Of a DNA stretch of 64,000 nt, positions 1 to 64,000 are shown in pieces. The stretch lies in the NCBI RefSeq assembly GCF_902498065.1, contig NZ_CABVIR010000003.1:496001-560000 (forward strand), given 5' to 3'. This DNA is from Pseudomonas fluorescens (GTDB lineage: Bacteria; Pseudomonadota; Gammaproteobacteria; Pseudomonadales; Pseudomonadaceae). Within the stretch, counting starts at the first letter, position 1. The number at the start of each line of letters is the position of its first letter. The translations under genes were made by a program, and so were the position numbers. Under the pieces are notes generated by a model. It ran no database searches. It was not told where the DNA came from and saw only the letters and a list, made by a program, of their open reading frames with translations.

Positions 1-905
1 ACCTGACACGCTTCGACTCCACGCACGGGCGCTTTCCCGGCGAAGTGAAGGTCGACGGCGATTGTCTGCATATTAATGGCGACTGCGTGAAGGTCCTGCG
101 CAGTGCCACCCCCGAAGGCATCGATTGGGCGTCGCTTGGCGTCGATCTGGTGCTGGAGTGCTCCGGCGCTTACCACACCCGCGAAGATGGCCAGCGCTTC
201 CTCGACGCCGGTGCGCCGCGCGTGTTGTTTTCCCAGCCGATGGCCAGCGAGGCGGATGTCGACGCCACCATCGTCTACGGCGTTAACCAGGATTGCCTGA
301 CCGGCGACGAGTTGCTGGTGTCGAATGCGTCCTGCACCACCAACTGCGGCGTGCCGCTGTTGCGCCTGCTGGATCAGGCCATTGGTCTGGAATACGTGTC
401 GATCACCACCATCCACTCGGCGATGAACGATCAGCCTGTCATTGACGCCTATCATCACGAAGACCTGCGCCGCACGCGTTCGGCGTTTCAATCGGTGATT
501 CCGGTGTCCACTGGTCTGGCGCGTGGCATCGAGCGCCTGTTGCCGGAACTTGCCGGGAGAATTCAGGCCAAAGCCGTGCGGGTGCCGACGGTTAACGTGT
601 CTTGCCTCGACATTACGATGCAGACCGTGAGCGACACCGACGCCACCGAGGTCAACCGGATTCTGCGCGAGGCTGCCACCAGCGGCCCGCTCAAAGGCCT
701 GCTGGCCTACACCGAGTTGCCTCACGCCAGTTGCGATTTCAACCATGATCCACATTCGGCGATCGTCGATGCCAGTCAGACTCGAGTTTCCGGCCCGCGG
801 CTGGTGAACATCCTGGCCTGGTTCGACAACGAATGGGGTTTTGCCAACCGAATGCTGGACGTTGCAGAACACTATCTGCAAACAGCTGCCTCTCCAAAAC
901 AGTAG
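1..905 (+). CDS. epd: D-erythrose-4-phosphate dehydrogenase (5' end outside window)
   Basis: NAD-dependent oxidation of erythrose 4-phosphate to 4-phosphoerythronate, the first step of the DXP-independent pyridoxal-phosphate route; cytoplasmic. The frame is open from base 3, and the GAPDH-fold core is visible. The active-site segment reads SNASCTTNC, the catalytic Cys motif of the GAPDH/Epd family, and the C-terminus has WFDNEWGFANR, also typical. The true start lies upstream of the window, so a GTG at 45 should not be taken as the start. The gene is followed after 12 bp by pgk, the usual epd-pgk order. A GAPDH paralogue is the main alternative, but the Epd context and the sequence around THGRFPGEV favour Epd. 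Confidence 0.93.
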   Translation, partial: LTRFDSTHGRFPGEVKVDGDCLHINGDCVKVLRSATPEGIDWASLGVDLVLECSGAYHTREDGQRFLDAGAPRVLFSQPMASEADVDATIVYGVNQDCLTGDELLVSNASCTTNCGVPLLRLLDQAIGLEYVSITTIHSAMNDQPVIDAYHHEDLRRTRSAFQSVIPVSTGLARGIERLLPELAGRIQAKAVRVPTVNVSCLDITMQTVSDTDATEVNRILREAATSGPLKGLLAYTELPHASCDFNHDPHSAIVDASQTRVSGPRLVNILAWFDNEWGFANRMLDVAEHYLQTAASPKQ

Positions 906-917
906 GAAATGCGACCC

Positions 918-2081
918 ATGACCGTGTTGAAGATGACCGACCTCGATCTGCAAGGTAAGCGCGTACTGATCCGCGAAGACCTCAACGTCCCAGTCAAGGA
1001 CGGTGTTGTCACCAGCGATGCGCGAATCCTGGCCTCGCTGCCGACCATCAAGCTGGCCCTGGAAAAAGGCGCGGCCGTGATGGTCTGCTCGCACCTTGGC
1101 CGCCCGACCGAAGGCGAGTTCTCGGCCGAGAACAGCCTCAAGCCAGTCGCCGACTACCTGAGCAAGGCTCTGGGCCGTGAAGTGCCGCTGGTGGCCGATT
1201 ACCTGGGCGGCGTTGACGTGAAGGCCGGCGACATCGTCCTGTTCGAAAACGTGCGCTTCAACAAAGGCGAGAAAAAGAACGCTGACGAACTGGCCCAGCA
1301 ATACGCCGCCCTGTGCGACGTGTTCGTGATGGACGCCTTCGGCACCGCGCACCGCGCCGAGGGTTCGACCCATGGCGTCGCCAAGTTCGCCAAAGTCGCC
1401 GCCGCTGGCCCGCTGCTGGCCGCTGAACTGGACGCACTGGGCAAAGCCCTCGGCGCCCCGGCCCAGCCAATGGCGGCCATCGTTGCCGGTTCCAAGGTCT
1501 CGACCAAACTCGACGTGCTGAACAGCCTGAGCCAGATCTGCAATCAGCTGATCGTCGGCGGCGGCATTGCCAACACCTTCCTGGCCGCTGCCGGTCATCC
1601 AGTCGGTAAATCCCTGTACGAGCCGGACCTGCTGGACACCGCCCGCGAAATCGCTGCGAAAGTCAGCGTGCCTCTGCCGGTGGACGTTGTCGTTGCCAAG
1701 GAATTCGCTGAAAGCGCCACTGCGACCGTCAAGCTGATCGCCGACGTCGCGGCAGACGACATGATCCTGGACATCGGCCCGCAGACTGCGGCGAATTTCG
1801 CCGAGCTGCTGAAGTCGTCCAAGACCATCCTGTGGAACGGCCCGGTCGGCGTGTTCGAATTCGACCAGTTCGGTAACGGCACCAAAGTGCTGGCCCAGGC
1901 CATTGCCGAAAGCTCGGCGTTCTCCATCGCGGGCGGCGGCGACACCCTGGCGGCCATCGACAAATATGGCGTTGCGGATCAGATCTCCTACATTTCTACC
2001 GGTGGCGGCGCATTCCTAGAATTCGTCGAAGGTAAGGTGTTGCCGGCGGTTGAAGTCCTGGAAAGTCGGGCCAAGGCCTGA
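918..2081 (+). CDS. pgk: Phosphoglycerate kinase
   Basis: Reversible phosphoryl transfer between 1,3-bisphosphoglycerate and ADP in glycolysis and gluconeogenesis. The product is 387 residues, normal for bacterial PGK. Family landmarks are visible: the N-terminal substrate loop REDLNVP, the SHLGRP motif, the NGPVGVFE segment and the C-terminal GGGDT nucleotide-binding motif. An in-frame ATG at 909 sits directly on the AGGAA ribosome site (about 903-907), so the ATG at 918, with normal spacing, is preferred. It is likely cotranscribed with epd. Confidence 0.96.
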
Positions 2082-2115
2082 GGTCGCTGATTTGGCCAGG
2101 CAAGGGAGTGTTCAC

Positions 2116-2337
2116 ATGGTCAAGACGCTAGCGCTGTTGATCGTTGCGGGGTCCCTGGCCGCTTGCGGGAGTAACCCGAAAGCCAAGCCGGACCCTGCGC
2201 CGCAGTCGGTGGAGAAAGGCTGCTACCAGGCTGACTGGCAAGCGGAAACCAATCCGGTGCTCAACAAGCGTTCCGGGCCTGATGGACTGGACAAATACGA
2301 AACACAGACCCCCGCCAAGGAACGTGGTTGCCCTTGA
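2116..2337 (+). CDS. Small conserved lipoprotein of unknown function
   Basis: A 73-residue product with a short lipoprotein signal peptide ending in the lipobox LAAC. The mature part is about 55 residues, rich in Lys, Pro and Glu, with two further Cys (GCY near the middle and a C-terminal GCP) that could form a disulfide. AAGGGAG at about 2102-2107 is a good ribosome site for ATG 2116. It begins 34 bp after pgk and is followed by a second lipoprotein gene, so both probably share the pgk transcript. I do not recognise the family. Confidence 0.72.
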   Translation: MVKTLALLIVAGSLAACGSNPKAKPDPAPQSVEKGCYQADWQAETNPVLNKRSGPDGLDKYETQTPAKERGCP

Positions 2338-2393
2338 CGGGTCTGACTCCTTACTCAGGGCTGACAGCGTGCGCCGTCGGTCGAGGAACACGG

Positions 2394-2726
2394 ATGAAAG
2401 GTTTTATCGCCATTACGGCGCTGGCTCTGCTGGCAGGTTGCTCGAATTTCAACCTGTTCAAGCCGGCCGAATCGACGGACAGCTGGATCACCTGGACCTG
2501 CGACAGTCAGGCCAAAGTGGTTTGGCGCTACACCGACGACACCCGCAAGGCCGTCGACGTGCGCCTCGGCGGGGCCGATCAGGTCTATCGCTTGAAGCTC
2601 GAGCCGGGCGCCGAAGGTTCGCTGTACAGCAACGACATGCTGGCGCTTCACATAAAAGGTGAGGAAGGCCTGGTTTACTGGGTAGCCACCAACGATTTGA
2701 TCGGCCGCGGTTGTAAAGCGCAGTAA
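2394..2726 (+). CDS. MliC/PliC-like lysozyme-inhibitor-type lipoprotein
   Basis: A 110-residue product with signal peptide and lipobox LLAGC. After about 25 residues comes a single small beta domain with WTCDS, a YRL strand, the GSLYSND segment and a terminal IKGEEGLVYW segment. These align by eye with the S-x-x-Y and K-G-x-x-A conserved positions of the MliC family (membrane-bound inhibitors of C-type lysozyme). Two Cys (WTC and GRGC) bracket the domain. GAGGA at about 2383-2387 supports the ATG at 2394. The family call is from motif resemblance only. Confidence 0.6.
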   Translation: MKGFIAITALALLAGCSNFNLFKPAESTDSWITWTCDSQAKVVWRYTDDTRKAVDVRLGGADQVYRLKLEPGAEGSLYSNDMLALHIKGEEGLVYWVATNDLIGRGCKAQ

Positions 2727-2746
2727 TTGACACGCCACGGTCCTAA

Positions 2747-2836
2747 TGTGGGAGCGAGCCTGCTCGCGATAGCAGTCTCACAGCCGCTGCACTGGTGACT
2801 GCAAGATCGCTATCGCGAGCAGGCTCGCTCCCACAA
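2747..2836. repeat. REPIN (paired inverted REP), GAGCCTGCTCGC type
   Basis: Two arms of the sequence TGTGGGAGCGAGCCTGCTCGCGATAGC lie in inverted orientation around a spacer of about 35 bp, between the lipoprotein gene and fba. Each arm contains its own palindrome (GCGAGCCTGCTCGC), the layout of Pseudomonas REPINs. Confidence 0.9.
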
Positions 2837-2976
2837 GGGTTCCGGGCAGTTCTCAGATTCAGGCAACACCGAATTCGCAGCCCGGGCCTAACCCCCGATC
2901 TGCAATAACTTGAATAGCCGCCGCCGCTCCGGCAGGCTGGCACGATTAACGACCCAAACCGGGAGAGACACACACA

Positions 2977-4041
2977 ATGGCACTTATCAGCATGCGCCAG
3001 ATGTTGGACCACGCAGCCGAATTCGGTTACGGCGTTCCAGCCTTCAACGTCAACAACCTTGAGCAGATGCGCGCCATCATGGAAGCCGCTGACAAGACTG
3101 ACTCCCCGGTGATCGTCCAGGCTTCGGCCGGTGCTCGCAAATACGCCGGCGCGCCGTTCCTGCGTCACCTGATCCTCGCGGCAATCGAAGAATTCCCGCA
3201 CATCCCGGTGTGCATGCACCAGGACCACGGCACCAGCCCTGACGTCTGCCAGCGCTCCATCCAACTGGGCTTCAGCTCGGTCATGATGGACGGTTCCCTG
3301 GGCGAAGACGGCAAGACCCCGACCGACTACGACTACAACATCCGCGTTACCCAACAAACCGTGGCCTTGGCGCACGCTTGCGGCGTCTCGGTAGAAGGCG
3401 AGCTGGGCTGCCTGGGTTCGCTGGAAACCGGCATGGCCGGTGAAGAAGACGGCATCGGCGCCGAAGGCGTTCTGGATCACAGCCAGATGCTGACCGACCC
3501 GGAAGAAGCCGCTGACTTCGTCAAGCGCACCCAGGTCGACGCCCTGGCCATCGCCATCGGCACCAGCCACGGCGCGTACAAGTTCACCAAGCCGCCTACC
3601 GGCGACGTGCTGGCCATCGACCGCATCAAAGAGATCCACAAGCGCATCCCGAATACCCATCTGGTGATGCACGGTTCGTCTTCGGTTCCGCAAGACTGGC
3701 TGGCGATCATCAACCAGTACGGCGGCGACATCAAAGAAACCTACGGTGTGCCGGTTGAAGAAATCGTCGAAGGCATCAAGCACGGCGTGCGCAAGGTCAA
3801 TATCGACACCGACCTGCGCTTGGCATCCACCGGTGCGATGCGTCGCCTGATGGCCACTAACCCGAGCGAGTTCGACCCGCGTAAGTTCTTCGGCGCGACT
3901 GTAACGGCGATGCGTGATGTGTGTATCGCTCGCTACGAAGCCTTCGGTACCGCCGGCAACGCTTCGAAGATCAAGCCGATCTCGCTGGAAGCGATGTATC
4001 AGCGTTATCTGAAAGGTGAGTTGAACGCCAAGGTCAACTAA
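2977..4041 (+). CDS. fba: Class II fructose-1,6-bisphosphate aldolase
   Basis: Zn-dependent cleavage/condensation of fructose 1,6-bisphosphate with dihydroxyacetone phosphate and glyceraldehyde 3-phosphate. It has 354 residues, the length of the 'Calvin-cycle subtype' class IIB enzymes found in pseudomonads. Zinc-site motifs are visible: VCMHQDHG with its His, EGELGCLG with Glu, AIGTSHG and the HGSSSVP His. GGGAGAG at about 2961 precedes the ATG. Its own intergenic region separates it from the epd-pgk-lipoprotein group, and a strong terminator follows. Confidence 0.96.
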
Positions 4042-4063
4042 GCCTTCAGCGTTTGAGTTGCAC

Positions 4064-4093
4064 AAAAAACCCGCCGAGACAGGCGGGTTTTTT
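4064..4093 (+). terminator. Rho-independent terminator after fba
   Basis: CCCGCC (4070-4075) pairs with GGCGGG (4082-4087) around a 6-nt loop and is followed by six T. An A-run upstream makes it usable on the other strand too, where it would end the convergent alginate lyase gene. Confidence 0.9.
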
Positions 4094-4103
4094 GTGGGTG
4101 ATG

Positions 4104-4772
4104 CTATTTATCGTGATCAATATCCAGCTTGCTGAACGTCACTTTCCCGCCTTCACTGGTGTACCCGGTGTTGTCCTGCACATACACCCCGGCCTTGAAG
4201 TACAGCGGTTTGACCCGCCACGTCGCGCTGATGTTGGTGTCCCATTGGTAACCGGCGGCACTGATGCCCAGCGCCCCGCCGGGGCTCAGGTGGATGAGGT
4301 AGGAAAATTCGTGGTCCAGCTTCACGCCGGTGGCGATGGTGATCACCCGGCCTTCATCATCATCAGGGTGCATGCGCACTTTGGCGACGATGTTGCCGGT
4401 CTTGCTGCTGGTCTTGTACTGGTACTCGACCTTGACCATGGGCTTCTGGCTTTCATAGGCGTGGATCTGGCCAATGACGATTTTGCCCGAGCTCGGCACC
4501 TGGTTCACCGCCAGGGTGGCACGCAAGGAATTGTCGGCGTCCGGGTAATACCAGTTTTTCAGGGTGCCGTTACTGTAGGTTTCCCGCAGTTCGGTGCGCG
4601 GATATTTCGCGTTTTCGGTTTTCGTACCGGTCACTGGGGACCAGAAAAACAGGGTGCCGGTGTCGGAATTGAAGTATTGATCCTTGAAACCATTCACCAG
4701 TTTGGCTGTTTCAACGGTGTACGGCGGGTTGCCGACGGGAACACTGAGGTTCCAGGATGCGAGATCGATCAT
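4104..4772 (-). CDS. Polysaccharide lyase family 7 (alginate lyase)
   Basis: A 222-residue single-domain alginate lyase 2 (PL7) protein, expected to cleave alginate by beta-elimination. The three diagnostic PL7 strands are present: RTELRE (catalytic Arg region), GQIH (catalytic His), and YFKAGVYVQ with the catalytic Tyr. GGAAG upstream selects the ATG at 4772 over one 30 bp upstream. There is no signal peptide, so it is predicted to be cytoplasmic or exported another way. It diverges from a c-di-GMP-type regulator gene. Confidence 0.9.
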   Translation of the reverse strand: MIDLASWNLSVPVGNPPYTVETAKLVNGFKDQYFNSDTGTLFFWSPVTGTKTENAKYPRTELRETYSNGTLKNWYYPDADNSLRATLAVNQVPSSGKIVIGQIHAYESQKPMVKVEYQYKTSSKTGNIVAKVRMHPDDDEGRVITIATGVKLDHEFSYLIHLSPGGALGISAAGYQWDTNISATWRVKPLYFKAGVYVQDNTGYTSEGGKVTFSKLDIDHDK

Positions 4773-5094
4773 AGGCAAAGCTTCCACGGATTTTTGCAGC
4801 ACGGACGTACCAGAAGCTCTAGCACGCGCCTTGGAGGGCGGTCTTTATAAGCGTAGAAGGCCATTTTGTTAACGTCTGTCTGACAGATGGATGACGTCAA
4901 AATCCTGTTAAAAGGCCATCTTTCCCGGTTTTAGCGGGCTGTAGAGGCGACCGTTAGTCGGCAAATGAACCCTTTGGTTAAATGATGGCGTACTGACACC
5001 TTCTGCTTTTGCAGATCCCGGTCTAGAGTGAAGGCTTGTTACTTGTCCGGTTTTCACGAGAAACCGGCCTGACGCCCCGACATAGAGAAGCAGC
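4773..5094. other. Divergent intergenic region, PL7 lyase / REC-GGDEF-EAL gene
   Basis: The region holds the promoters of two diverging genes and is AT-richer than its flanks. I see no convincing sigma-70 pair, operator or RNA. The octamer AAGGCCAT is repeated around 4857 and 4912. Small ORFs here look spurious. Confidence 0.4.
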
Positions 5095-7218
5095 ATGGAA
5101 TGCGCGCAACCCCCGCCAGCCGAAGGCAGCTCAACCCTTTTAATCGTCGATGATTACCCTGAAAACCTGATCAGCATGCGCGCGTTGCTGCAGCGCCAGG
5201 ACTGGCAGGTCATCACTGCTGCGTCCGGTTTCGAAGCCCTCAGCCTTTTACTCGAGCACGATATCGACCTGGTGCTGCTGGATGTGCAGATGCCGGGCAT
5301 GGACGGCTTTGAAGTCGCGCGCCTGATGCGCGGCAGCCAGCGCACCTGCCTGACGCCGATCATTTTCCTTACCGCCAATGAACAGTCCCAGGACGCCGTG
5401 ATCAAGGGCTATGCCAGCGGTGCGGTGGATTACCTGTTCAAACCGTTCGATCCGCAAATTCTCAAGCCCAAAGTCCAGGCACTGCTCGAGCATCAGCGCA
5501 ATCGTCGGGCGTTGCAGCGTCTGAGCCACGATCTGGAGGTCGCGCGCGCCTTTAATGCGTCGGTGCTGGATAACGCCGCCGAAGGCATCCTGGTCGTCGG
5601 CGAGGACGGGCTGATCCGCTTTGCCAACCCGGCGATGTCGCGGCTGCTCAATGCCAAACTGCAAGACCTGCAAGGCAAAGAGTTTCTGGATTACCTGCAA
5701 AAGCCACATATACCGATCTGGGCCGATTCCGAGCTACTCGCCGGCTACAAGCGCGGCGAAACCTTGCGCCTGCATGATGCGCTGTTGCGTACGGCTCCCG
5801 GCCAGCAGGTGCCCGTGGCGCTGTCTTGCGCACCGCTGCCCACCGAACAATGTGCGATGGTGGTGACGGTGCTGGACATGTCGGTGGTGCGCCACCTGCA
5901 TCAGCAACTGGAATTCCAGGCGGTGACCGACCCTTTGACCGGGTTGCTCAACCGCCGGGGGTTTTATCAGACCGTGGAGAACCTGCTGCTGCGCGGCGAA
6001 CGTTCCGACAGCGCGTGGGTGTTGTTGTACCTCGATCTCGACGGGTTCAAGCGGGTCAACGATTCCCTCGGCCACGATGCCGGCGACCGCGTGTTGCGCT
6101 GGGTCTCCGAGCAGTTGAAGGCGTGTTTGCGGCCGTTCGACATTCTGGCGCGCATGGGCGGCGATGAGTTCACGGCGCTGCTCGATCTGGAGTTTCCCGA
6201 GCAAGCGGCGAAGATTGCCGAGAAGCTGATTGAACGGGTGTCGATCTGTCAGCAGATTGAGGGTCTGGACATCGCCCTTGGCGCCAGTATCGGAATTGCC
6301 ACGTTTCCGGATTGCGGGGCTAATCTCGATGGTTTGCTGCGAGCGTCCGACATCGCGATGTACGAAGCCAAGCGTGCCGGGCGTCAGCAATATCGCTTCT
6401 ATGACCATGAAATGAACGGCCGGGCGCGTTCACGGTTGATGCTCGAAGAAAGTGTGCGCACCGCCATCGAAAACCGCGATTTCAATCTGGTGTATCAGCC
6501 GCAGGTAGCCATTGCCGGAGGGCAGATTCGCGGGTTCGAGGCACTGCTGCGCTGGCAGCATCCAAGTGTCGGCGACGTGCCGCCCGGGCTGTTTTTGCCG
6601 TTGCTGGAAGAGGCGCGGTTGATCAGTCGTCTGGGCAGCTGGATTTATCATCGCGGCGCCGGGCAACGCAAAGCCTGGGAAACCTTGTTTGCCGAGGACT
6701 TGGTGCTGGGCGTCAGTTTGAGCAGTACACAGTTCGGCATGCCCAACCTGGTCACCGAGTTGCGTCAGGTGCTGGAGCGCCATGGCTTGCAGGCGCGGCA
6801 TCTGGAAGTCGAGGTCACGGAAGAGGCCTTGATGCATAACCCCGAGGAAACCCGCAAACAACTACGCCTGCTGCGTAATCTGGGGGTGCGGGTGGCGCTG
6901 GACGATTTCGGTTCCGGGCCGTGCTCGTTGTCACATCTGCGGGACCTGGAGCTGGACACGCTCAAGCTTGATCGCCATCTCATCGCTCGCTTGCCAGCGT
7001 CTTCACGGGATGCGGCACTGGTGCGCAGTGTGATCGACCTGTGCAAACAATACGGAATGCTGGTGATCGCTGAAGGGGTTGAGACGGTCGAGCAATATGA
7101 ATGGCTGCAAGCCAATGGTTGCGAGTATGTGCAAGGTTTCCTGGTCGCTCGGCCGATGATGGCTGAGGACGTCGCAGACTTTTTGCAGCCGTTCGACTGG
7201 AGCGCGTTGATCGACTGA
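5095..7218 (+). CDS. Response regulator with REC-PAS-GGDEF-EAL domains
   Basis: A 707-residue cytoplasmic c-di-GMP signalling protein. The receiver domain (about 14-130) has the acidic pair D19-D20, phosphoacceptor D63 (LLDVQMPG) and the conserved KPF lysine. A PAS-like segment follows (about 155-265). The GGDEF domain (about 275-435) has an intact GGDEF signature and an RPFD inhibitory-site motif five residues upstream, so cyclase activity is plausible. The EAL domain (about 450-700) has FEALLRW, a DDFGSG motif and VIAEGVET. The metal-ligand Asn of the usual NLS motif is Ser (GVSLSSTQF), so phosphodiesterase activity may be weak or lost. No cognate kinase lies next to it. Confidence 0.93.
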   Translation: MECAQPPPAEGSSTLLIVDDYPENLISMRALLQRQDWQVITAASGFEALSLLLEHDIDLVLLDVQMPGMDGFEVARLMRGSQRTCLTPIIFLTANEQSQDAVIKGYASGAVDYLFKPFDPQILKPKVQALLEHQRNRRALQRLSHDLEVARAFNASVLDNAAEGILVVGEDGLIRFANPAMSRLLNAKLQDLQGKEFLDYLQKPHIPIWADSELLAGYKRGETLRLHDALLRTAPGQQVPVALSCAPLPTEQCAMVVTVLDMSVVRHLHQQLEFQAVTDPLTGLLNRRGFYQTVENLLLRGERSDSAWVLLYLDLDGFKRVNDSLGHDAGDRVLRWVSEQLKACLRPFDILARMGGDEFTALLDLEFPEQAAKIAEKLIERVSICQQIEGLDIALGASIGIATFPDCGANLDGLLRASDIAMYEAKRAGRQQYRFYDHEMNGRARSRLMLEESVRTAIENRDFNLVYQPQVAIAGGQIRGFEALLRWQHPSVGDVPPGLFLPLLEEARLISRLGSWIYHRGAGQRKAWETLFAEDLVLGVSLSSTQFGMPNLVTELRQVLERHGLQARHLEVEVTEEALMHNPEETRKQLRLLRNLGVRVALDDFGSGPCSLSHLRDLELDTLKLDRHLIARLPASSRDAALVRSVIDLCKQYGMLVIAEGVETVEQYEWLQANGCEYVQGFLVARPMMAEDVADFLQPFDWSALID

Positions 7219-7264
7219 ATTCGCTACACTGGCGGCCTTTCAATAATTGATGTTGCCCGCTCCG

Positions 7265-7756
7265 ATGACTGCGTTGAAATACCTCCAGGCCTATCCCGTT
7301 GAATTGCAGGACCAGGTGCGCGGGCTGATCACCGAAGGTCGGCTGGGCGATTACCTGGATAAGCGATACCCGCAAAAGCACGACGTTCAGAGTGACAAGG
7401 CGCTCTATGCCTTTGCCCTCGACCTCAAGCAGGAATACCTGCGTAACGCCCCGGCCATCGACAAAGTGTTGTTCGACAACCGTCTGGACCTGACCCACCG
7501 TGCCCTCGGTCTGCACACCACCATCTCGCGAGTGCAGGGCGGCAAACTCAAGGCCAAGAAGGAAATTCGCGTGGCTTCGCTGTTCAAGGAAGCGCCTTGC
7601 GAGTTTCTGAAAATGATCGTGGTGCATGAGCTGGCGCACTTCAAGGAATCGGATCACAACAAGGCGTTCTACAAATTGTGCGAACACATGTTGCCGGGGT
7701 ATCACCAGGTCGAATTCGATTTGCGGGTGTACCTGACGTGGCGGGATATGCAGTAG
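7265..7756 (+). CDS. YgjP-type (M48/DUF45) metallopeptidase
   Basis: A 163-residue zinc-metallopeptidase-like protein with VVHELAHFKESDHNKAFY: an HExxH pair, a downstream His, and the D-H-N/K-x-F-[YW] segment seen in YgjP/WLM-type proteins. There is no signal peptide. Upstream in-frame TTG/ATG codons at 7247/7250 exist; the ATG at 7265 gives a conserved-looking N-terminus (MTALKYLQ), but no strong ribosome site decides. It is followed 16 bp later by a small winged-helix gene, probably in one operon. The substrate is unknown. Confidence 0.8.
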   Translation: MTALKYLQAYPVELQDQVRGLITEGRLGDYLDKRYPQKHDVQSDKALYAFALDLKQEYLRNAPAIDKVLFDNRLDLTHRALGLHTTISRVQGGKLKAKKEIRVASLFKEAPCEFLKMIVVHELAHFKESDHNKAFYKLCEHMLPGYHQVEFDLRVYLTWRDMQ

Positions 7757-7772
7757 CCGAAGGAGTGTATGG

Positions 7773-8069
7773 ATGGACGTGAGCAAGACCAAAAGCAGCT
7801 TCTATCGCCGGTTATACGTGGCGTACCTGATCGACAGCGGGCTGGCCAGCAGCGTTCCGGCATTGACCGAAGCGACCGGCATGCCCCGGCGCACGGCGCA
7901 GGACACCATTGCGGCGTTGGCGGATCTGGACATTATTTGCGAGTTCGAGCAGGAAGAGGGCGCGCGCAATCATGCCGGGCGTTATCGGATTCGCGAGTGG
8001 GGAGCGATTGATCGGGGGTGGATCGAGCGCAATCTGCGGCAGATCAAAGCGGTGTTGGAGTATCCCTGA
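7773..8069 (+). CDS. Small winged-helix transcriptional regulator
   Basis: A 98-residue protein made of one winged helix: a helix-turn-helix around residues 25-55 (PALTEATGMPRRTAQDTIAAL) and a short wing (RYRIREWG). AAGGAG at about 7760 is well placed for ATG 7773; an out-of-frame ATG at 7769 should be ignored. It sits close behind the YgjP-type peptidase gene. The target is unknown. Confidence 0.78.
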   Translation: MDVSKTKSSFYRRLYVAYLIDSGLASSVPALTEATGMPRRTAQDTIAALADLDIICEFEQEEGARNHAGRYRIREWGAIDRGWIERNLRQIKAVLEYP

Positions 8070-8094
8070 AATTTGCGGTGCCAGTTATGACGCC

Positions 8095-8182
8095 ATCGCG
8101 GGCAAGCCCGCTCCTGCAAGGGATGCGCCGTGTGCAAATCCGGCGGCCACGCAAATCCTGCAGGAGCTGGCTTGCCCGCGAT
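8095..8182. repeat. REPIN, GGGCTTGCCCGC type
   Basis: Inverted arms ATCGCGGGCAAGCCCGCTCC and GGAGCTGGCTTGCCCGCGAT lie between convergent genes. The second arm has one altered stem base. Confidence 0.85.
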
Positions 8183-8189
8183 AGGGCCC

Positions 8190-8642
8190 TCAAGGACGAC
8201 GCATCCCGATATGCGGAATACCATCCTCGAGGTATTCCTCACCCGCGACGACAAATCCGTACCGCCCGTAATACCCCTGCAAATGCGCCTGGGCCGACAA
8301 ATAAACCGGCACCTCAGGCCAGCGTTTTTCCGCCTGCTTCAACGCCTGGGCGATCAGTTCATGACCCAACCCTTTGCCGCGCGCCTCCGGGGCAGTAAGT
8401 ACCCGGCCGATCACTACATCGCCGCCCTGTAGTTCCGGGTCGAGCAAGCGCAGGTACGCCACCAGCCGATCACCGTTCCAGGCCATCAAGTGGCAGGTGT
8501 CACCCTCCAGATCCTGGCCGTCCACGTCCTGATAGACGCATTTCTGCTCCACAACGAAGACCTCTGCGCGTAGCTGCAGAATGGCGTACAGCTGCTCTTT
8601 GCCCAGATCGCTGTGGTGCTTGCAGATCCAATCGATTGTCAT
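8190..8642 (-). CDS. elaA: GNAT N-acetyltransferase, ElaA family
   Basis: A 150-residue cytoplasmic acetyltransferase. It matches ElaA in length and in the N-terminal LYAILQLRAEVFVVEQ-x-C-x-Y-x-D-x-D-x-D pattern. The acetyl-CoA loop is R-x-x-x-x-G-x-G (ARGKGLG), and a GYYGRYGF motif lies near the C-terminus. GGAATGTGAAG upstream supports ATG 8642 over a longer form. The physiological substrate of ElaA is not known. Confidence 0.88.
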   Translation of the reverse strand: MTIDWICKHHSDLGKEQLYAILQLRAEVFVVEQKCVYQDVDGQDLEGDTCHLMAWNGDRLVAYLRLLDPELQGGDVVIGRVLTAPEARGKGLGHELIAQALKQAEKRWPEVPVYLSAQAHLQGYYGRYGFVVAGEEYLEDGIPHIGMRRP

Positions 8643-8895
8643 CTTCACATTCCGTTGACCAAGTCGATTCGATACTAATCGCCTGGACGGAAGATGTCTG
8701 TAAGGCTGGGGAGTCTGTGAGAAAGGCCAAAATGCCATCATTCATTTCGCGCGGCGTTGTCTTCTTTGTGTAATCTGGGATGAAGCGCTGCGCAGTGGCT
8801 TTGATGAGCTAATGTCAGTACTTGGGTTTCGCCGGTACGGGGCCTGGGAGTTTTGGCTGAAACGTCGGGCAGCCGCCCGCTAAGGATTTTCGAGC

Positions 8896-9633
8896 ATGCC
8901 GCGAGTGCATCGAGCTTTGGCCTTGATCGGATTGCTGTTGCTGACTCAGAGTGCCGCAGCGGAAAAGCTGCGATTGGTCGCCGATTCATGGCCACCCTTT
9001 TCCGACGCCACACTGGTCAACGGCGGGCTGGCCACAGACATCGTCAGTACCGCGCTGGCGCGGGCCGGCTATGCCAGTGACTTTGAACAGGTGCCCTGGG
9101 CGCGCGCCCTGCTGGGTGTGGGCGAGGGTCGTTACGATGTGCTGGTGAATGCCTGGTATACCGAAGAACGCACCAAGCTCGGCCAGTTTTCCGGCGAGTA
9201 CTTGCTCAACCGCGTGCGTTTCCTCAAGCGCAAAGACGCACCAATCGAATACAACAACCTGCAACAACTGCACACTTACCCGATTGCAGTGGTGCGCGGT
9301 TACGCCTATTCACCGGCGTTCGATGAGGACGTCTCGCTACAGAAAGTCCCGGTGCACAGTTTCGCCATGGCCGTGCGCATGCTCGCTGCCGATCGGGTCA
9401 AGCTGACGCTGGAGGACGAATACGTCGCGCGTTACTACCTGGCTCGGGAGCCAGCCAAGGTGCGCAATGCCGTGGAATTCCTGCCCAAGCCGTTGAGCGA
9501 GAACAGCCTGCACATTCTGGTCAGCCTGAAACATCCGCATCACGAACAGATCGTGGCGGGTTTTGATCGGGAGATTGCCGAGATGAAGGCGGATGGCAGT
9601 TATGAGCGGTTGATGAAGGAGCATGGGATGTGA
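8896..9633 (+). CDS. Periplasmic polar amino-acid-type binding protein (SBP_bac_3)
   Basis: A 245-residue secreted protein. The cleavable signal peptide runs to about residue 22 (LLLLTQSAAA), followed by a two-lobe type II periplasmic binding fold with DSWPPFS and GRYDVLVNAWYTEER. It resembles the orphan SBP_bac_3 proteins of pseudomonads rather than a dedicated importer component, since no permease or ATPase lies beside it. AAGGATTTTCGAGC precedes the ATG. The ligand cannot be told from sequence. Confidence 0.8.
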   Translation: MPRVHRALALIGLLLLTQSAAAEKLRLVADSWPPFSDATLVNGGLATDIVSTALARAGYASDFEQVPWARALLGVGEGRYDVLVNAWYTEERTKLGQFSGEYLLNRVRFLKRKDAPIEYNNLQQLHTYPIAVVRGYAYSPAFDEDVSLQKVPVHSFAMAVRMLAADRVKLTLEDEYVARYYLAREPAKVRNAVEFLPKPLSENSLHILVSLKHPHHEQIVAGFDREIAEMKADGSYERLMKEHGM

Positions 9634-9671
9634 GTGGGCTGATCCGGATTTTGCGCTGTTGCTGATGGCCT

Positions 9672-9770
9672 CATCGCGGGCAGGCCGGCTCCCACAATGG
9701 ATTCATGGCGTGCATGCAATTCCGGACACAGCACATGTGCCCCTGTGGCAGCTGGCGGCTTGCCAGCGAT
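9672..9770. repeat. Degenerate REPIN
   Basis: TCATCGCGGGCAGGCCGGCTCCCACA and an inverted GTGGCAGCTGGCGGCTTGCCAGCGATGA arm. The arms belong to different stem types and carry several mismatches, suggesting an old, decaying element. Confidence 0.7.
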
Positions 9771-9794
9771 GAGGCCCGCCAGCCACCACAGATT

Positions 9795-11978
9795 TCAATC
9801 CTCGCTGGTGTCCTTGATGAGATGCGCCGCCAACGTCCGTAATGGCCCCAACTGCCGGCAGATCAACGCCAACTGCGTCTGCACCAATCGCTGCCCCTCG
9901 TCGATCTCGTCCGGCATTTGTTCCAGCTCATTGGCCAGTGCCTCTTCTTCATCGCTCTGAATCGCAATCGGCAGTTTGCTCGCCAACCCTTGAGCGATCT
10001 CATCGATGCTGGTCGCCAGTTTCACGCCGGCCCCTTCGATCAAGTGTTCGCGCACCTCCGCCGGCAACTGGGTTTCACGGTGTGCACCCAGTCCTGACAA
10101 ATAGCTGAGCAAGGTGTGCGACAGCACCAGGAAACGGAACCCGACATCCGCTTCCTTACGGAAATGCCCCGGCTCCATCAGCATGTTGGCGAGCGTCGTC
10201 GACAGCGCCGCATCGGCGTTGTGCGCGTTGCGTCGGGCCAGGCGATAAGCCAGGTCGTCGCTCTTGCCGGCAGCGTATTGCTGCATGATCTGGCGCAGGT
10301 AAATGCTGTTGCAGGTCAGGGTGTTGGCCAGCACCTTGTTCAGGCGTCGGCCCTGCCAGTCCGGCAGAAACAGGAACACCGCCAGGCCGGCGATCAGGCT
10401 GCCGAGCAAGGTATCGAACAGTCGCGGCAGGAACAGCCCATAACCATCGCCGACCTGATTGAAGCAGAACAGCACCATCAGCGTGATCGCGGCCGTGGCC
10501 AGGGTGTAGCGGGTGGTGCGGTTGATAAAGAACACCACGCCGGCGGCGATGGCGAAACACGACTGGATCAGCGGATTCGGGAACAGATCGAACAGCGCCC
10601 ACGCCACGGTCAGGCCGATGGCGGTGCCGATGATCCGCTGACCGAGCTTGCGGCGGGTCGCGCCGTAGTTCGGTTGGCAGACGAACAGCGTGGTGAGGAT
10701 GATCCAGTAACCTTGCGAGGGGTGAATCAAATGCACCATGCCGTAGCCGATGCTCAACGCCAGGGGCAAGCGCAGGGCGTGGCGGAACAGCAGCGAGGTC
10801 GGCGTCAGCTGCGTGCGCAAGCGAATCCAGACATCCTTGAGGCTGCGTGGCGAACGGTCGAGCAGGCTGCTGTCGGTGGCGTCGGCGAGGGCGTCGGGGT
10901 TGCTCGCGTCGCTGAGCAAGCGGTCAAGCGTGCCAAGGTTGGCGGCCAGTGCGCGCAAGGATCGCAGCAGTCCGCGCCAGGCTGGATTGCTCTGGATGCG
11001 CAGATGTTCAAGGGACGCGTGCAGGTCGCTGAGGGCTTCGGCGAAACTGGCGTCATAGATGAACGGCTGGCGCATCTGGATCGATTCCGCCAGCGCCCGG
11101 CAAGCCTTGCCCTGCTGGCGTAGCAGGCGCTGACAGCGGAACAGCACGTCGCTGTGGAAAAAGGCGTCGGCCAGCGCGTTGTACGGGTAGTGCGAGGAAC
11201 TGGCGCGTTCGTGGATGTCCTGAGCGAGAAAGTAGAGCTTCAGGTAGCGGCTGACTTTCGAGCCCGGTCGACCGTTGCCGACCCGGTGCAGAATGATTTC
11301 CTTGGCGGCGTTCAGGGCCGCGACGACCCGACCGTTCTGCTGGGCCAGTTCCAGCCGCCGCGCTTCCACGTCCATCTGCCGGATCGGCTCGAACAGCGAC
11401 GACTTCAGCTTCAGGTAAAAGCCCAATTCACGGAATAGCCGCGCCAGGCTCTGCTGCACCGGCTGATTGGAAAACATCGCCTGCCACAACACCGAGAGCA
11501 AGCCGTACCACGCCGCGCCGGCCACCAGCAGCACCGGTTCGTGCCAGAAATCGGTCACCGCGCCGCCGCGCTGGTCCACGCCGATCATGGTGTAGACCGA
11601 CAGAATCAACGTCGCCGAGGCAATCGCGCCATAACGTTCGCCGAGCGCACCGAGCATGGTCAGGCAGAAACTTGCCAACGCGAAAGCGATGATGAAGAGG
11701 ATGGGGTAGGGGAAGAGCAGTTCGACGGACAGGGCCGCGACGATGAAGCACACCAGCGTCACGGCCAGTGAATTGAGGCGGCCCTGCCAACTGTCGTCGG
11801 TTTCGGCCAGGGCGCTGGCGATGATCCCCAGGAACAACGGGATCAGCAGCCCCATTTCATCCTGATACCAACACAACGCCATGCTGCCGGTCAGGGCGAT
11901 GAACACCCGCACGCTGTAACTGAATTTATCCAGCGCCCAGAGACGGCGCAGAGACTGATGAAAAGGGGTCGATGGCAT
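9795..11978 (-). CDS. yccS: YccS-family FUSC inner-membrane protein
   Basis: A 727-residue integral membrane protein. There are two hydrophobic blocks, about 20-170 and about 395-520, each with several transmembrane helices, separated and followed by soluble helical domains. This is the YccS/YhfK arrangement related to aromatic-acid exporters (FUSC). The segment LIHPSQGYWIILTTLFVCQPNYGATRRK-like core (around residues 410-440) is characteristic. Transport substrate is unknown. No fusion-protein (HlyD-like) partner is adjacent. Confidence 0.87.
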   Translation of the reverse strand: MPSTPFHQSLRRLWALDKFSYSVRVFIALTGSMALCWYQDEMGLLIPLFLGIIASALAETDDSWQGRLNSLAVTLVCFIVAALSVELLFPYPILFIIAFALASFCLTMLGALGERYGAIASATLILSVYTMIGVDQRGGAVTDFWHEPVLLVAGAAWYGLLSVLWQAMFSNQPVQQSLARLFRELGFYLKLKSSLFEPIRQMDVEARRLELAQQNGRVVAALNAAKEIILHRVGNGRPGSKVSRYLKLYFLAQDIHERASSSHYPYNALADAFFHSDVLFRCQRLLRQQGKACRALAESIQMRQPFIYDASFAEALSDLHASLEHLRIQSNPAWRGLLRSLRALAANLGTLDRLLSDASNPDALADATDSSLLDRSPRSLKDVWIRLRTQLTPTSLLFRHALRLPLALSIGYGMVHLIHPSQGYWIILTTLFVCQPNYGATRRKLGQRIIGTAIGLTVAWALFDLFPNPLIQSCFAIAAGVVFFINRTTRYTLATAAITLMVLFCFNQVGDGYGLFLPRLFDTLLGSLIAGLAVFLFLPDWQGRRLNKVLANTLTCNSIYLRQIMQQYAAGKSDDLAYRLARRNAHNADAALSTTLANMLMEPGHFRKEADVGFRFLVLSHTLLSYLSGLGAHRETQLPAEVREHLIEGAGVKLATSIDEIAQGLASKLPIAIQSDEEEALANELEQMPDEIDEGQRLVQTQLALICRQLGPLRTLAAHLIKDTSED

Positions 11979-12098
11979 GAAGTGCGAAGGCCTTCCGAGG
12001 CAATGACGCTAAATTGAGCCAGTAATGACGCCGACGCAATGGCGCCGATCACATCTGACAGCAAAATCTGTTCCTTCAAAACCTACACAAATCAAAAT

Positions 12099-12184
12099 GT
12101 GGGCGCGAGCCTGCTCGCGATAGCGGTGGATTAGATGGCATTTATGTTGACTGACACACCGCTATCGCGAGCAGGCTCCCACAT
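12099..12184. repeat. REPIN, GAGCCTGCTCGC type
   Basis: Inverted arms around a 30-bp spacer. The right arm lacks four bases (GAGCAGGCTCCCAC instead of GAGCAGGCTCGCTCCCAC), and the left has a GGGCGCGAG variant. Confidence 0.88.
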
Positions 12185-12199
12185 TTTGATGTGTGTGTA

Positions 12200-13378
12200 T
12201 CAGACGTACTGCGCGGCGGCGTAACCCGATGCCCAGGCCCACTGGAAGTTGAAACCACCCAGATGCCCGGTGACATCCAGCACTTCGCCGATGAAGTACA
12301 AACCAGGGCTTTTCAGCGACTCCATGGTCTTGGACGACACCTCGTTGGTATCGACGCCGCCCAAGGTCACTTCCGCCGTGCGATAGCCTTCGGTTCCGGC
12401 CGGCACCACTTTCCAGCTCGCCAGTTTCTCCGCGATGTCGGCAATTTCCGCGTGGGTGTATTGCTTCATCGGTTTGGAGACGAACCAGTTGTCCGCCAAA
12501 AGGTTGGCCATCTTCTTGGTGAAGATCTCGCCAAGCAGGGTTTTCAGTTCGCTGTTCGGACGTTCGGCTTGCTGCTCTTGCAGCCAGCTCGGCACGTCGT
12601 GATCCGGCATCAGGTTGATCTCTACCGCGTCGCCGGATTCCCAGAACGAGGAAATCTGCAAAATCGCCGGGCCGCTGAGGCCGCGATGGGTAAACAGGAT
12701 GTTCTCGCGAAAACTCTGGTCGTTGCAGCTCACCAGGCAATCGACCGACGTACCGGACAGCTCGGTGCAAAGCTCCTTGAGCTGATCGGTGATGGTGAAC
12801 GGCACCAGGCCGGCGCGGGTTGGCAACAGTTCGTGGCCAAACTGCTTGGCGACCTGATAACCGAAACCGGTGGCGCCCAAGGTCGGGATCGACAGACCGC
12901 CGGTGGCGATCACCAAGGATTCACAGGTGATCTGGTCCAGCGTGGTATCCAGCAGGTAACCGCTCTCCAGCTTCTCGATGGTCTGGATCGAGGTGTCCAG
13001 GTGCAGGCTGACACCGACCTGAGCGCATTCGCTGAGCAGCATCTCGAGGATGTCGCTGGATTTGTTATCGCAGAACAGTTGGCCGAGTTTCTTCTCGTGG
13101 TACGGCACGCCGTGCTTGGCGACCATGCCAATGAAGTCCCACTGCGTGTAGCGCGCCAGTGCGGATTTGCAGAAATGTTCGTTCTGCGAGAGGAAATTGC
13201 CCGGTTCGGTGTACATGTTGGTGAAATTGCAGCGGCCACCGCCCGACATCAGGATTTTCTTGCCGGCCTTGTTCGCGTGGTCGAGCAACATCACCTTGCG
13301 CCCGCGCCCGGCGGCGGTCAGTGCACACATCAACCCTGCGGCGCCAGCGCCAATGATCACGACTTCGGTAGAGCGCAA
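12200..13378 (-). CDS. FAD-dependent oxidoreductase, HI0933/YhiN/BaiN family
   Basis: A 392-residue flavoprotein. The Rossmann FAD motif GAGAAGLMCALTAA is at the N-terminus, followed by the family signature KKILMSGGGRCNFTN, and GEVLDVTGHLGGFNFQWAWASG at the C-terminus. The preferred start is TTG at 13378, seven bases after GAGGA. The longer open frame upstream only reads through a REP element. Physiological substrates of this family are mostly unknown. Confidence 0.86.
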   Translation of the reverse strand: MRSTEVVIIGAGAAGLMCALTAAGRGRKVMLLDHANKAGKKILMSGGGRCNFTNMYTEPGNFLSQNEHFCKSALARYTQWDFIGMVAKHGVPYHEKKLGQLFCDNKSSDILEMLLSECAQVGVSLHLDTSIQTIEKLESGYLLDTTLDQITCESLVIATGGLSIPTLGATGFGYQVAKQFGHELLPTRAGLVPFTITDQLKELCTELSGTSVDCLVSCNDQSFRENILFTHRGLSGPAILQISSFWESGDAVEINLMPDHDVPSWLQEQQAERPNSELKTLLGEIFTKKMANLLADNWFVSKPMKQYTHAEIADIAEKLASWKVVPAGTEGYRTAEVTLGGVDTNEVSSKTMESLKSPGLYFIGEVLDVTGHLGGFNFQWAWASGYAAAQYV

Positions 13379-13420
13379 AACGGTGTCCTCACACAAGAGC
13401 TGATCTGGAATGCAATCAAA

Positions 13421-13507
13421 TGTGGGAGCTGGCCTGCCAGCGATGGCATCCACTCGGTTTACCCGTCAGACCGAGTCGATGCCATCGCTGGCAGGCCAGC
13501 TCCCACA
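13421..13507. repeat. REPIN, TGGCCTGCCAGC type
   Basis: Nearly perfect inverted arms TGTGGGAGCTGGCCTGCCAGCGATGGCATC around a short spacer that itself extends the pairing (ACTCGG/CCGAGT). Confidence 0.92.
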
Positions 13508-13522
13508 CGGGGCGCGGCGTTC

Positions 13523-14908
13523 TTAGAGGATGCGAACGCGCAGCGAACGGCCTTTGATCTTGCCGTCATTCAGGCGCTGCAAGGCTTGCTTGGCGATCCC
13601 GCGTTCCACGGCCACGTACGCCTGGAAATCGAAAATCGCAATCTTGCCAACCTGCGCACCCGGAATGCCGGCATCGCCGGTCAATGCACCGAGGATGTCA
13701 CCCGGACGCACCTTGTCTTTACGGCCGGCGCCGATAACCAGCGTGCTCATCTGCGGCAGCAACGGACCGCCGCCCTGGGACTTGAGGTTGTCCAGCTGAT
13801 CCCAGCTCAACGGCGACTTCTGCAGTTGCTCGATGGCTTGGGCGCGGTGCGCTTCGGACGGGGCGACCAGGCTGATTGCAATGCCTTTCTCACCCGCACG
13901 ACCGGTACGGCCAACGCGGTGAATGTGGATTTCCGAATCACGGGCCAGTTCGACGTTGATCACCATGTCCAGCGCATCGATGTCCAGACCGCGAGCGGCG
14001 ACGTCGGTGGCGACCAGTACCGAAGTGCTGCGGTTGGCGAACATCGCCAGCACCTGGTCACGATCACGCTGTTCCAGATCGCCGTGCAGGCCGACGGCGG
14101 AGATGCCTTTGGCGGTCAGGTGATCAACGGTTTCCTGAACCTGCTGCTTGGTGAAGCAGAAGGCCACGCAGGATGCCGGACGATGATGTGCGAGGACCTT
14201 GACCACGGCGTCCATGCGCTCTTCCGGGGAAATCTCGTAGAAGCGCTGCTCGATCTGCGTGTCGTCGTGGAACGCCTCGGCTTTCACTTGCTGCGGGTTG
14301 CGCATGAACTTGGAGGCCAACTGCTTGATGCCCACCGGGTACGTGGCGGAGAACAGCAGGGTCTGGCGGCGTTCCGGGCACTGCGCAATGATTTCTTCGA
14401 TGGAATCGTAGAAACCCATGTCGAGCATACGGTCGGCTTCGTCGAGAATCAGGGTGTTCAAGCCGTGAAGGATCAGCGAGCCCTTGCGCAGGTGCTGTTG
14501 GATGCGACCCGGCGTGCCGACGATGATATGCGCGCCGTGCTCCAGCGAGCCGATCTGCGGGCCGAACGCTACGCCGCCGCACAGGGTCAGGATCTTGATG
14601 TTGTCTTCGGCGCGGGCCAGACGACGGAGTTCCTTGGCGACCTGGTCCGCCAGCTCGCGAGTCGGGCAGATGACCAGTGCCTGGCAACCGAAGAAGCGCG
14701 GATTGATCGGGTTCAGCAGGCCGATACCGAAGGCCGCGGTCTTGCCGCTGCCGGTCTTGGCCTGGGCGATCAGGTCCATCCCTTTCAGGATCACCGGCAA
14801 GCTTTGCGCCTGGATCGGCGTCATCTCGGCATAACCCAAAGAGTCGAGGTTAGCCAGCATGGCAGCGGACAGCGGCAAAGTATTAAAAGCGGTGGCGATG
14901 GTGGTCAC
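13523..14908 (-). CDS. dbpA: ATP-dependent RNA helicase DbpA
   Basis: A 461-residue DEAD-box helicase acting in 50S ribosome assembly through 23S rRNA hairpin 92. Motifs in order: Q-motif MTPIQAQSLP, Walker A AKTGSGKT, PTRELADQ, DEAD, SAT, HGDLEQRDRDQ, ARGLDI, and HRVGRTGRAG. The C-terminal RNA-binding domain (RPGDILGALTGD, KIAIFDFQAYVAV) is specific to DbpA. GTG at 14908 is the likely start; a TTG 15 bp upstream is possible. Confidence 0.94.
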   Translation of the reverse strand: MTTIATAFNTLPLSAAMLANLDSLGYAEMTPIQAQSLPVILKGMDLIAQAKTGSGKTAAFGIGLLNPINPRFFGCQALVICPTRELADQVAKELRRLARAEDNIKILTLCGGVAFGPQIGSLEHGAHIIVGTPGRIQQHLRKGSLILHGLNTLILDEADRMLDMGFYDSIEEIIAQCPERRQTLLFSATYPVGIKQLASKFMRNPQQVKAEAFHDDTQIEQRFYEISPEERMDAVVKVLAHHRPASCVAFCFTKQQVQETVDHLTAKGISAVGLHGDLEQRDRDQVLAMFANRSTSVLVATDVAARGLDIDALDMVINVELARDSEIHIHRVGRTGRAGEKGIAISLVAPSEAHRAQAIEQLQKSPLSWDQLDNLKSQGGGPLLPQMSTLVIGAGRKDKVRPGDILGALTGDAGIPGAQVGKIAIFDFQAYVAVERGIAKQALQRLNDGKIKGRSLRVRIL

Positions 14909-14965
14909 GGGACGGGCCTGCAAAACAAAATGTCGCGCAGTGTATCAGTCCCGTGGCCATTGGCC

Positions 14966-16393
14966 CTAAGGTTCGATGTGTTCTTCCGGACGTTTGACAC
15001 GCCGTCCGTCTTCCTTTGACAGCTGCGAGAAGATCGTTGCAGCCAGCATCGCCATGATTCCGACCGTCACGAAGGTCAGTTGGAACGCGCCCAGCACCGT
15101 GTCCACGCCATCGTTTCCGACCTCTGCCGTGAACCCGCCAAGCAGCGCACCGGCGCACGCAACGCCCAGGCTCAAGGACAATTGCGCGACCACCGACAGC
15201 AGGCTGTTGCCGCTGCTGGCGCTGGCGTCGTCGAGGTCGATCAGGGTCACGGTGTTCATCGCGGTGAACTGCAAGGAGTTGATTGCGCCGAGAACCGCCA
15301 GCATGCCCAGCAGCAGCCAATAGGGCGTCTGCTCGCTGACCAGCCCCATGCTTGCCAGCATCAACCCCAGCGCCAATGTGTTGCCGGTCAGCACGATGCG
15401 ATAACCGAGGCGCTCGATCAGCGGCCGCGCCACGGACTTGGCAACCATCGCCGCAGCGGCCAGCGGCAACATGCTCATCCCCGCCTGAGAGGGTGAGTAG
15501 CCCAACGCCACTTGCAGCAGCAACGGCACCAGGAACGGCAAGGCGCCGCTGCCCAGGCGGGCGAACAGGTTGCCGAGAATGCCCACGGCAAACGTTCGGG
15601 TCTTGAACAGCGACGGTGCAAACAGCGGATTATCGATGTGCCCGGCGCGCAGCCAGTACGCCGCGAGGCACGCCATGCCGCCGAACAACAGCAACATCAC
15701 GCGCAGGTGCGGCAGGTGCAGTTCGCCGAGGCCTTCCATGGCGACGGTGATCAGCACCATCGCCGCGCCAAACAGCAAGAAACCGAGGCTATCGAACCGC
15801 GTGCGTTCAGTGCCGCGAAGGTCGGGGATGAATTTCCACACCGCGTAGCAACCGACGGCGCCGACCGGCAGGTTGATCAGGAAGATCCAGTGCCACGTCA
15901 GGTATTCGACCATCCAGCCACCCATGGTCGGGCCGATCAACGGGCCGAGCAGGCCGGGAATGGTGATGAAGCCCATGATCCGCACCAGTTCCGAGCGCGG
16001 GTAGGCACGCAGCACCACCAGTCGTCCGACCGGGAGCATCAGCGCACCGCCCAGGCCCTGAATTACTCGGGCGCCGATCAGCATGCTCAGGCTGCTCGAC
16101 AGGGCGCAGAGCAATGAGCCGAAACTGAACAACAGGATCGCGCCGAAGAAGATTTTCTTGGTGCCGAAGCGATCGGCAATCCAGCCTGAGGCGGGGATCA
16201 GAAGGGCGACGGTGAGCATGTAGGCAATGATTACGCCTTGCATGCGCAATGGGTCTTCCGCCAGGTCGCGGGCCATGGCCGGCAGGGCCGTGTTGAGGAT
16301 GGTCCCGTCGAGGGACTGCATGAAGAAGGCAATGGCGACGACCCACGGCAACCAGCGGGCGGTGACGGCGTCGAGAGGCAGGCGGTTGGGCAT
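14966..16393 (-). CDS. mdtD: MFS drug exporter, DHA2 family, MdtD-like
   Basis: A 475-residue inner-membrane transporter with about 14 hydrophobic helices. It closely resembles MdtD: FFMQSLDGTILNTALP in helix 1, PASGWIADRFG between helices 2 and 3, motif C (GPLIGPTMGGWMVEY), and SSGNSLLSVVAQLSLSLGV. AGAGGT precedes ATG 16393. No RND or two-component genes adjoin it, unlike E. coli mdtABCD-baeSR. The substrate is undetermined. Confidence 0.86.
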   Translation of the reverse strand: MPNRLPLDAVTARWLPWVVAIAFFMQSLDGTILNTALPAMARDLAEDPLRMQGVIIAYMLTVALLIPASGWIADRFGTKKIFFGAILLFSFGSLLCALSSSLSMLIGARVIQGLGGALMLPVGRLVVLRAYPRSELVRIMGFITIPGLLGPLIGPTMGGWMVEYLTWHWIFLINLPVGAVGCYAVWKFIPDLRGTERTRFDSLGFLLFGAAMVLITVAMEGLGELHLPHLRVMLLLFGGMACLAAYWLRAGHIDNPLFAPSLFKTRTFAVGILGNLFARLGSGALPFLVPLLLQVALGYSPSQAGMSMLPLAAAAMVAKSVARPLIERLGYRIVLTGNTLALGLMLASMGLVSEQTPYWLLLGMLAVLGAINSLQFTAMNTVTLIDLDDASASSGNSLLSVVAQLSLSLGVACAGALLGGFTAEVGNDGVDTVLGAFQLTFVTVGIMAMLAATIFSQLSKEDGRRVKRPEEHIEP

Positions 16394-16467
16394 GGGACCT
16401 CTTGTCAATTTGAATAACACACCGATCCTGCAGGAGCGGCCGGTCGACGCTCCTGCAGGGCGTGCGT

Positions 16468-17805
16468 TTACAGGGTCAACGTGAGTTTTCTGATCAGTGC
16501 ACCCGGCAACAACGCCGATGCCGTGGCCCGCTGACTGTAGGTGCTCGCCGACAGCAACAGCTCGCGCTCTTCGGTCAACGCTTCCAGCTGCGAACCCAGC
16601 AGGCTGTAAGCACTGTCATCAAAACGCATGGTGCTGACCGGCGCCTGTATCTCGCCGTTCTCGACCCAGAACGTCGCAAACCGTGTCATCCCGGTCATGC
16701 GTGCTCCCGGCTGGTCCGAGTAGTTCAGGTGCCAGAGGTTGCTGATGTACAAACCCGTGCCCAACTGCTTGAGGATCTCCGAGTCCGGCAGTGCGCCTGG
16801 CGCCATATTCAGCGCGGTCGGCGATTCGCCGCCGCTGGCGCCGTTGGCCGTCAGGCCGTATTCGGCGGCGCTGCGTGAACCGACCAATTGCGCGCCAGCC
16901 TTGCCTTCGACGATCAGCTTCAGGTCACTGCGTGGATACCCCTCACCCGAAAAGGCCGGGCTCAACGAGCCGCTGACGTGCTCGTCGAGGGACACCAGCG
17001 GACTGAACGAATGGTCGCCCGCGTAAAGTTTCTGCAGCGGGCTGCTCTTGCTGGCAATCGACTGCGCAGAGAAGCCACCCCAGGACAACATGCCCATGAT
17101 CTCTTCCAGCGCGGCCGGCGCCAGGTAAGCGCGATACTGACCCGGTGCCAACGTACGCAATGGACGACCCAGGAATTCAAGCTGCTCACGTGCCTGCTGG
17201 AAGCGCCGGGCAAACCCTTCGCTGCTCCAGTCATGCCCGGCATAGCTGGCTTTTACCGCCTGGCCGTTTGCATGGAACAGGCTGAAGTCGAAGTTGAAGC
17301 TGTTGGCCTGGTGCCAGCCGAACGCGCCTGAAGAGCTGGCGAAACCACGACTGATCGGACCTGCAGCGTAGAAGCCGACCAGGTCCAGGCCTTCGGCAGC
17401 CTGGGCGATTTCGGCGACCACTTGCTCGGTGTCCGGCAGCGGATGCGCCTGTACGTTCTTGCTCTGCCAGCCGTTGTGATTGAGCAGCAGGTATGGATCC
17501 TGCGGCAGCAGCGGCAGGGTGTCGCGCAACTGTTGCAGCCCTTCGGCCAAACGCTGGAGGTCGACTTCAGCGTCGCCCGACAGCGTGATGTCGAGGTCGG
17601 CATGCCGCCCCTCGTTGATCAGTTTGAAACCGACACTCGCCTGCTGAACCTGTCCGGCCTGACGCACCTTGGCGTGGTTGAAACGTACAAAGGCCGACGA
17701 CTCGGCGGCGTAGCTGAGGGTGAATTGTTCCGGTTCGCGAATCGCGTCGCGCAGCCAGTTGACCAAGGCCTTGAACCCATCGGCCTGATTGTTTGACGTA
17801 GTCAT
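16468..17805 (-). CDS. TldE/PmbA-like subunit of a metalloprotease pair
   Basis: A 445-residue cytoplasmic protein of the TldD/PmbA superfamily without the HExxxH zinc motif, so it is the inactive partner type (TldE). Features include GISRGFASSSGAFGW-like core, LVSLDEHVSGSLSPAFSGEGYP and the C-terminal GLYISNLWHLNYSDQ segment. Its ATG overlaps the stop of the upstream TldD-like gene by one base (TGATG), implying translational coupling and a heterodimer. It is not the canonical pmbA, which normally sits elsewhere in pseudomonads. Confidence 0.85.
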   Translation of the reverse strand: MTTSNNQADGFKALVNWLRDAIREPEQFTLSYAAESSAFVRFNHAKVRQAGQVQQASVGFKLINEGRHADLDITLSGDAEVDLQRLAEGLQQLRDTLPLLPQDPYLLLNHNGWQSKNVQAHPLPDTEQVVAEIAQAAEGLDLVGFYAAGPISRGFASSSGAFGWHQANSFNFDFSLFHANGQAVKASYAGHDWSSEGFARRFQQAREQLEFLGRPLRTLAPGQYRAYLAPAALEEIMGMLSWGGFSAQSIASKSSPLQKLYAGDHSFSPLVSLDEHVSGSLSPAFSGEGYPRSDLKLIVEGKAGAQLVGSRSAAEYGLTANGASGGESPTALNMAPGALPDSEILKQLGTGLYISNLWHLNYSDQPGARMTGMTRFATFWVENGEIQAPVSTMRFDDSAYSLLGSQLEALTEERELLLSASTYSQRATASALLPGALIRKLTLTL

Positions 17806-19247
17806 CAGGCGTCTCCCCCAAACACATCCACATTGCTGAACACACAGGCCGGGGACGCATGGCCGACACGGATCACCTGATTCGGCTCGCCCTTGCCGCA
17901 GTTCGGCGTGCCCAGAACCTTGAAGGTGCTGGCGTCGCCAACGGCGCTGAGGCTTTTCCAGAACTGTGCGGAAATCGCCCGGTAGTTCGGGTTTTTCACC
18001 ACGCCTTTGAGTTCGCCGTTTTCAATCAACTGAGCCCATTCGCAACCGAACTGGAATTTGTTGCGTGCATCGTCGATCGACCAGGAACGGTTGGTGCTCA
18101 TCAAAATACCGTGCTCGATGTTGCCGATCAGTTGCTCAAGCGGCTGGTCGCCAGGCTCGATGTTCAGGTTGGCCATGCGATCGATCGGCGGGCGATTCCA
18201 GCCGCAGGCGCGGCTGTTGGCGACGCCGTCCATGCCGGCACGGAATTGCGACAGCGCACCGCCCAGTGGACGCAGCAGCAAGCCTTCCTTGATCAGAAGT
18301 TGCTTGCTGGCGGCAGTGCCGTCGTCGTCATGGCCATAGCTGGCGAGCTGCTCGGGGATGTCCGGGTCGAAGGTCACGTTGAGCAGTGTCGACCCGTATT
18401 GCAGATGACCGAAGTCTTCTGCCTTGACGAAACTGGTGCCGGCGTAATTGCGCTCGTCACCGAGGATGCGGTCCAGCTCCAGCGGGTGACCGATGGATTC
18501 GTGGATCTGCAGCATCATCTGGTCGGGCATCAACAACAGGTCGCGCGGGCCTTGCGGGGTGTTCGGTGCCAGCAGCAATTGCAGCGCCTGATCGGCGACT
18601 TTCGGACCTGCACCCACGAGGCCGCAGCGGCTGATCACATCAAAGCCGCCTTGTTGGCCGAAGTTTTCACGGCCCAGGGTTCGGGTCTGGCTGTCACTGC
18701 CGTCGTAGGCGGTGACTTCCAGGCTCGGGTAGACAAAACGCTGGGCCTGGCGCAGCTCAGCGCCGGCGCTGCTGAGGTAGATCTGTTCGACGTTGGTGAT
18801 GCCGATGCTCACCTGCCAGTTCACCAGTCGCTCGTCCGTGGGCACGGACGCGGATTCGGCGCCGAGCAGTTGATAGCAGTCGCTCAGGGACGGGAAAGGC
18901 TGATCGAAATTCGGTGAGAAGTAATCGGCGCGGTCGCTGGAGACGGCGTGATCGCGCAGGTCGAGCAGGGCGTGGGGCTTGAGTCGGCGGGCTTGTTGCT
19001 CGGCTTTTTCCAGCGCAGCTTGCAGGCCGGATTGCGACAGGTCGTTGGTCGCGGCGTAGGCTTCGACGCCGTTGACGCGCACGGTCAACATCGCACCTTC
19101 GTCACGGCTCAGGCTCGGAGGTTCGGCGACGTTCTTGCGCACCGACAGGAACTGGCCGGACTCGCGCACATAACGCAGCGAAAAAAATTCAGCGCCCGTG
19201 CGTAAGGCAGCGAAGCGCTGCTTGAGCTGAGGGTGGAAATCGAACAT
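17805..19247 (-). CDS. TldD-like zinc metalloprotease subunit
   Basis: A 480-residue protein. The active-site motif is H249-E250-S-I-G-H254 (HESIGHPLELDR), with a downstream Cys ligand at C450 in GTPNCGKGEPNQ. This is the TldD catalytic arrangement, but HPLELDR differs from the HGLEGD of canonical TldD. AAGGAGG directly upstream fixes ATG 19247; the open frame continues further without a ribosome site. Known TldD/E pairs trim peptides such as microcin B17; the substrate here is unknown. Confidence 0.86.
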   Translation of the reverse strand: MFDFHPQLKQRFAALRTGAEFFSLRYVRESGQFLSVRKNVAEPPSLSRDEGAMLTVRVNGVEAYAATNDLSQSGLQAALEKAEQQARRLKPHALLDLRDHAVSSDRADYFSPNFDQPFPSLSDCYQLLGAESASVPTDERLVNWQVSIGITNVEQIYLSSAGAELRQAQRFVYPSLEVTAYDGSDSQTRTLGRENFGQQGGFDVISRCGLVGAGPKVADQALQLLLAPNTPQGPRDLLLMPDQMMLQIHESIGHPLELDRILGDERNYAGTSFVKAEDFGHLQYGSTLLNVTFDPDIPEQLASYGHDDDGTAASKQLLIKEGLLLRPLGGALSQFRAGMDGVANSRACGWNRPPIDRMANLNIEPGDQPLEQLIGNIEHGILMSTNRSWSIDDARNKFQFGCEWAQLIENGELKGVVKNPNYRAISAQFWKSLSAVGDASTFKVLGTPNCGKGEPNQVIRVGHASPACVFSNVDVFGGDA

Positions 19248-19482
19248 TCGGGAACCTCCTTGGTCTGGAGTGGCGGTGCAGCGGTGTTGCGAAGGGCGAG
19301 AGGTGAAACGTTTGCGTGGCGCTAGATTAGGCTTGGGGGAGGGGTAGATCAAGGGTGAGGCTGTGTGGGAAAGGCTCACGGAGTTTAGAACGCGCGTACC
19401 GAGGTGGCCTGATGATCTTAAGTTCACGAACAGCCCGTTGAAGACTGCTCGCGATCTAGACCTCTCCAGACGGAGGCTGCTT

Positions 19483-19827
19483 TTAACCGTTCAGATAAGC
19501 GAACGCTGTCACATAGATGAGTAGGCTTGCAAAGAAAGAAGGCAGGATCTTCTTCGTTTTGGCGACTGCGATGAAGGTGCCCACGAGCAGAAACAGTTTC
19601 AGCGCGTCCAGAATTTGAAACTGCTGTATCAGTGTTAATGCATCCATCTTGTTGAAAGCAGTGTCGTATATGATTACCCCCAACATAGCTTGCGCGCTGT
19701 AGCTGATAAAGCGATAAAACGAACCTTGGGTTTGTGTGAGCGCGCTGCTGTTTTTGAAGGCGAAGGGCAGGGCCCTAAATGCAAAGGCTGTACAGGCAGA
19801 AAATGCGATAAGAAGCCAGATTGTCAT
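19483..19827 (-). CDS. azlD: AzlD-family branched-chain amino-acid exporter subunit
   Basis: A 114-residue membrane protein with four hydrophobic segments, N-terminal FRALPFAF and conserved small-protein length of AzlD. It is the smaller partner of AzlC, and the pair exports branched-chain or related amino acids in characterised cases. Its ATG overlaps the azlC stop by 4 bp (ATGA). Codon use and base composition are AT-richer than the neighbouring tldD and betA, suggesting acquisition. Confidence 0.8.
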   Translation of the reverse strand: MTIWLLIAFSACTAFAFRALPFAFKNSSALTQTQGSFYRFISYSAQAMLGVIIYDTAFNKMDALTLIQQFQILDALKLFLLVGTFIAVAKTKKILPSFFASLLIYVTAFAYLNG

Positions 19828-20549
19828 GAGCCCATCCTGACTCGTTTTTTGTAACTGTTTTCAATAAGCACGATCAAACCGCCAATTATGAAAGGTGTGC
19901 AGAGCAGGCTGTAATCTCTGAACAAGTAGACCAGCAGTGGCGCAGCGACAAAGCCCAGCCAGTAACCCGAAACTTCCGCATAGTGAGGCCAGTGTTTACC
20001 AGCCAACGCGGTGAACTGTAACGGTAACAGGAGTGTCATGGCTGCATAGATAATTGGCGACGTCAATTTTGCACCAGCAACGAACCCGATATAGGTGCAA
20101 ATAACCGACACGCCAAATATCGGGAGCCCCAACCCGATCATGTAGCTAAATGGGTGGTCTACTCTTCGTTTAAATCGAGTGACGCATCCGGTGAATATCG
20201 AAGGCGTAATAAGAACTAACGAGGCCATGATGGCCGCGGTGGAAGTATTTCTTATATGCGGCGCAAGTGTTGCGGAAAGTAGTACAAAGCGAGCGTTGAG
20301 AGCCACGATGATAGGGAGTAAAATCCATCCGTCGTTATGGTTCTGTACTATCAAAAATTGTAATGGGGTAGAAAATATAAACAGAGTCGTTGCAAGGGAT
20401 TGGCTTAAAGTTAGTGATTGCGAGGCGCTTAGAGCGCCAATCGAGAGGTAAAGAAAGATGAATGCGACGCCGAACGTGATTGCATCGCGAGCCCCTTCTT
20501 TAAATACGTTGCCGGATGAAGATGGGGCGCGTACGTGCGCGGCAACCAT
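19824..20549 (-). CDS. azlC: AzlC-family amino-acid exporter subunit
   Basis: A 241-residue inner-membrane protein with 6-7 hydrophobic segments and an AzlC/YgaZ pattern: GARDAITFGVAFIFL near the N-terminus, then FIFSTPLQFLIVQ and LNARFVLLSATLAPHI. The start ATG at 20549 shares its A with the TAA stop of the upstream dioxygenase gene (TAATG), so translation is coupled. A longer frame to 20570 lies inside the dioxygenase gene and is less likely. Substrate may be the product of the dioxygenase (inference). Confidence 0.8.
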   Translation of the reverse strand: MVAAHVRAPSSSGNVFKEGARDAITFGVAFIFLYLSIGALSASQSLTLSQSLATTLFIFSTPLQFLIVQNHNDGWILLPIIVALNARFVLLSATLAPHIRNTSTAAIMASLVLITPSIFTGCVTRFKRRVDHPFSYMIGLGLPIFGVSVICTYIGFVAGAKLTSPIIYAAMTLLLPLQFTALAGKHWPHYAEVSGYWLGFVAAPLLVYLFRDYSLLCTPFIIGGLIVLIENSYKKRVRMGS

Positions 20550-21559
20550 TAACAGGCCTCCCGAGTACAAGCTGTTTCATTCAGTGCGTAGTATTGCTTT
20601 CTAGGACCTTTGCTTCGGAACAAGAGCCGGGGCGTATTATTGAACGTGGAGTTGTTCGCATGGGCACGAACCTGGTCGGCATCGAGATTCAGCATCGGCC
20701 GTGCGTGCAGTACCTTGTGGTTGGCCACGATAAGGAACGTGCCGGTTTCAGCAATTGAGACATGATTTTTTGCGCTGCTAAGGCCAGAACGTATTTTGTC
20801 TAGGACATGTTGGCCGCCGTTTACCGCGCGCATCCGTGCACCGTTCTGCGGATCAATTCGGAAATCCAGCGAAAATTGAAAGCCGTAGATTTCGGAAAAT
20901 TTGACTACTTGGCGAACCCGTTTTTTTAAGCCGCTAACGTTTTTGCCGGATATAAACGCAGCTTCCATTGTTAGTAGTTCGTGAATCTCTTGATCGTTCA
21001 GCTCGCACAGCAACGAGCTAGGAAAGTAGTAAGCGGTGGGGGTTTTTGTGATGTCGCGGCAAACGGTTAGGGCTAAATAGTCTACATCCAGGTTTTCATA
21101 TAGATCGTCGGAGTGTGGAGTGATATCACCGTGTCCGTTGCCCCATTCACGATGTTTTTCTGCCGACGGCTTTAGAAACAATGCTTTGTGTTCTTCGTAT
21201 TCGTACTTTATATCAGTAAGGTGGAACAGGTCGGCCAAAGCCTCGTGCACTGTCAGAGCCAGTTTTGGCGAGTCTAGGTTGAAAATATTTGTTATACAAA
21301 TAGCTGCGTGGCCATTCCTAAGACCTACCGTGCCAAAGTGGGCAGTGTCTTCTGTGCGCAAGTAGGTCAAAAAGAGGTTGATTAATTGGGATTTTAAAGC
21401 GTGCGTGCCTTGATTGTTATTTTTTTTCCACCAAGACTCAATGACACCAGCCAAATAGCCAAAATCCAAAAAAACTGTTTTTTCTTTAGATATTTCTTCT
21501 CTGAAAAAACTGACGTCCGTAGTTTTGTCGATGCACTGCAAGGTCTTGATTTCCTTCAA
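20549..21559 (-). CDS. Clavaminate-synthase-like Fe(II)/2-oxoglutarate dioxygenase
   Basis: A protein of about 336 residues resembling the clavaminate synthase / amino-acid hydroxylase branch (AsnO, VioC type). The iron triad is visible: H149-S-D151, exactly eight residues before DYLAL as in that family, and distal H285 in NHKVLHARPML. R311 or R315 in TPRLLFR would hold 2-oxoglutarate. The start is uncertain: TTG 21559 lacks a clear ribosome site, and a TTG at 21541 follows AAGGA. The gene is first in a coupled operon with azlC and azlD, in AT-rich DNA. Amino-acid hydroxylation is inferred from family and context; the substrate is not known. Confidence 0.72.
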   Translation of the reverse strand: MKEIKTLQCIDKTTDVSFFREEISKEKTVFLDFGYLAGVIESWWKKNNNQGTHALKSQLINLFLTYLRTEDTAHFGTVGLRNGHAAICITNIFNLDSPKLALTVHEALADLFHLTDIKYEYEEHKALFLKPSAEKHREWGNGHGDITPHSDDLYENLDVDYLALTVCRDITKTPTAYYFPSSLLCELNDQEIHELLTMEAAFISGKNVSGLKKRVRQVVKFSEIYGFQFSLDFRIDPQNGARMRAVNGGQHVLDKIRSGLSSAKNHVSIAETGTFLIVANHKVLHARPMLNLDADQVRAHANNSTFNNTPRLLFRSKGPRKQYYALNETACTREAC

Positions 21560-21715
21560 ATATTCATTGAGGCTAGGTTGAGCCGGGCGCGAATACTAGT
21601 GGAAATTTTTAAATGTGTGTAATTGGAAGTGTTACTAGCTGTTGTTAACAGGGAGTGTAATTATTTAGTTGCTTGGTGTGTATGTAGCTGGCTGAGCGGT
21701 TAACTTGTGTTAGGC

Positions 21716-21749
21716 AAAAAAAACCGCCGACCCCGGGAGGTTGACGGTT
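21716..21749 (-). terminator. Rho-independent terminator after betA
   Basis: On the minus strand AACCGTCAACC pairs imperfectly with GGTCGGCGGTT and is followed by eight U. It lies 20 bp beyond the betA stop. Confidence 0.85.
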
Positions 21750-21769
21750 GTTTGAACAAGCGCCTGATA

Positions 21770-23473
21770 TTACTGAGCAGCCAGTGTCACATCCCGCATC
21801 GGCTTACCACGCACCGGTGCATCACCGGCCACGTAGTAATCGGCCGTGCTGCGCGGCAATGGCTTGCGACCACGGATCTTGTCGGCGATTTTCTCGGCGA
21901 TCATGATCGTTGGCGCGTTCAGGTTGCCGGTGGTGATGATCGGCATGATCGAGGCATCGACCACGCGCAGACCTTGCATTCCGTGCACTCGACCTTCGCC
22001 ATCGACCACGGCCATGTCGTCGGTGCCCATTTTGCAGGAGCATGACGGATGGAACGCGGTTTCGGCGTGTTCGCGGATGAACTTGTCGAGCTGCTCATCG
22101 GTTTGCACGTCGATGCCCGGGCTGATTTCGCGGCCACGGAAAGCGTCCAGCGCAGGCTGTTGCATGATTTCACGGGTCAGGCGGATGCCGTCGCGAAATT
22201 CCTGCCAGTCCTGCTCGGTAGCCATGTAGTTGAACAGGATGCTCGGGTACTCGCGCGGGTCCTTCGACTTGGCCTGGATGCGACCACGGCTCGGCGAACG
22301 CATGGACCCCATGTGCGCCTGGAAACCGTGCTCTTTCACGCCGTTGCTGCCGTTGTAGTTAATCGCGACCGGCAGGAAGTGGTACTGGATGTTCGGCCAA
22401 TCGAATTCCGGACGGGAACGGATGAAACCGCCGGCTTCGAACTGATTGCTGGCGCCGATACCGGTGCCGTTGAACAGCCACTCGGCACCGATGGCCGGCT
22501 GGTTGTACCAGAGCAGCGACGGGTACAGCGAGACGGGTTGGGTGCAGGCGTATTGCAGGTACAGCTCGAGGTGATCCTGCAGGTTTTCGCCGACGCCTGG
22601 CAGGTCATGGACCACCGGGATGTCGAGCTTGTTCAGCAGTTCGGCCGGGCCGACGCCGGAGCGTTGCAGGATCTGCGGCGACGCGATGGCGCCGGAGCAC
22701 AGCAGCACTTCTTTACGGGCGCGGGCTTCAACGCGCTCTTCAGCGGCGCCGATCAGGTAACGCACGCCGACCGCACGCTTGCCTTCGAACAGGATCTTGT
22801 CGGTCAGGGCGTGGGTAACGATGGTCAGGGTCGAGCGCTTTTTGGCAGTATCCAGGTAACCGCGAGCGGTGCTGGCGCGACGGCCGTTCGGCGTCACGGT
22901 ACGGTCCATCGGGCCGAAGCCTTCCTGCTGGTAACCGTTCAAGTCTTCGGTGCGCGGGTAACCGGCTTGTACGCCGGCTTCAACCATGGCGTGGAACAGC
23001 GGGTTGTTACCAGCCTTCGGCGTGGTCACGCTGACCGGACCTTCGCCACCGTGGTAGTCGTTCGGGCCGATGTCGCGGGTTTCGGCCTTGCGGAAATAGG
23101 GCAGGCAGTTCAGGTAGTCCCAGTCTTCCAGACCTGGAAGCTTGGCCCAGTTGTCGTAGTCCATCGCGTTGCCGCGGATGTAGCACATGCCGTTGATCAG
23201 CGAAGAACCGCCGAGGCCCTTGCCGCGACCGCATTCCATCCGACGACCGTCCATGTGTGGCTCAGGATCGGTTTCGTAGGCCCAGTTGTAGCGACGGCCT
23301 TGCAGCGGGAACGCCAGGGCGGCCGGCATTTGTGTGCGGAAATCGAGACGATAATCCGGGCCGCCCGCTTCGAGCAGCAGGACGGTGACGCCTTCGTCTT
23401 CAGTCAGACGGGTCGCCAGGGTGTTACCGGCGGAGCCGGCACCGATGATGATGTAGTCGAATTCTTGGGACAT
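21770..23473 (-). CDS. betA: Choline dehydrogenase
   Basis: A 567-residue GMC-family flavoprotein, membrane-associated, oxidising choline to betaine aldehyde (and onward to betaine). The FAD motif is [16 protein letters not shown] signatures are [20 protein letters not shown] and the GSVASPQIL-like segment [14 protein letters not shown]. The catalytic His region is [20 protein letters not shown] upstream favours ATG 23473 over the GTG nine bases earlier. It is the last gene of the betI-betB-betA group. Confidence 0.96.
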
Positions 23474-23524
23474 TGAATGCACCCTCTTTGAAGTTGGTCA
23501 GGTCTGGCGAGTGCTGCGCACTCG

Positions 23525-23611
23525 ATCGCGGGCAAGCCCGCTCCCACAGGGATCGGGGTTGCCACAGATTTGGTGGGCAACACCAAACCTGTGGGAGCTG
23601 GCTTGCCAGCG
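23525..23611. repeat. REPIN between betA and betB
   Basis: ATCGCGGGCAAGCCCGCTCCCACAGG and the inverted CCTGTGGGAGCTGGCTTGCCAGCGA. The two arms carry different palindromes (GGGCAAGCCC and TGGCTTGCCA). It sits inside the bet operon, where REPs often influence relative mRNA stability. Confidence 0.88.
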
Positions 23612-23645
23612 AAGGCGGACCCGCTGGCAATACAAGACCCGGGTC

Positions 23646-25118
23646 TTAGAACACCGAGGCGTAATCGCCCAGCTCAACCTGTACCGATTTGATGCGTGTG
23701 AAGTTGTTCAGCGAGCTGATGCCATTCTCACGACCAACACCCGACTGCTTGTAGCCGCCGACCGGCATCTTCGCGTCGGACTCGCCCCAGGCGTTGATCC
23801 AGCAGATACCGGCTTCCAGTTGATGAATCACGCGGTGAGCGCGGTTCAGGTCCTTGGTGACGACGCCTGCGGCCAGGCCGAAGTCGGTGTCGTTGGCACG
23901 ACGGATCACTTCTTCTTCGGTTTCGTAAGTCAGGATCGCCATCACCGGGCCGAAGATTTCTTCGCGAACGATGGTCATCTCGTCGGTGCAATCGGTGAAC
24001 ACCGTCGGTGCCACGAACGCGCCTTTGGCGAATTCGCCTTCGGTCAGACGGCTGCCGCCGCACAGAACGCGAGCGCCTTCTTCCTTACCTTTGGCGATGT
24101 AACCCAATACGCTTTCCATGTGGGCGAAGCTGACCAGCGGGCCGAAGTTGGTGTTTTCGTCTTCCGGGTTGCCGATGCGGATACGGGCAACGCGCTCGGC
24201 GATCTTGGCTTCGAAAGCGGCTTTCAGATGAGTCGGTACGAACACCCGAGTGCCGTTGGTGCAAACCTGGCCGGAGCTGTAGAAGTTGGCCATCATCGCG
24301 GTGTCGGCGGCGCGATCGAGATCGGCATCGTCGAAAATGATCAGCGGGGATTTGCCGCCCAGTTCCATGGTCACGTCTTTCAAGGACGAAGCGGAAGCGC
24401 TGGCCATGACCTTCTTGCCGGTGTCGGTGCCGCCGGTGAAGGAGATTTTTTCGATGCGCGGGTGCTCGGTCAACCAGGTGCCGACTTCACGGCCGCTGCC
24501 GGTCAACACGTTGAACACGCCGGCTGGCAGGCCTGCCTCGGTGTAGATCTCGGCCAGTTTCAGCGTGGTCAGGGACGTGACTTCGCTTGGCTTGAAGATC
24601 ATCGCGTTACCGGCCGCCAGGGCGGGTGCGGATTTCCACAGGGCGATCTGGATCGGGTAGTTCCACGCGCCGATGCCGGCGACAACGCCCAGCGGCTCGC
24701 GACGGGTGTAGACGAAAGACGTAGTGCGCAGCGGGATCTGCTCGCCTTCGATGGCGGGCACCAGGCCTGCGTAGTATTCCAGCACGTCAGCGCCGGTAAC
24801 GATGTCGACGTACTTGGTTTCGGAGAACGACTTGCCGGTGTCCAGGGTTTCCAGGGCGGCCAGTTCATCGTTGCGCTCGCGCAGGATGTCCACGGCGCGA
24901 CGCAGGATGCGCGAACGCTCCATGGCGGTCATCGCAGCCCAGATTTTCTGGCCCTTTTCGGCGCTGACAACGGCGCGCTCGACGTCTTCCTTGGTCGCAC
25001 GTTGTACTTTTGCGAGGACTTCACCGTTAGCCGGGTTGATGGCTTCGAAAGTGGCGTCGCTGCTGGCGTCGGAGTAACCGCCATCGATGTAGAGTTTTTG
25101 CAGTTCGAAACGGGCCAT
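23646..25118 (-). CDS. betB: Betaine aldehyde dehydrogenase
   Basis: A 490-residue NAD(P)-dependent aldehyde dehydrogenase converting betaine aldehyde to glycine betaine. The catalytic Cys is in [13 protein letters not shown], the general-base Glu in MELGGKSP, and the cofactor motif in [22 protein letters not shown] precedes ATG 25118. It lies between betI and betA with the same orientation. Confidence 0.97.
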
Positions 25119-25227
25119 AGTGTCCTCGCAAGTGCATAAGTGGTTGGCGTAGGCCACCGCGGTGAAGCCATACAAGTGTGGCAACACCGATCGGCAGCAG
25201 TTCAGGGGTTGAGCGTTTATGTGTGCT

Positions 25228-25821
25228 CTAACTCACCTGCTTGGCCAATTGGAAATCCATGTATTCGTAAGCGATCCGGTGCGCCTGCTCCGTGTCGAAA
25301 GCATCTCCCGACAGCGCCCCCCGCAACCACAAACCGTCAATCAACGCCGCCAGGCCCCGGGCTGCACTGCGCGCATCATCGAGCGGCAATACGCGGCGGA
25401 ACTGGCAGCACAGGTTGGAATACAGACGGTGATCGTTGATCCGCTGCAACCTGTGCAAAGACGGGTGGTGCATGCTGGTGGCCCAGAAGGCCAGCCAGGT
25501 TTTCATTGCCGGGCCATTGACCTGGCTGGCGTCGAAGTTGCCTTCGATGATCACCTGCAGATGCGCCCGCGGGCTGTCATCTGTCAGCGCCTGACGGCGC
25601 ACGGTGACGTTCTCGCTGAGGACACTCATCAGATACTGCGCCGTGGCAGCGATCAGGCCGTTCTTGTCCTGAAAATAGTGACTGATGATGCCATTCGAGA
25701 CACCGGCCAAACGGGCGATCAGCGCAATGCTGGCGTCCCCCATTCCGACCTGATCAACCGCCTGCAATGTGGCTTCGATCAATTGCTGGCGGCGGATGGG
25801 TTGCATACCGACCTTGGGCAT
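25228..25821 (-). CDS. betI: TetR-family repressor BetI
   Basis: A 197-residue choline-responsive repressor. The N-terminal TetR helix-turn-helix is [25 protein letters not shown], and the C-terminal ligand domain follows BetI. AAGGAG touches an earlier ATG at 25830, so the ATG at 25821 is chosen for spacing. It is divergent from betT, with a perfect palindromic operator candidate in the gap. Confidence 0.95.
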
Positions 25822-25891
25822 CTTGCACATCTCCTTAGGCCTTCCGGCGGACGTAAAACGTCTATCGGATTGAGGGCCAGTCTATTTTGTT

Positions 25892-25911
25892 TTGATTGAA
25901 CGTTCAATCAA
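25892..25911. promoter_or_regulatory. Candidate BetI operator (perfect 20-bp palindrome)
   Basis: TTGATTGAACGTTCAATCAA, a perfect inverted repeat between divergent betI and betT. Position, size and symmetry suit a TetR-family dimer site; assignment to BetI is inferred from context. Confidence 0.8.
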
Positions 25912-26142
25912 CAAAGAATAAGATCTGCGACAAATCGTCGCTGCTTACAGATTTTTCCTACGTGTAAATGGCGATAAACCGACATCCAAAGCGGCTCGAA
26001 ACCCCTACGCCCCGGCGTTCCGGGCTTCGGGCTTTTTTCGGGGTGTCTTTATATCACCCGTCGGTCGGCTGCCAACTAACCGATTGGTCGGGTACCGCGT
26101 TGCCTTGTGTTCTTCTCTCGCACTGCCTGGAGCATCTGTGCC

Positions 26143-28149
26143 ATGAGTTCTGCCTCTCTAATAAAGACCCCGCCCGAGAAGGTGACGGTCAACGGTTGGG
26201 TGTTCTACACCTCTACCGCGCTGATTTTGCTGTTGACCGCCATTCTGATCATTGCCCCGCAAGAGGCTGGCAGATTGCTCGGCATCGCCCAGGCGTGGCT
26301 GTCCCGCAGTTTCGGCTGGTACTACATGGTGGTGATCGCCGCTTACCTGGTATTTGTGGTCGGCCTGGCGTTTTCGTCCTACGGCAAGCTCAAACTGGGC
26401 AGCAAGGATGACACCCCGGACTTCAGCTATGGTGCCTGGGCGGGGATGCTGTTCTCGTCGGGTATCGGCATCTCGCTGTTGTATTTCGGTGCTTCCGAGC
26501 CGCTGGACCACTACTTCAATCCGCCGGAAGGCGTTTCGGCCAGCAACATGGCCGCGCGTCAGGCGGTGCAGCTGACTTTCCTGCACTGGGGTCTGCACGG
26601 TTGGGCGATCTACGCGCTGGTCGGCCTGGCCGTGGCGTACTTTGCTTATCGGCACAACCAGCCGCTGGCGTTGCGTTCGGCGCTGTATCCGCTGGTCGGT
26701 GAGCGTTGGGTCAAAGGCGCGGCCGGTCACGCGGTGGACGGCTTCGGCATGTTCGTGACCCTGCTGGGTCTGGTGACGAACCTGGGGATTGGTTCGCTGC
26801 AAGTGTCGTCGGGCCTGGAAAACCTGTTCGGCATGGAGCACAGCAACACCAACCTGCTGATCGTGATCATCGTGATGAGCACCGTCGCGACCATCGCGGC
26901 CGTGTCCGGCGTGGAAAACGGCATCCGTCGCCTGTCCAACCTGAACATCGTGCTGTTCAGCGGTCTGCTGATTTTCGTGCTGCTGTTTGGCCCGACCCTG
27001 CACTTGCTCAACGGTTTCGTGCAGAACGTGGGTGACTACCTCAACGGCGTGGTGCTGAAGACGTTCGACCTTTACGTCTACGAAGGCGACAGTGAGAAGT
27101 CCGACCGCTGGTTGGGCCTGTGGACCCTGTTCTACTGGGCCTGGTGGATTTCCTGGGCGCCATTCGTGGGCATGTTCATCGCGCGTATTTCCCGTGGTCG
27201 CACGGTGCGTGAATTGGTGGCCGGCGTGCTGCTGATTCCGTTGGGGTTCACCCTGGCGTGGCTGTCGATCTTCGGTAACTCGGCCCTGGACCTGGTGATG
27301 AACCATGGGGCGGTGGAGCTTGGGAAGACGGCGCTGGAACAGCCGTCGATGGCGATCTACCAGTTGCTGGAGCATTACCCGGCGTCGAAGATTGTGATCG
27401 GCGTGTCGATCTTTGTCGGTTTCGTGTTGTTCCTGACCCCGGCGGATTCCGGCGCGGTGATGATGGCCAACCTGTCCTGCAAGGGTGGCAACGTTGACGA
27501 AGATGCGCCGCACTGGCTGCGGATCTTCTGGTCGGTGGTGATTACCCTGGTGACCATCGGCCTGCTGTTCGCCGGTAACTTCGAAGCCATGCAAACCATG
27601 GTGGTGCTGGCCGGTCTGCCGTTCTCGGTGGTGCTGGTGTTCTTCATGTTCGGCTTGCACAAGGCCATGCGCCAGGACGTGCAGATCGAACAGGAGCAAG
27701 CGGAACTGGCGGCACGCGGTCGTCGTGGCTTCAGCGAGCGTTTGACCCAGTTGGACCTGCAACCGAACCAGTCTATCGTTCAGCGTTTCATGGACAAGCA
27801 AGTCAGCCCGGCGCTGGAAGACGCGGCGGTGCAATTGCGCGCTCAAGGCCTGGACGTGCAAACGTTGCTCGGTAAGTCCAAGCGTTGCATGGGCGTGCGC
27901 ATCGAGATGGAAGAGGGCAACCCTTTTGTCTACGAAGTGAGCCTGGATGGCTATCTGGCTGCGGCGAGTGACACGGTGTCGGCTGAAAGTGCCGATGAGC
28001 CGCGCGCCCGTTACTACCGCGCCGAGGTGTATCTGCACAACGGCAGCCAGGACTACGACTTGATGGGCTTCACTCAGGATCAGATCACTCGTGACGTGCT
28101 CGATCAGTTTGAAAGCCATCGGCAGCTCCTTGGCCGGGTGTATAGCTAA
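26143..28149 (+). CDS. betT: BCCT-family choline transporter BetT
   Basis: A 668-residue inner-membrane transporter with 12 transmembrane segments and a long cytoplasmic C-terminal domain (about residues 510-668), as in BetT-type osmo-regulated choline carriers. BCCT signatures are GIGISLLYFGASEP in TM3, WGLHGWAIYALVGL, the aromatic box WTLFYWAWWISWAPFVGMFIARISRGRT-like region (about 325-355) and LTPADSGA. ATG 26143 follows GGAG. It is divergent from betI. A hairpin (CGCGGTGT/ACACCGCG) lies at 28161-28183. Confidence 0.94.
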   Translation: MSSASLIKTPPEKVTVNGWVFYTSTALILLLTAILIIAPQEAGRLLGIAQAWLSRSFGWYYMVVIAAYLVFVVGLAFSSYGKLKLGSKDDTPDFSYGAWAGMLFSSGIGISLLYFGASEPLDHYFNPPEGVSASNMAARQAVQLTFLHWGLHGWAIYALVGLAVAYFAYRHNQPLALRSALYPLVGERWVKGAAGHAVDGFGMFVTLLGLVTNLGIGSLQVSSGLENLFGMEHSNTNLLIVIIVMSTVATIAAVSGVENGIRRLSNLNIVLFSGLLIFVLLFGPTLHLLNGFVQNVGDYLNGVVLKTFDLYVYEGDSEKSDRWLGLWTLFYWAWWISWAPFVGMFIARISRGRTVRELVAGVLLIPLGFTLAWLSIFGNSALDLVMNHGAVELGKTALEQPSMAIYQLLEHYPASKIVIGVSIFVGFVLFLTPADSGAVMMANLSCKGGNVDEDAPHWLRIFWSVVITLVTIGLLFAGNFEAMQTMVVLAGLPFSVVLVFFMFGLHKAMRQDVQIEQEQAELAARGRRGFSERLTQLDLQPNQSIVQRFMDKQVSPALEDAAVQLRAQGLDVQTLLGKSKRCMGVRIEMEEGNPFVYEVSLDGYLAAASDTVSAESADEPRARYYRAEVYLHNGSQDYDLMGFTQDQITRDVLDQFESHRQLLGRVYS

Positions 28150-28160
28150 GTTGAGAGGGG

Positions 28161-28183
28161 CGCGGTGTTTCAGTGACACCGCG
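28161..28183 (+). other. Hairpin after betT
   Basis: CGCGGTGT pairs with ACACCGCG over a 7-nt loop, 12 bp after the betT stop. There is no T-run, so it is probably a 3'-end stabilising structure rather than a classic terminator. Confidence 0.55.
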
Positions 28184-28191
28184 TCGCCTTC

Positions 28192-28282
28192 ATCGCGGGC
28201 AAGCCCGCTCCCACAGGGTTTTGTGTCGAGCACAAAAATGCATCTCTGACTCGGTACCTGTGGGAGCGGGCTTGCCCGCGAT
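28192..28282. repeat. REPIN, GGGCTTGCCCGC type
   Basis: Near-perfect inverted arms ATCGCGGGCAAGCCCGCTCC and GGAGCGGGCTTGCCCGCGAT, between convergent betT and choV. Confidence 0.93.
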
Positions 28283-28325
28283 GGGGCCATCAGCCGCAAC
28301 CTGATTGACCCGATATCCCATAAAC

Positions 28326-28355
28326 AAAAACGCCGCGATCCTCTCGCGGCGTTTT
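28326..28355. terminator. Bidirectional rho-independent terminator (betT / choV)
   Basis: CGCCGCGA (28331-28338) pairs with TCGCGGCG (28344-28351). Five A precede and five T follow, so it can end both convergent transcripts. Confidence 0.9.
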
Positions 28356-28368
28356 TGTGTGTGCTGCC

Positions 28369-29547
28369 TTACCCCAGGTTCTTGCCGAGCAGCGCGTGAT
28401 ACAGCTCGCTGTCACCGAGAATCCCGACCACATGATTGTTGTCGTGTAGCACCAGTTTGTTGCCGGTCTGATAACGAATCAGCAGCGCATCGCGCATGCC
28501 GATGTTCGAGTCCACCAGCGTCGGCCGACGTTCCAGGCCTTCAACCGCCTGCCCCGGGATCCAGTTCTGCAGGTCCAGGCTCGCACCGTTCTGGCGTGCG
28601 CCTTTGATGGTGTTGCCTTCCGCCAGGTCCAGCCACGAATCGCCGCCCGGATCCAGGCAGACCGAACCGTTGATGCGCTTGCAGTTGTCCAGGGTGCGCA
28701 TCAGGCTGCGACCGCACAAAACGTTCAGCGGATTGGTGTGGGCAACGAAGGTCCGCACATAGTCGTCCGCCGGGTTGAGGACGATTTCTTCGGGTTTGCT
28801 GTATTGCACGATCCGACCGTCTTTCATGATCGCGATACGGCTGCCCAGCTTCAGGGCTTCATCGAGGTCGTGACTCACGAAGACGATGGTTTTGTTCAGC
28901 TTGCTTTGCAGCTCCAGCAGCTCGTCCTGCAGGCCTTGGCGGATAAGCGGGTCGAGGGCCGAGAACGGTTCGTCCATCAGCAGAATGTCGGCGTCCATCG
29001 CCAGCGCGCGGGCCAGGCCTACACGTTGTTGCATACCGCCGGAGAGTTCGTCGGGCTTCTTGTTGCGCCACTGAGTCAGTCCCACCAGCTCAAGCTTTTC
29101 GTCCACCAGTTTGCGGCGTTCTTTCTCGGGGCGGCCCTGCATTTCCAGACCGAAACTGATGTTCTCGCGCACCGTCAGCCACGGCATCAGGGCGAATTTC
29201 TGGAACACCATGGCGATGCGTTTGGTGCGCATCATTTTCAGTTCCGCCGGGGTACAGGAAGCAATGTCGATCTGCTTGCCTTCGTGCTCGACGAACAGCT
29301 TGCCGCGGCTCACGGTGTTGAGGCCGTTGATGCAACGCAGCAGACTGGATTTGCCAGAGCCGGACAGGCCCATCAGCACGCAGATTTCGCCTTTCTCGAT
29401 ATCCAGGCTGGCCTTTTCGACACCGACAATCTGCCCGGTCTTTTTCAGGATCTGGTCGCGGGTCATGCCCTGGTCGAGGAGCTTGAGCGCCTCACGCGGG
29501 TCCTTGGAGAAGATTACGTCGACGTCTTCGAAGCGAATAATGCTCAT
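28369..29547 (-). CDS. choV: Choline ABC transporter ATP-binding protein
   Basis: A 392-residue ATPase of the ProV/OpuAA group powering choline import. Walker A is GLSGSGKSS, the signature LSGGMQQRVGLARA, Walker B ILLMDEPFSALDP, and the switch His is VSHDLDEA. About 115 residues follow the ATPase core, with a CBS-like C-terminal portion. The start overlaps the choW stop by 4 bp, giving the coupled order choX-choW-choV. Confidence 0.93.
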   Translation of the reverse strand: MSIIRFEDVDVIFSKDPREALKLLDQGMTRDQILKKTGQIVGVEKASLDIEKGEICVLMGLSGSGKSSLLRCINGLNTVSRGKLFVEHEGKQIDIASCTPAELKMMRTKRIAMVFQKFALMPWLTVRENISFGLEMQGRPEKERRKLVDEKLELVGLTQWRNKKPDELSGGMQQRVGLARALAMDADILLMDEPFSALDPLIRQGLQDELLELQSKLNKTIVFVSHDLDEALKLGSRIAIMKDGRIVQYSKPEEIVLNPADDYVRTFVAHTNPLNVLCGRSLMRTLDNCKRINGSVCLDPGGDSWLDLAEGNTIKGARQNGASLDLQNWIPGQAVEGLERRPTLVDSNIGMRDALLIRYQTGNKLVLHDNNHVVGILGDSELYHALLGKNLG

Positions 29548-30389
29548 GCGTCACCCCCTACTTTAGCGTCGGGTTGTTTGCAGATACGGTCGAGCATGAT
29601 CGCCAGCAATACGATCGCCAGGCCGGCTTCGAAGCCGAGGGCGATATCAGCAGTGTTCAGTGCGTTGACCACGGGTTTGCCCAGGCCGTCGGCGCCCACC
29701 AGTGCCGCGATCACCACCATCGACAACGACAGCATGATGCACTGGGTGATACCGGCCGCGATGCTTGGCATGGCGTGGGGCAGTTCAATCCGTGAGAGCA
29801 GTTGACGGCGCGAGCAGCCGAAGGCTTTGCCGGCGTCCATCAGTTCCTGTGGAACATCGCGAATGCCCAGGTAAGTCAGGCGGATGGGCGCGGCAATCGC
29901 GAACACCACCGTGGAGATCAGACCAGGGACCACACCCAGACCGAAGAGGGTCAGGGTAGGAATGAGGTAAACGAAGGTCGGTACGGTCTGCATCAGATCG
30001 AGCACCGGACGCATCACGGTGTAGAACATCGGTTTGTGCGCGGCGACGATGCCCAGTGGCACGCCGATGACCACGCAGACCAGGGTGGCGAACAACACCT
30101 GGGCGAGGGTTTCCATGGTTTCCTGCCAGTACCCCAGATTGAGGATCAGCAGGAAGGAGGCGATGACGAAGACCGTCAGTCCCCATTTTCGTTGAATGAA
30201 GTGTGCCAGTAGCGCGATGAGGCCGATCAATGCCAGCGGGTTGAACCAGGTCAGCGCGAAAGTCACGCCGTGGATCATCGTTTCCAGGGACACGGCAATG
30301 GCGTCGAAGGTGTTGGCGCCGTGTTGCGTCAACCATTCAACGAAGCCCGCGATGTACTGGCCTAAAGGGATTTTCTGATCAATCAGCAT
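29544..30389 (-). CDS. choW: Choline ABC transporter permease
   Basis: A 281-residue inner-membrane permease of the ProW type. It has about six transmembrane helices and the conserved cytoplasmic loop LMDAGKAFGCSRRQLLSRIELPHAMPSI (EAA motif region). ATG 30389 is chosen, 18 bp inside the maximal frame, to fit the family N-terminus MLIDQKIPLGQY. It overlaps choV by 4 bp. Confidence 0.92.
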   Translation of the reverse strand: MLIDQKIPLGQYIAGFVEWLTQHGANTFDAIAVSLETMIHGVTFALTWFNPLALIGLIALLAHFIQRKWGLTVFVIASFLLILNLGYWQETMETLAQVLFATLVCVVIGVPLGIVAAHKPMFYTVMRPVLDLMQTVPTFVYLIPTLTLFGLGVVPGLISTVVFAIAAPIRLTYLGIRDVPQELMDAGKAFGCSRRQLLSRIELPHAMPSIAAGITQCIMLSLSMVVIAALVGADGLGKPVVNALNTADIALGFEAGLAIVLLAIMLDRICKQPDAKVGGDA

Positions 30390-30466
30390 GGTAGTGAACG
30401 TCCGCATGCAAGGAAATAAACAGCCCGGACGACCGAAGCCGTCCGGCGTAAGCGATGCTTCTTAAT

Positions 30467-31417
30467 TCAAGGCTGCGCGAGCTTGGCTTTAACGGCCTCC
30501 AGGCCTGGTTTACCGTCAATGGTGGTCACGCCAGCGAGCCAGGTATCGAGCACCTGTGGATTCTTTTTCAGCCAGGCCTTGGCGGCCGCGTCAGGCTTCA
30601 TTTTGTCGTCCAGGACGTTGCCCATCAGCGTGCTTTCCATGTCGAGGGTGAACACCAGGTTTTTCAGCAACTGTCCAACGTTGCTGCATTCCTGGGCGTA
30701 ACCCTTGCGGGTGTTGGTGAAGATGGTCGCCTGACCGAAGTTGGGGCCGAAATAATCGTCGCCGCCGGTCAGGTACTTCATCTTGAAACGCGTGTTCATC
30801 GGGTGCGGTTCCCAGCCCAGGAACACCACGGCGGTGTTGCGGCGCTGGGCGCGATCGACTTGCGAGAGCATGCCTGCCTCGCTGGACTCGACTACCTTGA
30901 AGCCGGCTGCTTTCAGGCCGAAGGCGTCCTTGTCGATCATGCTCTGGATCAGACGGTTGCCGTCGTTACCCGGTTCGATGCCGTAGATCTTGCCGTCGAG
31001 TTCTTTCTTGAACTTGGCAATGTCGGCGAAATCCTTCAGGCCTTTGTTATACAACTCTTCGGGGACGGCGAGTGTGTATTTTGCGTTTTCCAGGTTGGCG
31101 CGCAGGGTATCCACGGTGCCAGTATCGCGGTAGGCCTTGATGTCGTTTTCCATGGTCGGCATCCAGTTACCCAGGAATACGTCCATGTTCTTGCCATCGG
31201 CCAGCGACTTGTAGGTCACCGGCACGGAAATCATGGTGGTTTTGGTTTTGTAGCCCAGGGCATCTAGGACGACGCTGGTGGTGGCGGTGGTGACAGTAAT
31301 GTCAGTCCAGCCGACATCGGAGAAGTTTACGGTACTGCACTGAGCGGGTTCTGCGGCTTGAGCCAGTAACGGCAGACTCAGCATGGCGGCCAACAACAAC
31401 GACGGGGAACCTTTCAT
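30467..31417 (-). CDS. choX: Choline ABC transporter periplasmic binding protein
   Basis: A 316-residue secreted binding protein with a signal peptide to about residue 22 (LLLAAMLSLPLLAQAAE). The OpuAC-type fold is seen in VGWTDITV, MDVFLGNWMPTME, FLGWEPHPMN and DDYFGP; the aromatic residues in such segments form the quaternary-amine cage. AAGGAG fits ATG 31417. It is a paralogue of caiX at 39497. Confidence 0.94.
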   Translation of the reverse strand: MKGSPSLLLAAMLSLPLLAQAAEPAQCSTVNFSDVGWTDITVTTATTSVVLDALGYKTKTTMISVPVTYKSLADGKNMDVFLGNWMPTMENDIKAYRDTGTVDTLRANLENAKYTLAVPEELYNKGLKDFADIAKFKKELDGKIYGIEPGNDGNRLIQSMIDKDAFGLKAAGFKVVESSEAGMLSQVDRAQRRNTAVVFLGWEPHPMNTRFKMKYLTGGDDYFGPNFGQATIFTNTRKGYAQECSNVGQLLKNLVFTLDMESTLMGNVLDDKMKPDAAAKAWLKKNPQVLDTWLAGVTTIDGKPGLEAVKAKLAQP

Positions 31418-31854
31418 GGATGGACTCCTTGGTGTTTTTTTTGGCAGTGTTCCGACTGTGGACCACCGCACTTATAGGTTGCGGTTGGATGGCGTTTTGG
31501 AGACATCTCTACCACGGCGCCTTGCAATCGAGTCGATACGATCATGTACCAGTGAAAATCTGACGCCTACAGGGTGCGTCGTATCCAGTACAGGGATGGT
31601 CGCATCCAGTGTCGGTGACGTCGTTTACAGATTTTTTCAGGCCCTTTTGCCGTTCTGAACCGCAAAAAAACGGCGGAAATGCTACGTAAAAGACCTGCGG
31701 CGTTGCTGGGCATGAGTGCGTCGGTGTGAGACGTCGAACCACACGATAAAAGCCTGATGATGCGGCCATCCCGACGGATTGCAGCTTGAGCGTAGCAGCT
31801 CCGTCACCGGGCGCTTCTGCGCCTGGAGTTGGCATATCCAGGAGTTCGGCAGTA
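31418..31854. other. Divergent regulatory region choX / sdaB
   Basis: The 437-bp gap between divergent choX and sdaB must hold both promoters and, from known Pseudomonas biology, GbdR sites. I cannot define the sites by eye. Open frames here look spurious. Confidence 0.4.
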
Positions 31855-33231
31855 ATGGCTATCAGCGTTTTCGACCTGTTCAAAATCGGCATCGGCCCTT
31901 CCAGTTCGCACACCGTAGGGCCGATGCGCGCCGCGGCGCTGTTCGTGCAAGGTTTGCGTGAGCAGGGTCTTTTGGAACAAGTGCGGCGCATCGAAGTTCA
32001 GCTTTATGGTTCGTTGTCGGCCACCGGCATCGGTCACGGCAGCGACAACGCGGTGATCATGGGCCTGATGGGTGAGTGGCCGGATGCGATCGATCCGTCG
32101 CAAATCGGCATTCGCATCGAAACCCTGCGCGAAACCCACACGCTGCTGCTCGACGGTCGTTTATCAGTGCCGTTCATCTGGGCCCGGGACATGCGCCTGA
32201 TCGACGAAAACCTGCCATTCCACCCCAACGCCATGACCCTGATTGCCGAAGGCGATGAGGGCGAGCTGCATCGCGACACTTACTATTCCATCGGCGGCGG
32301 TTTTGTCGTCGATGAAGCGCAAGCCTCCAGCGGCGTGGTGGATCTGGATCGCACCGAGTTGCCGTACGAATTCTCCAGCGCTGTCGAACTGCTCAGCCTC
32401 TGCAAGCAGCACAACCTGCGCGTGGCTGAATTGATGATGGCCAACGAGAAGGTCTGGCGCAGCGAAGACGAAATCCGCGCCGGGCTGATGAAGCTCTGGC
32501 GGGCCATGCAGGATTGCGTCGAGCAAGGCCTCAAGCACGAAGGCATCCTGCCCGGAGGTCTGAACGTGCGCCGCCGTGCGGCCAAATTGCACCGTAGCCT
32601 GCAAGAGCTGAACAAGCCCAACGTCATCGGCTCGACCCTGAGCGCGATGGAGTGGGTCAACCTGTTCGCCCTGGCGGTCAACGAAGAAAACGCGGCCGGT
32701 GGGCGCATGGTTACGGCGCCGACCAATGGTGCTGCGGGGATCATTCCGGCGGTGTTGCACTATTTCATGAAGTTCAGCGAGGTGGTGACGGAGGCCAACG
32801 TGGTCGACTACTTCCTCAGTGCCGCAGCGGTGGGGATTCTGTGCAAGAAGAACGCCTCTATTTCCGGTGCGGAAGTCGGTTGCCAGGGCGAAGTCGGTTC
32901 GGCGTGCGCGATGGCGGCGGCGGGGTTGGCGGAGATTCTCGGCGCCACCCCGGAGCAGTTGTGCAACGCAGCGGAAATCGGCCTTGAGCACAACCTCGGA
33001 CTGACCTGCGACCCGGTCGGCGGGCTGGTGCAGGTGCCGTGCATCGAGCGCAATGCGATTGCTGCGGTGAAAGCGATCAACGCGGCGCAGATGGCGTTGC
33101 GCGGCGATGGTCAGCACTTTATTTCGCTGGACCGGGTGATCCGCACCATGCGTGATACCGGGGCGGATATGCATGACAAATATAAAGAGACATCGCGGGG
33201 TGGGTTGGCGGTGAGTGCGGTGGAGTGCTGA
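31855..33231 (+). CDS. sdaB: L-serine dehydratase (iron-sulfur type)
   Basis: A 458-residue one-chain [4Fe-4S] L-serine ammonia-lyase giving pyruvate and ammonia, the terminal step of the choline-to-serine route in this cluster. The N-terminal beta domain has [18 protein letters not shown]. The C-terminal alpha domain has the cluster Cys in [24 protein letters not shown] and [23 protein letters not shown] precedes ATG 31855; longer in-frame starts are not supported. Confidence 0.95.
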
Positions 33232-33246
33232 TTCCGCGTCGCCCCA

Positions 33247-33334
33247 ATCGCTGGCAAGCCAGCTCCCACAGGGATCTCTGGTGTGAAGGCTATCTATGCC
33301 ACACAGCAGAACCTTGTGGGAGCTTGCCAGCGAT
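33247..33334. repeat. REPIN, TGGCAAGCCAGC type
   Basis: ATCGCTGGCAAGCCAGCTCCCACAGG with an inverted arm that lacks four bases (GTGGGAGCTTGCCAGCGAT). It follows sdaB. Confidence 0.85.
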
Positions 33335-33656
33335 AGCGTCAGACCAGTCAAAACTGCGCGCTAAGTGAACACAGGAATTGAAACGCGCCACGTTTTGGCG
33401 CGTCGCTTACAGATAAGCGACTTCCCCTGATCAGGAACCCAGTCTGGCCATTACCGCCTGTCACCTGTGCTTGCGGTGACACTCTCCCTCAGGTCGCCGT
33501 AGCCCTGTTCCCACAAGTGCTACCGATTTGCTCAAGCCCAACGGGGCAGAGCGCTTTCTACCGTTAATGGCACTTATAACCCCCACTCTGCGCACGGCTT
33601 ATATAGACACGCCGCGACGTCGTTTTCAGGAGTTATTGAACGTGCATTCAATTTTA
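33335..33656. other. Non-coding region upstream of gbdR
   Basis: It contains a strong hairpin (ACGCGCCA/TGGCGCGT, about 33383-33404) without a T-run. ATTGAA-N6-TTCAAT at about 33637-33654 has half-sites like the BetI palindrome. No gene is supported. Confidence 0.5.
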
Positions 33657-33672
33657 GGCATGGCATTTGCTC
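33657..33672 (+). promoter_or_regulatory. Candidate sigma-54 promoter of gbdR
   Basis: AGGCATGGCATTTGCT matches the -24/-12 pattern, with GG and GC separated by exactly ten bases and a TTGCT -12 box. It lies 95 bp upstream of the gbdR start. The -24 box (AGGCAT for TGGCAC) is imperfect. RpoN/NtrC involvement in Pseudomonas choline regulation is reported, which fits. Confidence 0.5.
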
Positions 33673-33767
33673 TGTCATTACAAAGCCCGTCTCCCACGCG
33701 AGAACGATGGCAATAACAAGAGCCTCCGCCTGAGGCCATCACCCGCTTTGTGTGAGGAGATACCGCG

Positions 33768-34871
33768 ATGACGACGTTCAACTCCGGGGCCCAACCCCAG
33801 AACCGTGCGCCTCAATCCATCGGCTTTCTGCTGCTGGACAATTTCACGCTGATTTCTCTGGCCTCCGCCGTAGAACCTCTGCGTATGGCCAACCAATTGT
33901 CCGGTCGCGAGCTGTATCGCTGGACCACGCTCACCGTCGACGGCGGTCAGGTCTGGGCCAGTGACGGTCTGCAGATCACCCCCGACGCCTCCATGCACAA
34001 AGCACCCCCCATGGACACCATCATTGTCTGCGGCGGTATCGGCATTCAGCGCACCGTGACTCGCGAACACGTCTCATGGCTGCAAAGCCAGGCGCGTCAA
34101 TCCAAGCGTCTCGGTGCGGTCTGCACCGGCAGCTGGGCCCTGGCCTGCGCCGGCCTGCTGGACGGTTTCGATTGCAGCGTGCACTGGGAATGTCTGGCCT
34201 CGATGCAGGAAGCTTTCCCGCGCGTTGTCATGAGCACGCGCCTGTTCACCCTCGACCGTAACCGTTTCACCAGCTCCGGCGGCACCGCGCCGCTAGACAT
34301 GATGCTGCACTTGATCAGCCGTGATCATGGGCGTGAACTGTCGGCGGCGATTTCGGAGATGTTTGTCTACGAGCGCATCCGTAACGAACAGGATCACCAG
34401 CGCGTGCCGCTCAAGCACATGCTCGGCACCAACCAGCCGAAGTTGCAGGAAATCGTCGCGCTGATGGAGGCCAACCTGGAAGAGCCGATCGACCTCGACG
34501 AACTGGCGGTGTACGTCGCCGTGTCCCGTCGGCAACTCGAGCGATTGTTCCAGAAGTACCTGCACTGCTCGCCGTCGCGTTACTACCTCAAGCTGCGCCT
34601 GATCCGTGCCCGGCAGTTGCTCAAGCAAACGCCGATGTCGATCATCGAAGTGGCGTCGGTATGTGGCTTCGTGTCCACGCCGCACTTCTCCAAGTGCTAC
34701 CGCGAATACTTCGGCATTCCACCGCGTGACGAGCGCGTAGGGTCCAACACCACGCAACAAGTGGCGATGATGCCGCTGCCGCAAGCATTGGTGCTGTCGC
34801 CGTTGTCCGGGCCGTTGTCGGCGTTGAGTCAGGCGCGCAACGAGTCGACATTCGCCAGCGTAAGGCTTTAA
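33768..34871 (+). CDS. gbdR: Glycine betaine/dimethylglycine-responsive regulator GbdR
   Basis: A 367-residue activator with an N-terminal DJ-1/GATase1-like sensor domain (about 15-205, GlxA type, with AVCTGSWALACAGLLDG) and a C-terminal AraC DNA-binding domain (about 225-335, SRRQLERLFQKYLHCSPSRYYLKLRL and the second helix-turn-helix VASVCGFVSTPHFSKCYR). The length equals that of GbdR of P. aeruginosa. GAGGAG precedes the ATG. It is expected to activate the gbc, dgc, sox, glyA, sdaB and cho genes of this window in response to glycine betaine or dimethylglycine. Confidence 0.93.
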   Translation: MTTFNSGAQPQNRAPQSIGFLLLDNFTLISLASAVEPLRMANQLSGRELYRWTTLTVDGGQVWASDGLQITPDASMHKAPPMDTIIVCGGIGIQRTVTREHVSWLQSQARQSKRLGAVCTGSWALACAGLLDGFDCSVHWECLASMQEAFPRVVMSTRLFTLDRNRFTSSGGTAPLDMMLHLISRDHGRELSAAISEMFVYERIRNEQDHQRVPLKHMLGTNQPKLQEIVALMEANLEEPIDLDELAVYVAVSRRQLERLFQKYLHCSPSRYYLKLRLIRARQLLKQTPMSIIEVASVCGFVSTPHFSKCYREYFGIPPRDERVGSNTTQQVAMMPLPQALVLSPLSGPLSALSQARNESTFASVRL

Positions 34872-34885
34872 ATCGAGGCGATTTC

Positions 34886-34976
34886 ATCGCGGGCAAGCCC
34901 GCTCCCACAAGGGTTTGGGCGGATCACAAATCTGCAATCCGCCCCAAAAAACTGTAGGAGCGTGCTTGCCCGCGAT
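34886..34976. repeat. REPIN, GGGCAAGCCCGC type
   Basis: ATCGCGGGCAAGCCCGCTCCCACAAG and inverted TGTAGGAGCGTGCTTGCCCGCGAT, between convergent gbdR and the next gene. Confidence 0.88.
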
Positions 34977-34985
34977 GGCGTCTTA

Positions 34986-35249
34986 TCAGGCGCGATGGCT
35001 TTGTTGGTATTGCGCCAACGCCGGCAGCAGTTGCTTGTCGATAGCCTGACGCACCGCCGGCAAAATGGTCGCGCTGCTGGTGTACATCTGCTTGACCATG
35101 GTGCGCAGTACTATCGCCCGTTCATCGTTCAATCCTCGCACCGCGCACTCGCAAGCCTGCTCGGCGGTGGAGCCGTTCGGAACTTGAAAGCCCAACGATT
35201 TCAGCTGGCCCAACAGGTCTTCCTGGTCAATCAAATCGGCGTGCATCAT
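34986..35249 (-). CDS. Conserved small protein next to gbdR
   Basis: An 87-residue helical, soluble protein without signal peptide or recognised domain. It starts MMHADLIDQEDLLGQLKSLGF; two Cys occur in a CECAVRGLND stretch. AAGGA lies seven bases before the first of two ATGs (35249; alternative 35246). A gene of similar size follows gbdR in P. aeruginosa (from memory), so it is probably a real, conserved gene. No function can be assigned. Confidence 0.68.
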   Translation of the reverse strand: MMHADLIDQEDLLGQLKSLGFQVPNGSTAEQACECAVRGLNDERAIVLRTMVKQMYTSSATILPAVRQAIDKQLLPALAQYQQSHRA

Positions 35250-35354
35250 GACGCAATCCTTCTTCAGGGAACGGTGTCGTGGTTCGATTCTCGTAGGGGC
35301 TGTTGGCGTCGGCAAGGACGATTTGTCGCAATGGCCGCAATACCTATGAACAGG

Positions 35355-35499
35355 TCGTTTTCGGCTAACTTTCGAGAGGGCAGAGTGGGCACACTGGATT
35401 CAGCTGGCTTCACGAAGGTTTGGTCACCCTCGCGCAACGGCTCCTCAACAGTACCCACCTCTGCCCCGATCCTGTCACGGCTTGATCGGGGCTTTTTTT
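35355..35499 (+). ncRNA. Candidate small RNA
   Basis: There is no plus-strand gene here, yet a strong terminator ends the stretch. A plausible -35/-10 pair (TTGTCG, 16 bp, TATGAA, ending near 35350) precedes it. GGCAGAG (35379-35385) can pair with CTCTGCC (35459-35465), continued by TGGG with CCCA across a bulge, closing a 60-75 nt core. The name and targets are unknown to me; size is about 145 nt. Confidence 0.5.
35463..35499 (+). terminator. Rho-independent terminator of the candidate small RNA
   Basis: GCCCCGATC (35463-35471) pairs with GATCGGGGC (35484-35492) over a 12-nt loop, followed by seven T. No plus-strand CDS precedes it within 590 bp. Confidence 0.85.
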
Positions 35500-35540
35500 G
35501 TCTGTGGGTGCGGGAATTGGGTGTTGCCTGTGCGACCGCC

Positions 35541-35629
35541 ATCGCTGGCAAGCCAGCTCCCACAGGACTGGGGTGGCCGCAGATCTGGCGAACGACGCCA
35601 AACCTGTGGGAGCGTGGCTTGCCCGCGAT
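35541..35629. repeat. REPIN with mixed arms
   Basis: The left arm ATCGCTGGCAAGCCAGCTCCCACAGG is the TGGCAAGCCA type. The right arm CCTGTGGGAGCGTGGCTTGCCCGCGAT is the GGGC type with one extra base. Confidence 0.85.
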
Positions 35630-35644
35630 GAACGATGATGCGGT

Positions 35645-36808
35645 CTAGCGTTGGAGCACGAGGATCCGCGACAACAACTCATCCCGATCCACATAGCATC
35701 CCTGGAAATGCCGGGCGCCGCTGGCGGGGTCGAAGGCATTGCGCGCGTGAAGCGTGCGGCGGTTATCAAAACACCACATCTCCCCCGGATTGAGCCGCGT
35801 CATCACCCGAAAGCGCGCCTCGCGAGTCATCGCAATGAAGCGCCGGTAGGCGCGATACAGTCTGGGCATTTCCTCCACCGAAGCATCAAAAGGTCCGCGC
35901 AAAAAGTTCGCCATGCGGATTTCGGAAATCTGCCCCAAGGCATCCAAAGCAATGATCGGCGCGAGACAGCGATAGTCGCTGTGACGGTCCTTGTTGCGAA
36001 ACTCCACGGGGACTTCACACAGCGCTTTGAACGACTCGGGATCTTCCTCGCGCAGTGCTTCGGCGATGGCAAAACCGTCGACGAAGATGCTTTCACCACC
36101 GTCGGCATCATTGACCAGGCAATGTAGAAATTGCAGTCCCGGTTGCAACTCCCGGGTGGGCAGGTCGCTGTGCAATGGCAGGTTGAACGCGGTGTAGGCG
36201 TTGCTGTCGGCATCGGCCTTGGACTGCACGTTGAACAACACACCGAAATTGCTCTCGCGGATGAAGGAAATACGTTGTGCGATCAGCTTCAGCGAACCGG
36301 GTTCGGTGGGCACGCCGCGCACTTGTGTCAGGCCGATATCGCGTACCGCCAGCAGCCATTGCAACAAGGCATCGTTATCATTCATCAGCGCTTGATAATC
36401 GAACACCGGCAGCGACAAGTCGCTTTTCCACAGCCGGGATTTTGGCTTGCCGGCCCGGCGTTCGGCGCGGGATTGGTCGTCATAGGCGTGGGCCCGTAAC
36501 CAGCCCGGATCGAAGCGGCTGAGATGACCGTCCTGCCACTGGATGCGGAGACAGCCCTCAGGGTCGATGCTCGTCTCTGCCGGCATCAGGTCTTGCGCAA
36601 CGTCGACGATTTCCAGCACCTGCTCACGGGTCACTGTGTAGACGCATTGCGGGCACGGGCAGTTGTCCCGCAGCCATTGATGATGAAAAGGGCTGACACG
36701 GGTATCAGCCCATGTCACCAGAACGCGATCCGCCAAGGCCTGCACGCCACTCAGCGCGCTGATCAACGGATAGGTACGGAAGTCGGCAAAAGCGGCGGCG
36801 GTGTTCAT
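35645..36808 (-). CDS. Gamma-butyrobetaine hydroxylase-like 2-oxoglutarate dioxygenase
   Basis: A 387-residue TauD/TfdA dioxygenase with the N-terminal domain typical of gamma-butyrobetaine/trimethyllysine hydroxylases: FHHQWLRDNCPCPQC, whose Cys/His can bind zinc. The iron site is H-S-D in LPLHSDLPTRE, with the distal His in DNRRTLHARNAFD. Lying directly in front of the carnitine genes cdhB-cdhA-cdhC-caiX, it most likely makes L-carnitine from gamma-butyrobetaine, feeding the same pathway. Another trimethylammonium substrate is possible. Its stop is 16 bp from the REPIN. Confidence 0.85.
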   Translation of the reverse strand: MNTAAAFADFRTYPLISALSGVQALADRVLVTWADTRVSPFHHQWLRDNCPCPQCVYTVTREQVLEIVDVAQDLMPAETSIDPEGCLRIQWQDGHLSRFDPGWLRAHAYDDQSRAERRAGKPKSRLWKSDLSLPVFDYQALMNDNDALLQWLLAVRDIGLTQVRGVPTEPGSLKLIAQRISFIRESNFGVLFNVQSKADADSNAYTAFNLPLHSDLPTRELQPGLQFLHCLVNDADGGESIFVDGFAIAEALREEDPESFKALCEVPVEFRNKDRHSDYRCLAPIIALDALGQISEIRMANFLRGPFDASVEEMPRLYRAYRRFIAMTREARFRVMTRLNPGEMWCFDNRRTLHARNAFDPASGARHFQGCYVDRDELLSRILVLQR

Positions 36809-36821
36809 GGCGATCTCCTTG

Positions 36822-37298
36822 TTATTTTTTGGGGGGCAGCGCGATCACTCGGCCAATGTAGTCCGGGGTGGGCAGGTCGGTTTGTTGCGCAACGATGGCT
36901 TGCAGCTTGCCTAGCGTTTCTTCGCTGAACGGCGCGGAGCGGGGACCGGCAAGGTCGACGTGCAGCAGCATTTGTTCGTTGCCCGCCAGCTCTTTGTCGT
37001 CACCGACCAGATGCAGGCTGTGATAGAGGTGCAGGCGTTTGCTGTCGTGAGCGATGATCTGAGTGCGCACTTCAACGTCGGCGTCGAGCTTCACTTCATG
37101 CAGGTAATTGAGGTGCAGCTCGAGGGTGAACAGTGAATGGCCGCTGGCTTCGCGGTTGTTGCTGTCCATGCCTAGCCGGTCCATCAGCGCATCGGTGGCG
37201 TAGCTGAAAATCAGCAGGTAAAACGCGTCGCGCAGGTGGCCGTTGTAGTCGACCCAATCGGGGATGATTGTGGTGCTGTAAGTGGTGAGGGTAGGCAT
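36822..37298 (-). CDS. cdhB: Betainyl-CoA thioesterase
   Basis: A 158-residue hotdog-fold thioesterase of the 4HBT type; PDWVDYNGHLRDAFYLLIF carries the catalytic-Asp region. In Pseudomonas carnitine catabolism this enzyme hydrolyses betainyl-CoA to glycine betaine. It sits immediately upstream of the BBOX-like gene (13 bp) on the same strand. Function is inferred from the cluster as well as the fold. Confidence 0.85.
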   Translation of the reverse strand: MPTLTTYSTTIIPDWVDYNGHLRDAFYLLIFSYATDALMDRLGMDSNNREASGHSLFTLELHLNYLHEVKLDADVEVRTQIIAHDSKRLHLYHSLHLVGDDKELAGNEQMLLHVDLAGPRSAPFSEETLGKLQAIVAQQTDLPTPDYIGRVIALPPKK

Positions 37299-37337
37299 GA
37301 GGACTTATCCAATAGGTGTAGTGACTGCGCCGCCCTC

Positions 37338-37408
37338 ATCGCGGGCAAGCCCGCTGCCACAGTTCTTGCGCTGTTCACAAATCCTGTGGGAGCGGGCTTA
37401 CCCGCGAT
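37338..37408. repeat. Short-spacer REPIN between cdhA and cdhB
   Basis: ATCGCGGGCAAGCCCGCTGCCACAG and inverted CTGTGGGAGCGGGCTTACCCGCGAT. The spacer is about 21 bp. Confidence 0.85.
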
Positions 37409-37421
37409 GGGGCCAGACCTG

Positions 37422-38387
37422 TTATTCGCTAAAGCTCATCCCATGCTTCTCTTTCGTGGTTTTCACTGCCTCCAGCACCGCCAGCAAGCAATCATCACGA
37501 TAGCGTTCCAGCGCAGAAATGCTGTGTTTGCCCAGCTGATCACTGGTCCCGTCCACCACATCATCAATCAGCTTGTCGGTCAGTTCCGGCGCTGGCAGGT
37601 ACGTCCACGGCAATTGCAACGCCGGGCCGAACTGCGCCATGAAGTGCCGCATGCCGGCATCGCCACCGGCCAGGGTGTAGGTCAAGAAGGTGCCCATGAA
37701 CGACCAGCGCAGACCCGCGCCAAAGCGAATCGCATCGTCGATCTCCCCGGTCGTCGCCACCCCGTCGTTGACCAGGTGCAGCGCCTCACGCCACAGCGCT
37801 TCGAGCAGTCGGTCGGCAATGAACCCTGGCACTTCTTTACGCACATGCAGCGGGCGCATGCCGAGGGATTCGTAGACTTTCATGGCCGCTTGAACGGCTT
37901 GCGGTGCCGTGTTCTTGCCGCCGACCACTTCCACCAATGGCAGCAGATACACCGGGTTGAACGGGTGACCGACGACGCAGCGTTCCGGATGGGTCGAGCT
38001 CTCGTAGAACTCGCTTGGCAACAGGCCTGAGGTGCTGGAACCGATCAGTGCATTGGGCTTGGCCGCCGCGCTGATTTTGCTGTGCAATTCCAGTTTCAGT
38101 TCCAGACGCTCAGGGGCACTTTCCTGAATGAAATCAGCGTCGCGAACACACTCTTCAATCGTCGCGACAAAGCGCAGCCGATCCTGTGATGCGCCCGGTG
38201 CCAGGCCTTGTTTCTCCAGTGCGCCCCAGGCATTGGCCACGCGTTTGCGCAGGGCCGCTTCGGCGCCGGGCGCCGGGTCCCAGGCCACCACATCGAGGCC
38301 GTGGGCGAGGGCGCGGGACACCCAACCGCTGCCGATGACACCGCTGCCCAGGGCAGCGAAGGTTTTGATTTCGGTGATAAAGCTCAT
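37422..38387 (-). CDS. cdhA: L-carnitine dehydrogenase
   Basis: A 321-residue NAD-dependent enzyme oxidising L-carnitine to 3-dehydrocarnitine, with a 3-hydroxyacyl-CoA dehydrogenase fold. The NAD motif is [11 protein letters not shown], catalytic Ser/His regions are [11 protein letters not shown] and [18 protein letters not shown], and [20 protein letters not shown] precedes the C-terminal domain. ATG 38387 gives family length; the longer frame reads a REPIN. Confidence 0.94.
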
Positions 38388-38419
38388 GGCGATTACCTGA
38401 ATTTGGCTCGGAAAAAACT

Positions 38420-38517
38420 GTGGGAGCGAGCCTGCTCGCGATGGCGGTATTCCTGTCGCAGATGATGCTTCGGTTGCACCGACGTCATCACCGGCAAGCC
38501 GGTCTCGCTCCCACAGG
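38420..38517. repeat. REPIN between cdhC and cdhA
   Basis: TGTGGGAGCGAGCCTGCTCGCGATGGCG with a diverged inverted arm GGCAAGCCGGTCTCGCTCCCACA. Confidence 0.8.
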
Positions 38518-38533
38518 GGGAAAGGTGTTGGGG

Positions 38534-39421
38534 TTAACCGCGCTTGGTCAGGCCCATTTTTGCCCGGCCTTCCGCCGGCGTCAGAACCCGGGCGCCGAGA
38601 CGGCTGAGGATTTCCGAGGCGCGTTCGACCAATTGGCCGTTGGTCGCCAACACGCCTTTGTCCAGCCAGATGTTGTCTTCCAGGCCGACCCGCACGTTGC
38701 CGCCCAGCAGCACCGCTTGCGCCGCCATCGGCATCTGCATGCGACCGATACCAAAACCGGCCCACACGGCGTTGGCCGGCAGGTTATCGACCATGGCTTT
38801 CATGGTGGTGGTATCAGCCGGCGCGCCCCACGGGATGCCCAGGCAGAGCTGGAACAGCGGGTCATCGAGCAGGCCTTCCTTGATCAACTGTTTGGCGAAC
38901 CACAGGTGACCGGTGTCGAAAATTTCCAGCTCGGCTTTCACGCCCAGCTCTTGAATGCGTTTGGCGCCTGCACGCAACTGCGCCGGGGTGGAGACGTAAA
39001 TGGTGTCGCCGTCGCCGAAGTTCAGGGTGCCGCAATCCAGGGTGCAGATTTCCGGCAGCAGCTCTTCGACGTGGGCCAGACGGGTCAGCGGGCCGACCAG
39101 ATCGGTGTTCGGGCCGAACTCCATCGGGTTCTCGCCCGCGCCGATTTCCAGGTCGCCGCCCATGCCGGCGGTGAGGTTGACGATGATGTCGACGTCGGCC
39201 TCGCGGATGCGCTCCATGACTTCGCGGTACAGCGCCACGTCACGGCTGAACTTGCCGGTTTCGGGGTTGCGCACGTGGCAGTGGACCACAGTGGCGCCGG
39301 CCTTGGCGGCTTCCACGGCGGCAGCGGCGATTTGTTTCGGGGTGACCGGCACGTGTGGGCTTTTGCTGGTCGTGTCGCCAGCACCGGTAAGTGCGCAGGT
39401 GATGATGACGTCGTGGTTCAT
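38534..39421 (-). CDS. cdhC: 3-dehydrocarnitine cleavage enzyme (BKACE family)
   Basis: A 295-residue Zn-dependent beta-keto acid cleavage enzyme (DUF849). It transfers the trimethylglycyl part of 3-dehydrocarnitine to CoA, using acetyl-CoA and releasing acetoacetate, to give betainyl-CoA. Metal-site His pair [15 protein letters not shown], and the C-terminal VRVGLEDN segment are all typical. It lies between caiX and cdhA. Confidence 0.93.
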
Positions 39422-39496
39422 GAGGCGGGTTCCTTGCAGGCGTGATGATTCCGTTCGCAGCCCCGTAGGGCTGCGAGTCGGTGGTTCAATCGGGGT

Positions 39497-40441
39497 TTAT
39501 TTGCTGGTCAGTTTCAGGTTGTCAGCCGCCGGTTTGCCATCGAAGGTGGTCACACCTTCCAGCCAGCGTTGTTTGTCTTGCGGGTGATCTTTCAGCCATT
39601 GCTTGGCTGATTCGAAGGCGTCCTTGTGATCCAGCAGCGGCTGCATCATCCGGCTCTCGTCTTCGGCGGTGTAGGTCAGGTTGCTCAGCAGGCGGCCGAT
39701 GTTCGGGCATTGCTCGGTGTAGTTCGGCGCGGTGACGGTCCAGACGGTGGCCATGCCTTCGTTCGGGCCCAGCGCGTCATCGCTGCCGGTGAGGTAAGTC
39801 ATCTTCACGTTGACGTTCATCGGGTGCGGCGCCCAGCCGAAGAACACCACGGCTTCTTTGCGGCGTACGGCGCGATCCACCGCCGCAAGCATGCCGGCCT
39901 CACTGGACTCGACTAGCTGGAATTTGCCGAGGCCAAACTGGTTCTTGGCGATCATCGCCTTGATCTGGGTGTTGGCACCCGAGCCTGGCTCGATGCCGTA
40001 AATCTTGCCGCCCAGCTCTTTCTCGAATTTGGCGATGTCGGCGAAGGTTTTCAGGCCCTTGTCGGCGAGGTAAGTCGGCACGGCGAGGGTGGCGCGGGCG
40101 TCTTTCAGGCTGGGCGCTTCAAGCACTTTGACCTGATTGCCATCGACGAACGGGGTGATGGTCTGGGTCATCAACGGGTTCCAGTAGCCCAGGAACAAGT
40201 CCAAGCGCTGGTCGCGGATCCCGGCAAAGATGATTTGCTGGGAGGCGCTGGTTTGTTTGGTGTTGTAGCCGAGGCCATCGAGCAAGACCTGGGTCATGGC
40301 GCTGGTGGCGATCACGTCGGTCCAGTTCACGACGCCCATGCGTACGTTCTGGCACGATGCAGGTTCGGCGGCCATGACACTGGCGCTCAGAAAAGCGGTA
40401 CCGCTGAGTGCAAGAACACAGCTGCTGATCAGTCGTTTCAT
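39497..40441 (-). CDS. caiX: Carnitine ABC transporter binding protein
   Basis: A 314-residue periplasmic binding protein of the OpuAC/ChoX type, with a signal peptide to about residue 24 (SVMAAEP). It has GVVNWTDVIA, LDLFLGYWNPLM and FFGWAPHPMN, paralogous to ChoX (LGNWMPTM and FLGWEPHPMN). In P. aeruginosa CaiX lacks its own permease and uses ChoWV. The same is likely here, as no permease gene adjoins it. GAGGAAACC precedes ATG 40441. It is divergent from cdhR. Confidence 0.92.
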   Translation of the reverse strand: MKRLISSCVLALSGTAFLSASVMAAEPASCQNVRMGVVNWTDVIATSAMTQVLLDGLGYNTKQTSASQQIIFAGIRDQRLDLFLGYWNPLMTQTITPFVDGNQVKVLEAPSLKDARATLAVPTYLADKGLKTFADIAKFEKELGGKIYGIEPGSGANTQIKAMIAKNQFGLGKFQLVESSEAGMLAAVDRAVRRKEAVVFFGWAPHPMNVNVKMTYLTGSDDALGPNEGMATVWTVTAPNYTEQCPNIGRLLSNLTYTAEDESRMMQPLLDHKDAFESAKQWLKDHPQDKQRWLEGVTTFDGKPAADNLKLTSK

Positions 40442-40590
40442 CTCAGGTTTCCTCGGCAGTTCGTTATTGTGGGTCCGGTCGTCTTTGTGCGCCGGTGATG
40501 CCAAGTTACGCAGCTAAGGCCCCGTGAAAGCGCACTGCGGCGACCAGCTCTTGCACTGCAGCGACCTGACCTCTTGAATGGCGCTCGCAA

Positions 40591-41574
40591 GTGGCGTATC
40601 AACAACTACCCGCCAACCGAGTGCGCTCCATGTCCCAGGATTTCTACTTCATGTTGATGCCGGGTTTCTCGGCCATCGGTTTCATCTCGGCCATCGAGCC
40701 GCTACGGGTTGCGAATCGTTTTCGCGGCGAGCTGTATCGCTGGCATGTGCTGAGCGCAGACGGCGGGGCGGTGTTGGCCAGCAACGGCATGTCGGTGAAC
40801 GCCGATGCGGCGCTGGAACCGCTGAAGAAAGGTGCGACGCTGTTGGTGGTCGCCGGCTTCGAACCGTTGAAATTCGCCACCCCGGCGCTGGAACACTGGC
40901 TGCGTCGACTGGACAACGAAGGCGTGACCCTTGGCGCCATCGACACCGGCAGCTTCGTCCTCGCCGAAGCCGGCCTGCTCGACGGCCATCGCCTGACCCT
41001 GCACTGGGAAGCCATCGACGCCTTCAAGGAGTCTTATCCACAGCTCAGCGTCACCCAGGAGCTGTTCGAGATAGACCGTCGACGCATCACCTCTGCCGGC
41101 GGCACCGCTTCCATCGACCTGATGCTCGACCTCATTTCCCAGGCCCACGGCCCGGAACTGGCGATCCAGGTCAGTGAACAATTCGTGCTCGGCCGCATCC
41201 GCCCGCGCAAAGACCACCAGCGCATGGAAGTCGCCACGCGGTATGGCATCAGCAACAAGAAACTCGTTCACGTGATAGGGGAGATGGAACAGCACAGCGA
41301 ACCGCCGCTGACCACGCTGGAGTTGGCCGAGTCGATCAAGGTGACGCGCAGGCAGTTGGAGCGGTTGTTTCGGCTGCACCTGAACGACACGCCGAGCAAT
41401 TTCTACCTGCGGCTAAGGCTGGAAAAAGCGCGGCAGTTGTTGCGGCAGACAGACATGAGTGTGCTGGAGGTGAGCATCGCGTGCGGGTTTGAGTCGCCGT
41501 CGTATTTCACCCGCAGCTATCGGGCACGTTTTGCCCGTTGCCCCCGGGAAGACCGGCGTACTGCCAACGCCTGA
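40591..41574 (+). CDS. cdhR: Carnitine-responsive GlxA/AraC-type regulator CdhR
   Basis: A 327-residue activator. The DJ-1-like sensor half (about 15-200, GAIDTGSFVLAEAGLLDG) is followed by an AraC domain (about 225-320, TRRQLERLFRLHLNDTPSNFYLRLRL and VSIACGFESPSYFTRSYR). The start is uncertain: GTG 40591 gives 327 residues, ATG 40630 gives 314, and neither has a strong ribosome site. It is divergent from the caiX-cdh genes it is expected to activate in response to carnitine. Confidence 0.92.
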   Translation: MAYQQLPANRVRSMSQDFYFMLMPGFSAIGFISAIEPLRVANRFRGELYRWHVLSADGGAVLASNGMSVNADAALEPLKKGATLLVVAGFEPLKFATPALEHWLRRLDNEGVTLGAIDTGSFVLAEAGLLDGHRLTLHWEAIDAFKESYPQLSVTQELFEIDRRRITSAGGTASIDLMLDLISQAHGPELAIQVSEQFVLGRIRPRKDHQRMEVATRYGISNKKLVHVIGEMEQHSEPPLTTLELAESIKVTRRQLERLFRLHLNDTPSNFYLRLRLEKARQLLRQTDMSVLEVSIACGFESPSYFTRSYRARFARCPREDRRTANA

Positions 41575-41593
41575 TGCAGGTACACAGAACCAA

Positions 41594-41683
41594 TGTGGGA
41601 GCCAGCCTGCTGGCGATGGCGGTGTGTCAGGCGACAATGTTGTTGACTGCTACTCCCTCATCGCCAGCAGGCTGGCTCCCACA
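41594..41683. repeat. REPIN, CAGCCTGCTGGC type
   Basis: TGTGGGAGCCAGCCTGCTGGCGATGGCG and inverted CATCGCCAGCAGGCTGGCTCCCACA; a stem variant where both arms have changed together. Confidence 0.92.
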
Positions 41684-41710
41684 GGTGATTTGTGTCGCCA
41701 GAAAGAACGC

Positions 41711-42127
41711 TTACTTCTTCACCAGCGCCGAACACGCCGCCTTGTAAGCCTCATGCTGATACTTGTTCAGCGTCGCCGGCAGCGCAAAATCAAACTTCTT
41801 GTTCTGCGCATTGATCGTCTGCGGCGACAACAGCGTCACCTCGCAGCTCTCCAGCAACTGAAAAACACCCTCGATCTTGAACGTCGTCGGCCCACCGGCG
41901 AACTCGCCTTTCTTGCTGCGCTTCTTGATCGCGATCCGGTCGATGGAATTCTCGCGAACAAACGACGCCACTTGAGCGGCAAAGACCTTGACGTTGGCGG
42001 CCTCGTCGTCATCGTCGAGGGCGATTTTCTTGGTGTTGAGCGCGACGTGGCTTAGCACCTGATCGTCGAGAGAGGCCACGGCGATGATCGCTTCGCTGCC
42101 TTTGATTTCGATGCCGCAGATTTTCAT
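41711..42127 (-). CDS. DUF3010 family protein
   Basis: A 138-residue cytoplasmic protein starting MKICGIEIKGSEAIIAVASL, with an alternating beta pattern suggestive of an RNase H/actin-like fold, and a basic stretch RIAIKKRSKKGEF. It matches my recollection of DUF3010. Function is unknown. It is followed on the same strand by the LprI-domain gene upstream (61 bp away). Confidence 0.75.
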   Translation of the reverse strand: MKICGIEIKGSEAIIAVASLDDQVLSHVALNTKKIALDDDDEAANVKVFAAQVASFVRENSIDRIAIKKRSKKGEFAGGPTTFKIEGVFQLLESCEVTLLSPQTINAQNKKFDFALPATLNKYQHEAYKAACSALVKK

Positions 42128-42187
42128 TTCGATCCCTTTACTGGCTGAAGTAAGCAGCTTTACCGCTCTGGTTGGCCGGAGTTTGCA

Positions 42188-42589
42188 TCACTCCTGCCCA
42201 ATCGACTCCAAAAACTCCGACCGCTCATCACTCATCCGCGCCACGCAGTCATTCTGCGCAATGGTGAACGCCTTGCTGCCACTGGTCGCCGGAAACGCTT
42301 CAACCGCGCAATCGGCATCCCGGGTTTTAAGCCATTGCTGCTGGGCGGCCTTGATTTTGGCGGTGATGTCGGCCAGTTGCGAAGGGCTCTTGCCGTAGAG
42401 CGTTTGCATGCGCTCGGTCAGGCTTTGGTAGTTGTCCTTGAGCAGGTCTTCGGCGGTGGTTCGGCTGTAGACCGAGCATTCCAGGGTCTGGACGTCGTTT
42501 TCGACCGCATCGCAGGGGTTGGTGTCGGACTCTTCAGCTGCCTGTACGCCGGTCGCTATCAGTGCCAAAGCCAGGAAGATCGATTTCAT
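42188..42589 (-). CDS. Secreted LprI-domain (DUF1311) protein
   Basis: A 133-residue exported protein. The signal peptide is about residues 1-17 (LALALIATGVQAAE). The LprI domain has spaced Cys (NPCDAV, LECSVY, DADCAVE, NDCVARM) and a Q-Q-W-L-K-T-R-D-x-x-C core. This domain is named for a mycobacterial lysozyme inhibitor; a similar role here is possible but unproven. Confidence 0.8.
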   Translation of the reverse strand: MKSIFLALALIATGVQAAEESDTNPCDAVENDVQTLECSVYSRTTAEDLLKDNYQSLTERMQTLYGKSPSQLADITAKIKAAQQQWLKTRDADCAVEAFPATSGSKAFTIAQNDCVARMSDERSEFLESIGQE

Positions 42590-42820
42590 TGCGTCGCCCT
42601 AAATCCAGTAAGCATCCAGTAATGCGCCGAATTCTGGCCCAAGCGGCCGGCATTGAACAGCCGGGTGATCAGGCCCGATATCGACCCTTTGTCGCAGATT
42701 GACGCTTTCGGCAAACCCCCTGTCGTTTTTGCACCCGGCTGCACCGGTCCTCAGGCATATGCTGGCCCCAAAGCGCCGGCACACGATTCGGCGCACGAAT
42801 CGCTAATAGGGGACAGCCTG

Positions 42821-43798
42821 ATGAGCCCAGCCGAATTGCACGCCGACAGCATCGTTATCGACGGGCTGATTATTGCCAAGTGGAACCGCGAGCTGTTTGA
42901 AGACATGCGCAAGGGCGGTCTGACCGCGGCCAACTGCACCGTGTCGGTGTGGGAGGGCTTTCAGGCCACCGTCAACAACATCGCCGCCAGCCAGAAGCTG
43001 ATCCGCGAGAACAGTGACCTGGTGATTCCGGTGCGCACCACCGCCGACATCCGTAAAGCCAAGGAGCAGGGCAAGACCGGCATCCTCTTCGGCTTCCAGA
43101 ATGCTCACGCGTTTGAAGACCAGATCGGCTATGTCGAGGTGTTCAAGCAGCTGGGCGTCGGCATCGTACAGATGTGCTACAACACCCAGAATCTGGTCGG
43201 TACCGGTTGCTACGAACGCGATGGCGGCCTGTCGGGCTTCGGTCGTGAAATCGTTGCCGAGATGAACCGCGTTGGCGTCATGTGCGACCTGTCCCACGTC
43301 GGCTCGAAAACGTCCGAAGAAGTCATCCTCGAATCGAAGAAACCGGTCTGCTACTCCCATTGCCTGCCGTCGGGTCTGAAAATTCACCCGCGCAACAAGT
43401 CCGATGAAGAGCTGAAATTCATCGCCGATCACGGCGGTTTCGTCGGCGTGACCATGTTCGCGCCGTTCCTCGCCAAGGGCATCGATTCGACCATCGACGA
43501 CTACGCCGAAGCGATCGAATACACCATGAACATCGTCGGCGAAGACGCCATCGGCATCGGCACCGACTTCACCCAGGGCCATGGCCAGGACTTCTTCGAA
43601 TACCTGACCCATGACAAGGGCTACGCCCGCCGTCTGACCAGCTTCGGCAAGATCATCAACCCGCTGGGCATCCGCACCGTCGGCGAGTTCCCGAACCTGA
43701 CCGAAACCCTGCTCAAGCGCGGCCACTCCGAGCGCGTGGTCCGCAAGATCATGGGCGAGAACTGGGTCAACGTCTTGAAGGATGTCTGGGGCGAATAA
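42821..43798 (+). CDS. Membrane-dipeptidase (M19) family hydrolase of the dgc cluster
   Basis: A 325-residue protein of the renal dipeptidase fold. It has ADSIVIDGLIIAKWN (where classical enzymes have HxD), CDLSHVGSKTSEEVI, CYSHCLPSGLKIHPRNKSDEELK and IGIGTDFTQGHG. The N-terminal HxD zinc ligands are altered (VIDG), so metal use may differ. AGGGGACAG precedes ATG 42821. It heads the conserved order dipeptidase, DUF5943 gene, dgcA, dgcB, ETF, and is probably GbdR-controlled. Confidence 0.85.
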   Translation: MSPAELHADSIVIDGLIIAKWNRELFEDMRKGGLTAANCTVSVWEGFQATVNNIAASQKLIRENSDLVIPVRTTADIRKAKEQGKTGILFGFQNAHAFEDQIGYVEVFKQLGVGIVQMCYNTQNLVGTGCYERDGGLSGFGREIVAEMNRVGVMCDLSHVGSKTSEEVILESKKPVCYSHCLPSGLKIHPRNKSDEELKFIADHGGFVGVTMFAPFLAKGIDSTIDDYAEAIEYTMNIVGEDAIGIGTDFTQGHGQDFFEYLTHDKGYARRLTSFGKIINPLGIRTVGEFPNLTETLLKRGHSERVVRKIMGENWVNVLKDVWGE

Positions 43799-43877
43799 GC
43801 CGCCGCATCTGAAGAATCCTTTCCCCCGGCCGTCCGTGCCGGGGGCAACACCAAAATTTTTCTGGAGTTAAGTTTCC

Positions 43878-44408
43878 ATGGCCAAGATCGCCCCGCAATT
43901 GCCTATCGAAGTCGACAGCGAAACCGGTGTCTGGACCTCCGACGCCCTGCCGATGCTGTACGTGCCGCGTCATTTCTTCGTCAACAACCACATGGGCATC
44001 GAGGAAGTGTTGGGCGCCGACGCCTACGCCGAAATTCTCTACAAGGCCGGCTACAAATCCGCCTGGCACTGGTGTGAAAAAGAAGCTGAATGCCATGGCC
44101 TGGAAGGCGTCGCGGTGTTCGAGCACTACATGAAGCGCCTGTCGCAGCGCGGCTGGGGCCTGTTCAAGATCCAGGACATCGACCTCGACAAAGGCACCGC
44201 CAGCGTCAAGCTCGAGCACTCGGCGTTCGTCTACGTCTACGGCAAGGTCGGGCGCAAGGTCGACTACATGTTCACTGGCTGGTTTGCCGGTGCCATGGAC
44301 CAGATTCTGCAGGCCCGCGGCAGCAAGATTCGCACCGTTGCCGAACAAGTCTACGGTGGCTCCGAAGAAGGCCACGACGACGGTTTGTTCACCGTCAAGC
44401 CGTTGTAA
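43878..44408 (+). CDS. Conserved protein upstream of dgcA (DUF5943/V4R-like)
   Basis: A 176-residue soluble protein. The last two-thirds, with FEHYMKRLSQRGWGLFKI and VKLEHSAFVYVYGK, recall 4-vinyl reductase-like (V4R) ligand-binding domains. The N-terminal part has LYVPRHFFVNNHMGIEEVLG. It lies between the dipeptidase-like gene and dgcA, 15 bp from dgcA. Its role in dimethylglycine metabolism is unknown. Confidence 0.8.
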   Translation: MAKIAPQLPIEVDSETGVWTSDALPMLYVPRHFFVNNHMGIEEVLGADAYAEILYKAGYKSAWHWCEKEAECHGLEGVAVFEHYMKRLSQRGWGLFKIQDIDLDKGTASVKLEHSAFVYVYGKVGRKVDYMFTGWFAGAMDQILQARGSKIRTVAEQVYGGSEEGHDDGLFTVKPL

Positions 44409-44423
44409 GTCGAGGAACCCGCC

Positions 44424-46484
44424 ATGGCTTTCGAAGCAATGTTCCAGCCGATCCAGATCGGCAAACTGACCATCCGTAACCGCGTGCTCAGCACCGCGCA
44501 CGCCGAGGTCTATGCGACCGACGGCGGCATGACCACCGATCGGTACGTCAAGTATTACGAAGAGAAGGCCAAGGGCGGGATCGGCCTGGCGATCTGCGGC
44601 GGTTCGTCCGTGGTGGCCATCGACAGCCCGCAGGAATGGTGGAGTTCGGTGAACCTGTCCACCGATCGCATCATTCCGCACTTCCAGAATCTTGCCGACG
44701 CCATGCACAAGCACGGCGCCAAGATCATGATTCAGATTACCCACATGGGCCGTCGCTCGCGTTGGGACGGCTTCAACTGGCCGACGCTGATGTCGCCGTC
44801 GGGCGTGCGTGAGCCGGTGCACCGTGCCACTTGCAAAACCATCGAGCCGGAAGAAATCTGGCGGGTGATCGGCAACTACGCTCAGGCCGCGCGTCGCGCC
44901 AAGGCCGGTGGCCTGGACGGTATTGAATTGTCCGCCGTACACCAGCACATGATCGACCAGTTCTGGAGCCCGCGGGTCAACAAGCGTACCGACGAATGGG
45001 GCGGCACCTTTGAGGGCCGGATGAAGTTCGGTCTGGAAGTGCTCAAGGCCGTGCGTGCCGAAGTGGGCCCGGACTTCTGTGTCGGTATCCGCCTGTGCGG
45101 TGACGAATTCCATCCGGACGGCCTGTCCCATGAGGACATGAAGCAAATCGCCAAGTATTACGACGACACCGGCATGCTCGACTTCATCGGTGTGGTCGGT
45201 TCGGGTTGCGACACCCATAACACCCTGGCCAACGTTATCCCCAACATGAGTTATCCACCGGAGCCGTTCCTGCATTTGGCCGCCGGTATCAAGGAAGTGG
45301 TCAAGGTACCTGTGCTGCACGCGCAGAACATCAAAGACCCAAACCAGGCAACCCGCATCCTGGAAGGCGGTTACGTCGACATGGTCGGCATGACCCGTGC
45401 CCACATTGCCGACCCGCACTTGATCGCCAAGATCAAAATGGGTCAGATCGACCAGATCAAGCAATGCGTCGGTGCCAACTACTGCATCGACCGTCAGTAC
45501 CAGGGCCTGGACGTGTTGTGCATCCAGAACGCCGCGACCTCCCGTGAATACATGGGCGTGCCACACATCATCGAGAAATCGACCGGTGTGAAGCGCAAAG
45601 TCGTGGTGGTCGGTGCCGGCCCGGCCGGGATGGAAGCGGCTCGCGTGTCCGCCGAACGTGGCCACGACGTCACCCTGTTCGAGAAGAAAGAATTCATCGG
45701 TGGGCAAATCACGACGGCGTCGAAAGCCCCGCAACGGGACCAGATCGCCGGTATCACGCGCTGGTTCCAGCTTGAGCTGGCGCGTCTGAAAGTCGACCTG
45801 CGCCTGGGCGTTGCCGCCGATGCGGCAACCATTCTCGACCTGCGTCCGGACGTGGTGGTGCTCGCTGTCGGCGGTCATCCATTCCTGGAGCAGAACGAGC
45901 ACTGGGGCGCGGCTGAAGGCCTGGTCGTCAGCAGTTGGGACATCCTCGACGGCAAGGTCGCACCGGGCAAGAACGTGCTGGTCTACGACACCATTTGCGA
46001 GTTCACCGGGATGTCGACTGCCGACTTCCTCGCCGACAAGGGCAGCCAGGTCGAGATCGTCACCGACGACATCAAGCCGGGTGTAGCGATTGGCGGTACC
46101 TCGTTCCCGACGTACTACCGCAGCATGTACCCGAAAGAAGTGATCATGACCGGCGACATGATGCTGGAGAAGGTCTACCGCGAAGGCGACAAGCTGGTGG
46201 CGGTGCTGGAAAACGAATACACCGGTGCCAAAGAGGAGCGGGTGGTGGACCAGGTCGTTGTTGAAAACGGCGTGCGTCCGGACGAAGAAATCTACTACGC
46301 CATGAAGGAAGGCTCGCGCAACAAAGGCCAGGTGGACGTCGAAGCTTTGTTCGCGATCAAGCCGCAACCTTCGCTGAGTCAAGCAGGCGACGGCTACTTG
46401 CTGTTCCGCATCGGCGACTGCGTGGCCCAGCGCAACACCCATGCGGCGATCTATGACGCACTGCGGTTGTGCAAGGATTTCTAA
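44424..46484 (+). CDS. dgcA: Dimethylglycine demethylase subunit DgcA
   Basis: A 686-residue protein of the trimethylamine/dimethylamine dehydrogenase group. The N-terminal FMN TIM barrel (about 1-360, FQPIQIGKLTIRNRV; HMGRRSRWDG) is followed by a [4Fe-4S] region (CVGANYCIDRQYQGLDVLCIQNAA). An FAD/NAD Rossmann domain then starts near residue 390 (VVVVGAGPAGMEAARV). With DgcB it oxidatively demethylates dimethylglycine to sarcosine. GAGGAACCCGCC precedes the ATG. Confidence 0.94.
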   Translation: MAFEAMFQPIQIGKLTIRNRVLSTAHAEVYATDGGMTTDRYVKYYEEKAKGGIGLAICGGSSVVAIDSPQEWWSSVNLSTDRIIPHFQNLADAMHKHGAKIMIQITHMGRRSRWDGFNWPTLMSPSGVREPVHRATCKTIEPEEIWRVIGNYAQAARRAKAGGLDGIELSAVHQHMIDQFWSPRVNKRTDEWGGTFEGRMKFGLEVLKAVRAEVGPDFCVGIRLCGDEFHPDGLSHEDMKQIAKYYDDTGMLDFIGVVGSGCDTHNTLANVIPNMSYPPEPFLHLAAGIKEVVKVPVLHAQNIKDPNQATRILEGGYVDMVGMTRAHIADPHLIAKIKMGQIDQIKQCVGANYCIDRQYQGLDVLCIQNAATSREYMGVPHIIEKSTGVKRKVVVVGAGPAGMEAARVSAERGHDVTLFEKKEFIGGQITTASKAPQRDQIAGITRWFQLELARLKVDLRLGVAADAATILDLRPDVVVLAVGGHPFLEQNEHWGAAEGLVVSSWDILDGKVAPGKNVLVYDTICEFTGMSTADFLADKGSQVEIVTDDIKPGVAIGGTSFPTYYRSMYPKEVIMTGDMMLEKVYREGDKLVAVLENEYTGAKEERVVDQVVVENGVRPDEEIYYAMKEGSRNKGQVDVEALFAIKPQPSLSQAGDGYLLFRIGDCVAQRNTHAAIYDALRLCKDF

Positions 46485-46500
46485 CGGCTTGCACATGACC

Positions 46501-46592
46501 CTGTGGGAGCGGGCTTGCCCGCGATAGCGGTGGGTCAGTCAATGCAAATGTGACTGACAAAATGCAATCGCGGGCAAGCCCGCTCCCACAGG
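46501..46592. repeat. REPIN between dgcA and dgcB
   Basis: Near-perfect inverted arms CTGTGGGAGCGGGCTTGCCCGCGAT and ATCGCGGGCAAGCCCGCTCCCACAG inside the operon, which could alter relative expression of DgcA and DgcB. Confidence 0.93.
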
Positions 46593-46646
46593 AACCGAGT
46601 AAGGCATCTCGACCTGCAAGACCCCGAGGTCTTTGGGAGCTCCACC

Positions 46647-48596
46647 ATGTTGAACACCCTTCTTCCAATCCTGTTGTTCGCTGCCCTGGGCCTTGCGGTT
46701 CTGGGCGCGTTGCGGCGGGTGGCTATGTGGCGCCGGGGCCGGGCTTCGAAAGTCGACCTGATCGGCGGCCTGTTCGCCATGCCCAAGCGTTACATGGTCG
46801 ACTTGCACCACGTCGTCGCGCGGGACAAATACATCGCCAACACCCACGTCGCTACGGCCGGCGGTGCGGTGGCGTCCGCTGTGCTCGCGATTCTGGTGCA
46901 CGGTTTCGGCCTGCATAACCGCTTCCTCGGTTATGCACTGTTGCTGATGACGGCCGTGATGTTCGTCGGCGCGATATTCGTGTACCTGCGTCGACGCAAC
47001 CCACCGGCCCGTTTGTCCAAAGGCCCGTGGATGCGTTTGCCGAAAAGCCTGTTGGCGTTCTCGGCGTCGTTCTTCCTGGTGTCCCTGCCGGTCGCGGGTA
47101 TCCTGCCGGAAAACTTCGGTGGCTGGATCCTGGCCGTGATCCTCGGGATCGGCGTGCTGTGGGGCGTTAGCGAACTGTTCTTCGGCATGACCTGGGGCGG
47201 CCCGATGAAGCACGCCTTCGCCGGTGCTTTGCACCTGGCCTGGCACCGTCGCGCCGAGCGTTTTGGCGGTGGTCGTTCCACCGGTTTGAAACCGCTGGAC
47301 CTCAACGATCCAAGTGCACCGCTGGGTGTGGAAAAACCCAAGGATTTCACCTGGAACCAACTGCTCGGTTTCGACGCCTGCGTGCAGTGCGGTAAATGTG
47401 AAGCAGCCTGCCCGGCGTTCGCCGCCGGCCAGCCGTTGAACCCGAAAAAACTGATTCAGGACATGGTGGTCGGCCTCGCCGGTGGCACCGACGCCAAGTT
47501 CGCCGGCAGCCCGTATCCGGGCAAAGCGATTGGCGAGCACGCCGGCAACCCGCATCAACCGATCGTCAACGGTCTGGTAGACGCCGAAACCTTGTGGTCC
47601 TGCACCACCTGCCGTGCCTGCGTCGAGGAATGCCCAATGATGATCGAGCACGTCGATGCCATCGTCGACATGCGCCGCCATCTGACCCTGGAAAAAGGCG
47701 CGACCCCAAACAAGGGCGCCGAAGTCCTGGAAAACCTGATCGCCACCGACAACCCGGGCGGTTTTGCGCCGGGCGGGCGGATGAACTGGGCGGCGGACTT
47801 GAACCTCAATCTGCTCAGCGAAAAGAAATCCACAGACGTGCTGTTCTGGGTCGGCGATGGCGCTTTCGACATGCGCAACCAGCGCACCCTGCGCGCCTTC
47901 GTCAAAGTGCTGAAAGCGGCCAAAGTCGACTTCGCCGTGCTTGGTCTCGAAGAGCGTGACAGCGGCGACGTGGCCCGGCGTCTGGGCGACGAAGCAACCT
48001 TCCAGCTGTTGGCCAAACGCAACATCCAGACCCTGGCCAAGTACAGCTTCAACCGCATCGTCACCTGTGACCCGCACAGCTTCCACGTGCTGAAAAACGA
48101 ATACGGCGCCTTCGACGGCAACTACCTGGTGCAGCACCACAGCACCTACATGGCGGAAATCATCGACGCGGGTGCGCTCAATCTCGGCCAGCACAAAGGC
48201 AGCAGCGTGACCTATCACGACCCCTGCTACCTCGGTCGCTACAACGGCGAGTACGAGGCGCCGCGTGAAGTGCTGCGCGCCCTCGGGATTGAAGTGAAAG
48301 AGATGCAACGTTCCGGTTTCCGCTCGCGCTGCTGTGGCGGTGGCGGCGGTGCGCCGATCACTGACATTCCGGGCAAGCAACGGATACCCGACATGCGCAT
48401 GGAAGACATCCGCGAAACCGGCGCCGAACTGGTGGCCGTGGGTTGCCCACAGTGCACCGCGATGCTCGAAGGCGTGGTCGAACCACGTCCGTTGATCAAG
48501 GACATCGCCGAGTTGGTGGCCGACGCATTGCTTGAAGACGCAGCGCCAAGCAAACCGGGCACCCCGGCTCAACGTGAACCTGCGGAGGCCCACTGA
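46647..48596 (+). CDS. dgcB: Dimethylglycine demethylase subunit DgcB (iron-sulfur)
   Basis: A 649-residue membrane-bound electron-transfer partner. Four to five hydrophobic helices lie in the first 190 residues. Two ferredoxin-type clusters follow, CVQCGKCEAACP (about 250) and CTTCRACVEECP (about 325). The heterodisulfide-reductase-like CCG half-domains include DPCYLGRYNGEYEAPR and RCCGGGGGAP. GGGAG precedes the ATG. It ends TGATG with the ETF gene. Confidence 0.93.
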   Translation: MLNTLLPILLFAALGLAVLGALRRVAMWRRGRASKVDLIGGLFAMPKRYMVDLHHVVARDKYIANTHVATAGGAVASAVLAILVHGFGLHNRFLGYALLLMTAVMFVGAIFVYLRRRNPPARLSKGPWMRLPKSLLAFSASFFLVSLPVAGILPENFGGWILAVILGIGVLWGVSELFFGMTWGGPMKHAFAGALHLAWHRRAERFGGGRSTGLKPLDLNDPSAPLGVEKPKDFTWNQLLGFDACVQCGKCEAACPAFAAGQPLNPKKLIQDMVVGLAGGTDAKFAGSPYPGKAIGEHAGNPHQPIVNGLVDAETLWSCTTCRACVEECPMMIEHVDAIVDMRRHLTLEKGATPNKGAEVLENLIATDNPGGFAPGGRMNWAADLNLNLLSEKKSTDVLFWVGDGAFDMRNQRTLRAFVKVLKAAKVDFAVLGLEERDSGDVARRLGDEATFQLLAKRNIQTLAKYSFNRIVTCDPHSFHVLKNEYGAFDGNYLVQHHSTYMAEIIDAGALNLGQHKGSSVTYHDPCYLGRYNGEYEAPREVLRALGIEVKEMQRSGFRSRCCGGGGGAPITDIPGKQRIPDMRMEDIRETGAELVAVGCPQCTAMLEGVVEPRPLIKDIAELVADALLEDAAPSKPGTPAQREPAEAH

Positions 48597-49816
48597 TGAG
48601 CGACATTATCCGCCGCGACCCCCGCGCCGAATGGATTGCCCGCAACCGCCTGCACCCGCTGCACGCGGCCATGCAACCGGCGCAACACAGCTGGATGGGG
48701 CCGAATGGCGTCATCCGCAAAAATCTCCATGGCATCGGTTTCATTGGCCCGAACGGCATCAAGCGCATTGACCGCAGTGGCGCGCAACAGGGCGGTGCGA
48801 CCAAACGTTCGGCCGTTGTTGAAGTTCAATTGCCGCTGCATCAAGTGCCTGCACCTGCGTTCTACATCAACGTGGTGCCAGACATGGTCGGCGGTCGCTT
48901 GAGCAGCCACGACCGTGACTTGCTCGGCCTGGCGCATCAATTGGCCGGCCAGGATGGCGCGGTGTTGGCCGTGGTCTTCGGTGAGCACAAGGAAAACGCC
49001 TTCGCCACCGCTGGCGTCGATCGCTTGCTGGTGCTGGATGGCGATGAATTCAGTGGTTATGCACCGGAACAACGGGTCCAGGGCCTGCGGGCTGTGGATA
49101 ACCAGTTCAGCCCGCGTCACTGGCTGCTGCCGGACAGCCGCAGCGGTGGCGGTGAACTCGGTCGACGCTTTGCCGCGGCCCTGGGCGAACGCCCGGCCAC
49201 GCGGATCTGGCAGGTCAAGGATCAGGAATGCATCGGCCGCGCCGGTGCGGGGTTACAAGACCTTGCCCGTCCGGTCGCACGCCTGATTCTGGCCGCAGCC
49301 GAATGCGCCGAACCGGTCAGCGAAACCCGTCACGAAGCGTTGCCCGTGGAGTTATCCACAACCGTAGCGCGCAGCTTGTCGCGTATCGAAGACCTGGGCG
49401 CGGTGGCGGTGGACCCGGCGGCAATTCCGATGGCCGAAGCCGAGTTCATCTTCTCCGGTGGCAACGGGGTGAAAGACTGGGGACTTTTCCACAGGACCGC
49501 CGAAGCGCTCGGCGCCACCGAAGGCGCGTCTCGGGTGGCGGTGGACGATGGCTTCATGGCCCGTGACCGTCAGGTCGGCGCGTCCGGCACCTGGGTCACC
49601 GCGCGGGTCTACGTGGCCGTGGGGATTTCCGGGGCGATCCAGCACCTGCAAGGCATCGGTGCCTGCGACAAGGTGGTGGCAATCAACCTCGACCCCGGCT
49701 GCGACATGATCAAACGGGCCGACCTGTCGGTGATTGGCGACAGCGCCGAGATTCTTCAAGCCTTGATCGATGCGGTAGCGGCTTACCGCAACGACGCCAA
49801 GCGCGATGCGGCTTAA
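48596..49816 (+). CDS. etfA: Electron transfer flavoprotein alpha subunit (dgc operon)
   Basis: A 406-residue ETF-alpha-like protein, longer at the N-terminus than housekeeping ETF-alpha (about 310). The C-terminal FAD domain is clear: VAVDDGFMARDRQVGASGTW, VAVGISGAIQHLQGI and AINLDPGCDMIKRADLSVIGD. It overlaps the dgcB stop by one base. It presumably takes electrons from DgcAB oxidation together with the next gene. Confidence 0.9.
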   Translation: MSDIIRRDPRAEWIARNRLHPLHAAMQPAQHSWMGPNGVIRKNLHGIGFIGPNGIKRIDRSGAQQGGATKRSAVVEVQLPLHQVPAPAFYINVVPDMVGGRLSSHDRDLLGLAHQLAGQDGAVLAVVFGEHKENAFATAGVDRLLVLDGDEFSGYAPEQRVQGLRAVDNQFSPRHWLLPDSRSGGGELGRRFAAALGERPATRIWQVKDQECIGRAGAGLQDLARPVARLILAAAECAEPVSETRHEALPVELSTTVARSLSRIEDLGAVAVDPAAIPMAEAEFIFSGGNGVKDWGLFHRTAEALGATEGASRVAVDDGFMARDRQVGASGTWVTARVYVAVGISGAIQHLQGIGACDKVVAINLDPGCDMIKRADLSVIGDSAEILQALIDAVAAYRNDAKRDAA

Positions 49817-49831
49817 GGGAAGGAAAGGGTT

Positions 49832-50602
49832 ATGAGCACGAAAATCATCAGCCTGGTGTCCATAGGCGCCCACCCGACTTCCGGCCGACCACGTCGCGCG
49901 GAGCAAGATGCGCGGGCGGTGGAGCTGGGCTTGCAACTGGCTGGGGATAACCTGCAAGTGCTGCACGCCGGCGACGTCGCGGAGCCTGCGCTGCGCGCCT
50001 ATCTGGGCATGGGCCTGGAACAGTTGCATGTGCTGGAACAACCGCAGGGCGCCGATGCATTGCCGGCGTTGACCGCGTATTTGCGCGATGCCGGCGCGCA
50101 AGTCGTGCTGACCGGCAGCCAGGCAGAAACCGGCGAAGGCTCGGGCATGCTGCCGTTTCTGCTGGCGGAAAGCCTTGGCTGGCCGCTGGTGGTCGGGCTG
50201 GCTCAGGTGGAATCCATCGACGGCAGTACAGCGCTGGTGCTGCAAGCCTTGCCCCGTGGTCAGCGTCGTCGTTTGAAAGTACGGCTGCCGTTTCTCGCGA
50301 CAGTGGATAACGCCGCGCCGAAGCCTCGGCAGAGCGCATACGGCCCGGCCAGGCGCGGGGTGTTGCAGGCGGATGAAGTCGAAGTGATTGACGATGAACT
50401 GCTGGCGGTTGCGACGCTGCAACCCGCCAAACCGCGGCCTAAACGCTTGAAGGTGATCAAGGCCAAAAGCGGCGCAGACCGGATGAAAGCCGCGACGGCC
50501 AAGGCCAGTGGCGGCGGCGGACAAGTGCTTAAAGGCGTGACTGCGCAAGCGGGTGCCGAGGCGATTCTCAAGTTGCTGATCGAGGAAGGCGTGGTTCGCT
50601 GA
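49832..50602 (+). CDS. etfB: Electron transfer flavoprotein beta subunit (dgc operon)
   Basis: A 256-residue ETF-beta-like protein: GSQAETGEGSGMLPFLLAESLGWPLV is the family's signature region, and RRLKVRLPFLATVDN follows. AAGGAAAGGG precedes the ATG, 15 bp after etfA. The C-terminal tail is Lys/Ala-rich. Pairing with the preceding alpha subunit is inferred from adjacency. Confidence 0.9.
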   Translation: MSTKIISLVSIGAHPTSGRPRRAEQDARAVELGLQLAGDNLQVLHAGDVAEPALRAYLGMGLEQLHVLEQPQGADALPALTAYLRDAGAQVVLTGSQAETGEGSGMLPFLLAESLGWPLVVGLAQVESIDGSTALVLQALPRGQRRRLKVRLPFLATVDNAAPKPRQSAYGPARRGVLQADEVEVIDDELLAVATLQPAKPRPKRLKVIKAKSGADRMKAATAKASGGGGQVLKGVTAQAGAEAILKLLIEEGVVR

Positions 50603-50621
50603 CTTGATCTAACCGCTATCC

Positions 50622-50701
50622 ACTGTGGGAGCGAGCTTGCTCGCGATGTCGGACTTGCATTCAACAGTGATGTCGTCTGACAAACCGCTATCGCGAGCAA
50701 G
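50622..50701. repeat. Truncated REPIN abutting a GNAT gene
   Basis: The left arm CTGTGGGAGCGAGCTTGCTCGCGAT is complete. The right arm CCGCTATCGCGAGCAAG stops after half, and the next bases form the ribosome site of the GNAT gene. Confidence 0.88.
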
Positions 50702-50709
50702 GAAAAGTA

Positions 50710-51276
50710 ATGACCGTTGAATTTCGTTCGGCCCAGCGCAGTGATGCGCGGGAGATTGCCCGTTTGTTCCAGATTTCCTCGGAAGGCGCTTCGGATTACA
50801 TCTGGAGTCAACTGGCCGAGCCCGGCCAGGATCTGCTGGACGTAGGCGCTGCCCGTTACGCCCGTGACGACGTGGATTTTTCCTGGCAGAACTGCCTCAT
50901 CGCCGAGGCAGACGGCCACGTCATTGGCATGATGCACAGCTACGTGATGCGCCACGATCCATTGGCCGAGCCCACGACCGACCCGGTGCTGGCGCCGTAT
51001 GCCGACATGGAAGTCCCCGACACGCTCTACATCTCCAGCCTCGCGCTGCACGAGGGCTGGCGCAATCAGGGCCTCGGCAAGCAGTTCCTCGCCCACGCTC
51101 ACGAGCGTGCCAGCCAGCTGGGCCTCAAGGGTTTGAGCCTGATCGACTACGCCGTCAACACCGGCGCCCGCCGGTTCTACGAGCGCCAGGGCTTTCGTAT
51201 CGTCGATACCTGCCAGATCACGCCCCACCCGATGATTCGGGTGACCGGCGATGCCTACCTCATGCAGTGGCCCTAG
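50710..51276 (+). CDS. GNAT family N-acetyltransferase
   Basis: A 188-residue acetyltransferase with central acetyl-CoA loop HEGWRNQGLGKQFL (R/Q-x-x-G-x-G/A type) and C-terminal NTGARRFYERQGF. AAGGAAAAGTA precedes the ATG, and its AAGGA overlaps the broken end of a REP arm. The substrate is unknown. It borders the AT-rich island starting near 51277. Confidence 0.85.
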   Translation: MTVEFRSAQRSDAREIARLFQISSEGASDYIWSQLAEPGQDLLDVGAARYARDDVDFSWQNCLIAEADGHVIGMMHSYVMRHDPLAEPTTDPVLAPYADMEVPDTLYISSLALHEGWRNQGLGKQFLAHAHERASQLGLKGLSLIDYAVNTGARRFYERQGFRIVDTCQITPHPMIRVTGDAYLMQWP

Positions 51277-51340
51277 TGAGCTACGTTTCTCTGTAAGCGG
51301 TTCGAGGTCACAGCAGAGTCGTTCAACAGGATCTGATCGC

Positions 51341-51446
51341 GGTTACCCACAAAGCCTGTGTGCGCCTCTGTGGATAACCTGTTTGCCCTTTGCTGCAGGC
51401 CTTAGAAATTAAGCGCTGGGTGTCTTTGCGCAAAAAACAGCCTTCG
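51341..51446. repeat. DnaA-box repeat, copy 1
   Basis: ACCCACAAAGCCTGTGTGCG, then TGTGGATAA (DnaA box, 51369-51377), CCTGTTTGCC, GCTGCAGGCC and a CAAAAAACAGCC tail. The same ordered blocks recur at 53720-53830 and 53910-54012, so this is a repeat family member of about 105 bp. Confidence 0.75.
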
Positions 51447-51761
51447 TAGCCAATCCTCAATCTCCTAAATGTCCACTCTCTTTTATTGTGTTGATATTTC
51501 TGCATTCAATGTTGGTGATTGGATTTAAGCACTATATTAATTTCCGAAAGGTGTTGATACACATAAAGTGTGGCTGGCGAGTTAGAATTTTTGTAGGGGT
51601 TGCAGGAAATATTTAGATGGAAAATGTACAAGTCAAAATGCTTTACAGAGGAGAGAGTGACTTATTAAGCTTCGTGCCGGTTTAATGTTGCAGGCCGGCG
51701 CGGAGATTATTAATTCTCATGCGAGTCTGAAGTTTATTATTTGGTGCGGGTGCTTATAGTC
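51447..51761. other. AT-rich leader before the flavin oxidoreductase gene
   Basis: A 315-bp AT-rich stretch with runs of A/T, unlike the flanking core DNA. No gene, strong promoter or terminator can be singled out by eye; it must carry the promoter for the next gene if that is expressed. Confidence 0.5.
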
Positions 51762-53120
51762 ATGGGCTTTGGAGATTTCGGAAATTCGCTGCTGAGCAAG
51801 TATTCGGACATCAGCATTATATTTCCTGAAGACAGTTCTTATGAGGCGGCCAGGCAGCTTTATAATCGAATGCACAATCTCTATCCGGCAATGATTATAA
51901 GAACACAGAATCAATCAGCGTTGAAAGAGCTTATTCAATATGTGGCGCTCAATGAAATTGAACTGGCCATTCGAGGTGGCGGGCACCATATCGCGGGATT
52001 TGGTTCTACTCAAGGAGGAATACTTCTTGATTTTTCCATTTGCAGGGATGTTGTCATTGATGAAGCGAAGGGGGTTGCGAGCGTTTCTCCGGGTGCTCGT
52101 TTAGGTGATGTAGATCGAGCGCTCTGCCAGAAGGGTTACGTCATCCCTACCGGAACAGTCAGTGATACAGGTATTGCCGGCTTAACCTTGGGTGGTGGGA
52201 TTGGTTGGCTTCTGGGAACTTATGGGTTTACTTGTGAGAATTTAGTGGGGGCGGATGTTCTACTGGCTTCGGGTGAAGTTGTCAGGGCTGAAGATCCGGG
52301 CCATGAAGACCTGCTGTGGGCGTTACGAGGCGGGGGAGGAAACTTCGGTGTTGTGCTTGAATTCAGGTATGGATTATCGAAACTACCCAGTGTCTATTGC
52401 GGAACAATAGAGGTATTTGATAAGGACATTGAAGGTGCGCTGAACAGCCTTGTCGTCTATCTGGATAAACATTGCCCGTCAAATCTGGTTGTTGCGCCTG
52501 TGCTCCAGAATCTGGGCCATGATCGAGGCTGCTGTCTTTCTATCGACTTTTGTCTCAGTGGCTCAGCAGACCACATGGAAATCGTGAGGCTCGAAGAGTA
52601 TTTGGGATTGCCGCACAAGCACATTTTTCTGACGAATGATTTCGTGTCATGGCAGTCGTGGTCTGACGAGCGTTTCGCCCAGCCGATGAGAGGGTACTGG
52701 AAGTCAGTTTGCCCAGACGTGCTCGGTGAGGAAACATGGCCGTTGTTGTTAAAGTGGATTGAGGGAGTTCCTGGTTCCAATTGCAGCATCACCATCGAGC
52801 ATCTCAATCCCTCTCGCCGGCCTGAGAAGCCTGTCGAATCTGCCCTCCCGATCGTTGATAAAAATTATGGAATTCTGTTTTCTGCTCGTTGGTTAGCCTC
52901 AAGTGATGACTTGAAATACGTGAGCTGGGTAAAAGGCGCTGTCGAATCCATAACCAGCAGGCAACGGTATTCCTCCTACTCGAACTACACGTTTGAGGGG
53001 GAAAACAATGACCAGGCTGTACGTGCGATCGAACGAGACAGGTTGTTCCAGACAAAGCGAAAATATGACCCATCCAATGTATTCAGGCGTAATCATAATA
53101 TTCAACGCAACACGTCATGA
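51762..53120 (+). CDS. Berberine-bridge-like FAD-linked oxidoreductase
   Basis: A 452-residue PCMH-type flavin oxidase. The FAD-linking His is in RGGGHHIAGFG (about H75). PTGTVSDTGIAGLTLGGGIGWLLGTYG is the second FAD region; the position of the second covalent Cys of plant BBE is Ser, so attachment is probably through His only. The BBE tail is YDPSNVFRRNHNI. ATG 51762 is used, but TTG/GTG codons at 51741-51750 are in frame and no ribosome site decides. AT-rich composition and isolation suggest horizontal transfer. The substrate is unknown; relatives oxidise sugars, amines or natural products. Confidence 0.8.
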   Translation: MGFGDFGNSLLSKYSDISIIFPEDSSYEAARQLYNRMHNLYPAMIIRTQNQSALKELIQYVALNEIELAIRGGGHHIAGFGSTQGGILLDFSICRDVVIDEAKGVASVSPGARLGDVDRALCQKGYVIPTGTVSDTGIAGLTLGGGIGWLLGTYGFTCENLVGADVLLASGEVVRAEDPGHEDLLWALRGGGGNFGVVLEFRYGLSKLPSVYCGTIEVFDKDIEGALNSLVVYLDKHCPSNLVVAPVLQNLGHDRGCCLSIDFCLSGSADHMEIVRLEEYLGLPHKHIFLTNDFVSWQSWSDERFAQPMRGYWKSVCPDVLGEETWPLLLKWIEGVPGSNCSITIEHLNPSRRPEKPVESALPIVDKNYGILFSARWLASSDDLKYVSWVKGAVESITSRQRYSSYSNYTFEGENNDQAVRAIERDRLFQTKRKYDPSNVFRRNHNIQRNTS

Positions 53121-53198
53121 ATGCGGTATTCGATACTGAATAATTATCTGATTAGTTGATTTGCAAGAAATCAAGAAGCCTAAGACAGGAACGCATTC

Positions 53199-53531
53199 AT
53201 GTGTGGAATACCCTTTCTGGATAGGCACGTGACAAGCCTGGCCTTGAGTTTGGCCGCAAAAGACAAGGTCGTCGATGGGGTCGAGAAGATGCCTTTACGG
53301 AGAGCATTTGCCGGTAGGCTGCCTCATGAAATATTGCAGCGACGTAAACTAGCGTTTCCGGATGCGCCAGCAAAAAATTACAGTGAGATACTGGCGTCGA
53401 ATATCAATACTGAATGTTTTGACGGCCTTTTTTCTCGCGAGGATTTCAAACGTTTCGAACGGGATGGAAAAAGTCCGTGGGCGATGTTTGGTGTTAATGC
53501 GTTCAATAATTTGTTGTGTAGAAAGCGTTAA
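53199..53531 (+). pseudogene. Truncated asparagine synthetase (asnB-like) remnant
   Basis: A 110-residue frame starting M-C-G-I and passing directly into PFLDRHVTSLALSL, then VEKMPLRRAFAGRLPHEILQRRKLAF. The latter blocks are the distal part of the asparagine synthetase C-terminal domain (normally beyond about residue 350). The glutaminase domain and the ATP-binding SGGxDS loop are absent, so it cannot be an active synthetase. MCGI is the N-terminus of class II glutamine amidotransferases, which suggests an internal in-frame deletion. AGGA precedes the ATG; an in-frame TAA lies 18 bp upstream. Confidence 0.72.
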
Positions 53532-53559
53532 GACTTCCGTAGATAAGCACTCCGTTGAT

Positions 53560-53650
53560 GAGGGAAGTGTTTTTATCCACAGGTACTGTGGGTAATTTGT
53601 GGATAAAGGCGTGTCTCGCCAAGAAACAGCCAAAGTAGGGGGTTGGATGC
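53560..53650. repeat. DnaA-box repeat, divergent copy 2
   Basis: It has two perfect DnaA boxes in opposite orientation: TTATCCACA at 53573-53581 and TGTGGATAA at 53598-53606. The tail GTGTCTCGCCAAGAAACAGCC matches the tail of copy 1; the left part is diverged. Confidence 0.6.
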
Positions 53651-53717
53651 AATCCATACGCAGATTTTCAGCTCAGTCTTAGCAGCCTTCTCGCGTTTTT
53701 TTGGGATAACTTTGTCA

Positions 53718-53830
53718 GCGATGCAAAACTTGCCCCCAATCTCTGTTGGCGCTTCTGTGGATAAGATGTTCGCTGACCGCTGTAACCCTTATAGGTAGGG
53801 CCTTTCAGTGATGTGATTAAAAAACGTTCA
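53718..53830. repeat. DnaA-box repeat, copy 3
   Basis: AACTTGCCCCCAATCTCTGT, TGGCGCTTC, TGTGGATAA (53756-53764), GATGTTCGC, and a TAGGGCCTTTCAG...AAAAAACG tail. It is most like copy 4. Confidence 0.78.
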
Positions 53831-53889
53831 ATTTGCTGGATTAGAGGATAAATACCTACGTAACCCCCTGATTTTTCGTGACCTCTACC

Positions 53890-54012
53890 GTTTTTCCACA
53901 GCAGGGCAAAAGTTGCCCCCAAAGTCTGTTGGCGCTTCTGTGGATAAGGTGTTCGCCATCCGCTACAGGCCACGTATTGCGTGGCTTTCAGCTGTCAGGT
54001 CAAAAAACAACC
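53890..54012. repeat. DnaA-box repeat, copy 4
   Basis: AGTTGCCCCCAAAGTCTGTT, GGCGCTTC, TGTGGATAA (53939-53947), GGTGTTCGCC, CCGCTACAGGCC, and a GGCTTTCAGCTGTCAGGTCAAAAAACAACC tail in register with copies 1 and 3. Confidence 0.78.
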
Positions 54013-54059
54013 AATCGCTGTTTAAAACCCTGCTTCTGTATAAGTCACGGATTTTCTTT

Positions 54060-54160
54060 GGTTTCTGTGGAGAAAGTTACGCGTCATCTGACACTTGTCC
54101 CCATTAGCTGTGGGTGGATGTGTGGATAACTTGTTTGCGAAAGGCTGGAAGCCACGAACG
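54060..54160. repeat. DnaA-box repeat, divergent copy 5
   Basis: ACACTTGTCCCCATTAGCTGTG, TGTGGATAA (54121-54129), CTTGTTTGCG. The left and central blocks match the family; the tail is lost. Confidence 0.6.
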
Positions 54161-54264
54161 GCATAGTGCTGAACGCAATAGATTATATTTCGTACAGTTC
54201 TAAGGCGGTGGAGAATCAGAAAGGGATGTATGGCGAGGAATGACGCTATCGTCGGAACGCCGCC

Positions 54265-54351
54265 CGGAGCAAGCTTGCTCCTACAGGGGAATCGGGGCGT
54301 AAGCCAATTTCGTGAACGACCCGGGCCTGTAGGAGCAAGCTTGCTCGCGAT
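54265..54351. repeat. REPIN, GCAAGCTTGC type
   Basis: GGAGCAAGCTTGCTCCTACAGG and inverted CCTGTAGGAGCAAGCTTGCTCGCGAT, just beyond the gbcA stop. Confidence 0.88.
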
Positions 54352-54362
54352 GCTTTTGATCT

Positions 54363-55658
54363 TTAACCCTGAACCGGTACCCCTTTGAGATAAGGCGCAG
54401 GTTCCGCGCCCAGATTGTTCAGCAACCGCTCGCTGTACCAATCCACAAAGTTCACCACGCCAAACTCGTAAGTCTTGGAGTAAGGGCCCGGCTGGTACGC
54501 CGTGGAGTTGATCCCGCGCTGGTTCTCTTCTGCCAGGCGACGGTCCTGGTCGTTGGTCGCATCCCAGACCTGGCGCATGCGCTCCACGTCGTAGTCCACG
54601 CCTTCAACCGCGTCCTTGTGCACGATCCACTTGGTGGTGACCATGGTTTCCTGAGCACTGATCGGCCACACGGTGAAGACGATGATGTGGTCGCCCATGC
54701 AGTGGTTCCACGAGTGCGGCAGGTGCAGGATGCGCATCGAGCCCAGGTCCGGGTTCTTGATGCGGCCCATGAGTTTGGCGCAGCCCTGTTTGCCGTCCAG
54801 GGTCATCGACACGGTGCCCTTGAGCAGCGGCATGCGCACGATGCGGTTACGCAGGCCGAAGCTGGCGTGGGCGTAAGGAATCTTCTCGGCTTCCCAGGCA
54901 GCGGCGGAGGCGGCGACGTGATCCTTGAAGGCCTGGTCGGCACGTGGGTCGGTGACGTCGTCCCATTCCAGCAGGGTTTTCAGCAATTCCGGGTGCGACG
55001 CGTTGCAGTGATAGCACTCGCGGTTGTTTTCCAGTACCAGTTTCCAGTTGGCCTTTTCCATCAAGGTGGTTTGCACCGCCACCTTGGTGTTCTCCATGTC
55101 GTACGGTTCCATGTAATGGTTGAGCGTCGACAGGAAGTCATCGATGGCCGGCGGGTTCTCCGACAGGCTGATGAAGATGTAGCCGCCGGCGGTCTTCACG
55201 TTCACCGGTTTGAGGCCGTACTGTTTCATGTCGAAGTCGGCGCCCATCTCGGTGCCGGCGAACAGCAGGCGACCGTCCAGTTCGTAGGTCCACTGGTGGT
55301 AGTGGCAAACCAGCTTGGCGACTTTGCCTTTTTCGCTGGTGCACAGCCGCGAACCGCGGTGACGGCAGACGTTGTGGAAGGCGTGAACCACGCCCTCGGC
55401 GCCACGAATCACGATGATCGGGTTCTTGCCGACTTGCAGGGTCAGGTAGTTGCCCTTGGTCGGAATCTCACAGGTCATGCCGGCGATCAACCACTCTTTC
55501 TGGAAGATCTCCTGCATGTCGATATCAAACAGCCGCTCGTCAGAGTAAAACGGCTGCGGCAGCGAGAAAGTGCGCTCGCGCTCTTGCAGCATCTGTGCGG
55601 TGGCCTTGCGTGCGGGTTCCAGCGGATCGCCCAGGCTGATTTTTGCGGTGACGTCCAT
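54363..55658 (-). CDS. gbcA: Glycine betaine monooxygenase, Rieske oxygenase subunit
   Basis: A 431-residue Rieske non-heme iron oxygenase removing one methyl of glycine betaine to give dimethylglycine and formaldehyde. The Rieske ligands are C98-x-H100 and C118-x2-H121 (CRHRGSRLC / CHYHQW). The mononuclear iron site region is ENNRECYHCNASHPEL. GAGGA precedes ATG 55658; the much longer open frame has no ribosome site. It is divergent from its reductase gbcB. Confidence 0.95.
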   Translation of the reverse strand: MDVTAKISLGDPLEPARKATAQMLQERERTFSLPQPFYSDERLFDIDMQEIFQKEWLIAGMTCEIPTKGNYLTLQVGKNPIIVIRGAEGVVHAFHNVCRHRGSRLCTSEKGKVAKLVCHYHQWTYELDGRLLFAGTEMGADFDMKQYGLKPVNVKTAGGYIFISLSENPPAIDDFLSTLNHYMEPYDMENTKVAVQTTLMEKANWKLVLENNRECYHCNASHPELLKTLLEWDDVTDPRADQAFKDHVAASAAAWEAEKIPYAHASFGLRNRIVRMPLLKGTVSMTLDGKQGCAKLMGRIKNPDLGSMRILHLPHSWNHCMGDHIIVFTVWPISAQETMVTTKWIVHKDAVEGVDYDVERMRQVWDATNDQDRRLAEENQRGINSTAYQPGPYSKTYEFGVVNFVDWYSERLLNNLGAEPAPYLKGVPVQG

Positions 55659-55953
55659 CGATGTGATCCTCAAGGCCATTCTGTGTGGCCGGCGAAAGTG
55701 GCTAATCAGGTTGCTGCTCAGGTTTGCTACGCAAGGTGTAAAGGTTGTGTCTTGGTATGGGGCGAGTGTGGGGCCGGCGTTGCGCGGAACCTTATCCATG
55801 GGCGACATGGCCCAATCTGTTCCCGACGCGCAACCCCCGGTAGTTGCGGGCTGGTCGCGATAAGTATGTGAATGTCGCAGATAGGTAAATGGGTGGGTCG
55901 CGCTATACGCAGAATCGCCAACATAAGGCCGACCATCGGCGGTGGAGAACAGC
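55659..55953. other. Divergent gbcA / gbcB regulatory region
   Basis: A 295-bp gap holding both promoters. Known Pseudomonas biology places GbdR activation here, but I cannot define a site by eye. No gene is supported. Confidence 0.5.
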
Positions 55954-57054
55954 ATGTCCAACAGCTTCCTGAATCCGGTAACCACCCAGACCTGGGCCAA
56001 TGGCCGACACATCGTCCGTTGCGTCAAAGTCATCCAGGAAACCTGGGATGTGCGCACCTTCTGTTTTATGGCCGACCAGCCGATCCTGTTCTTCTTCAAA
56101 CCGGGTCAGTTCGTCACCCTGGAGCTGGAAATCGAAGGCGTGCCGATCATGCGCTCCTACACCATTTCCAGCTCGCCGTCGGTGCCGTACAGCTTCTCGG
56201 TGACCATCAAACGCGTACCGGGCGGCAAGGTGTCGAACTGGCTGCATGACACCCTGCATGAAGGTCAGGAGCTGGCGGTGCACGGTCCGGTCGGGCTGTT
56301 CAACGCCATGGATTTCACCGCGCCGAAAGTGCTCTACCTCAGCGGCGGTGTCGGTATTACACCGGTGATGTCGATGACACGCTGGTTCTACGACACCAAC
56401 GGCAACGTCGACATGGTGTTTATCCACAGCGCCCGTTCGCCGAAAGACATCATTTACCACCGCGAGCTGGAACACATGGCGTCGCGGATCGACAACTTCA
56501 GCCTGCACCTGATTTGCGAGAAGCATGGCCTGGGCGAGCCGTGGGCCGGTTATCGCGGTTACCTGAACCACAAGATGCTGGAACTGATGGCGCCGGACTT
56601 CCTTGAGCGCGAAGTGTTCTGCTGCGGCCCGACGCCGTACATGAACGCGGTCAAGCGCATGCTCGAAGCCGCCGGTTTTGACATGAAGCGGTATCACGAG
56701 GAATCCTTCGGCGCGACGCCACCGGAAGCCCGTGCCGATGCGGTGGAACAGGCCGAAATTGCAGCCGACGCGCCGGAAGTCGATTTGGCGGACCTGCATC
56801 AAGTCGAATTTATCTCGTCCGGCAAGAGTATTCGCGTGGCCCCAGGTGAAACCGTGCATGCGGCGGCGGCCAAGCTGGGCCTGCTTATTCCAAAGGCCTG
56901 CGGGATGGGAATCTGCGGCACGTGCAAGGTGATGAAGCTGGGAGGCGAGGTCGAAATGGACCACAACGGCGGGATCACCGAGGAAGACGAAGCCGAGGGA
57001 TACATTCTTTCGTGCTGCAGCGTGCCGAAGGGTGATGTGCGCATCGAGTTTTAA
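55954..57054 (+). CDS. gbcB: Glycine betaine monooxygenase, reductase subunit
   Basis: A 366-residue flavin/iron-sulfur reductase that passes electrons from NAD(P)H to GbcA. The FAD-binding motif is RSYTISSSP and the NAD region is LSGGVGITPVMSM. The C-terminal plant-type [2Fe-2S] domain has CGMGICGTCKV and a final Cys in LSCCS. GGAG six bases upstream selects ATG 55954 over a GTG at 55942. Confidence 0.95.
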   Translation: MSNSFLNPVTTQTWANGRHIVRCVKVIQETWDVRTFCFMADQPILFFFKPGQFVTLELEIEGVPIMRSYTISSSPSVPYSFSVTIKRVPGGKVSNWLHDTLHEGQELAVHGPVGLFNAMDFTAPKVLYLSGGVGITPVMSMTRWFYDTNGNVDMVFIHSARSPKDIIYHRELEHMASRIDNFSLHLICEKHGLGEPWAGYRGYLNHKMLELMAPDFLEREVFCCGPTPYMNAVKRMLEAAGFDMKRYHEESFGATPPEARADAVEQAEIAADAPEVDLADLHQVEFISSGKSIRVAPGETVHAAAAKLGLLIPKACGMGICGTCKVMKLGGEVEMDHNGGITEEDEAEGYILSCCSVPKGDVRIEF

Positions 57055-57056
57055 AC

Positions 57057-57150
57057 CTGTGGGAGCGAGCCTGCTCGCGATAGCGGTCTGTCAGTCAACA
57101 TCTCTGTTGGATATGACGGCCTCATCGCGAGCAGGCTCGCTCCCACAAGG
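57057..57150. repeat. REPIN, GAGCCTGCTCGC type
   Basis: CTGTGGGAGCGAGCCTGCTCGCGATAGCGG and inverted ATCGCGAGCAGGCTCGCTCCCACA, between convergent gbcB and the SDR gene. Confidence 0.93.
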
Positions 57151-57159
57151 ATTGGTGCT

Positions 57160-57984
57160 TCAGTCCACAAACAAGTCGGTCATCAGCTTGTCGTTGGTAC
57201 CGGGTTCAAAGCGGTAGTGATCGAATTCGGTCACGCCATGCTCCCGCAGAATCTCTTCATCAATCAGCAACCGTCCGGTAATGCGGCGACCGCTGCTGTC
57301 CAGAATCACATGAGCAGCATCCGCCATGATTGCGGGCGTACGCGCATGCTTGAACGACTCCCGCGAGCCCAGCTGAAACTCGATGGCGGCGGTGGCGATC
57401 ATGGTCTGCGGCCACAGTGAGTTGACGCTGATGCCGTAATGCTTGAATTCCTCGCTCATGCCCAGCGTGAGCATGCTCATGCCGTATTTGGTCACGGTGT
57501 ACGGGGCGTATTGGGCGAACCACTGGGTCGCCAGGTTCAGTGGCGGTGACAGGTTGAGGATATGGCCGCTGCTCTTCTTCAGGTAGGGCAGGGCGGCCTG
57601 ACTGCACAGCAACACGGCGCGGGTGTTGATCTGGTGCATCAGGTCAAAGCGTTTGAGCTCGACGTGTTGAACGCCGGTCAGCTTGATGGCGCCGGCGTTG
57701 TTGACCAGCGCATCGATGCCGCCGAAATGCTCATTGGCCTTGGCCAGTGCTTCACGCACCGCGACTTCATCGCGCACATCCACCTGCAAGGCCAGCGCCT
57801 TGCCGCCAACGGCTTCAACTTCCTTCGCGACGCTGAAAATCGTACCCGGCAACTTCGGATGCGGCTCGGCACTTTTGGCCGCAATCACAATGTTGGCCCC
57901 ATCCCGTGCGGCTCGCAGCGCGATCTCGCGACCAATCCCGCGACTGGCGCCGGTGATGAACAGGGTTTTGCCTTGTAATGACAT
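57160..57984 (-). CDS. Short-chain dehydrogenase/reductase (HSDL2-like)
   Basis: A 274-residue SDR. The NAD(P) motif is TGASRGIG and NNAGAIKLTG follows. The catalytic set comprises NLSPPLN (Ser) and YTVTKYGM (Tyr and Lys). The KSAEPHPKLPGTIFSVAKEVE stretch and the distinctive NLSPPL around the catalytic Ser resemble the HSDL2 group of SDRs. AGGAG precedes the ATG. The substrate is unknown and there is no clear link to betaine metabolism. Confidence 0.85.
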   Translation of the reverse strand: MSLQGKTLFITGASRGIGREIALRAARDGANIVIAAKSAEPHPKLPGTIFSVAKEVEAVGGKALALQVDVRDEVAVREALAKANEHFGGIDALVNNAGAIKLTGVQHVELKRFDLMHQINTRAVLLCSQAALPYLKKSSGHILNLSPPLNLATQWFAQYAPYTVTKYGMSMLTLGMSEEFKHYGISVNSLWPQTMIATAAIEFQLGSRESFKHARTPAIMADAAHVILDSSGRRITGRLLIDEEILREHGVTEFDHYRFEPGTNDKLMTDLFVD

Positions 57985-58090
57985 GCGTGCGCTCCTGATT
58001 ATTGTTATCTGAGCGATTCAATGTAGACCAAGGCGTGTGGCGTGATCATGCAGTCATCGATGGCGCCAGAACAGACGCAGAGTCGCCTGG

Positions 58091-58240
58091 GTCGCTGGCA
58101 AGCCAGCACCTACAGGTTTTGTGTCGTCCAGAAGAGGGGTGTTTTGATGCGAAATTGTAGGAGTCGGCTTGCCGGCGATGGCGGTGTGTCGGGCATCCCG
58201 CGTCGAGGCGATCGCTGGCAAGCCAGCTCCTGCAGGTTTT
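58091..58240. repeat. Cluster of three REP units with a 35-bp direct repeat
   Basis: TCGCTGGCAAGCCAGC units at 58092 and 58212 flank a third, inverted unit (GTAGGAGTCGGCTTGCCGGCGATGG). The first and third share the adjoining CAGGTTTTGTGTCGT, giving a direct repeat (58093-58127 and 58213-58247) that ends at the ltaE stop. Confidence 0.85.
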
Positions 58241-58246
58241 GTGTCG

Positions 58247-59287
58247 TTAGCGGGACATCACTTCGCGGATATCCGCCGCCAACTCACGAACACGTTCTTC
58301 TTCGGTGTCCCACGAGCACATGAAGCGCGCGCCGCCGTTGCCGATGAAGGTGTAGAAGCGCCAGCCCTTGGCGGTCAGTGCGGCGATGGCCGGTTCCGAG
58401 AGTTGCAGGAACACGCCGTTGGCCTGCACCGGGAACATCAGTTCCACGCCCTGGATGTCGCTGACCAGCTGGGCGAGCAATTGCGCGCAATGGTTGGCGT
58501 GGCGGGCGTATTTGAGCCAGGCGTCGTTTTCCAGAATCCCGACCCACGGTGCCGAAAGGAAGCGCATTTTCGAGGCCAGTTGCCCGGCCTGTTTGCAGCG
58601 GTAGTCGAAGTCTTCGGCCAGTTTGTGGTTGAAGAACAGAATCGCCTCGCCGACGGCCATGCCGTTTTTCGTGCCGCCGAAGCACAGCACGTCGACACCG
58701 GCCTTCCAGGTCAGGTCGGCCGGCGTGCAGCCGAGGAACGCGCAAGCGTTGGAAAAGCGCGCGCCGTCCATGTGCAGGTTCAGGCCGAGTTCTTTACAGG
58801 TGGCGCTGATGGCGCGGATTTCTTCCGGGGTGTAGACGCTGCCGACTTCGGTGGCCTGGGTCAGGGTCACGACGCGCGGTTTCGGGTAGTGGATGTCCTG
58901 GCGCTTGAGGGCCACTTCGCGGATCGATTCCGGGGTCAGCTTGCCGTTCTCGGTGCGGGCGACCAGCAGTTTGGAGCCGTTGGAAAAGAATTCCGGGGCG
59001 CCGCATTCGTCGGTTTCGACGTGGGCGGTTTCCGAGCAGATCACGCTGTGGTAACTCTGGCACAGTGACGACAGGGCCAACGAGTTGGCGGCGGTGCCGT
59101 TGAAGGCGAAGAACACTTCGCAGTCGGTTTCGAACAGTTTGCGGAAATCATCGGACGCGCGAGCGGTCCATTCATCGTCGCCGTATGCGCGCTGGTGGCC
59201 GTGGTTGGCCTTTTCCATGGCAGCCCAGGCTTCAGGGCAGATACCGGAATAGTTGTCGCTGGCGAATTGTTGGCTCTTATCGGTCAT
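58247..59287 (-). CDS. ltaE: Low-specificity L-threonine aldolase
   Basis: A 346-residue PLP enzyme cleaving threonine and allo-threonine to glycine and acetaldehyde (and acting on related beta-hydroxy amino acids). The PLP Lys is in CFGGTKNGMAVGEAILFF, and HMDGARFSNA carries the ring-binding Asp. Orthologues sit in the gbc-sox region of Pseudomonas (ltaA), tying it to glycine/serine metabolism. ATG 59287 is preferred; 51 bp of upstream open frame lacks a good ribosome site. Confidence 0.92.
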   Translation of the reverse strand: MTDKSQQFASDNYSGICPEAWAAMEKANHGHQRAYGDDEWTARASDDFRKLFETDCEVFFAFNGTAANSLALSSLCQSYHSVICSETAHVETDECGAPEFFSNGSKLLVARTENGKLTPESIREVALKRQDIHYPKPRVVTLTQATEVGSVYTPEEIRAISATCKELGLNLHMDGARFSNACAFLGCTPADLTWKAGVDVLCFGGTKNGMAVGEAILFFNHKLAEDFDYRCKQAGQLASKMRFLSAPWVGILENDAWLKYARHANHCAQLLAQLVSDIQGVELMFPVQANGVFLQLSEPAIAALTAKGWRFYTFIGNGGARFMCSWDTEEERVRELAADIREVMSR

Positions 59288-59420
59288 GGCCCTGCTTTCC
59301 GTGGTCGAGACGCTTATGGTGAAGCGTCTCGTGGTCAATGATGGTGCGCACTTTACCGAAGATCATCCGGCGAGCACACGGGATGCGTCTGACAGAACAA
59401 TACAAAGACGACGGGCAATT

Positions 59421-60131
59421 ATGCACATGACGCAACGGGATGGGGCACTGGATCTGCTGAAGTGGCTGGCGCTGCTGAGTATGGTGCTCGATCACCTGCG
59501 ATATGTCGGTTATTCCCTCGATTTTCTGTATGTGCCCGGGCGACTGGCATTCCCGTGGTTCTGTCTGGCGATGGCGGCGAACCTCGCGCGCTCACGGCAA
59601 GTAACGCATCAATGGCGCTATCTGGGCTGGTTGGTGCTGTTCAGTGTCATCAGCGAAATCCCTTACAGGATGTTCATTCCTGATCCCGACACTTTGAACG
59701 TGTTGCCGACGCTGGCGCTGGGGCTGTTGGTTGCGCGTGGCTGGCAGCAGCCAACGCTGCAATCGCGCCTGTTGGCTGTCGGCGCTCTAACGCTGGCGGC
59801 GCTGTTCCCGCAATGGCTGATGTTTGGTTTCTTCGGCGTTCTGTTGCCGCTGGCGATGTTGCTGGTGTTGAGGCGGCCTTGGTATTTCAGCCTGTTTCCG
59901 GGGCTGGTGTGCCTGGCCGCCAATCAATGGGAGGTGCTGTATCACGCCGCGCGGTTCGGTAGCGTTGCAGCCGTTCTCGGCATCGCCACTTGTCTGATCG
60001 CGCCATTGCTCGGGCTGTTCCTGTTGCGACATGCCCGGCATTTCCAGCCGCCGCCGATGCAGCGTTGGGCGTATGCCTTCTATCCGTTGCATTTCCTCCT
60101 GCTGCTAATCATCCGCCACATTGCCGCATAA
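59421..60131 (+). CDS. TraX-family membrane protein
   Basis: A 236-residue inner-membrane protein with about seven hydrophobic segments. N-terminal DLLKWLALLSMVLDHLRYVGY, then PGRLAFPWFCLAMAANLAR and FYPLHFLLLLIIRHI, match the TraX family. TraX acetylates F-pilin, but chromosomal TraX-like proteins are general acyltransferase-like membrane proteins. There are no conjugation genes here. The start is ATG 59421 or 59427; the frame upstream overlaps ltaE antisense. Confidence 0.85.
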   Translation: MHMTQRDGALDLLKWLALLSMVLDHLRYVGYSLDFLYVPGRLAFPWFCLAMAANLARSRQVTHQWRYLGWLVLFSVISEIPYRMFIPDPDTLNVLPTLALGLLVARGWQQPTLQSRLLAVGALTLAALFPQWLMFGFFGVLLPLAMLLVLRRPWYFSLFPGLVCLAANQWEVLYHAARFGSVAAVLGIATCLIAPLLGLFLLRHARHFQPPPMQRWAYAFYPLHFLLLLIIRHIAA

Positions 60132-60132
60132 C

Positions 60133-60226
60133 CCTGTGGGAGCTGGCTTGCCTGCGATAGCGGTGGGTCAGCCGCCTTCACTGCTGAATGTGCCGCCACC
60201 ATCGCTGGCAAGCCAGCTCCCACAGG
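60133..60226. repeat. REPIN, TGGCTTGCC type
   Basis: CCCTGTGGGAGCTGGCTTGCCTGCGATAGCGG with inverted CATCGCTGGCAAGCCAGCTCCCACAGGG. Confidence 0.9.
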
Positions 60227-60413
60227 GTTTCTCGCTGATTTGAGAACGGGGCTTGGCCTGTCATTTCCCGCCATGTCGTAAACGCACCTTTGCGTGGCGT
60301 CCGTAGGCATTTGACCTGTCTGCGCCGGTCATACCATCGCTATCAAAGGGCACTGCCGAAACGCCGTGCCTTACCGAGACGAATGGCGCACAGATGCCGC
60401 TGGGAGAGACGCG

Positions 60414-61667
<1,254 letters not shown>

Positions 61668-61690
61668 GCGCGGTTTTGGAGTAAATGACT

Positions 61691-62941
61691 ATGCAACGCT
61701 ACTCGGGCTTCGGCCTCTTCAAACACTCCCTCAGCCATCACGAAAACTGGCAGAAAATGTGGCGCACGCCGACCCCTAAAAAGGTCTATGACGTGGTCAT
61801 CGTCGGCGGTGGCGGGCATGGTCTCGCCACGGCTTACTACCTGGCCAAGGAACACGGCATCACCAACGTGGCCGTGGTCGAGAAAGGCTGGCTGGGCGGC
61901 GGTAACACCGCGCGCAACACCACCATCGTTCGCTCCAACTACCTGTGGGACGAATCGGCGCACCTGTACGAACACGCGATGAAATTGTGGGAAGGCCTGT
62001 CCCAGGACCTGAACTACAACGTGATGTTCTCCCAGCGCGGCGTTTACAACCTGTGCCACACCCTGCAGGACATTCGTGATTCCGAGCGTCGGGTCAGCGC
62101 CAACCGCCTCAACGGCGTGGACGGTGAACTGCTCGATGCCAAGCAAGTAGCCGACGAGATCCCGTACCTCGACTGCTCGAAGAACACTCGCTACCCGGTG
62201 ATGGGCGCAACCGTTCAGCGTCGCGGCGGCGTGGCCCGTCACGATGCCGTGGCGTGGGGCTTTGCCCGTGCCGCCGACGCACTGGGCGTGGACCTGATCC
62301 AGCAGACCGAAGTGATCGGTTTCCGCAAGGAAAACGGCGTGTGCATCGGCGTTGAAACCAACAAGGGCTTCATCGGCGCCAAGCGCGTCGGCGTGGTCAC
62401 TGCCGGTAACTCCGGGCACATGGCCAAGCTCGCCGGTTTCCGTCTGCCGATCGAATCGCACCCGCTGCAAGCGCTGGTGTCCGAGCCGATCAAACCGATT
62501 ATCGACAGCGTGATCATGTCCAACGCCGTGCACGGCTACATCAGCCAGTCCGACAAGGGCGACCTGGTGATCGGCGCCGGTATCGACGGCTACAACGGCT
62601 ACGGCCAGCGTGGTTCGTACCCGGTGATCGAGCACACCATCCAGGCCATCGTCGAGATGTTCCCGGTGTTGTCCCGCGTGCGCATGAACCGGCAGTGGGG
62701 CGGCATCGTCGACACCACGCCGGATGCCTGCCCGATCATCTCCAAAACCCCGGTCCCGAACATGTTCTTCAACTGCGGTTGGGGCACCGGTGGCTTCAAG
62801 GCAACACCTGGCTCGGGCAACGTGTTTGCCGCAAGCCTGGCCAAGGGCGAAATGCACCCATTGGCCGCACCTTTCTCCATCGACCGTTTCCACAACGGTG
62901 CGTTGATCGATGAACACGGCGCTGCTGCGGTTGCCCACTAA
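61691..62941 (+). CDS. soxB: Sarcosine oxidase beta subunit
   Basis: A 416-residue flavin-containing subunit of heterotetrameric sarcosine oxidase, which converts sarcosine to glycine. The FAD motif is [41 protein letters not shown] is highly conserved and includes the covalent-FMN His region. GGAG nine bases upstream favours ATG 61691 over an ATG six bases earlier. It follows glyA by 23 bp. Confidence 0.96.
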
Positions 62942-62955
62942 CAGGAGAAATCCCC

Positions 62956-63285
62956 ATGTTGCATATCTTCTGTCCTCACTGCGGCGAACTGCGCTCCGAA
63001 GAGGAATTCCACGCATCCGGCCAGGCGCACATCCCGCGCCCACTGGATCCGAACAGCTGCACCGACGAGGAGTGGGGCGACTACATGTTCTTCCGCGATA
63101 ACCCTCGCGGTCTGCACCACGAACTCTGGGATCACGTTGCCGGTTGCCGTCAGTACTTCAACGTCACCCGCGACACCGTGACCTACGAGATTCTCGAGAC
63201 CTACAAGATCGGCACCAAGCCACAATTCACCGACAAGACCGATAGCTCGAAAGCGGCTACGACGGCTCTGGGAGAGAAGGTATGA
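62956..63285 (+). CDS. soxD: Sarcosine oxidase delta subunit
   Basis: A 109-residue zinc-binding small subunit. The ligands are visible: FCPHCGELRSEEEF (two Cys plus His) and the later DHVAGCRQYFNVTRDTVTYEI. AGGAG precedes the ATG, 14 bp after soxB. The stop overlaps the soxA start by 4 bp. Confidence 0.95.
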   Translation: MLHIFCPHCGELRSEEEFHASGQAHIPRPLDPNSCTDEEWGDYMFFRDNPRGLHHELWDHVAGCRQYFNVTRDTVTYEILETYKIGTKPQFTDKTDSSKAATTALGEKV

Positions 63286-64000
63286 GCCAGATCAATCGCC
63301 TGTCCAACGGCGGACGGATCGACCGCAACAAAGTGCTGAGCTTCACCTTCAACGGCCAGGTCTACAAAGGCTTTGAAGGCGATTCCCTGGCCGCTGCACT
63401 GCTGGCCAACGGCGTCGACATCATCGGTCGCAGCTTCAAGTATTCCCGTCCGCGCGGCATCTTTGCCGCCGGTGCCGAAGAGCCGAACGCCGTGCTGCAG
63501 ATCGGCGCGACCGAAGCTACGCAAATTCCGAACGTACGCGCCACGCAACAAGCGCTGTACCAAGGCCTGGTCGCCACCAGCACCAACGGCTGGCCAAGCG
63601 TGAACAACGACATGATGGGGATTCTCGGCAAGGTCGGCGGCAAGCTGATGCCGCCGGGCTTCTACTACAAAACCTTCATGTACCCGCAATCGTTCTGGAT
63701 GACTTACGAGAAGTACATCCGTAAGGCTGCCGGCCTTGGCCGCTCGCCGACCGAGAACGATCCGGACACCTACGACTACATGAACCAGCACTGCGACGTG
63801 CTGATCGTCGGCGGTGGCCCGGCGGGCCTGGCTGCCGCATTGGCAGCAGCTCGCAGCGGCGCTCGCGTCATTCTGGCCGATGAGCAGGAAGAGTTCGGCG
63901 GCAGCCTGCTGGATTCCCGCGAAAGCCTTGACGGCAAGCCTGCCACCGAGTGGGTCGCCAGCGTCATTGCCGAACTGAAAGACACCCCGGACGTGCTGCT
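63282..64000 (+). CDS. soxA: Sarcosine oxidase alpha subunit (3' end outside window)
   Basis: The first 239 residues of the large subunit, which carries NAD, folate-binding and aminomethyltransferase-like domains. The visible N-terminal ferredoxin-like domain has FTFNGQVYKGFEGDSLAAALLANG and GRSFKYSRPRGIF. The NAD/FAD Rossmann motif VLIVGGGPAGLAAALAAA begins near residue 173. GAGAAGG precedes the ATG, and translation is coupled to soxD. soxG is expected just beyond the window. Confidence 0.95.
   Translation, partial: MSQINRLSNGGRIDRNKVLSFTFNGQVYKGFEGDSLAAALLANGVDIIGRSFKYSRPRGIFAAGAEEPNAVLQIGATEATQIPNVRATQQALYQGLVATSTNGWPSVNNDMMGILGKVGGKLMPPGFYYKTFMYPQSFWMTYEKYIRKAAGLGRSPTENDPDTYDYMNQHCDVLIVGGGPAGLAAALAAARSGARVILADEQEEFGGSLLDSRESLDGKPATEWVASVIAELKDTPDVL

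Follow-up and report, generated by a model that had tools for sequence, protein, structure and literature searches.

Operons that encode an amino-acid dioxygenase together with an exporter have been proposed to supply bioactive compounds. In the paper on the IDO and Hil operons, the proposed output is an antimicrobial amino acid or dipeptide, which is made and then expelled (PMC3684760). The IDO operon of Bacillus thuringiensis encodes a 2-oxoglutarate (2OG) dioxygenase whose substrate is a free amino acid, together with the exporter RhtA, and RhtA-type pumps are proposed there to expel the antimicrobial product. In the Hil operon of Pantoea and the Pseudomonas syringae group, dioxygenases are proposed to modify isoleucine, HilD to ligate and HilE to export (PMC3684760). 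As for the two-gene exporter AzlCD of Bacillus subtilis, PMC10882977 describes it as broad, controlled by AzlB and conferring resistance to 4-azaleucine, histidine and asparagine. Resistance to diaminopropionic acid is mentioned in the same paper as unpublished, and AzlCD homologues are said there also to act in plain amino-acid homeostasis.

The cassette described here lies in a 64,000-nucleotide stretch of a Pseudomonas fluorescens genome (contig NZ_CABVIR010000003.1, positions 496,001 to 560,000; hereafter the window) and consists of three genes on the minus strand: an Fe(II)/2OG oxygenase-like gene (20549..21559; 336 aa, TTG start), azlC for the larger subunit of an AzlCD-type amino-acid exporter (19824..20549; 241 aa from the overlapping ATG; Pfam PF03591) and azlD for the small exporter subunit (19483..19827; 114 aa; Pfam PF05437). 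A preliminary description of this DNA had reported that the genes are joined by TAATG and ATGA overlaps, and both can be read directly. The azlC ATG overlaps the oxygenase stop with one base in common (TAATG, 20551-20547), and the azlD ATG overlaps the azlC stop (ATGA, 19827-19824), so the three genes would probably be translated at matched levels. The AT-richness claimed for the block is equally plain, with a GC content of 0.42-0.50 versus about 0.59-0.64 in the flanking genes (500-base windows) and a GC3 of 0.51-0.58 in the three cassette genes versus 0.77 in both neighbors. Of the two names given to those neighbors, betA stands (TIGR01810, 934 bits, cut-off 732). The other, tldD, is a family label only for a TldD/PmbA-family gene (17805-19247) that passes the Pfam PmbA/TldD domains but falls far under the NCBIfam TldD cut-offs (95.3 vs 635 and 54 vs 513 bits). 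This tldD-like gene and the next gene (16468-17805) may form a divergent TldD/PmbA pair.

The cassette differs from IDO and Hil in its parts. Those operons have PF10014 and PF13640 dioxygenases and further encode a binding protein, a LysR regulator and the dehydrogenase HilC (PMC3684760). The window cassette contains no such parts; its oxygenase has instead a clavaminate-synthase-like fold and its exporter is AzlCD. No regulator or resistance gene is part of it. Membership in the Hil system was considered and rejected, because the cassette has only three genes, lacks the core of HilR, HilP, HilA, HilB and HilC, and has an oxygenase that matches neither PF13640 nor PF10014. The earlier statement that no system of this composition has been described thus needs qualifying, in that IDO and Hil combine different exporters with different families of amino-acid dioxygenase. 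For the specific pairing of this oxygenase with AzlCD, we found no description in a literature search by titles and abstract starts, with most subscription journals outside its coverage.

We put it at about an even chance that the cassette is a self-contained system for producing a modified amino acid and sending it out of the cell. The oxygenase would most likely hydroxylate or desaturate a common free amino acid with Fe(II), O2 and 2OG, and the co-translated AzlC-AzlD would expel the product, so that the producer is protected and the compound delivered outside. That product would most likely be a bioactive amino acid, for instance an antimetabolite, and not a nutrient.

Fold and active site of the oxygenase

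In Pfam and NCBIfam alike the oxygenase stays below every curated cut-off, and its assignment as a probable dioxygenase rests on weak sequence matches plus fold comparison. Two families were tried and rejected. GntD (NCBIfam NF041363) is weakly matched by all nine family members in alignment A5 (best E 1.9e-6), with the window oxygenase scoring 19.7 bits against a cut-off of 345. For TauD (PF02668), the gathering score was not reached, the window protein having no match and one of the nine family members matching at E 0.15. When the single protein was searched against the PDB with phmmer, nothing matched at E 1. A profile of the nine members gave five PDB matches in total, namely NapI (E 0.23), KDO1 (E 1) and OrfP (E 2.1), all of them insignificant, and ribosomal protein S3 for the other two; the NapI and KDO1 alignments fall on the iron motifs. 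KDO1 is an L-lysine 3-hydroxylase and OrfP an L-arginine beta-hydroxylase, and these weak sequence neighbors thus act, by name, on arginine or lysine. A branched-chain substrate, which the preliminary description had floated, finds no support in such neighbors or in the breadth of the B. subtilis exporter, and we dropped it for lack of evidence.

We compared predicted structures with the PDB. The AlphaFold model of the window oxygenase has a mean pLDDT of 57.8, and its 50 listed Foldseek matches, which we take to be Fe/2OG enzymes or relatives, all have E >= 0.008, none reaching 0.001. The model of a homolog from a gammaproteobacterial metagenome-assembled genome (MAG; L017), a protein 53% identical to the window oxygenase (52% in another alignment), has a pLDDT of 64.4 and gave 13 matches at E <= 0.001, every one an Fe/2OG oxygenase. 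With VIA-align, the Z values for CsiD (12.4), CAS (12.1), KDO1 (12.0), AsnO (11.8), VioC (11.7) and NapI (11.7) are effectively ties. The glutarate hydroxylase CsiD/GlaH, which acts on glutarate and is encoded in a lysine-degradation operon, is thus a tied best fold match (rmsd 4.3, 232 aligned residues, 12% identity). More broadly, CAS, AsnO, VioC, OrfP, NapI and KDO1 have a similar fold (Z about 10-12), as does KDO5 by Foldseek only, and identity between this clavaminate-synthase-like set and the window-type oxygenase is about 9-15% in structural alignments. Foldseek and VIA thus both recover the double-stranded beta-helix of clavaminate-synthase-like oxygenases. The two models have mean pLDDT 64 and 58, and in both of them values fall below 50 in the segment that holds H149 and D151 and over much of the C-terminal part. 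Membership in the fold class of clavaminate-synthase/CsiD/KDO/AsnO/VioC-type Fe(II)/2OG oxygenases is well supported by these predictions.

The oxygenase has the H-x-D/E ... H facial triad of the clavaminate-synthase-like family. Its putative iron ligands H149, D151 and H285 (numbered as in the preliminary description) are invariant in the 12 rows of alignment A4, the nine of A5 and the six of A1, and they are also present in a truncated copy (L024). The triad reported earlier is thus kept in every copy that we aligned or read, and no loss was seen in relatives. The motif positions of HxD/E and the distal histidine are as in NapI and KDO1, yet the acidic ligand is Asp in all oxygenase rows (HSD), where the aligned NapI and KDO1 have HTE. 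CAS, AsnO and VioC likewise use Glu, so the HxE signature of the CAS/AsnO/VioC-type subgroup is replaced by HSD in this family. Two arginines in an RxxxR motif, R311 and R315, are also invariant across the aligned oxygenase rows. In the wider family, the RxxxR arginines serve 2OG and the substrate carboxylate and lie 14 and 18 residues after the distal histidine. R311 and R315 could be these cofactor- and carboxylate-binding arginines, but they lie 26 and 30 residues after H285, a longer stretch than in the family and in a region of low model confidence.

Linkage of the oxygenase to an AzlCD exporter

The two downstream genes had been named as the halves of an AzlCD exporter, and adjacent open reading frames passing both Pfam cut-offs agree with this (AzlC PF03591, 54.2 bits, cut-off 32.1; AzlD PF05437, 31.7 bits, cut-off 23.7). 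No solved structure resembling AzlC was matched. The cassette thus has a two-gene exporter like that of B. subtilis, to which YgaZH of Escherichia coli is also comparable.

To see how regularly the exporter accompanies the oxygenase, as the preliminary description had suggested doing, we surveyed several genome sets. The oxygenase is present in six of 298 sampled Pseudomonas genomes, the window's own included. Two short peptide patterns, run on one genome per species across 84,980 species, matched 60 stretches, of which 12 loci were confirmed (11 Pseudomonas and the MAG); such patterns can miss more diverged oxygenase copies, for example those in genome G308. Further samples of the phylum (2/398, own included), the class (2/369, own included), the order of G308 (1/247) and its family (2/140) yielded two more carriers, G308 and G986. 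Four of the six Pseudomonas survey genomes are loci already found in the species scan and were counted once, which leaves 16 distinct oxygenase genomes: 13 Pseudomonas, G308, G986 and the MAG. The nine-base uptake signal of the Haemophilus type occurs four times in the 13.0 kb of the G308 locus (L021) and four times in the 7.8 kb of the G986 locus (L024), which together with order membership suggests that these two genomes are Pasteurellaceae.

In 15 of the 16 genomes azlC and azlD stand directly next to the oxygenase gene, the MAG being the exception. All 15 cassettes have TAATG or TGATG at the first junction and 14 have ATGA at the second, L014 differing, and this holds although cassette genes of Pseudomonas and of the Pasteurellaceae-like genomes are only 43-51% identical. 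Some copies are damaged: the L014 oxygenase frame is interrupted close to its beginning, and G986 has a truncated azlD and an oxygenase without its initial part. Among ten Pseudomonas copies the genes are under purifying selection, with a median dN/dS of about 0.10 for the oxygenase and 0.09 for each of azlC and azlD (out of 45 pairs, 23, 31 and 26 were usable; L005, L007 and L014 excluded; synonymous sites are near saturation). The linkage of the oxygenase to azlCD is real, and a coupling of the enzyme to the exporter is well supported. Two outcomes that the preliminary description had named as refuting its reading, homologs mostly without azlCD and loss of the triad in close relatives, were thus looked for and did not appear.

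Linkage might nevertheless arise without shared chemistry, the genes being co-inherited while AzlCD carries something other than the oxygenase product, and the distribution of AzlC bears on this. A profile search matched AzlC in 19 of 119 Pseudomonas genomes. Four matches, each in an oxygenase-carrying genome, score 443-456 bits; the remaining 15 reach at most 50 bits, and none of their genomes is among the six Pseudomonas with the oxygenase. The cassette AzlC thus forms a clade far from other Pseudomonas AzlC (> 440 vs <= 50 bits). When the class was sampled with 321 genomes, E 1e-16 was passed by just three, G000 (456 bits), G308 (386) and G1117 (114). The azlC of G1117 (Pfam 90.4 bits), the nearest other relative of the cassette AzlC that we found, has an MFS gene upstream and stands without an oxygenase, as co-inheritance alone would allow. 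But the cassette subtype was seen only together with the oxygenase, no copy without one being found among the sampled genomes (119 Pseudomonas, 321 of the class), and overlaps and linkage persist over two bacterial families at the identities given above. We therefore regard linkage without shared chemistry as very improbable. In G1117 itself (L062:3227-6067), the MFS gene is followed by azlC and a small overlapping frame, the group lying beside a catalase-peroxidase gene; this frame, of 114 codons and in the azlD position, has no Pfam match at E 1e-5.

In the MAG, which contributes a single 6.2 kb contig, the oxygenase gene is followed by genes for an ATP-grasp protein and an MFS protein in place of azlC-azlD. 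The MFS protein passes MFS_1 (38.4 bits, cut-off 33.4), and the ATP-grasp protein stays under both relevant Pfam cut-offs (ATPgrasp_N, 26.5 of 27 bits; LAL_C2, 20.6 of 29.4), its only PDB matches at E 0.001 being to BacD (best E 6.4e-5). From this one contig, genes for a ligase-like protein and an MFS pump appear to have taken the place of the exporter, in an arrangement that looks biosynthetic. The set of dioxygenase, carboxylate-amine ligase and MFS pump is that of Hil (PMC3684760). A similar logic of modified amino acid, ATP-grasp ligase and exporter is found in the bacilysin operon with its BacD ligase and BacE exporter, although the MAG contig has the oxygenase instead of anticapsin genes.

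The MAG relative and the IDO/Hil precedent lead us, by analogy, to favor a bioactive product over detoxification. Detoxification by the cassette would also be compatible with the data, since in B. subtilis AzlCD gives protection against toxic amino acids (PMC10882977). In its explicit form, the oxygenase would modify a toxic amino-acid analog from plants or competitors and AzlCD would export the analog or the product. The resistances recorded for B. subtilis AzlCD, to 4-azaleucine, histidine and asparagine, fit such a role, as do the patchy presence in Pseudomonas and the horizontal exchange described below; the biosynthetic look of the MAG locus, from one contig, speaks against it. We think a resistance cassette rather unlikely, yet the most serious competitor of a system that makes and releases its own product.

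A more specific form of production and release, which we advance tentatively, is a minimal, horizontally exchanged antimetabolite system. An HxD-variant oxygenase would make a toxic or signaling amino acid in one step, a dedicated AzlCD would provide both release and self-protection, and elsewhere the same enzyme would feed a dipeptide ligase and an MFS pump. If this is true, the cassette would represent an oxygenase family as yet unnamed in Pfam and NCBIfam and, within a two-step system, a dedicated AzlCD exporter with a substrate that is likely not a house one, and it would link exporters of the AzlCD type, which have been investigated chiefly for homeostasis, to modified amino acids that are secreted. 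A barcoded mutant library exists for one cassette host, P. fluorescens FW300-N2E3 (PMC9007349), in which the cassette maps to NZ_CP012830.1:1724131-1726186 as calculated from locus L012.

Insertion site, putative transcription signals and movement

The cassette lies between betA and the tldD-like gene in all 13 Pseudomonas (the window and 12 others). Of 29 genomes examined for the site, 16 yielded a tldD-like gene. Seven of these have betA about 170-360 bases away and no cassette (empty sites), two have the cassette (one being the window's own genome), one carries other sequence, about 1.25 kb long, between the two genes (L050:250-1501) and six have no betA inside the 1.5 kb examined. The site may thus accept different inserts. 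No target-site duplication was recognized by eye in the seven empty-site rows.

Two conserved elements separate betA from the cassette, both on the minus strand. A hairpin with a T-run after betA (21716..21749) was recognized by eye in all 11 aligned upstream rows from carriers and in none of the seven empty-site rows, and is a probable betA terminator; since it is kept in carriers and not recognized in empty sites, it may have arrived together with the cassette. A conserved block 5' of the oxygenase gene (21583..21644), seen in the alignment of 11 Pseudomonas upstream regions, is a possible promoter or operator of the cassette's own. The scan found no consensus sigma-70 site in this block, and the sigma-70 and terminator scans as a whole gave counts near shuffle levels (2 vs 2.9 and 5 vs 3.2). 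At the level of sequence, hairpin and block point to separate transcription of betA and the cassette. A single sub-threshold Rfam match, to a CRISPR repeat, was taken as chance.

The constant address in Pseudomonas raises the possibility of a housekeeping role, in which a hydroxylated amino acid would be a compatible solute or nitrogen store, AzlCD would balance its pool and the site beside betA would matter. Homeostatic exporters among the AzlCD homologs are in keeping with this. However, the two Pasteurellaceae-like genomes have the cassette at other addresses: between a di-heme cytochrome c peroxidase-type gene and uvrB in G308, and after amino-acid-type ABC-transporter genes in G986. In addition, the terminator-like hairpin between betA and the cassette is conserved, and 292 of the 298 sampled Pseudomonas do without the cassette. 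We consider a housekeeping role improbable, and a functional tie to betaine synthesis was dropped because of the different cassette neighbors in other hosts. At these other addresses the cassette is again AT-rich, with a GC content of 0.23-0.31 versus 0.34-0.48 in the surroundings in G308 and of 0.29-0.35 versus 0.38-0.47 further upstream in G986, where the contrast is weaker (0.33 just before the cassette and 0.32-0.39 downstream).

Comparisons among Pseudomonas carriers indicate that the cassette moves. Over about 2.5 kb, from 21850 to 19301 (a tract without strand), the window and P. violetae (L007) are 96.7-100% identical in every 150-base bin, whereas the flanking bins are mostly at 0.80-0.95 (range 0.79-0.97, three gapped bins aside). 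Synonymous differences between the two are 0.02-0.04 in the cassette, against 0.24 for betA and 0.36 for the tldD-like gene. In the other comparisons the cassette is mostly the more divergent part (median pS 0.70-0.73 vs 0.28 and 0.42 in the flanks), a pattern compatible with repeated exchange or with faster evolution. The trees disagree as well: among 11 rows, the cassette tree joins the window with L007 (100) and L013 with L016 (100), and the flank tree joins the window with L011/L018 (80) and L013 with L015 (100). A near-identical tract in diverged flanks and discordant trees argue that the cassette moves between Pseudomonas species while keeping its address, with flank recombination as the simplest route; on these alignments, the block is horizontally transferred as a unit, and the tract common to the window and P. 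violetae marks a recent transfer. The oxygenase had no match in 72,556 plasmid records or 50,697 phage records, and none of 58 pattern matches in viral contigs was confirmed, so no phage or plasmid carrier is known.

Two carriers have unusual surroundings. In P. fluorescens FW300-N2E3 (L012:8275-8970), an RraA-like gene (PF03737, E 6.6e-40) lies between azlD and the tldD-like gene, which in the other carriers are separated only by a short gap. In G986 (L024:4552-6716), the decaying cassette is followed by partial repeats, 84-94% identical, of the amino-acid-type ABC-transporter genes that lie upstream of it, as would result from an insertion coupled to a local duplication.
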